33,251 bases of DNA, taken from positions 1 through 33,251 of the forward strand of contig PKTJ01000017.1 of NCBI GenBank assembly GCA_002869205.1. The letters are read 5' to 3'. The translations under genes were made by a program, and so were the position numbers. Each line of letters begins with the position of its first letter. The stretch's first letter is position 1. This document shows positions 1 through 33,251 of the stretch, one piece after another. The DNA is from Candidatus Parcubacteria bacterium. Lineage in GTDB: Bacteria > Patescibacteriota > Patescibacteriia > Magasanikbacterales > UBA922. The notes under the pieces are model-generated. The model ran no database searches. It saw only the letters and a list, made by a program, of their open reading frames with translations, and was not told the DNA's origin.

Positions 1-1
1 A

Positions 2-103
2 CTTCTCGAAAAACAGAAGAAAGGAAAGAAGAAGATGATGTCTATGGGTAAAGGAAAAGTAAATATTCCATCAGAAGCTTATTTGGCAGTTTTAAAACGT
101 TAA
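2..103 (+). CDS. lepA: Elongation factor 4 (LepA), C-terminal fragment
   Basis: Frame from nt 2 reads LLEKQKKGKKKMMSMGKGKVNIPSEAYLAVLKR*, matching the conserved LepA C-terminus; 5' part lies outside the window. Confidence 0.85.
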   Translation, partial: LLEKQKKGKKKMMSMGKGKVNIPSEAYLAVLKR

Positions 104-120
104 TATTTAAATACATTATT

Positions 121-219
121 ATGTTCGACTCAAAAATCATTAAAAGACTATGGACAGTGATTGGCATCATCGCGATACTCGCTATGGTTTTCTTCACCAT
201 CATGCCAGCATTCTACTAG
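121..219 (+). CDS. Small single-TM protein (32 aa)
   Basis: ATG..TAG ORF MFDSKIIKRLWTVIGIIAILAMVFFTIMPAFY between lepA and the next ORF, hydrophobic helix; missing from supplied ORF list because of size. Confidence 0.4.
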   Translation: MFDSKIIKRLWTVIGIIAILAMVFFTIMPAFY

Positions 220-220
220 T

Positions 221-823
221 ATGTCCAAAATCGCAATAGACATCGCACTTCTTCCACCTGATGGCGTGATGGATATTTGTGTTGAACTTTCTCAAAATTT
301 TCCTGATAAATCAGGGAGGTCTCCACTAAATAAAGTTGACAACTTGCCTCATATTTCATTATTTATGGGAATGGTTGAAGAAAACGAATTAAACGCATGT
401 ATAAACGAATTAGAAAAGTTGGTCAAAAATATATATTCTTTTGAGGGACATATTACAGAATTGGTGGAGCCGGAAGATAAAAAAGATACTGCATTCTATT
501 TCAGAATAGAAAAATCTGAAAAACTTAACAATCTACACAAAATCTTAATAGAGGGTCTTTCTAAATATTTTCCAAAACAATCAACAAAAAACATGTACTT
601 TGGGTATCCAGATGAAAATATAGATGAACAAACATTTTTTTGGGTAGATAATTATATTACTGGATCAAGTTTAGAAAAATTCAATCCACACATCACTTTA
701 AAAGGTTGTGCCAAACCCACATCTCCTAAACTACCTATTACTTTTCAAGCAAATCGAATAGCTTTGTGCCATCTAGGGGACTATTGCACATGTCGAAAAA
801 TTCTTTATGAAACTAGACTATAA
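221..823 (+). CDS. 2H phosphodiesterase / 2'-5' RNA ligase-like protein
   Basis: Start at ATG 221 (MSKIAIDIALLPP..); two HxS/T motifs PHISLF and PHITLK typical of the 2H superfamily. Confidence 0.7.
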   Translation: MSKIAIDIALLPPDGVMDICVELSQNFPDKSGRSPLNKVDNLPHISLFMGMVEENELNACINELEKLVKNIYSFEGHITELVEPEDKKDTAFYFRIEKSEKLNNLHKILIEGLSKYFPKQSTKNMYFGYPDENIDEQTFFWVDNYITGSSLEKFNPHITLKGCAKPTSPKLPITFQANRIALCHLGDYCTCRKILYETRL

Positions 824-855
824 TCAGTGAAATCGTTTTTTAATCTGTGGAATCA

Positions 856-2601
856 ATGTTAAAAAAATGGGAGGTCTTACCTGACCCACCACAATCTTTT
901 TTTGAAGAATTTCCTGAGCTACCAAAAACGGTAGCTTCTTTGCTATATCATAGAAATATAAAAACGCAAAAACAAATAGATGAATTTTTAAACCCTGATT
1001 ATTCTGAAGATATTCACGATCCATTTCTATTTAAAGATATGGAAAAAACCGTGAACCGGATTTTCAAAGCAGTGGAAGAAAAAGAAAAAATTGTTGTACA
1101 CGGAGACTATGATGCTGATGGTGTTACTGCTGCAACAATCCTCATATCAACACTCGAAGCTATTGGTTCAAAAAATAATGATGTGTTTCTCCCCCATCGC
1201 GAAACTGATGGATATGGATTGAACACAAATACGATTCAAAATTTATCTGACGAAAAAACCAATCTCATTATCACCTGCGATTGTGGTATTAGCAATGTAA
1301 AAGAAGTGGAGCTAGCTAATGAATTGGGCATAGATGTCATTATCACAGACCACCATTCGGTTCCAGAGCAACCTCCAGAAGCCTTTGCTATTATTCATCC
1401 AAAAGTAGATGACAATTATCCCTGCAAAACACTCGCTGGTGGTGCAGTAGCATTCAAGCTCATGCAAGGAATCTTGCGAAAACACAAAGAAAAAAATGAG
1501 GCTCTTGCAAATGGACAAACTCACGAACAGTTTGAAAAATGGCTTCTAGATATGGTGGCGATTGCTAGTGTTGCTGATATGGTACCACTTGTCGGTGAAT
1601 CACGAACACTTACAAAATATGGTCTTATTGTACTAAATAGAACTAAACGTATTGGATTACAAAAATTATTACTCCAAGCAGGCCTAACAGACAAAAAGCG
1701 AGAGATAGACGCACACACAATAGGATTTCAGATTGCCCCACGTATCAATGCTGCTGGACGCATAAACCATGCCAATGTAGCCTACAATCTCATGATGGCG
1801 CAAGATGATGCTAATGCGACAGACCTCGCTCGTGAGCTTGACGAAAACAACAAAGAACGACAAAACATTACCGAAACACTCTTGAAAGAAGCAACAAAAC
1901 AAATCGAGCCTGATCAAAAAGATAATCCAATTCTTTTTGCACTTGGAAAAGAATGGTCTACAGGTCTTGTGGGACTTATTGCAGGAAGACTCAAAGAAAG
2001 ATATTACAAACCAAGTATTGTAATGGCAGAAAATAATGGTGAAATTACAGGATCTGGTAGAAGTGTAGATGGATTTAATATTATTGAATGTTTTCAAGAG
2101 ATGCCTGAACAATTTACCAAATTTGGCGGTCATCCTATGGCATGTGGATTTACACTGGCATCAGGAAAACTCGAAAGTTTCAAAGAAAAACTTACCCAAA
2201 AATTAATAGAAAAAACAAAAGATAAAGACCTCACTCCAACACTTGATATTGATGCACAGATCAGTCTAGAAAATGTAGATTGGGATTTGTATGATATACT
2301 AGACAAGTTCAAACCGTTTGGACAAATGAATGAAAAACCAAGATACCTCGCACGCAATGTAAAAATAAAGAACGTCCAACCACTTGGAAAAGATAAAAAA
2401 CATATCAAAATATTCTTGGAAAATGCACAGAAAACACTTATAGCAATTGGCTGGAACCTCTGTGGTACAAACCAGACAAACTGGTGTGAAGAACTGAATC
2501 AAGATGATGTTATTGACATAGTATTTGAAATTGATGTAAATGAATGGAATGGCAATCGTGAATTACAATTAATGATTGTGGATCTGCGTCTGTCATCCTG
2601 A
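856..2601 (+). CDS. recJ: Single-stranded-DNA-specific exonuclease RecJ
   Basis: DHH-family motifs (VVHGDYDADGVTA, ITDHHS), GGHPMACGFTL; start 856 or 847. Confidence 0.95.
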   Translation: MLKKWEVLPDPPQSFFEEFPELPKTVASLLYHRNIKTQKQIDEFLNPDYSEDIHDPFLFKDMEKTVNRIFKAVEEKEKIVVHGDYDADGVTAATILISTLEAIGSKNNDVFLPHRETDGYGLNTNTIQNLSDEKTNLIITCDCGISNVKEVELANELGIDVIITDHHSVPEQPPEAFAIIHPKVDDNYPCKTLAGGAVAFKLMQGILRKHKEKNEALANGQTHEQFEKWLLDMVAIASVADMVPLVGESRTLTKYGLIVLNRTKRIGLQKLLLQAGLTDKKREIDAHTIGFQIAPRINAAGRINHANVAYNLMMAQDDANATDLARELDENNKERQNITETLLKEATKQIEPDQKDNPILFALGKEWSTGLVGLIAGRLKERYYKPSIVMAENNGEITGSGRSVDGFNIIECFQEMPEQFTKFGGHPMACGFTLASGKLESFKEKLTQKLIEKTKDKDLTPTLDIDAQISLENVDWDLYDILDKFKPFGQMNEKPRYLARNVKIKNVQPLGKDKKHIKIFLENAQKTLIAIGWNLCGTNQTNWCEELNQDDVIDIVFEIDVNEWNGNRELQLMIVDLRLSS

Positions 2602-2716
2602 GGGCAGCGAAGGATCTTTCCTAAGAAAGACTTAAACAATATTCTTATATATTAAATTAAATATATCCGTGGCAAGAAAGATTCCTCGTCGTCTCTTTCA
2701 GGACTCCTCGGAATGA
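2591..2716. repeat. Dispersed inverted repeat with TGTCATCCTGAG...GGAATGACA termini
   Basis: TGTCATCCTGAGGGCAGCGAAGGATCTTTC at left and AGAAAGATTCCTCG...CTCCTCGGAATGACA at right; partial second copy at 7072. Confidence 0.75.
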
Positions 2717-2724
2717 CAAGCACT

Positions 2725-3123
2725 ATGAAACTTACTATTTACACAGACGGTGGTTCTCGCAATAATCCCGGTCCTGCCGCAACAGGTGTTGTAATAAAAA
2801 ATGAACAACACGAAACAATTGCCAACTACGGTGAATATCTAGGTGAACAAACAAATAATTATGCAGAATATGCTGCAGCCATCTCTGGACTAAAAAAAGC
2901 AAAGGAGCTTGGTGGCACGGAAATAGAATTGATTGTGGACAGTAAACTCGTATGTGAACAACTCAATGGCAACTGGAAAGTAAAAGAACCAACACTTCAA
3001 AAGCTGTTTGTCGAGGCCTGGAATGCACTGCAGGAATTCAAAAAAACAAAAATCTTGCATACACTACGTGAGGGAAACAAAGAAGCTGACGCCGAAGTAA
3101 ACAAAGTACTCGATAACAGATAA
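2725..3123 (+). CDS. rnhA: Ribonuclease HI
   Basis: MKLTIYTDGGSRNNPGPAATGVV, NNYAEYAAAISGL, VDSKLVCEQLNG, REGNKEADAEVN. Confidence 0.92.
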   Translation: MKLTIYTDGGSRNNPGPAATGVVIKNEQHETIANYGEYLGEQTNNYAEYAAAISGLKKAKELGGTEIELIVDSKLVCEQLNGNWKVKEPTLQKLFVEAWNALQEFKKTKILHTLREGNKEADAEVNKVLDNR

Positions 3124-3138
3124 GTAGAGATACTGTAA

Positions 3139-3167
3139 AGACGCCCCGACGTAACATCGGGGCGTCT
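3139..3167. terminator. GC-rich hairpin between convergent genes
   Basis: AGACGCCCCGA-CGTAACA-TCGGGGCGTCT, 11-bp stem; no U tract. Confidence 0.6.
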
Positions 3168-3184
3168 CATAAACACACAAAATA

Positions 3185-3210
3185 AAAAACTTCCAGTTAT
3201 GGAAGTTTTT
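3185..3210. terminator. Bidirectional intrinsic terminator
   Basis: AAAAACTTCCA-GTTA-TGGAAGTTTTT between rnhA(+) and dnaJ(-). Confidence 0.85.
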
Positions 3211-3232
3211 ACTTTATGAACTTTTTAACTTG

Positions 3233-4339
3233 TTAACTTTTTAATTCCTTACCCAGCTCTTCTAACATTTTCTTCACCTTTCGACCCGCCTTCTTCGGCA
3301 CATCCACAATAACTTTAACGTACTGATCCCCTCGTCCATGATGATGAAGTCGTGGAACACCCAATCCTTTGAGTTTAAACTTTTGATGAGACTGCGTGCC
3401 TGCTGGAATAACTAGTTTTTTATTTCCTTCAAGTGTTTCAATTTCAACTTTGTCTCCAAGTACTGCTTGTGGATATGAAATGATAATTTCTGTATGAATA
3501 TCGTCCCCTCTACGTTCATACCCCTTTTCTGTTTTTACATGAACCTTTACATACAAATCCCCTGGCGCACTACCAACACCTGCTGATTCACCCTTTCCTG
3601 ACAAACGAATCGCTTCGCCTTCTGAAATACCTGCGGGAATTTTTACCTTATATTTTGATTCACTACGAACCATACCATCACCACCACAATGCTTACACAT
3701 TTTTTCTGGAACTTGTCCTGTACCCTGACATTTGGAACAAGTCACGACTTGCTGTATTGCCCCGAGCATTGTTTGCTGCACATGGCGCACTTGACCCTGG
3801 CCATTACAATCACCACACGTCTTGGTCTTGGCTCCAGGTTCTGCACCAGAACCGCTACATGTATCACACGCATTGTTTTTGGTAAGTTTTACTTCACGTT
3901 CCACACCAAATACTGCTTCACGAAATTCTAGCTGAACATCGATCTGTACATCATTACCGCGTGCTTGTCCACGTCCTCGTGTACGTCCACCACCAAAACC
4001 AAACATATCACCAAACAAATCTCCCAAATCTATGCCACCAAAATTTCCACCACCCTGGAAACCACCTCCGCCACGCGTTGCGTTCATGAAGTCATCCCAA
4101 TTCATTCCACCACCAAAACCACCTTGTTGCGCAAAATCAGCACCGAATTGATCGTACTGTTTACGTTTACTTTCGTCGCCCAAAACTTGATAGGCTTCAT
4201 TTATTTCTTTAAACTTTTTTTCATCACCATCCTTTTTGTCTGGATGATGCTTGTGTGCAAGTTTACGAAACGATTTTTTGAGTTCATCTACACTGGCATT
4301 TTTTTCAACACCGAGGATCTTATAATAATCTTTTCCCAT
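3233..4339 (-). CDS. dnaJ: Chaperone protein DnaJ
   Basis: J domain with HHPDKK, Gly/Phe-rich region, four CxxCxGxG zinc motifs. Confidence 0.96.
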
Positions 4340-4351
4340 GTTATTTTATAA

Positions 4352-4750
4352 TTACTGCATCATCTGCTTCCAAATGACTACTGAATCATTATCTAAATTA
4401 GTAAGCTCAAGTGTTTTATTACCCACCTCTTTTACCATATAATCACCGTAAATATATGACTGATCAGTCATGAGTGTAAATCCATTTACACCATATTCCC
4501 ACTCACCTGTCTCCTCTACAGAATAATCGCCATTACGCTGTGATTGCATTTCCCATGTATGATCTGTACGTATATTAAAAATACGCATACCACCAGTCTC
4601 CATTTCTTCTGTCCAAATACCTACGACCATAGTCTCGGTATCAGATAATTCAACACCATTTGTATTGTGTGATGGTTCAGTAACTTCCACAGTGTATCCA
4701 CATCCCGTAAGGAATACTACTAAAAATAGTATGGTAATTATTTTTTTCAT
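4352..4750 (-). CDS. Putative lipoprotein
   Basis: Signal peptide with lipobox-like LTGC (MKKIITILFLVVFLTGCGY). Confidence 0.65.
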   Translation of the reverse strand: MKKIITILFLVVFLTGCGYTVEVTEPSHNTNGVELSDTETMVVGIWTEEMETGGMRIFNIRTDHTWEMQSQRNGDYSVEETGEWEYGVNGFTLMTDQSYIYGDYMVKEVGNKTLELTNLDNDSVVIWKQMMQ

Positions 4751-4759
4751 ACAAAACGA

Positions 4760-4960
4760 TTAATGATGTTCGATTGCAAGATCCATAATAAGCATAAAAA
4801 ATGCAAATAATGGAAACAGTACGAGTAATGCTGTTCGACTCATTCCAAAGAGTAATGAGATAATCGAAGTGAGGACAAACAACAAAAGCAATCCTGTGAG
4901 AAGCACCCACATGCGATGTCGACGCGCGCGTTCACGCTTTTGGTGAAAGAAAAGACGCAT
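4760..4960 (-). CDS. Small membrane protein
   Basis: 66-aa ORF with two hydrophobic segments, co-oriented between dnaK and the lipoprotein ORF. Confidence 0.5.
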   Translation of the reverse strand: MRLFFHQKRERARRHRMWVLLTGLLLLFVLTSIISLLFGMSRTALLVLFPLFAFFMLIMDLAIEHH

Positions 4961-5112
4961 AGAAAATGAGTTAAAAGTTATAAAGTTCTTAAAGTTAAAA
5001 AGCTGCTATGTATTTGAGTTCTTTATGAACTTTCAAACTTTTTAACTTTCTAACTCTTACCATTATACCACAATGGGACGAAGATTACCTCCGTCCCACT
5101 ATGAGCTAAAAA

Positions 5113-7056
5113 TTATGCACTTTTCTCGTCGCCATCCACTACCTCACCTTCTACACTTTCATTTTCATCAGCTTTCTTTTCTTCTGTACCACCTTCTGCT
5201 GATTGTTCACCTGCAGCTTTTTGTGCTTCCTGTTCCTGTTGGTACATTTTCATACCTACTGCTTGTGCTGCGGTAGAAAGTTCTTCAGAAACTTTTTTGA
5301 TCTCTTCTACATTTTCAGATTCAAGTGCTTTTTTCAAAGCCTCAAGCCCTTCATTAACTTTTGTTTTTTCTTCTTCTGTAACTTCAATCTTTTTCTCTTC
5401 TACATCTTTCATCATCTTTTCAGTTGTGTAGATCATGGTGTCAGCAGTATTTTTGACATCAATCATCTCACGCTTCTTCTTGTCTTCTTCTGCGTGAGCT
5501 TCACCTTCTTTTTTCATCTTTTCAATTTCATCATCAGAGAGTCCTGAAGATGCTTCAATACGAATAGACTGTTCTTTGTTTGTTGCTTTGTCTACTGCTT
5601 TTACATTGAGGATTCCGTTTGCATCGATATCGAATGTAACCTCGACTTGAGGAACACCGCGTGGTGCTGGTGGAATACCATCAAGCATGAAACGACCAAG
5701 TGACTTATTGTCGGTAGCCATTTCACGTTCACCTTGCAATACATGAATTTCTACACTTGGCTGATTGTCAGCTGCAGTTGAAAAAACCTGTGACTTAGAT
5801 GTTGGAATGGTCGTATTACGTTCAATAAGCTTCGTACCAACGCCACCAAGAGTCTCAAGACCAAGTGAAAGTGGTGTTACATCAAGGAGTAAGATATCTT
5901 TACCAAGGTCACCTTGAAGTTGACCAGCTTGGATAGCGGCACCAGTTGCCACTACTTCGTCTGGGTTTACACTAGAGTTTGGTTTTTTACCAAAGAACTC
6001 TTCTACCTTCTTTTGGACAAGAGGCATACGTGTCATACCACCCACGAGAATAACCTCATCAATGTCTTCTTTTTTAAACCCTGCATCAGTAATAGCTTTT
6101 GCAACAGGAACCATGGTTTTTTCCACCAACTCTGTTACAAGCTCTTCCAATTTTGCACGAGTAATCTTCATGTTCAAATGTTTTGGACCTTCTGCTCCTG
6201 CAGTGATAAACGGTTCATTAATTTCACTCTCAGGAGTGCTTGAGAGCTCAATTTTGGCCTTTTCAGCAGCATCCTTCACACGTTGGAGTGACAATGGGTC
6301 TGCACTGAGATCAACACCTTCAGCCTTCTTGAACTCTTCGAGAATATACTCAATAATCTTTTGATCAAAGTCGTCACCACCAAGATGAGTATCACCGTTG
6401 GTAGAACGAACTTCTACGGTTGAATTGCCGTCATCATGTGAGATTTCGAGAATTGAAATATCAAATGTACCACCACCAAGATCATATACTGCGATCTGCT
6501 GGTCATCTTTTTTATCAAATCCATATGCAAATGCAGCGGCCGTTGGTTCATTAATAATACGAGCAACCTTAAGTCCAGCAATTTCACCAGCATCTTTCGT
6601 AGCTTGACGTTGTGAGTCATCAAAGTATGCAGGAACAGTAATCACCGCTTCTTCAATTTTTTCACCGAGCTTTTCTTCTGCGTCAGCTTTCAACTTGCGC
6701 AAAACCATAGCTGCAATTTCTTGCGGCGTATAATCTTTGTCAGCCATTTTTACTTTTACACGTTCACCGTCTGGTACAATTTCAAACGGTGCATGTTTTT
6801 TAATTTCTGCAACTTCGCTGTCAGATGGACGTCGTCCAATAAGACGTTTAATAGAATGAAGTGTATTTCCTGGATTGGTCACTGCCTGACGTTTTGCAAG
6901 CTGACCGACAAGCATTTCTCCTGTTTTTGTTTGTGCAACAACAGACGGAGTAGTTCTGTTACCCTCTTTATTTTCTAGAACTTTTGGCTGCCCACCTTCG
7001 GTGATAGCCATACAACTATTCGTCGTACCCAAGTCTATACCTAGTATCTTTCCCAT
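5113..7056 (-). CDS. dnaK: Chaperone protein DnaK (Hsp70)
   Basis: [66 protein letters not shown]. Confidence 0.98.
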
Positions 7057-7071
7057 ATTTTACTTTTATTA

Positions 7072-7113
7072 TGTCATCCTGAGCCCTAAAAGAGGCGAAG
7101 GATCTTTCTTAAG
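7072..7113. repeat. Partial copy of the TGTCATCCTGAG repeat
   Basis: TGTCATCCTGAGCCCTAAAAGAGGCGAAGGATCTTTCTTAAG, compare 2591-2630. Confidence 0.65.
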
Positions 7114-7143
7114 TTAAACTTTTTTAAATAAATAATGATTAAT

Positions 7144-7425
7144 TTATTGCAACATCTGTCCTTTTATCTTCGAACCATTTACTTCAAGACTTAGTTCTTT
7201 GATAAAAGCAAATATTTTTTTATGCTGTACCTGTATTTTTAAACCGTTGTAATCAAACTCTTTTCCATTTTCAAGTTCTTCTTTTGACACAATAGATCCT
7301 ATCTTTTTCTTTTCACCATCTTCATCAACGAGAAGATCTATTTCTTTACCCTTAAAACTCATTCCTTCCCAGGTAAGGATAAACGCACGATTTTGTTCTT
7401 GGTCTGGATAAATAAAGCCAGGCAT
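7144..7425 (-). CDS. Hypothetical protein in heat-shock cluster
   Basis: 93-aa ORF between hsp20 and dnaK, same strand. Confidence 0.6.
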   Translation of the reverse strand: MPGFIYPDQEQNRAFILTWEGMSFKGKEIDLLVDEDGEKKKIGSIVSKEELENGKEFDYNGLKIQVQHKKIFAFIKELSLEVNGSKIKGQMLQ

Positions 7426-7485
7426 ATAGACAAGTTAAAAGTTAAAAGTTTGTAAAGTTAATTATTATGTCCTACGTCTTATGTC

Positions 7486-7911
7486 TTATTTCTTTTTCTT
7501 AACAACTTTCACCTCAATTTTCTTTGGTTTTGCTTCCTCAGATTTTGGACAAGTAATTTTGAGAATTCCATCTTCAAACTCTGCAGTGACTTCACCTTCT
7601 TTTACCGGTGCAGGAAGTGCAACTTGTCGAAAGAACGAGCCTGAGCGAATTTCCTTGCGATAGTAATCCTTATCATCAATCTCATGCTCCTTACTACTTT
7701 GTCCCTGAATAGAGAGAACACCTCTCTCAACACTCACTTCCACGTCTTCTGGTTTAATACCAGCAAGAGGTGCTTCGACCATTACATCAGTCTTGGTCTC
7801 ATATACATCCATGGCCGGCGCAAAACTTCTTTGGCCTCCACCACGCACAGAAGGAAGATTTCTCATCATCTCTTCCATCTCTGCAAACGGATCATAAATT
7901 CTTGGTAACAT
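7486..7911 (-). CDS. Small heat shock protein Hsp20 (alpha-crystallin domain)
   Basis: ETKTDVMVEAPLAGIKPEDVEVSVERGVLSIQGQ, ALPAPVKEGEVTAEFEDGILKITCPK. Confidence 0.92.
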   Translation of the reverse strand: MLPRIYDPFAEMEEMMRNLPSVRGGGQRSFAPAMDVYETKTDVMVEAPLAGIKPEDVEVSVERGVLSIQGQSSKEHEIDDKDYYRKEIRSGSFFRQVALPAPVKEGEVTAEFEDGILKITCPKSEEAKPKKIEVKVVKKKK

Positions 7912-7927
7912 ATATTTTATTTAAAAA

Positions 7928-8809
7928 TTATTTGGCAACTATTACTTTTGCCACTTTGATAACTTTATCTTTCATCTTATATCCACCATCTACTTCACGT
8001 AATATACGTCCGGCATCTTCTTCGCTATCTTCTTCTCCCATTGCTTCGTGTAGCTCTGGATTAAATAGTTCGCCTTCAGTTCTAATTTCTACCACACTAT
8101 GATCTTCCAAAATTTTTCCAAATTGTTTCATAATATATTCAATTCCTTTTGCCCAGTTTTCCCATTTACCATTTTCTTCTCCATGTTCCATGGCAAAAGC
8201 TTTTTTGAAATTATCATACACCGGAATAAACTCTTCGAGGATCTGCTGCTCACTCATTCGAGCCCATTCACCACGCTGATCCAAAATTTCTTTTTGTAAA
8301 TTTTTATAATCTGCCTGTGCACGCTGCCAACCTTGTTTATACTCTTCAGATTCTCGCAAATTATCATCACAATCTTTGCATTTTTTTGAAAATATTTTTT
8401 TCTTTTCTACTAAGTATTTTTTTACAAAATCTTTTACACCCTCTCTTACCTCTCCGTGACCGACCACCTCTTCTGGTTTAAGCCACATAAACTCTATATC
8501 ATCCAAAATACCTGTGTCATTTTTTATCTCTGCTCTATATCGCAGACTCACTAAATGTACATCGCTATCTACTCTTTGTTCTGGATGTACCACTTCAGCA
8601 TTAGCAATAAAATTTAAGTTTTGAATTTGCAAGCCAGTTTTTTCTTTGATTTGTCTTACAACTGCATCTTCAACTGCCTCACCATAATTAACTTCACCAC
8701 CAGGAGCCGCATATAAATCACCCCAATGTGAAGACTTCAATAAAAACAACTCGCCTTTTTTATTAAAAATATAAGCACCAACGACTAACTTAGGGAATTT
8801 ATCTGACAT
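7928..8809 (-). CDS. grpE: Nudix domain fused to GrpE nucleotide exchange factor
   Basis: N-term Nudix-like GGEVNYGEAVEDAVVRQIKEKTGL; C-term GrpE-like YDNFKKAF...GIEYIMKQFGKILEDHSV...GELFNPELHEAMG. Confidence 0.85.
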   Translation of the reverse strand: MSDKFPKLVVGAYIFNKKGELFLLKSSHWGDLYAAPGGEVNYGEAVEDAVVRQIKEKTGLQIQNLNFIANAEVVHPEQRVDSDVHLVSLRYRAEIKNDTGILDDIEFMWLKPEEVVGHGEVREGVKDFVKKYLVEKKKIFSKKCKDCDDNLRESEEYKQGWQRAQADYKNLQKEILDQRGEWARMSEQQILEEFIPVYDNFKKAFAMEHGEENGKWENWAKGIEYIMKQFGKILEDHSVVEIRTEGELFNPELHEAMGEEDSEEDAGRILREVDGGYKMKDKVIKVAKVIVAK

Positions 8810-8831
8810 AAATACGTAAAAAATTTATAAC

Positions 8832-9506
8832 TTACGACTGCTTTTGTAAATAATCTATAAACGAAGACCCTTGTGCATAATCCATACGTAATGGTCCAAG
8901 TATCGCAAACAACGCACCGTCAGCAAGCTGACCACCAACCAAACCACACATCGCACCAAACGGATTTTTTCCTCCAATCAAAATCTCTGGATTTTCTTTG
9001 TGCAAAATTTCAAACACTGAATCTATCCGTTCCTCAACTTGATCAAAAATAGTTGATACACGAACAGCATAAGCATAGTCACGAAACTCAGCTTGAGAAA
9101 ACAAATTACTTATGCCAGTGTAATAGAGAGAATCTTCACCAAACGCTACAATAACAGCGCTTTGTGATTTTTCTGCAATATATTTTGCCATTGTCTTTAA
9201 GTGTTGCTTTCTATCATCATCAGCTGCACTCTCAAGTTCCTGTTGGATCTTTTTTGAAAGTGACCTTGGTTTCATAATACGCTCAACATAATATTCATAG
9301 CCCATTTCTGTCGGCATACGTCCTGACGAAGTGTGCGGATGTGTGAGGTATCCTTGCTCTTCTAAATCTCGCATTTCGTTTCTCACCGTCGCGCCACTCA
9401 CATCAAGACCGCATTCTTCCACCAAAAACTTAGAGCCGACAGGCTCTGCAGTACTTGTGTAGCTCTCAACGATAAGCTGGAGTATTTTTTGTTTACGCTC
9501 ATCCAT
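8832..9506 (-). CDS. hrcA: Heat-inducible transcription repressor HrcA (short form)
   Basis: MDERKQKILQLIVESYTSTAEPVGSKFLVEECGLDVSGATVRNEMRDLEEQGYLTHPHTSSGRMPTEMGYEYYV. Confidence 0.92.
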   Translation of the reverse strand: MDERKQKILQLIVESYTSTAEPVGSKFLVEECGLDVSGATVRNEMRDLEEQGYLTHPHTSSGRMPTEMGYEYYVERIMKPRSLSKKIQQELESAADDDRKQHLKTMAKYIAEKSQSAVIVAFGEDSLYYTGISNLFSQAEFRDYAYAVRVSTIFDQVEERIDSVFEILHKENPEILIGGKNPFGAMCGLVGGQLADGALFAILGPLRMDYAQGSSFIDYLQKQS

Positions 9507-9513
9507 ATGTAAT

Positions 9514-9586
9514 ATACTGATATACGGATAATCCAGATTTACAGATGTATAATCCGTTGATCTGGATTATCCGGAAATCCGAATCT
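9514..9586. repeat. Long palindromic intergenic repeat, copy 1
   Basis: ATACTGATATACGGATAATCCAGAT...ATCTGGATTATCCGGAAATCCGAAT; related to 19508-19607 and 31354-31427. Confidence 0.8.
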
Positions 9587-9607
9587 TGAAGATTTAATTG
9601 ATATTTT

Positions 9608-9634
9608 TTATCACTCTAATACCAACAGTGATAA
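9608..9634. promoter_or_regulatory. CIRCE-like operator (HrcA site), divergent
   Basis: TTATCACTC-N9-CAGTGATAA versus CIRCE TTAGCACTC-N9-GAGTGCTAA, upstream of hrcA. Confidence 0.65.
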
Positions 9635-9642
9635 TTTTATCA

Positions 9643-9669
9643 CTAGCACTCTCCCCTGTCAAATGCTAA
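9643..9669. promoter_or_regulatory. CIRCE operator (HrcA site)
   Basis: CTAGCACTC-N9-AAATGCTAA, upstream of hrcA. Confidence 0.8.
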
Positions 9670-9817
9670 TACTTGTGGATAAAACTAGTCGTAAGTCGTA
9701 GGTCCTAGGACATAAGATTTAAATTTAAGTGCATAGTTTACAGACCCACGACCCTACTCTACTTAAATAAAAAACCCACCAAAAATGGTAGGTCTTAGGA
9801 CTTATGACTGGTATTTC

Positions 9818-10435
9818 TTAGGCCTTCTCCTCTTCGCCTTCTGGCACTTTTGCCACACGCTTGAACTCTGAAACACTACCAATTTCACTAAGAAGAATGT
9901 TTTCTATATAAATACCGCGTGGATAAAAGATTCGTTCTAGCTCATTTTTGAGCTCAGTCTCCATAGAATCACGCTTCGCACCAATAATATCTTCCTGGTC
10001 AAATCTACTAGCTACCATTCTCATTCTACTACGAATCGTTGGACGAATAATCTTTTCTACAAAATCCTCACCAATAGTTTGCCAAATATGAGGAATTTGA
10101 TGAATATCAAGACGTAGAAGAACGGTACCCTCTACTGCAATACGCTTATTGTCCTTCGTCACAGCAGCAATTGGCACGTCTCCCATTGCCTTTAGATTTT
10201 CTGGGTTAAACTCACGACTAATACCATACTCAAGTGTTTGAGTATTGAATAATTTGGCCTTTTGCCAAAAAGGAATCTTGAAGTGAAGACCAGGGGTCAA
10301 TACTTTTTTCAAAACTCCACGACCAAGATCATATACACATGCCACATATCCAGGTGGGACATAGATAAACAAGCCCTTGAGGACGTCCTCCATGACAAAT
10401 GAATACATGAGTTTATCGAGTGAATCTCCAGCCAT
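9818..10435 (-). CDS. SPFH/Band 7 domain protein
   Basis: VPPGYVACVYDLGRGVLKKVLTPGLHFKIPFWQKAKLFNTQ, DNKRIAVEGTVLLRLD. Confidence 0.75.
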   Translation of the reverse strand: MAGDSLDKLMYSFVMEDVLKGLFIYVPPGYVACVYDLGRGVLKKVLTPGLHFKIPFWQKAKLFNTQTLEYGISREFNPENLKAMGDVPIAAVTKDNKRIAVEGTVLLRLDIHQIPHIWQTIGEDFVEKIIRPTIRSRMRMVASRFDQEDIIGAKRDSMETELKNELERIFYPRGIYIENILLSEIGSVSEFKRVAKVPEGEEEKA

Positions 10436-10447
10436 ATTTATGCTAGG

Positions 10448-11158
10448 TTAAGCTTTTTTTGCTGCTTTCGCAGGTCTAAATAATAGTTTAATAAACTGGT
10501 GAACTATAGCAGAAAATATCAAAGATGTCAAGATAAACAGGGATTTCACCATTGGAAGCCACCAAAGGACAAGGAACGAAGCCAATGGGAATAATATAAA
10601 ATAAAATAGATCTGCTTGTGATAAAACAGGCTTTCTATCCTTGTAATCAAGGTATATCTCAAATAGCAAGAATAAGCCTACAGCGCCTGACCATACTATA
10701 TCATGAGTTGTCCCGAGATCAAACCCAAAGAACATGGTATTGATACTTCCAGGGAAATTAATCCAATCATAGAGAACCTTCAAAATGCGTTCACCTGTAA
10801 TCCCCTGTATAAATACCTGGTACAACAAAACCAATACGAGCAACTGAACACCAAGCGTGACAATAGTTGTCCACGGTTTAATTTTACGTTTTTTAATAAC
10901 TTTTCGTAATTCTTCTTTTTTGAGAACTTCATCATTGTGGTACTCCTTGTCTATGCGTTTCATCTCATCCATGACACCTATGTTTTTTATCTTGTTTCTC
11001 TCTCCGATAATAGTGAAAGGAAGAAGAAATAAACGCAAACCAATGGTTAAATAAACAATTGCCCATCCAAGATTCTGATCAGCCCAATTATTGTATAGCC
11101 AAATAAGCCCGTTGAATAACGGCTTGTATAAAAAATCGTTCCAAATAATTTCTAACAT
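10448..11158 (-). CDS. YidC/Oxa1-like membrane protein
   Basis: WAIVYLTIGLRLFLLPFTI...KRIDKEYHNDEVLKKEELRKVIKKRKIKPW plus C-terminal TM segments. Confidence 0.6.
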   Translation of the reverse strand: MLEIIWNDFLYKPLFNGLIWLYNNWADQNLGWAIVYLTIGLRLFLLPFTIIGERNKIKNIGVMDEMKRIDKEYHNDEVLKKEELRKVIKKRKIKPWTTIVTLGVQLLVLVLLYQVFIQGITGERILKVLYDWINFPGSINTMFFGFDLGTTHDIVWSGAVGLFLLFEIYLDYKDRKPVLSQADLFYFILFPLASFLVLWWLPMVKSLFILTSLIFSAIVHQFIKLLFRPAKAAKKA

Positions 11159-11209
11159 ATAGATATATAATAGCGTATTTTATGGCAAAAGACAATACGG
11201 TCAAGCACC

Positions 11210-12451
11210 CTACTCTTTTCTCAACGCAACAATAGGATCTAGATTTGCAGCCTTTTTCGCAGGATAAATTCCAAAAAATAATCCGACAAAAGTAGAAAAA
11301 CTTATTGCCAAAACGATAGAGTATAGTGGTACAGAAAAAATCCAATTTAATCCAGAACTTACTGCTCCATAATATATTGCATATGACATAAGGAATCCCA
11401 ATATAACTCCCACAACTCCTCCTGCCGACGTCAGAATCATTGCCTCTACTAGAAACTGCCACAGAATATCCTTGTTTTTTGCACCAAGAGATTTTCTCAG
11501 ACCAATTTCAAATGTCCTTTCGGCAACTGTCACATACATAATATTGGTAATACCTACACCAGCGACAACCAGAGAAATACACACAAGCGCAACAAGAAGT
11601 AATGTAATACCGCCGACAATGGTACCAAGCATGTCTTGTATTTCATCCATAGTAGTCACTTGAAAATCATCTTTGTCAGGATCAGTGATATCATGTCTGT
11701 CTCTGAGTAAATACTCTATATCAGCCTTTGTTTGGTCAATTTTCGTCATATCTATCACACGTCCCATTATTCCCATGACATAGTCTGTACCCAGAAGCCT
11801 CTTCTGCAAGGTCTTCGTAGGTATATATACCAAATCATCGTAGTCAAAACCAAACGAAGCTCCTCGCTCGGCCATAACTCCTACCACCTTATATGATTTA
11901 CCACGTATGTATACATTTTTTCCTACAGCGCTATCCTCACCAAAAAACTCTTCTTTGATTCCGTATCCGATAACTAAAACCTGTGCGAGAGAATCTTCTT
12001 CTGCTTTTTCATAAAATCTACCTTCATCAAATGTCATTTTTTCTACTTTTGCTGCATTTGCTCCATACCCAAACAAAATGACAGTTTTGTTCTCTCCCCC
12101 ATATTTAATAACTTCCTGACCAGTTACATAATCATATGTTGAATCAATATTTTCATGTTTTTCTATCTCTTCAGTATCTGAATTTTTCAATGTCGTAATG
12201 GTAACACCGCTCGCCATTCCCGTAGCACTACCTGTCTCGCCTTTGCCTGGTATACGCACTTCAATATTAAGTGAATTTGGATTATATATATCTAACTCCC
12301 CAACAATCAGATTTTCAAGACCTCTGCCCGCAGAAAGTATAATAACAACCGAAGCAATACCAATACCCAAAGCTATCGTAGTCAAAATAGTACGTAATTT
12401 CTGACGCATCAACGTTACAAACCCTAATTGTATTGTGTCTTGTATTTTCAT
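11210..12451 (-). CDS. MacB-type ABC transporter permease
   Basis: TILTTIALGIGIASVVIILSAGRG, VAGVGITNIMYVTVAERTFEIGLRKSLGAKNKDI, FFGIYPAKKAANLDPIVALRKE. Confidence 0.92.
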   Translation of the reverse strand: MKIQDTIQLGFVTLMRQKLRTILTTIALGIGIASVVIILSAGRGLENLIVGELDIYNPNSLNIEVRIPGKGETGSATGMASGVTITTLKNSDTEEIEKHENIDSTYDYVTGQEVIKYGGENKTVILFGYGANAAKVEKMTFDEGRFYEKAEEDSLAQVLVIGYGIKEEFFGEDSAVGKNVYIRGKSYKVVGVMAERGASFGFDYDDLVYIPTKTLQKRLLGTDYVMGIMGRVIDMTKIDQTKADIEYLLRDRHDITDPDKDDFQVTTMDEIQDMLGTIVGGITLLLVALVCISLVVAGVGITNIMYVTVAERTFEIGLRKSLGAKNKDILWQFLVEAMILTSAGGVVGVILGFLMSYAIYYGAVSSGLNWIFSVPLYSIVLAISFSTFVGLFFGIYPAKKAANLDPIVALRKE

Positions 12452-12531
12452 GAGTATAAAGTTTATAAAGTTAAAAAGTTTATAAAGTATACTTTTTAAC
12501 TTTAGGAACTTTAAAAACTTTTATCTATCAT

Positions 12532-13770
12532 TTATTCGTATCGCAACGCCTCTATTGCATTGAGTTTACTTGCGCGTCGTGCAGGAATAATTCCAAACAC
12601 AAGTCCAATACCGATTGAGACACCACAACCAAGTAAAATAGATGATAGTGTAACAACAAGATCCCACTTATATCCCATTTTTTGAGCGACGTATGCAACT
12701 AACACAGAAATTAAAACACCAAATATAATGCCAAGCACACCACCGACAAATGTAATCACCACAGACTCTACTAAGAACTGAAGTGTAATATCTCGCGACT
12801 TTGCACCAACTGCTTTTCTCAAACCAATTTCACGTGTACGCTCCTGAACTGTTGCAAGCATGATATTCATAATACCAAAACCACCAACAACAAGAGCTAT
12901 GGCAGAAATTGCCACCAAGAAAAATTTGAGTGCATTAGTGACTGTTCCTAGAGCTTCCAAACCTTGCGCCATAGATCGAACCACGAAGTCATCTTTCTCA
13001 TCTGAGTCTATATCATGACGATCTCGTAAAATTATTCTCATACTTTCCATTGCCTTATCTACATTTTCCGCCATGTCTACTTTTGCTCTCACCATACTCA
13101 CATGATCTATGCCTAGTAGTAATTTCTGAGCAGTACTAATTGGTATAAACACCTGATCGTCTTGATTCTGGAAACCACTTATTCCGCGCTTCTTCATGAT
13201 ACCAATGATAGTAAAGTTTACTTTTTTCATTCTAATTTTACGTCCAATAACATCTTGGTCACCAAACAATTTTTCTTTCACCTCGTCACCGAGAACCACG
13301 ACACGCGCAACGCCCTTTTCTTCATCCTCACTAAAAAATCTCCCCTCCTCTACACTCGTATCCTCTACATCCAAGTAACTTGCAGTGGTACCTGTGAACG
13401 TTGTATTAACCGTTGTATCCTCTAGTGTAATCGTTTCATTACCACTCACGTACATAGTAAGAGCCTCTATACAGTCACAGCCTTTTTTCTCAATTTCTTT
13501 TCCATCCTCATACGTGAGAGTAGTAATAACAATCCCCATGACTGATGCAGGCGGACCATCCTCTTCTGCAGCTCCAGGCATAACACCGACAGTGTTAGAC
13601 CCTACACTTTTTATTTGATTGAGAATAAGACTTTGTGCACCAGCACCCACTGACATCACAATAATCACCGCCATAACACCAATAACGATTCCAAGCATTG
13701 TCAAAAATGATCGTACTTTACTACGAGTGATTATTTTCCATGAACCAGTGATGCTTTCAACAAAATTCAT
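12532..13770 (-). CDS. MacB-type ABC transporter permease
   Basis: SFLTMLGIVIGVMAVIIVMSVGAGAQ, GGFGIMNIMLATVQERTREIGLRKAVGAKSRDI, GIIPARRASKLNAIEALRYE. Confidence 0.95.
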   Translation of the reverse strand: MNFVESITGSWKIITRSKVRSFLTMLGIVIGVMAVIIVMSVGAGAQSLILNQIKSVGSNTVGVMPGAAEEDGPPASVMGIVITTLTYEDGKEIEKKGCDCIEALTMYVSGNETITLEDTTVNTTFTGTTASYLDVEDTSVEEGRFFSEDEEKGVARVVVLGDEVKEKLFGDQDVIGRKIRMKKVNFTIIGIMKKRGISGFQNQDDQVFIPISTAQKLLLGIDHVSMVRAKVDMAENVDKAMESMRIILRDRHDIDSDEKDDFVVRSMAQGLEALGTVTNALKFFLVAISAIALVVGGFGIMNIMLATVQERTREIGLRKAVGAKSRDITLQFLVESVVITFVGGVLGIIFGVLISVLVAYVAQKMGYKWDLVVTLSSILLGCGVSIGIGLVFGIIPARRASKLNAIEALRYE

Positions 13771-13777
13771 ATAATAT

Positions 13778-14506
13778 TTATTTTGCTAATTCTCCATTCT
13801 GTTTTGCCCACTGACGTTTTTCTACTCTATAATCTTCTTCAATCAACCCATCTCTTACTTTTACAATTCTTTTTGCATGTTCAGCAGTATATCTTTCATG
13901 AGTGACCAAGATAATGGTATTCCCATCCTCATTTAAATCCTGCAAAATTTTCATTACTTGTAAACCAGATTTGGAATCAAGGTTTCCTGTAGGCTCATCA
14001 GCAAACACCACATCTGGTTTATTCACCAAAGCACGAGCAATAGCTACACGCTGTTTTTCACCACCAGACAACTTGTTTGGTGTGTAATCTAGCCTGTGTT
14101 CGAGTCCCACTTTTGTTAATAATTCTGTAGCTCTTTTTACCCTCTCTTTTTTTGGCATATCAGTATAAAAAAGTGGCAACATCACATTTTCAAGCGTTGT
14201 AGATCTGTTCAACAAATTAAAAGACTGAAAAATAAAACCAATTTTTTTACTCCTCATTTCTGCCAACTCATCGTCTTCGAGCTTACTCACATCCTGATTT
14301 TCAAATTGATATGTCCCCGTACTTAGCTTATCCAAAAAACCCAAAATATTCATGAGGGTTGATTTACCAGATCCAGACGGTCCCATAACAGCAACAAACT
14401 CACCCTGATCAATATTCAGATCAATGCCATGAAGAACTTTGGTTATAACCTCTTCATTTTCAAATTGTTTTTTTAGATCGTTTATACGTATGAGAGATGT
14501 GGACAT
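13778..14506 (-). CDS. ABC transporter ATP-binding protein (MacB/LolD-type)
   Basis: Walker A GPSGSGKST, signature LSGGEKQRVAIARAL, Walker B DVVFADEPTGNLDS. Confidence 0.97.
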   Translation of the reverse strand: MSTSLIRINDLKKQFENEEVITKVLHGIDLNIDQGEFVAVMGPSGSGKSTLMNILGFLDKLSTGTYQFENQDVSKLEDDELAEMRSKKIGFIFQSFNLLNRSTTLENVMLPLFYTDMPKKERVKRATELLTKVGLEHRLDYTPNKLSGGEKQRVAIARALVNKPDVVFADEPTGNLDSKSGLQVMKILQDLNEDGNTIILVTHERYTAEHAKRIVKVRDGLIEEDYRVEKRQWAKQNGELAK

Positions 14507-14520
14507 ATAAATAGTTTTAT

Positions 14521-14549
14521 TTGATTCAAAATAAATATAATGATATCAT
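14521..14549 (+). promoter_or_regulatory. Candidate promoter for plus-strand ncRNA
   Basis: TTGATT (14521-14526), 17-nt spacer, TATCAT (14544-14549); alternative TATAAT at 14536-14541. Confidence 0.5.
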
Positions 14550-14559
14550 TAACATAATC

Positions 14560-14744
14560 GGTGTGGGCCGGCGGTGCCCGAGGCTGGTAAGGGGGGTTCC
14601 TTCATCGGAACCTAGCTGGCCGTCAGGCTGCGCGGTTAAGTTCCAACAAAAAAAGAAGAATTATCTTTTGAACAAAAGGAACTGTACACTGCCTGACTGG
14701 CGAAGCCAATGTTGGAGGTTCAATCCCTCCCCGCGGCCCACACC
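14560..14744 (+). ncRNA. tRNA-like structured RNA with giant variable arm
   Basis: Extended acceptor-like helix GGTGTGGGCCG(g)CGG / CCGCGGCCCACACC; U8-G9; D arm CCC-GAGGCTGGTAA-GGG; hairpin GGTTCC-TTCATC-GGAACC; T arm GGAGG-TTCAATC-CCTCC. Confidence 0.7.
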
Positions 14745-14757
14745 CCCGGACTGAGGC

Positions 14758-14781
14758 GCGATCGCTATATTATGCGATTGC
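14758..14781 (+). ncRNA. Hairpin downstream of tRNA-like element
   Basis: GCGATCGC-TATATTAT-GCGATTGC, 8-bp stem with one G-U. Confidence 0.5.
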
Positions 14782-14798
14782 TTCATATAGTCTCACTT

Positions 14799-14857
14799 TG
14801 GGGCGAGATCTCAGATGCACAACCACGATGGTTGTCTATATCCGAGATCTCGTCCCA
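14799..14857 (+). ncRNA. Long two-tier hairpin
   Basis: TGGGGCGAGATCTC / GAGATCTCGTCCCA (14 bp, one G-U) enclosing ACAACCA-CGA-TGGTTGT. Confidence 0.65.
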
Positions 14858-14886
14858 CGGCTCTCAAACAATTCAATTTCTAAATT

Positions 14887-14907
14887 GCGTTTTCAAACGC
14901 TTTTTTT
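14887..14907 (+). terminator. Intrinsic terminator of the plus-strand ncRNA unit
   Basis: GCGTTT-TC-AAACGC followed by TTTTTTT. Confidence 0.75.
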
Positions 14908-14918
14908 ATTTTAAAAAA

Positions 14919-16364
14919 TTATGCTTTCTCCCAATCCTCAACACTCTCCAAATACTCATCTTTTATTTTTTCAAAGTATTCGTGCGTTGCTTCGTATTCA
15001 TTTGGAATTATACCATCAAGAATTGCATCTTCAAGTGCCGTTTTTATTTTACCCACAGTAGGGCCTGGTTTCAGACCACATTCTTGCATAATTTCCTCAC
15101 CACGAACCGGAGACTGAAATGCACGAAGTTTATCTTTTTCCAAAACTTCTTCGATGCGTTTTTCCAAAAGATCATAATTTCTTAAACGTTTATTTAATTT
15201 TTTTGGATTACCAGTAGTAATATCACTACGACAAAGCATAAGAAGGTCATCTAGATTATCTTCTAAATTTACAACAAGACGGCGCACCGGACTGTCAGTC
15301 ACACCTTCATCCATGAGAGCGATTGGTTGTTGATGCCAGCGCACCAAATGTGCAATATACTCTGTGGCATCTTTACTCATACGCAAACGCTTACCAATCT
15401 GACGCACAATCTTTCGTCCCAAATGTTCATGCATATCAAACGCCCATCCACGGCCCTTTATAAAACTCTTTGTACCTGGTTTACCGATATCATGCATAAG
15501 CGCTGCAAAACGTAACAACACCTTGTCACTACGCTCTGCCAAATTATCAACAACACGAAATGTATGGTTAAGATTATCTTTATGACCCTTACCGTATACC
15601 TCTTCCACCCCTGCAAGATCGCACACTTCTGGCAAAAATTTTTGCATAAGTCCTGTGTGATACAGGAGCCACAGACCAATTGAAGGCTGTGGTGTCGCAA
15701 GTAATTTAAACAATTCTTCTTGAATACGTTCAGCAGAAATTATTTCAAGCCGATCTTTGTTTCGTTCAACCGCACTCAACGTTTCTTTTTCAATTTCAAA
15801 ACCGAGCTGCGATGCAAACCGACATGCACGCATCATGCGCAAAGGATCTTCTGAAAATGTTTCATCAGGGTTGAGTGGCGTACGTAGTATTTTTTTCTTC
15901 AAATCTTCTTGACCATGAAATGGATCGGTAATTTTTGAACTCAGACCAGACGCAATTACTTTTCGCGCCATTGCATTGACCGTAAAATCTCGACGTCTCA
16001 AATCCTCTTCCAAACTTGTTGCAATAACTTTTGGTTTACGAGACGCACTATCATACGACTCACTGCGCGCACCTGCAAATTCTATTTCCAACAACTTTTC
16101 TTTTGACCCATCTTCCAATTCTTTGGTAAACACATATCGAGCAGTATCGAAGTCCGGAAATTCCACAAGGCTTCCCTCTCCGTCATATATTTCATCAAAT
16201 TTTTTAGCAAATTCTAACCCAGAACCAACAACAACAAAATCAATATCTTTTTTCTTTGTTATGCCCAAAAGAAGATCGCGAACATATCCACCGACCACAT
16301 ATACGTCGACCCTCTCTTTTTCGACGACGTTGTGAATTGTCTTAAACAACGTCTTTTGGTTCAT
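14919..16364 (-). CDS. cca: CCA-adding enzyme / poly(A) polymerase family with HD domain
   Basis: YVVGGYVRDLLLGITKKKDIDFVVVG, RRRDFTVNAMA, EDPLRMMRACRFASQLGF, RFAALMHDIGKP. Confidence 0.93.
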   Translation of the reverse strand: MNQKTLFKTIHNVVEKERVDVYVVGGYVRDLLLGITKKKDIDFVVVGSGLEFAKKFDEIYDGEGSLVEFPDFDTARYVFTKELEDGSKEKLLEIEFAGARSESYDSASRKPKVIATSLEEDLRRRDFTVNAMARKVIASGLSSKITDPFHGQEDLKKKILRTPLNPDETFSEDPLRMMRACRFASQLGFEIEKETLSAVERNKDRLEIISAERIQEELFKLLATPQPSIGLWLLYHTGLMQKFLPEVCDLAGVEEVYGKGHKDNLNHTFRVVDNLAERSDKVLLRFAALMHDIGKPGTKSFIKGRGWAFDMHEHLGRKIVRQIGKRLRMSKDATEYIAHLVRWHQQPIALMDEGVTDSPVRRLVVNLEDNLDDLLMLCRSDITTGNPKKLNKRLRNYDLLEKRIEEVLEKDKLRAFQSPVRGEEIMQECGLKPGPTVGKIKTALEDAILDGIIPNEYEATHEYFEKIKDEYLESVEDWEKA

Positions 16365-16371
16365 AATAAAT

Positions 16372-18180
16372 TTATTCTACCTCACGAATAATAATCTCTT
16401 GCCCTTCCTCTACTCCAGATACAATTTCAACAAAGCCACCATCTCCTCGTAAACCAGTAACCACAGACATTTCCTTTGCTTCACCACCTTCCAATACACG
16501 GACATATTTTCCTTCGTCATTAGTACGAACAACACGTTGTGGTACATAGAGCACATCTTCTTTTTCTTCAGTGTAAAAAAGAACATCAGCAGTCATGCCA
16601 TTCAAAATATTATATTCTTCATCCTTATCTTCAAGTGATACTGTAACCGTGTAATAAATCACATCTTGAATTACTGTCTCTCCTATTTCTATTTCACTTA
16701 CACGTCCACTAAACTTAACATCATTTCCATACGCATCAATAGTAATCTCAGCTTCGTCAGCAGAAGAAATCTTAATAATGTCAGTCTCTGGAATATCTAC
16801 ACTTACTTCAAAGTGTGGGCTTACTAATTTTGCCACGATATCTGTCGCGCCAACATATTCCCCAACTTTACCATTTATTTTACCTACCACACCATCAACC
16901 GGTGCTATAATACGACCCTTGTTTCTCACCGCAACCGCCTGAGAAAGACTTCCATATGCTTCTGCGAGTTGAGCACGTGCAGACGCAACATCCTCATCAC
17001 GTGCAGGATTTTTTGCATCATCATATGTAGCTTGAGCTTGGTCCACAAGTGCCTGATACACGGCAACATCAGCATCTGATTTTAATTTTGCATTTTCAAA
17101 ATTGGACAATGCTTGATTGTACGCAATATTGTATGTCGAATAACTACTCTTTGCTGTTTCAATTGCTTGTAATTGATTTACCAAAGATGTGTAGTCTGTA
17201 TTTATCAAGCCACGATCTGTAGCTACAGCAGTTTTGAGTGCAGTCAATTCAGTTTGACTTAAATTACCAATAGGGATAGTAGCATCAAGAACTTCAGATA
17301 CTTTAAACAAAAGATCTTTCATGACTACAAGCGCCTCCTCTGTGGTATCGGCCGCATCATCTATTTCTTTGTGAGTAGAAAAAAGTCCAATTAGATTAAG
17401 TTGTTTGTCTACATCTGATTTTGCACTTTTTGCTTGATTGTACGCAGTCTTAGCACTATTCAATTTACTTGGACTAAACGTCGATAATACATCTTCGTAC
17501 TCATCATTAGCAAATGTATTATCAATACCCAAAATATTATCTGCTTCATTGAGTGCACCAGAAAGTGTTGTTTGCACAGACAACAATAACGCAAGTGTAT
17601 CATCATATGCATTTTGGACAATCTGACTGTCTTCTCCACCTTCTGAAAGCTCGAGATTACTCTCCGCCGTCTCAAGAGCTGCCTGAGCATTTGCAACAGT
17701 ATCAGAATACGTTGCCTTTATTTTATCTAAATTAGCTTTTGCTTGGTCCAGTTGTGCTTTTATATTTGAAACATACGCGTCTGTTTCACCTGCCAGTACT
17801 TTATCAAGGTTTGCCTTTGCACGATTTACGCTTGCACTTGCTTGAGCGACACGACCATTGAGTTCTCCGAGTTGCAATTCAGCTATAATGTCACCTGCTT
17901 TTACCTCTGCATTTGTTTGTTTATAAATCTTACCCAGACGTCCACCTGTCTCAAACCTCAAATCAAGCTCGTCAGCTGATTCAATATTACCGGCGGCGTC
18001 AACTGTCTGCGACAGCACACCACGCTCAACCATGACGGTTTCATATGTTGGAGGCTGGTTTGCTTTTTTTACATTTCCATACACTATGACTGCCAAAAGC
18101 AAACCCACTACCGCTAGTATGTAGAATAATTTTTTACGATACCACTTTTTTTTCTGTAATGTTTTAATTTCTTGTTCCAT
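16372..18180 (-). CDS. HlyD/MacA-type periplasmic adaptor
   Basis: Start at ATG 18180 (MEQEIKTLQKKKWYRKK); N-terminal TM, coiled-coil region, lipoyl/barrel motif IIAPVDGVVGKINGKVGEYVG. Confidence 0.9.
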   Translation of the reverse strand: MEQEIKTLQKKKWYRKKLFYILAVVGLLLAVIVYGNVKKANQPPTYETVMVERGVLSQTVDAAGNIESADELDLRFETGGRLGKIYKQTNAEVKAGDIIAELQLGELNGRVAQASASVNRAKANLDKVLAGETDAYVSNIKAQLDQAKANLDKIKATYSDTVANAQAALETAESNLELSEGGEDSQIVQNAYDDTLALLLSVQTTLSGALNEADNILGIDNTFANDEYEDVLSTFSPSKLNSAKTAYNQAKSAKSDVDKQLNLIGLFSTHKEIDDAADTTEEALVVMKDLLFKVSEVLDATIPIGNLSQTELTALKTAVATDRGLINTDYTSLVNQLQAIETAKSSYSTYNIAYNQALSNFENAKLKSDADVAVYQALVDQAQATYDDAKNPARDEDVASARAQLAEAYGSLSQAVAVRNKGRIIAPVDGVVGKINGKVGEYVGATDIVAKLVSPHFEVSVDIPETDIIKISSADEAEITIDAYGNDVKFSGRVSEIEIGETVIQDVIYYTVTVSLEDKDEEYNILNGMTADVLFYTEEKEDVLYVPQRVVRTNDEGKYVRVLEGGEAKEMSVVTGLRGDGGFVEIVSGVEEGQEIIIREVE

Positions 18181-18184
18181 ATAA

Positions 18185-18415
18185 TTATTTTTTAATTTTT
18201 TTAATTTGAGAAGTAATATCACTTATAAAAGTTTCCATGAGATCAGTTGGTAGAAGTACAATCGCCCCACCTTTTTCCATGACCAAAAACGAATCTCCTT
18301 TGTTGAGATCTAGCGAATCACGAAGTTTTTTTGGTATCACAACCTGGCCACGCTCTCCAATAGATGCCGTACCGTGCATCTCACCCCATGCATCAAAATG
18401 TTTTTTGTTCTTCAT
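18185..18415 (-). CDS. AbrB/MazE-like (SpoVT-AbrB) transcriptional regulator
   Basis: GTASIGERGQVVIPKKLRDSLDLNKGDSFLVMEKGGAIVLLP. Confidence 0.88.
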   Translation of the reverse strand: MKNKKHFDAWGEMHGTASIGERGQVVIPKKLRDSLDLNKGDSFLVMEKGGAIVLLPTDLMETFISDITSQIKKIKK

Positions 18416-18426
18416 ATAAAAATAAT

Positions 18427-18450
18427 ATAAGTATGAAATTTCATACTTAT
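18427..18450. promoter_or_regulatory. 24-bp perfect palindrome, candidate operator
   Basis: ATAAGTATGAAATTTCATACTTAT overlapping -10/+1 of a minus-strand promoter. Confidence 0.7.
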
Positions 18451-18476
18451 CATATCATGTCTGTTAAAAAAGTCAA
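18449..18476 (-). promoter_or_regulatory. Promoter for AbrB-MacA genes
   Basis: On minus strand TTGACT-N16-TATGAT. Confidence 0.6.
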
Positions 18477-18487
18477 TATGTGTATAT

Positions 18488-19498
18488 TTAATCAAGATTT
18501 TGCAAAAAATCCTTAAATGCTCTACGGGGGTCATGTTTACTTGTGACACAATGATACACCACATGTGCAAATGGTGCGTGTATATGATATTTACGTACCA
18601 AACGGACCAAACATCGTGCCGCATCCACACCCTCTACCGTCTGGGTAATCTTTTTCAAAGATTGCGAAGCGGTATATCCTTTTCCCAAAAATTCACCAAA
18701 CGTACGATTGCGACTATCCGAACAAAGAGAGGTTCCTATAAGATCCCCTATTCCTGCCAAATGATATGCTGTCTGACGTTTTCCACCCATTGCATATATA
18801 AGATCTGAAATTTCTCTAAGCGCATAGGTCAAAAGTGCTGCTTTTGTATTGAGCCCATATCCCAGACCATCACACATACCAATCGCTATACTGTATACGT
18901 TTTTAAACGATCCACCAACCTCCACGCCTATCACATCGGCTGTTGGTACAAGTCGAACATAGTCATTCTCCATCACGTCACGGACACGTGTAATAGCGCG
19001 ACGATTTTTTGAAGCAATATTCATTGCAGTAAATTGTTTTTTTACCATCTGACCGGCAACAGCTGGACCTGAGATAGTAGCTACATTTTTACGCAACTTT
19101 GGTCGCACATGCTTCATAATAATATGCGGTATGAGACGTAAATTCTGCGGCTCCACGCCCTTTGACACATCCACTATTACAGCATCATGAGCAATACTGC
19201 GTGCAGCAAATGATATAGTGTGTTCAAGAGCCCCACTTGGAATGACAAGAAATACAACATGTGCGTCTTCTAATGCTTCGTGAATCACATACTTTGGTAC
19301 AATATTTTTTGAAAGCTTCACTCCTTTGAGATATTTTTTATTTTCTCTAAATTTTTCAATTTGTTTTAAGGGCAAAGAATCGCCTTCCCAATTCCATATA
19401 CGTACTTCATGTCCATTGTCAGCCAAAACCTGGGCCACTGCTGTGCCCATATTCCCCGCTCCAAGGACGGTTACGATCTGTTTTACTTTTTTCTTCAT
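18488..19498 (-). CDS. gpsA: Glycerol-3-phosphate dehydrogenase [NAD(P)+]
   Basis: VTVLGAGNMGTAVAQVLADNGHEVRIW, ISGPAVAGQM, GVEVGGSFKNVYSIAIGMCDGLGYGLNTKAALLTYALREI, AGIGDLIGTSLCSDSRNRTFGEFLGKG. Confidence 0.96.
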   Translation of the reverse strand: MKKKVKQIVTVLGAGNMGTAVAQVLADNGHEVRIWNWEGDSLPLKQIEKFRENKKYLKGVKLSKNIVPKYVIHEALEDAHVVFLVIPSGALEHTISFAARSIAHDAVIVDVSKGVEPQNLRLIPHIIMKHVRPKLRKNVATISGPAVAGQMVKKQFTAMNIASKNRRAITRVRDVMENDYVRLVPTADVIGVEVGGSFKNVYSIAIGMCDGLGYGLNTKAALLTYALREISDLIYAMGGKRQTAYHLAGIGDLIGTSLCSDSRNRTFGEFLGKGYTASQSLKKITQTVEGVDAARCLVRLVRKYHIHAPFAHVVYHCVTSKHDPRRAFKDFLQNLD

Positions 19499-19507
19499 AC
19501 TTCTTTG

Positions 19508-19607
19508 ATATTCTGATTTCCAGATAATCCAGATTTACAGATATTTTATCCGTAAATCTGGATTATTCCCGAAGGTGAATGCCCAAGGGGTATCCGTATA
19601 TCAGTAT
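19508..19607. repeat. Long palindromic intergenic repeat, copy 2 (with ~24-nt insertion)
   Basis: CCAGATAATCCAGATTTACAGATATTTTATCCGTAAATCTGGATTATTCC...TATCCGTATATCAGTAT. Confidence 0.8.
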
Positions 19608-20420
19608 CTAAATAAGATACACAAGAATCAAAACACCAATAACAACCCTATATACAACAAATGGTGCAAAACTCCATTTCTGGATAATCTTCATAAGACC
19701 AGTAATGGCAAAAAAACCACTCACCACCGCACTTATAAATCCAATAATCAGTGGCAACATAGCAACATTACCTAATCCGTTTTGAGCTAATTCTAACACT
19801 TGTAAGAGTCCTGCAAGTGCAATCACAGGGATGCTCATAAGAAATGAAAATTCTGCAGCTGATTTTTTATCAAATTTTGAGAATAGCCCTGCCGTCATCG
19901 TAATACCTGATCTACTCGTTCCAGGAATTAGTGCGATAGCCTGCGCGCAACCGATAAACAATGTTTGCTTCCAGTCTGTTGAATCTAAATTCTTTCTTCT
20001 TTCTACTATATTCTTTCTACTATACCTGTCAGCAAAAAATAACATAATTCCCCAAAATATAAGCCCAAAAGCAATAACAGAAGTCGAACGCAAATTGGTT
20101 TCTATCCAATTATCAAACAACAAACCAACTACTCCGGCAGGGATAATACTAAGTATCAACAACCATCCTAACTTGCGGTCTTGTTTCATCTCCGTTCGCC
20201 TATAGAGAAATACTGCACGTAGAATACTCCAAATCTTTTTTCTAAAATAAACAACAACTGCCAACAATGTACCAAGATGCATAATCGTATCAAACGCAAG
20301 ACCTTGGTCTACCCACCCAAACAACTTGGGTATAAACACAAGATGCCCCGAACTAGAAATCGGCAAAAATTCAGTAACCCCTTGGATCACTCCTAAAACT
20401 ATGGCTTGTATAATAGACAT
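19608..20420 (-). CDS. uppP: Undecaprenyl-diphosphatase UppP/BacA
   Basis: VLGVIQGVTEFLPISSSGHLVFIPKLFG, AQAIALIPGTSRSGITMTAGL. Confidence 0.96.
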   Translation of the reverse strand: MSIIQAIVLGVIQGVTEFLPISSSGHLVFIPKLFGWVDQGLAFDTIMHLGTLLAVVVYFRKKIWSILRAVFLYRRTEMKQDRKLGWLLILSIIPAGVVGLLFDNWIETNLRSTSVIAFGLIFWGIMLFFADRYSRKNIVERRKNLDSTDWKQTLFIGCAQAIALIPGTSRSGITMTAGLFSKFDKKSAAEFSFLMSIPVIALAGLLQVLELAQNGLGNVAMLPLIIGFISAVVSGFFAITGLMKIIQKWSFAPFVVYRVVIGVLILVYLI

Positions 20421-20545
20421 ATAGCTAAATTATACCACAAATAACTCATTTTTTGAATAAAATATGGCATATCTTACACACATAAGTGCTATCTTGTATT
20501 TTACGTATATTTTACTATGTTTTTGCCCATTTATTGGGTATACTA

Positions 20546-20574
20546 TTGACATTACCTCCAAAATATGGTAAAGT
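20546..20574 (+). promoter_or_regulatory. Candidate promoter of GC-rich cassette
   Basis: TTGACA (20546-20551), 17-nt spacer, TAAAGT (20569-20574). Confidence 0.65.
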
Positions 20575-20584
20575 CGCGCGTCTC

Positions 20585-21043
20585 GCAGGTGGAGCTGCTA
20601 GGCAAAACGACGTGCTGGCGAAGACTTATATTCGCCATAAGGAGGAATCATGGATGGACGTAACATCCTTCGACCCCTCGTGGGTCTGCTCATTCTCGTC
20701 GCCGTCAGCCTCGCGGCCCACGGTGCATGGAACATTCAACAAGGGGCGGCTTTTGAAGCCGCCACTTCGACGGTGACCTTCACCGACACGAACGCCGACC
20801 AGGCGTGGGCGCACAACGAAGCTCGTGCGAACCAGCTCACCAAGACCTCTACCGCAGGGGTTGTGGAAGTCTGGGTCGCGATCGGCCTCGTGGCCCTCGC
20901 CATCGGGACTTATTACTACCGTCGCAAGGACGGTATCACCCTGCGAGAAATCGCGGCCATGTTCTAGGAGGGCTCGCCTATGGACACGTACGATTCGCGC
21001 GCCGACCTTTCTACGGACGGCGCCACCGGGCAGCTCCACCTGC
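20585..21043. repeat. 14-bp perfect inverted repeat bounding GC-rich cassette
   Basis: GCAGGTGGAGCTGC (20585-20598) and its exact reverse complement GCAGCTCCACCTGC (21030-21043). Confidence 0.85.
20650..20967 (+). CDS. Small two-TM membrane protein, GC-rich codon usage
   Basis: 105-aa ORF preceded by AAGGAGGAATC-ATG; strongly GC-biased third positions; hydrophobic segments at both ends. Confidence 0.7.
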   Translation: MDGRNILRPLVGLLILVAVSLAAHGAWNIQQGAAFEAATSTVTFTDTNADQAWAHNEARANQLTKTSTAGVVEVWVAIGLVALAIGTYYYRRKDGITLREIAAMF

Positions 21044-21060
21044 CCATCTCTCCTATATGA
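20980..21060 (+). CDS. Small ORF MDTYDSRADLSTDGATGQLHLPISPI
   Basis: 26-aa ORF with AGGAGG 7 nt upstream, immediately downstream of the 105-aa ORF. Confidence 0.4.
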   Translation: MDTYDSRADLSTDGATGQLHLPISPI

Positions 21061-21086
21061 ATATATCTATGTTCATAAAGGAAAAT

Positions 21087-21117
21087 AAAAAACCGCTCAA
21101 TTATGAGACGGTTTTTT
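21087..21117. terminator. Bidirectional terminator between cassette and metK
   Basis: AAAACCGCTCA-ATTA-TGAGaCGGTTTTTT. Confidence 0.8.
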
Positions 21118-21130
21118 GTTTACATTGTTT

Positions 21131-22288
21131 TTATGACACTTTTGCTTTCAGCTCGTCCACTTTATCTATTTTCTCCCACGGAAATTCATCTCTTCCAAAA
21201 TGTCCATAACTAGCTGTTGGTTTATATATTGGGCGCTTGAGATCAAGGGTTTCAATAATGCCCGCAGGAGTAAGGTCAAAGACTTCTCTCACCACTTCAG
21301 TTAATTTTTCTTGATCAACTTTTCCTGTGCCAAAGGTATCTACGAGGACACTTGTCGGCTCTGGATAACCAATTGCATATGAGAGCTGCACTTCACACTC
21401 GTCTGCCAGATCAGCAGCAACGATATTTTTGGCAACATAGCGAGCCATGTATGCTCCTGAACGATCTTGCTTGTTTGGTACTTTCCCAGAAAACGCTCCG
21501 CCGCCATGACGACCACGACCACCATACGTATCTACGATGATCTTGCGACCAGTCACACCTGTGTCACCCTGCGGCCCACCAATAATAAACACACCAGTCT
21601 CATTGATATAATATTTGGTATTTTCATCACAATACTCTCCACAAATAGGATCTATAATTTCACGTTTAACATCTGTACGAATCTGTTCAAGTGTAACTCC
21701 TGGATCATGTTGTGTGGCAATGACTACTGCGTCGACACGTTTTGGTTTACCGTCCTCATACTCCACCGTAACCTGACTTTTGCCATCTGGACGCAAATAT
21801 GCCAGTTCACCCTTTTTGCGAACACGTGCAAGACGCTTGGTAAGACCATGAGCAAGCATGATTGGTAATGGCATAAACTCTTCTGTTTCTTTGCAAGCAA
21901 ACCCAAACATCATACCTTGATCCCCTGCTCCCTGAGCTTTGTGAGGATGACCTTCAGCCTCTTTTTCACCTTGTGCAATATCTGGGCTTTGTTCATCCAC
22001 AGCGACCATGACACCACAACTCTTATAATCAATACCGTATTCAGCATTGGTGTACCCAATATCTTTTAATGTACCTCGCACAATAGATGGAATATCTACA
22101 TATGTTTTGGTGGTTATTTCACCACCAACCACTACAAGACCTGTTGTCGTAAAAACCTCACAACAACATGCCCCATCAGGATCGTCTGTAAGAACTGCGT
22201 CAAGAACTGCATCTGAAATTTGATCACAAATCTTATCTGGATGACCTTCGGTCACAGACTCAGATGTGAATAAATATTTTTCTGCCAT
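21131..22288 (-). CDS. metK: S-adenosylmethionine synthase
   Basis: [73 protein letters not shown]. Confidence 0.98.
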
Positions 22289-22290
22289 AC

Positions 22291-22424
22291 AAAAAAACGC
22301 GTTAAAGCGTTTTGGAAGATAGACACACCCGCCAAAATATGACGAAGGCGGGAAGGAAGTTGTTGAGCAGTAATCCCTCTAATAGGGATAAAACCAACCA
22401 ACAACTAACACCATTCTCCAAAAC
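22291..22424 (-). promoter_or_regulatory. Structured metK leader with overlapping terminator-like hairpin (candidate riboswitch/attenuator)
   Basis: Plus coordinates: P1 22309-22316/22417-22424; P2 22358-22365/22399-22406 with inner stem 22373-22378/22384-22389; P3 22328-22333/22347-22352; terminator stem 22294-22300/22307-22313 with U tract before ATG. Confidence 0.65.
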
Positions 22425-22433
22425 ACATAAATT

Positions 22434-22462
22434 ATTGTAAATGTATACTAAAACAATTTCAA
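22434..22462 (-). promoter_or_regulatory. metK promoter
   Basis: On minus strand TTGAAA-N17-TACAAT, start predicted about 10 nt before P1. Confidence 0.65.
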
Positions 22463-23281
22463 TTATTTGTCAACCTTCTTGAGACCTAATATTTGCTCAA
22501 TATCTGAATATTCAGTAATAATAATACGATGTAATTCTAACAAATCATCTAAGTTTTGTTCTATATTTCCTTTTATAGTTAGACCTACTTTATACCCCGC
22601 TTCACGCGCAATATCTTTTACATCCTCATCATACAAACCAAAAGGATATGCAATCACCTCGACTTGTTTTTCCAAAACACTTTCTAGATATTCTTTACTT
22701 TTTTGTAACTCCGCTAGGGCCTCATCTCGAGATATTCTGGTTAAATATACGTGATACTTTGTATGAGACTCAAAATCCACAAGACCAGTATTGTGCATTT
22801 CTTTTATTTATTCGGCACTCAACCAATCACCACCTCTCACACCAGTCATAATATGCATTGTTGCTTTTATATTATATTTTTGTAATAACGGAAACACAAC
22901 TTCATAAAAATCTTTTGCACCATCATCAAAGGTCAAAACAATGGACTTTTCTGGAAGTTTCTTCTGTGCTAAAAAATTAAGCAGCTCAGTCGAAGTCAAT
23001 GCAGTATAATCATTGTCTTGAATAATGCGCAAAATATTTTCAAACTTTTCTTCTGATGTGTACCAAGTCTTAGCACTGTCACTTAAATTTGCAGGTGGAT
23101 TACCTACATGATGCAAAGCGAGTATAGGAAGAAAAAAAGAATCTTCTATATACACAAAAGACTCTTCTGGTTCCATGACACTGTCATTAGTTTTTTCTGG
23201 AACTTCCACTGGGTCATCTGATGGGACTAGTGTGCATCCCGAAGATAAAATAAATAATATTATAATAAAAAAACGAGCCAT
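22463..23281 (-). pseudogene. Polysaccharide deacetylase lipoprotein interrupted by in-frame TAA
   Basis: 22808-23281 (lipobox SSGC, LTFDDGAKDFYEVVFPLLQKYNIKATM) ends at TAA 22808-22810; same frame continues IKEMHNTGLVDFESHTKYH...VEVIAYPFGLYDEDVKDIAREAGYKVGLTI. Confidence 0.8.
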
Positions 23282-23284
23282 ACC

Positions 23285-24157
23285 TTATTTCAAAAAATAA
23301 ATACTTATGATACCCAGGACAAACGGTACTATCATTCGTTTGGTAATCTTTTCTTTGAAGAAAAAAACACCCATCAATGTGAGAACCATTATCATGCCAA
23401 CCGTGACAACTGATAGAACCTGAGTCGCACTTGACTGAGACAACGCAACATAGAGAGAAGACATAGCCGTAGAAATAAACAAACCAATAACCAATGTTCC
23501 TACCATTTTTTTCCAACCAATAAAAATTGTTTTTCTGGAAAAAACACATAGCAGAGAAATCGCAAACAAAGATCCAATATATTGTAAACGCAACACAGAT
23601 AAGGGGTCATATTCGGTAACTGCATACTTCACAATAAACTTTGCAAATCCCATTACAAAAATATGCACCGTAATCCACTTAATCCATACACTGTGATCAA
23701 AAGTCTCTTCTGAACCTCGATGCGTTTTCTTCTGATAAAACAAAAAGACGGTGACGATGATAAGCAGTAAGCCTAACAATCTCTGTATGCCATCAAAGCT
23801 AGAAAAAGAAATAAGTTCGTACTCCTGCAAAAATATCACTGCCAAAATAATCGTGATAAAATTCGCCACCTTTGTCATGACACTTGTCTTGGACAAAGAC
23901 TGTTTTTTTGCGTGATATGTAGAAGTGACCGCAATTGCAAATAAAAAACCAATTCCTAAAAACCATATTGGTATATCAAAAAAACCAACATCTGGTTTCA
24001 ATAACTTGATATAAATTGTCGTAGTGATGATCGAGGCAATGTACTGATAAAACAAAATTTGATATGGATGAATCTTGTGGACAAAAACCTTACCTATGTA
24101 TTGTCCAAATGACATGGACACAACATACCCGATCACCAAAAAATGCCAAAATTCCAT
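23285..24157 (-). CDS. EamA/DMT-type transporter
   Basis: About 10 hydrophobic segments, EamA-like architecture. Confidence 0.7.
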   Translation of the reverse strand: MEFWHFLVIGYVVSMSFGQYIGKVFVHKIHPYQILFYQYIASIITTTIYIKLLKPDVGFFDIPIWFLGIGFLFAIAVTSTYHAKKQSLSKTSVMTKVANFITIILAVIFLQEYELISFSSFDGIQRLLGLLLIIVTVFLFYQKKTHRGSEETFDHSVWIKWITVHIFVMGFAKFIVKYAVTEYDPLSVLRLQYIGSLFAISLLCVFSRKTIFIGWKKMVGTLVIGLFISTAMSSLYVALSQSSATQVLSVVTVGMIMVLTLMGVFFFKEKITKRMIVPFVLGIISIYFLK

Positions 24158-24161
24158 ATAA

Positions 24162-25358
24162 TTAAAACAGCTTCACGACACTGTACACTGCGCCCACAGA
24201 AAGTGCGAGCATCAAAAACGCGATAAGTAAAAATGTGTGATGTAAATTATATCTGCTCTTCTTAAGATGTCCGAGTTGCTTAGCGCGCCAATAGATCAGT
24301 ACCTGCATGAGCATAGACACACTCATAAACACACCACCAACAATATCAATTGCTTGGATAAAATGTCGTATACCAAGTAAAAATATAAAAAATGGAACAC
24401 AAATAACAATCAACAGTGAGACCATTTTTGATAATTTATAGTCCCATACCAGCGAATCTTTGAGTGCCGTACCCATAATGAGAAAAGTTGTACCCATGGC
24501 GATCACCGCAAAAATATTTCCAAAAAACAACATACTCTTACCAACCACACGACCAAGTCCCAATGTCGCCACTTCCGTCGTTTCCACACCTGTCACACCA
24601 ACAGTCACGAGGGCAAATAATGCATAAATTGCCATCACAATAAGCCCTGCAATAATAATGGCTTTTTTGTAACTCAAATCCCTATCCTTGAGAACTGAAT
24701 GAGCTTCAATAACAACAGCACTACTACTATATGCAAATAATATAACTCCATAAGGAAAGAAAAGGTATGCAAGATCATGATATGTAGTATTGTTCAAATC
24801 TACATGAGGCGCACTGTAGAGTGCCATAATAATAATGATTGCCAAAATTCCAAGACTTAAAAAAAACTCGACAGTCTTCACGGTATTAAACCCAACAATA
24901 ATGAGGAAATTGGCAATGACAAAAAATACAATACTCCACACAAAACTAGAACCCCCAAACAACTCTGCAAGCACTTCTCCTTCACCAATAGTAAACACAA
25001 CAAGCACACCAAGTAACGTGAGATACACAAATATGGTCATGAGCACCTCACCAAACCAACCAAGATATTTTCGTGCCAACCCAACCAAATGTAATTTTTC
25101 TCTCGTCCGGACAACAATCTCTCCCACCATCACATTGAGACCAATCATAAGTAGCCCAATGCACACGACATAAATCATACCAACGCTAACACCGACTTTA
25201 GAAACCGCATAGGGAATACCTAAAATTCCTGCACCAATCGTACCGCTAACAATAAGTGCAATGGTTTGAAAAAAAGAAAGCTGGCGTTTGAATATTCCTC
25301 TGTGCTCAACTACAGGCACTTCTTCCTTAATACTGTAAGGTTTTTTTCGTATGAGCAT
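24162..25358 (-). CDS. Amino-acid permease (aromatic amino acid/APC-like)
   Basis: IALIVSGTIGAGILGIPYAVSKVGVSVGMIY and ~11 TM segments. Confidence 0.8.
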   Translation of the reverse strand: MLIRKKPYSIKEEVPVVEHRGIFKRQLSFFQTIALIVSGTIGAGILGIPYAVSKVGVSVGMIYVVCIGLLMIGLNVMVGEIVVRTREKLHLVGLARKYLGWFGEVLMTIFVYLTLLGVLVVFTIGEGEVLAELFGGSSFVWSIVFFVIANFLIIVGFNTVKTVEFFLSLGILAIIIIMALYSAPHVDLNNTTYHDLAYLFFPYGVILFAYSSSAVVIEAHSVLKDRDLSYKKAIIIAGLIVMAIYALFALVTVGVTGVETTEVATLGLGRVVGKSMLFFGNIFAVIAMGTTFLIMGTALKDSLVWDYKLSKMVSLLIVICVPFFIFLLGIRHFIQAIDIVGGVFMSVSMLMQVLIYWRAKQLGHLKKSRYNLHHTFLLIAFLMLALSVGAVYSVVKLF

Positions 25359-25362
25359 ACTG

Positions 25363-26355
25363 CTATTTCATTTTATTTTTTATAATATCCCAATATCGGG
25401 CGTCATCATGTTTTTCACGCATCCAATACCACCACTCAACACCCCATAGGTATGTACGGCGTACACCAATTCGTTCTGTGTAATCAATGTGTTTTTGTAT
25501 ACGATCAATATTCATAGTCTTTTCCTGTTCTTCAATCGGCGTATCATCTGGAGTCGAATCTGTAAACCAGGGTTCTGCCTGAAGTTCTGCTACGTACATT
25601 TGCTCCATAGGAATACCAAGAAGTCGTGCTTTGAGTCTATAAAAGCTTGCGGGTAGCCAATCATATGTCCAAATATGTCCTTTTGGTGTACGCACGATAC
25701 GATACAGTGTCGTACCAAACAAATCTCCTGCCTTACTCGCTTGGCGCCACGTACTCAGTTCACCACTATCTGTTACCATTACCCAGTGCACTTCGTCGAG
25801 TCGATGCACAAGATCAATCTCTTCATCAACTAGGTCTTCACGAAATTGTGAACACTCACCAAAACGAAATTTTATAAATGGTTCATTTTCAACTTGCCAA
25901 AGTTCTAATGCCTCATGGTTTTTATATCTCTCCACAACCGCCTTATCATAAGCAAGAAGTTTTTCTTCATATTCTTTTTCTGAAAGAGAAACCACCCATT
26001 CTGGCACATGGCATTCTGGCCACCGCGGTGCCTTTTGACCCAACACAAGCGTCACCTTTGTGCCGCGCTCACGCGCATTATCCATCATGAAGTCAACATA
26101 TGAAAAATCATATACACCCTCAACTTTTTCTACATCACTCCACATGGCTGCAATGCGGATATACTCAGGTTTCAATTCATCAAGCATGCTGGTATATACT
26201 TGTTTCCAATCCAAGCCAAGAGACGATGCATGATGATGATTAAAACTTACACCAAAGTCAACCGGATACTTTCGCACGCTCGTTGCGAGTAAAAAAAGAT
26301 ATACAATTGCAATAACGCTTATTATAATAATGAACACAGTCATAGTTTTTTTCAT
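25363..26355 (-). CDS. Glycoside hydrolase-like TIM-barrel protein, membrane anchored
   Basis: N-terminal TM; YIRIAAMWSDVEKVEGVYDFSYVD, ELWQVENEPF, VAELQAEPW. Confidence 0.65.
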   Translation of the reverse strand: MKKTMTVFIIIISVIAIVYLFLLATSVRKYPVDFGVSFNHHHASSLGLDWKQVYTSMLDELKPEYIRIAAMWSDVEKVEGVYDFSYVDFMMDNARERGTKVTLVLGQKAPRWPECHVPEWVVSLSEKEYEEKLLAYDKAVVERYKNHEALELWQVENEPFIKFRFGECSQFREDLVDEEIDLVHRLDEVHWVMVTDSGELSTWRQASKAGDLFGTTLYRIVRTPKGHIWTYDWLPASFYRLKARLLGIPMEQMYVAELQAEPWFTDSTPDDTPIEEQEKTMNIDRIQKHIDYTERIGVRRTYLWGVEWWYWMREKHDDARYWDIIKNKMK

Positions 26356-26443
26356 AAATACAATTTATAAAGTTTGAAAGTTAAAAAGTTCATAAAGAAG
26401 TGATATCACAACTTTCTACTTTATGGACTTTATAAATTTTAAA

Positions 26444-27355
26444 CTAAACGACAAACAACACAGACCCAAACACAACCAACAAAATTGCAACCCACTCTAT
26501 AGCAAGTTCACGCTTGGTAAAATATTCTTTGAAGACTTTTGGTAAAAATTTTGTAAAAAACAAAATTAGCAAAAACATAAGTGCGTACTGCAAGCCACTC
26601 ATAGCAACAACAAGAGAAACCGAACCAATAGCACTAGCGTATTGCAACAAAACGACTGCGAGCACACCTAATATTTTCGTAATGACGACAATGACGCCAG
26701 CATAACGTTTTGCTTTTGTTTTGGGTTTTTCTTTTGTTTTTTTCTTTTTAAATGTTTTGCGCACAGAAGGAAACAGCAAGACAAACAAGCCAACAAGACC
26801 TGTAGTGGCACGTGTCCACACAAAGCCTGTCAAAAATGGATACAGCTCATACAAATACTTTGCACTTACGTGAGAGACAGCAAACAAAATTCCTGAGACA
26901 ACCGCCCACACAAACCCCATATGAATACCTTTGTGTTTGCGAGATTTTTCAAATGACAAAAGAAATGATGCGGTAACCAAAACTACCATGCCGCATATTT
27001 GTAACACACTAAGTTTTTCTTGTAAAAAATAAAATGACAATCCATATGTTGAAATAGTTACCATGGCACCATTCAACGGATTGATGTGTGATGCTTCCCC
27101 GCTCTTTACTGCTTTGTAGAGTGTCCAGAGCCCAAAGCCAAACGCGACACCTGATACGATTGCCCACAACCAATCTACACCGTGTAATAATTCAACACCA
27201 AGTGGCCATGCAAACAGGGCACCAAACATAAAAATAGTTGAATAGAACGTATATACAACAGGCTTACCCACCGACTTGGTGAGTATGAGTTTATCAAGTA
27301 TAAATGTGAGAGCAAGAAAGAAATATCCTGCCAAAGCAATAAAAAACCAAAGCAT
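26444..27355 (-). CDS. EamA/DMT-type transporter
   Basis: Repeated EamA-like TM pattern, INPLNGAMVTISTYGLSFYFLQEKLS. Confidence 0.75.
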   Translation of the reverse strand: MLWFFIALAGYFFLALTFILDKLILTKSVGKPVVYTFYSTIFMFGALFAWPLGVELLHGVDWLWAIVSGVAFGFGLWTLYKAVKSGEASHINPLNGAMVTISTYGLSFYFLQEKLSVLQICGMVVLVTASFLLSFEKSRKHKGIHMGFVWAVVSGILFAVSHVSAKYLYELYPFLTGFVWTRATTGLVGLFVLLFPSVRKTFKKKKTKEKPKTKAKRYAGVIVVITKILGVLAVVLLQYASAIGSVSLVVAMSGLQYALMFLLILFFTKFLPKVFKEYFTKRELAIEWVAILLVVFGSVLFVV

Positions 27356-27434
27356 AAAAAAGTTTATAAAGTTAAAAAGTTGAAAAGTTGAAAGAAAAAA
27401 TACTTTCGAACTTTAAAAACTTTTAACTTTCTAA

Positions 27435-28811
27435 CTATAAAAGGTGCATATCTTCTATTTCACTTCTCTTTCCTTTGAGTGCAACCTCTTCTACATGGTA
27501 TGCACCATTGCGGGGCGCATCAAGGAAACCCTCCATAGCAGCCTGAGCCAACCATCCAGATTGTAACCAATCAAATAACCACTCACTCGTATATCTTGTA
27601 TCCTCCTGTGGAACTCCTGCACCAATAGAAGTAAGCCACTGCTTATTGAAATCTTCTTGAGAGCCAATAGTTGGTGCCATTATGATAGGAAGACCTAAAC
27701 CCGCATAAAATGACAACTCACTTGGCTTGGTCCACAAAATATCTGTCTCATCCAATACTTCATTAAATTTCTTAAAATAATCAAATTTCGATTCAGCAAA
27801 TACAATATTTATATTTGCCTTCTTTTTGTCGAGCAATCCCATATCTTTCAAAACTGCCTGGTAATATCGATACACATCATTTTTTACCCCCGCAACAAGA
27901 TTGAGTCGTATTTCACCTGCCAAAATATGCTCACGCAAACTCTCAGCAATCTCTGCACCAAGTTCTCTTTGTGCGCCAGCACCACCAACGGCAAACGTGA
28001 TGGTGAGAGGGTGTGCAATTTCACATTTATCATCACAAAATTCATCTCCCAAAAATTCTTGCATTGTGTGTTTATATTTTTGACGATAACGACCTTCTGG
28101 ATCGAGATGCGTAATACGTTTACCAAGTGCAGATTTCAAAACCTTGAGCGAACTGCCACCAAGATTTTCTTTTGGTAAAGGAAAACCGGTGACAAATATC
28201 TTCTCTGTCTTTACGCCATACAATTCGAGACGTTCTTTTACACGACGATTTGGCACGAGATAATTAATCCGAGACTTATTTGGATCGAGCGGTACCCACG
28301 CACGACTAATATCTGTGTCAGTACAAATACAATAAATTTTACCCTTATACCCATGCTCCTCTGCAAAAAATGCAGTAGTAAAAAAAGAAGTAATGTATGG
28401 CAAATGTTCCAACCGATTTAGGCTATCGATCAAATGTTTCCCCCACCCCTTTTTAATCCATGAGTAAAGTTGCTTCACCTGCATAGTTGGTTTCGACAGA
28501 TCGCGGGCTGGATAAAATGGTTCGATACGTTGAATGTAGTCCATAATTCCAAAAATCCAATTTCCGACAATGGGCAAATGTTTCATGCGTGAGATAGTTT
28601 CATAAATTGAACGCCCACCCTCCCATCGACGCTGATCGCTCTTGGGAATTCCGCCGTATTTGTTAGCATTGATAATACCATACCCGTCCATAGACAAACC
28701 TTCGACATCTTGCGCAATATCATGAAGTGGGTACACTGCACGTTGGTGACCATACCCCATGTCAACGGTAACTATGTATGCTTTTTTGAATGTTTTGTTT
28801 TCAGATTTCAT
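27435..28811 (-). CDS. MGDG-synthase/MurG-like glycosyltransferase family protein
   Basis: VDMGYGHQRAVYPL N-terminal motif, VTGFPLPKENLGG, LWTKPSELSFYAGLGLPIIMAPTIGSQE. Confidence 0.6.
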   Translation of the reverse strand: MKSENKTFKKAYIVTVDMGYGHQRAVYPLHDIAQDVEGLSMDGYGIINANKYGGIPKSDQRRWEGGRSIYETISRMKHLPIVGNWIFGIMDYIQRIEPFYPARDLSKPTMQVKQLYSWIKKGWGKHLIDSLNRLEHLPYITSFFTTAFFAEEHGYKGKIYCICTDTDISRAWVPLDPNKSRINYLVPNRRVKERLELYGVKTEKIFVTGFPLPKENLGGSSLKVLKSALGKRITHLDPEGRYRQKYKHTMQEFLGDEFCDDKCEIAHPLTITFAVGGAGAQRELGAEIAESLREHILAGEIRLNLVAGVKNDVYRYYQAVLKDMGLLDKKKANINIVFAESKFDYFKKFNEVLDETDILWTKPSELSFYAGLGLPIIMAPTIGSQEDFNKQWLTSIGAGVPQEDTRYTSEWLFDWLQSGWLAQAAMEGFLDAPRNGAYHVEEVALKGKRSEIEDMHLL

Positions 28812-28961
28812 AAGTAGAAAAACACCTTTCCTATAAGAAAGTTTAAAAAGTAAAAAGTTTAAAAGTTTATAAAGTTTTGATCAATCTAATCTTGCTTGCT
28901 TTGTAACTTTACGAACTTTTTAACTTTCTAACTAGATATAGTATATCATAATTGTTATAAC

Positions 28962-28986
28962 AAAAAAAAGCCCTATATTTAGGACT
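28962..28986 (-). terminator. Intrinsic terminator overlapping stop of ATP-grasp gene
   Basis: Minus strand AGTCCTA-AATA-TAGGGCT-TTTTTTT. Confidence 0.75.
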
Positions 28987-31345
28987 ATTTTTGAAGCTCA
29001 ATATGCTCTGGTGGTAAATATTTAACCTTGTATTCACCCAAATGTTCAAGGTATTTTAAATCGCCAATACTAATTTTCCCCACATACAATTCTTTCATTC
29101 CTCGGCGTCCGTGTTTTTCAATATAATTCTTAACCTCTAAGTATCCTTTGAAATAGATAATATCTCGTGTAAAGGCACCATGTAAACTTGTATTCGTAAT
29201 ACCACGTTTTGCACGCACACATGATTTCCAAGCAGATTCATCATCAAGATCATACTCATACTTGAGATATGAATACAATTCTTTAAACGACATTTCTTTT
29301 GCTTTGTATGATGCAACCACACGAAGCGCTGCCCACATATCTTTTTCACCAAGAGGAACGCCGATCGATTTTTGATTGTAAACTGCCAAACCCTCTTCTG
29401 TCTGTAAATAATGCGGTGTGCCTTGTGCAAATATCTTGTATTTTTGTGTCGCACCATTTTCGTATCGATATACGTGAGTACAAATCTCGTGCGCAATGAC
29501 TGCCTTGAGACGATTTTCTGTAAATTTAACACCGCTCCTTAGTAAAATACTGCCATTTTTATTTATCGCAATATCTGCAGTTTGTTTTTCAGAAACTTTT
29601 ACTTTCCAACCAGTAAGTTTGTATTGAGTCAAGAAATGTTCAATACGTTTCACAATTTGCCTCATACTAAGCAACTTACTATTGTCTTCTTCGATGGTAA
29701 GTTTTTTAATATATTGAACAGCCTGATTATACAAATGTTTATCAACCTTACCATACAGATCTTCACTTGCTTCGGTAAAATTTTCTCCCCCAACAGAATC
29801 TATAAGGTGCATCTTGGAAACGATCTCATCGATCTTGGAAACAAATAGGTCTGTCAGTGGATGATCCACATCTCTAGGCAAGGCACTCACATCACGCAAA
29901 ATATGTTCGAGGTCTACTTCTGGTTTTTTGTAAATAAATTGCGGAGAATAATTTGGGTTACTCAAGAAACGCTCTTTTTCTTCTACAAGGTTTATCGGTT
30001 TCACAAACGACAAGACATTTAAATGCTTATCAATCTCAACCAACTTTTTGTCAACATTGGTAATAATTTTTTCATTAACTTTTTTTGTTGTTTCACTCTC
30101 ACCTTTTTCTGCTTTTTCCGAATGTGCAGTAATACTTGGATCAATCAAAAAATTCTTTAAAATTTTACCACCAATAACCACTTTGTGGTTACCGTTTATC
30201 TTATCTTTTTTAAAAGGAAATCTCACACGCTCACCACGAAGCACTACATCTATATACCGCTTACGTGAACTGATCTCAGTGAGTGACTCGTCGAAAAGAA
30301 CGTGTGAAGTATGCGGATCAATTTTTGTAGGTACATGCGTATAACTCGTATTCAAAATATCTATTTTTTCAAAAAGACCAATAACCTTCTTACCCGCGAC
30401 TGTCTCAACCTTGTCTACTTTTTCTGCAACAGAACTAAAGAGTGCTTTACTCACCTCAACACCTTTTTCTGGATTAGTAACTTTCAAATCTTCAACTTTT
30501 CGTAAACGATGTTTGAGTGGGATCTGATTTGCAATTTGAACACCAAGTCCTGCGCGTGCATTTAATTCCAAAACTTTGATACCTGTTTTTGTAAGCACAA
30601 TATCAACGGCGAGAAATTTAATTTGGCTTGCTTGTTGTGCTTTTGCAGCCATTGTCAAAATTTTATCCCACTGAGGTAACTCAATATCACTAATACGTTC
30701 GCCGTTAGGAAGCTTGCGAATGAACTTATTGTGTTGTACTGCATAAGTTGCCTTACCTGTTGCAATATCAAGCCCTGCTCCCACAGCACCGAGATGTAAG
30801 TTTGCTTTACCTTGAGATTCTTCTGTTGGTAAACGCAACATGGCAATAATAGGCACATAATTAAAAACAATAATACGAATATCAGGCAAACCTCTCTCTA
30901 CAAAGCGATTAAAATATTCATGATTTTCGAGAAGCTCTTCTACGATTACTGCATCAAACAGTCCAGAGATGGCATACTTACCATCAAGAATTGAAACCAT
31001 GTGGTGATACAACTCTTTCCAAGTATATTCATTACCATTTACGTCAGTAAACGTTTTACCCTTATGCTTTTTGATAACCATGATTCCTTCGCCCCCAAAC
31101 CCACGATTTGGTTTGATCACAAAACTTTGTGGTAATGTTTTTGGATTAACTTGAGACAATTCTTTGTATTTTTTTATTACCAAAAACACCTTTGCCACAC
31201 CTATACCACGTGTCATAAGAAAATTCTTGGTATAGAGTTTATTGTCTGCAAATTTTTTACTATCCCGTGTATTATAACGACCCACGTAATGTAGATTACG
31301 TGCGTTCATACCGAGTATGCCATTTGCTTGAGAAAAAAACTTCAT
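28985..31345 (-). CDS. ATP-grasp (alpha-L-glutamate ligase-like) fused to DUF1704 zinc metallopeptidase domain
   Basis: N-term FVIKPNRGFGGEGIMVI, VLELNARAGLGVQIAN; C-term VIAHEICTHVYR (HExxH) and TEEGLAVYNQ. Confidence 0.85.
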   Translation of the reverse strand: MKFFSQANGILGMNARNLHYVGRYNTRDSKKFADNKLYTKNFLMTRGIGVAKVFLVIKKYKELSQVNPKTLPQSFVIKPNRGFGGEGIMVIKKHKGKTFTDVNGNEYTWKELYHHMVSILDGKYAISGLFDAVIVEELLENHEYFNRFVERGLPDIRIIVFNYVPIIAMLRLPTEESQGKANLHLGAVGAGLDIATGKATYAVQHNKFIRKLPNGERISDIELPQWDKILTMAAKAQQASQIKFLAVDIVLTKTGIKVLELNARAGLGVQIANQIPLKHRLRKVEDLKVTNPEKGVEVSKALFSSVAEKVDKVETVAGKKVIGLFEKIDILNTSYTHVPTKIDPHTSHVLFDESLTEISSRKRYIDVVLRGERVRFPFKKDKINGNHKVVIGGKILKNFLIDPSITAHSEKAEKGESETTKKVNEKIITNVDKKLVEIDKHLNVLSFVKPINLVEEKERFLSNPNYSPQFIYKKPEVDLEHILRDVSALPRDVDHPLTDLFVSKIDEIVSKMHLIDSVGGENFTEASEDLYGKVDKHLYNQAVQYIKKLTIEEDNSKLLSMRQIVKRIEHFLTQYKLTGWKVKVSEKQTADIAINKNGSILLRSGVKFTENRLKAVIAHEICTHVYRYENGATQKYKIFAQGTPHYLQTEEGLAVYNQKSIGVPLGEKDMWAALRVVASYKAKEMSFKELYSYLKYEYDLDDESAWKSCVRAKRGITNTSLHGAFTRDIIYFKGYLEVKNYIEKHGRRGMKELYVGKISIGDLKYLEHLGEYKVKYLPPEHIELQK

Positions 31346-31353
31346 AAAAATAA

Positions 31354-31427
31354 TATACTGATTTCCAGATAATCCAGATTAACGGATACACGATCTGTAA
31401 ATCTGGATTATCTGGATATCCGAATCT
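31354..31427. repeat. Long palindromic intergenic repeat, copy 3
   Basis: ATACTGATTTCCAGATAATCCAGATTAACGGATACACGATCTGTAAATCTGGATTATCTGGATATCCGAATCT. Confidence 0.85.
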
Positions 31428-32956
31428 CACTCTTCTGTATGGTCAGAAAACAAACTTCTAAATCTAAAGTATTCGCTAATACGAAGTCCACTAAATTTAC
31501 CAAGGAGTAAAATAAACACAAGAGGAATAAGCACAACCTCTGGCCATGAAATTACCAGATCATTAAATGCTGCCCAGATCATGAGATAATAGGAGATAAT
31601 CACAACTACCAATGTTTCTATCACACCGACAACCGCATTTCGCAGCCCTTCTTCTGATTTTGCTGCCATAAATTTCTCAGAGAGTGTAGACATGACAAGC
31701 ATAGGAAACACAGCGACTGAAAGTGAAAATGGTGTACCAAGCCAAAGCATCACGAGCATGAGTAAGAGGAATGACAAGGTAATAAATGACAAATTAAGTG
31801 CCACTTTTGGTAAATATAATAATTCAAATTTCTCAAAAATATACTTCACAATATATCCGGTCATCACCGCAAACAAAAATGTAAGAATACCAAACCCAAG
31901 TCCAAGTATATAAAACGCAACAGTAATAATAACTGGCGTATAAATACCAAACGTACTCACCCCAATCACATGTCTGAAAAATATTACGATAAACGCAAGA
32001 AATGGAACCACAAGTATAAGATAGATACTGTCAGCAGACACACCACGCTCAATAAAAGAAGTTATAAGCTGCGACAATACATACAGCTTTGATTTACCAC
32101 TCTTCTCATCAATACGTTTAAACTCGATACCACGCCCAAATAAAGATGATTCGATTTCTTTTATATCCTTTGCAGCCAAGATAGGATTAAGCGCCTCTGC
32201 TCGAGTGAGTAAAATATAGTTCGGCTCGATGATCTGAAAATTCTGAAACACACCGTGTGAAGTTACATTCACATTGCCATCAGTAATAACACCAAAAAAT
32301 TTCTTGCGGACCAAATCCTTATCTACAGGAGATAATCCCTGCCAATAACGGGTAAATGCCTGCAAACCACGTAACGACTTGGTGTAAAACATGAGTACTT
32401 GAGAATCCTTTATGTATTCAGTTTGTTCACTAATAGACTTCACAAGAGAATCTTCTGAAAAAAAGTCAGCATCTGGTCCTTCGGGAGACAAAATCCTCAA
32501 CGCAACACCGTTTTCACGAGCCTGCTCATCAATTAAATTTATTTCTTCTTGCTTCTTTGCGTCAATGATAAGCAACGCACGCCGATCATAGACAAACACA
32601 CTCTTACTCACCTTAAATTCTTCTGCACCGTATGTCATGGTCAGCGTAACATCATATGTGCCGATTGCCGCATACTGATGCACAACCTCTTCCCCTATTT
32701 CAAAAAAGCCATCACCAAAATCCCATCTATATGTTGGATTAAATTCTAAATCTTCTGACAAGACTGACTGTGACGCATCAAAAATGATTTTCTTGTCCAC
32801 TTGCACATAATCTTCAGAAGTCACTACTGGCTCAACCAAAACACCACCCATCCCTAATTCTTCTTCTAGAATGACAGTGTCAGCCTGTGCAAAGACAGAC
32901 AAAGGACTCAAGATAAGTCCCAAAATAGAAAAAATAACAAAAAAATGCTTTGTCAT
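31427..32956 (-). CDS. PKD-domain protein with C-terminal 7TM (transglutaminase-associated 7TM-like) region
   Basis: Signal peptide; PKD motif YRWDFGDGFFEIGEEVVHQYAAIGTYDVTLTM; RHVIGVSTFGIYTPVIITVAF and 6-7 TMs. Confidence 0.8.
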   Translation of the reverse strand: MTKHFFVIFSILGLILSPLSVFAQADTVILEEELGMGGVLVEPVVTSEDYVQVDKKIIFDASQSVLSEDLEFNPTYRWDFGDGFFEIGEEVVHQYAAIGTYDVTLTMTYGAEEFKVSKSVFVYDRRALLIIDAKKQEEINLIDEQARENGVALRILSPEGPDADFFSEDSLVKSISEQTEYIKDSQVLMFYTKSLRGLQAFTRYWQGLSPVDKDLVRKKFFGVITDGNVNVTSHGVFQNFQIIEPNYILLTRAEALNPILAAKDIKEIESSLFGRGIEFKRIDEKSGKSKLYVLSQLITSFIERGVSADSIYLILVVPFLAFIVIFFRHVIGVSTFGIYTPVIITVAFYILGLGFGILTFLFAVMTGYIVKYIFEKFELLYLPKVALNLSFITLSFLLLMLVMLWLGTPFSLSVAVFPMLVMSTLSEKFMAAKSEEGLRNAVVGVIETLVVVIISYYLMIWAAFNDLVISWPEVVLIPLVFILLLGKFSGLRISEYFRFRSLFSDHTEE

Positions 32957-33014
32957 AAATAATTTTTCAAAAATAATATGAATTGATTATATCATTTATT
33001 CACCCTTTTTTCAA

Positions 33015-33043
33015 ACAAAAAAGACTCTTTAAAAAAGAGTCTT
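33015..33043 (-). terminator. Intrinsic terminator downstream of tRNA-Trp
   Basis: AAGACTCTTT/AAAGAGTCTT, U tract on minus strand. Confidence 0.85.
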
Positions 33044-33044
33044 G

Positions 33045-33115
33045 CAGGCGTGGAGGGAATCGAACCCCCGTCATAGGTTTTGGAGACCCATGTGTTACCA
33101 CTACACCACACGCCC
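33045..33115 (-). tRNA. tRNA-Trp (anticodon CCA)
   Basis: Cloverleaf GGGCGTG-TG-GTGT-AGTGGTA-ACAC...TGGGT-CTCCAAA-ACCTA...GGGGG-TTCGATT-CCCTC-CACGCCT-G; 3' CCA not encoded. Confidence 0.95.
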
Positions 33116-33221
33116 ATATTAAGTAAATTTTTGATACAAGATATATCCGCCATAGCTCTGTGTAACAAGAGCGACGGTGGGACACGCCCCTGACGCCAAA
33201 ATAGCATACACGAAAAAGGAT

Positions 33222-33251
33222 AAAAAATCAAGTGTCCTTGGGACACTTGAT
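33222..33251 (-). terminator. Intrinsic terminator of a gene beyond the window edge
   Basis: ATCAAGTGTCC-(loop)-GGACACTTGAT with A tract on plus (U tract on minus). Confidence 0.7.

Follow-up and report, generated by a model that had tools for sequence, protein, structure and literature searches.

A putative non-decoding pseudo-tRNA gene derived from tRNA-Tyr beside the CCA-adding enzyme gene in Magasanikbacteria

In YrlA and bacterial Y RNAs, a tRNA-like module is joined to another structured domain. The RNA described here has a comparable plan, with a tRNA-like module followed by a second structured domain, and it resembles tmRNA in carrying a tRNA-like domain inside an RNA of ~350 nt, but differs from tmRNA in bearing a hairpin at the anticodon position. 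Both identities were rejected: RF00023 had no match in the window and the genome's real tmRNA lies at C27:926–1333, and neither an Rfam match to YrlA or Y RNA nor a gene for a Ro/TROVE protein was found in the 97% complete assembly. Allo-tRNAs and tRNAs of the tRNA-Sec type (reviewed in PMC7609411) share with our RNA a long variable arm and a lengthened acceptor; unlike it, they are compact and decode. A tRNA-Sec assignment was also discarded, the score against RF01852 being 18.3 bits with a gathering cut-off of 47. In Bacillus cereus, the pseudo-tRNA tRNA-Other lies within a larger transcript and is non-functional in translation; its anticodon is that for Trp, and it is charged with lysine only poorly (PMC3399842). 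Our RNA is likewise a tRNA-derived element within a larger RNA, but it differs from tRNA-Other in its parent, here tRNA-Tyr, and in its large insertion and extended acceptor helix.

The window, by which we mean the whole stretch of 33,251 nt that was analysed, comes from a Magasanikbacteria (Patescibacteria) genome of 1.06 Mb that is 97% complete. The structured RNA unit lies on the plus strand with a minus-strand gene on either side, is single-copy in its genome, and has a GC content of 56% in its tRNA-like part compared with 38% for the whole window. The features of the locus are given below, together with the corresponding features of the sister species, the other genome of the genus (G001).

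13778–14506, minus strand: MacB-type ABC transporter ATPase gene (Pfam PF00005), divergent from the RNA and outside it
14521–14549, plus strand: promoter-like site, TTGATT-N17-TATCAT
14560–14564, plus strand: 5′ leader GGTGT, pairing with ACACC at 14740–14744 and lengthening the acceptor helix; leader and trailer identical in G001
14565–14574, plus strand: acceptor 5′ strand GGGCC-G-GCGG, forming 9 bp with a bulged G (GGGTCGG in the genome's own tRNA-Tyr)
14577–14593, plus strand: D arm CCC-GAGGCTGGTAA-GGG, homologous to the tRNA-Tyr D arm, with A14, G15, G18 and G19 retained
14595–14612, plus strand: hairpin GGTTCC-TTCATC-GGAACC; U-A to C-G compensation and loop TTAACC in G001
14622–14697, plus strand: long stem GTCAGGC/GCCTGAC with inner stem AGTTCC/GGAACT, the bulk of the insertion; three both-side changes in G001
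14681–14692, plus strand: ACTGTACACTGC, probably homologous to the anticodon loop of tRNA-Tyr, ACTGTAAATCTGC; triplet GTA, GCA in G001
14698–14708, plus strand: Tyr-like variable arm TGGC-GAA-GCCA (GGCG-ATAAAC-CGCC in G001; TGGC-TCC-GCC in the genome's own tRNA-Tyr)
14714–14730, plus strand: T arm GGAGG-TTCAATC-CCTCC, retained in G001 with a bulged G
14731–14740, plus strand: acceptor 3′ strand CCGCGGCCC, with the discriminator A73 at 14740
14745–14862, plus strand: 3′ domain of two strong hairpins, at about 14748–14793 and 14796–14861
14887–14907, plus strand: intrinsic terminator GCGTTTTCAAACGC-T7
14919–16364, minus strand: tRNA nucleotidyltransferase (CCA-adding enzyme) gene (Pfam PF01743, PF12627, PF01966, PF13735), convergent with the RNA and outside it

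A MacB-like permease adjoins the ABC ATPase gene (Pfam, in the window). The helices listed in the first-pass annotation (acceptor-like helix, D arm, hairpin, nested stems and T arm) are all present in the sequence, as are its plausible promoter and its clean terminator, although the promoter-like site is weak taken alone, the pattern occurring at 3 sites in 600 nt against 1.4 expected. The sister species has TTAATT-N17-TAACAT at the matching position. U8-G9 stand immediately 5′ of the D arm, and by alignment the elbow and T-loop nucleotides U8, A14, G15, G18, G19, U54, U55, C56 and A58 occur in both species. The whole unit of 351 nt folds at −147.8 kcal/mol (z = −7.0), with none of 100 shuffles as good, and the tRNA-like part of 186 nt has a folding z of −4.9. 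For the G001 piece alone (179 nt, without the outermost 5′ strand) z is −0.6, no better than shuffles, so that support for the structure in G001 is comparative, not energetic.

The terminator region (14883–14913) is 81% identical to positions 15021–15051 of the CCA-enzyme coding sequence, as if copied. A 94% match to the terminator in G001 (L003/L004) was discarded, being CCA-gene coding sequence instead of the RNA. Elsewhere on the plus strand of the window, positions 20575–21070 form a block of about 63% GC, compared with 38% for the window, with inverted repeats GCAGGTGGAGCTGC and GCAGCTCCACCTGC at its flanks, a terminator-like end, a possible 105-aa membrane protein at 20650–20967 and minus-strand genes on both sides; this block looks like a foreign cassette.

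When the 5′ and 3′ parts of the RNA were scored against the 39 own tRNAs, tRNA-Tyr came first in both species (62 for the window RNA, next best 50; 69 for G001, next best 62), with shuffles reaching about 30 ± 4. This scoring displaced our first assignment of the D arm as tRNA-Ser-like. The alignment with tRNA-Tyr runs through the D arm (CGGTtCCCGAG...GG..AAGGGGG), the variable arm (CTGGC...GCC), the T arm and the GGCCCA end. We also built a covariance model from the two sequences and searched 86 genomes of the order and 381 of the class. The best non-self matches included tRNA-Tyr genes, at 31.9 bits (G112, the top match), 25.2 bits (G025) and 17 bits (G019), but these matches are weak, and tRNA-Ile and tRNA-Thr genes score nearly as high. 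Other matches from the class search proved to be ordinary tRNA genes, namely a tRNA-Thr and tRNA-Ile loci in which the match spans more than one tRNA. Among the features of bacterial tRNA-Tyr that are recognised besides the anticodon are G1-C72 and the variable arm (PMC5370408); our RNA retains both of these as well as A73, and its likeness to tRNA-Tyr (GUA) extends to the D arm, the T arm and direct sequence similarity. It differs from tRNA-Tyr in an insertion of ~85 nt, in an acceptor of 9 bp that has a bulge and is continued by the pairing of leader with trailer, and in an unconserved anticodon. The parent is likely a class II tRNA-Tyr, judging from these scores and alignments. The earlier proposal of a tRNA mimic or highly derived tRNA was thus right, and the scoring and model matches specify tRNA-Tyr as the parent.

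The same homology changes the reading of the insertion. In tRNA-Tyr nothing but the anticodon arm separates the D arm from the variable arm; in our RNA that interval holds a hairpin of 6 bp and, after a linker, a stem of 7 bp that encloses a second stem of 6 bp and an A-rich, hypervariable loop. The ~101-nt region that the first-pass annotation called a giant variable arm is therefore probably mislabelled: tRNA-Tyr homology puts the variable arm at 14698–14708, just 5′ of the T arm, and most of the 101 nt would belong to an insertion that parts the D arm from the variable arm, the ~85 extra nucleotides falling between D arm and anticodon. Two readings of this insertion are possible. One, which follows the first-pass annotation in taking the first hairpin as the anticodon arm, treats the remainder as inserted 5′ of the variable arm. 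The other takes the long stem as a possible enlarged form of the anticodon arm, since ACTGTACACTGC on its 3′ strand is close to ACTGTAAATCTGC of tRNA-Tyr. We think it more likely that an insertion following position 26 begins with the first hairpin than that this hairpin is an anticodon arm; its loop counts 6 or 8 nt, compared with 7 nt in a functional tRNA. On both readings there is no conserved usable anticodon, the loops being TTCATC in the window and TTAACC in G001, or the triplets GTA and GCA.

Both species have a canonical tRNA-Tyr beside tRNA-Thr, and the genome's tRNAs cover all twenty amino acids without the RNA. The spacer between tRNA-Thr and tRNA-Tyr on G000:C50 has tens of matches in each of the two genus genomes and is a short dispersed repeat, found in the window at 12458–12521, 27359–27385 and 28837–28863. 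The intact RNA is called as a tRNA by neither ARAGORN nor RF00005. Because its anticodon is lost and a separate canonical tRNA-Tyr exists, the RNA does not appear to work in translation. We consider its tRNA-Tyr origin and its apparent loss of decoding to be well supported.

The only ortholog found lies at the same locus in G001, 5′ of the same ABC gene; the G001 CCA gene is at the end of another contig, an arrangement consistent with that in the window. The comparison covers the first ~185 nt, where identity is about 76% (76.5%), since the G001 contig ends just after the tRNA-like domain, short of the 3′ half (14745–14880). In the helix alignment, each of the 39 pairs is a standard one in both species; both partners have changed in five pairs and one partner in two. 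One of the compensatory changes, G-C to A-U, is in the acceptor helix. Changes affect 12 of 78 paired columns (15%) and 30 of 81 unpaired columns (37%). With 12 changes placed at random, the probability of keeping all pairs is about 1e-5 and that of five double-changed pairs about 3.5e-5, values that are optimistic in that the helices were drawn after both sequences were in view; column shuffling, a weak test with two sequences, equals or exceeds what was observed in 12 trials out of 500. That all pairs are kept at such a probability argues that the RNA structure is very probably under selection, on the evidence of one species pair.

We propose, as a probable though far from certain reading, that a duplicated tRNA-Tyr has become an independent, non-decoding pseudo-tRNA gene of about 345 nt whose product would act as a protein-binding scaffold or decoy. 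The noncoding RNA would have retained the D loop/T loop elbow, the Tyr-type variable arm and the G1-C72/A73 acceptor end, while decoding would be blocked by the ~85-nt insert, the acceptor helix extended by leader and trailer, and the drifting anticodon. Its tRNA-like 5′ domain would be bound by RNase P, the CCA-adding enzyme and possibly tyrosyl-tRNA synthetase, and once bound would stabilise the transcript or serve as scaffold or decoy; a specific regulatory function would reside in the loop of the insert and the hairpins of the 3′ domain. The candidate partners follow the retained parts: TyrRS would fit the identity elements, and both the CCA-adding enzyme and RNase P the elbow and acceptor half. 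We infer that the RNA is expressed and has a protein partner and a target. By analogy with tRNA-Other (PMC3399842), we think that the tRNA-like domain may be a protein-binding, stabilising element of a larger regulatory RNA.

The main rival is that the locus is a decaying tRNA-Tyr pseudogene, a functionless duplicate gathering insertions. The RNA does evolve far faster than the real tRNA-Tyr, with 76.5% identity between species compared with 97.6%, and it is confined to one genus. Its acceptor, a bulged helix of 9 bp in the window, is irregular in G001, as is the T stem, and there are odd tRNA-like sequences in the same slot in relatives and another 3′ of tRNA-Ala in its own genome. However, a decaying duplicate sits poorly with the absence of any broken pair among 39 at 28% divergence, with five compensatory changes, and with the retention of a promoter-like site and a terminator in a small genome. 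We regard decay as unlikely, though a serious contender.

As the first-pass annotation had suggested, we compared the intact RNA with Rfam, at gathering and relaxed thresholds, and ran ARAGORN on it; there was no convincing family match and no tRNA call at the normal threshold. The covariance model found no true homologue beyond the genus among the 86 order and 381 class genomes, and BLASTN against the family beyond the genus gave only matches to the A-rich loop or short chance matches. Phages and plasmids had no match to the RNA, and its D-arm pattern was absent from viral contigs. The idea of a new RNA class thus holds in a narrow sense, for an RNA restricted to one genus, present in both of its genomes and belonging to no Rfam family, and not in any wider one. 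T-loop motifs elsewhere in the genome gave 42 matches, about 7 of them unexplained compared with 12 for a reversed control, a number within chance; one of them has the look of a degenerate tRNA. Just 3′ of tRNA-Ala, at G000:C18:29500–29600 (L236), is a degenerate tRNA-like sequence with a T arm and 9-nt acceptor strands, in which a short-loop hairpin replaces the anticodon arm.

In genomes of the family and the order, we compared the slot that adjoins the downstream end of the CCA-adding enzyme gene. Most of the 61 slots are short or occupied by ordinary genes, but tRNA-like units or T arms stand on the opposite strand in nine genomes (G000, G001, G002, G006, G015, G017, G018, G024 and G025), several of them of odd architecture. 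The G017 slot has two T-arm hairpins, the G006 unit an anticodon loop of ~25 nt, and the G024 unit an anticodon stem of ~14 bp and no D arm; tRNA-like units occur in G025 and G002, three tRNA-like genes with a minihelix in G015, and a degenerate tRNA-like unit in G018. At L244 and L201 of G018, the region 3′ of the CCA-enzyme gene is GC-rich and structured, with two diverged repeats of ~90 nt, GGTTCCAGCTAGCTACGACGTACGAG and GGTTCCGGTCAGCTATGACGTACGAG. The CCA-enzyme gene of G060 is followed, about 1.2 kb further downstream, by a sequence that ARAGORN calls as a tRNA with a CTA anticodon and names tRNA-Pyl (L233, 1204–1278, minus strand). A T-arm scan of 29 loci with both flanks found nine arms downstream on the opposite strand, three weak ones on the same strand and, over 37 kb of upstream sequence, none.

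In tRNA, it is the elbow and acceptor half that CCA-adding enzymes recognise. Together with the nine genomes and the T-arm scan, this lends some weight to the idea that the RNA regulates the adjacent enzyme as a decoy or sensor, one of several opposite-strand RNAs downstream of this gene in the family. Yet the slot is short and empty in most genomes of the family, and its units resemble different tRNAs, cannot be aligned with one another outside the T arm and in some cases look like ordinary tRNA genes. The slot may be a tRNA-gene hotspot or a positional class of tRNA-derived RNAs; a plain hotspot accounts for the observations equally well, and we hold regulation of the enzyme to be quite improbable.

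Weaker still is the suggestion of a split or intron-bearing tRNA spliced to a working tRNA-Tyr, which we judge very improbable. With the inserts deleted by hand, ARAGORN does give two tRNA readings of the window RNA, tRNA-Tyr(GTA) among them, but splicing would have to take out two separate pieces, and ARAGORN run so as to permit introns yields no call at the normal threshold. The homologue of the anticodon is GTA in the window and GCA in G001, and both species own a normal tRNA-Tyr. RF00028 (group I intron) has no match in the insert, while the score for a true group I intron tRNA of this genome is 89.6 bits. That positive control is a tRNA gene at G000:C19:1–363, minus strand (L189), whose anticodon loop is split by the intron. 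The G001 copy is not called as a tRNA by ARAGORN even with the insert removed, and so may be drifting.

A non-decoding pseudo-tRNA remains the reading we prefer, and very few functional pseudo-tRNAs are known in bacteria. It is conceivable, if improbable, that Magasanikbacteria have repeatedly turned tRNA genes opposite the 3′ end of the CCA gene into fast-evolving non-decoding RNAs that act on the enzyme or on tRNA maturation, with the window RNA as one member; the forms in such a positional class would include a giant insertion, a missing D arm, tandem minihelices and an enlarged anticodon loop. If our reading is true, the locus would be a clean case of a tRNA recruited to a non-decoding role and kept by compensatory change in a streamlined genome of ~1 Mb. 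A non-decoding tRNA would then adjoin a gene whose enzyme acts on tRNA ends, and its relatives in the same slot would form a testable set.
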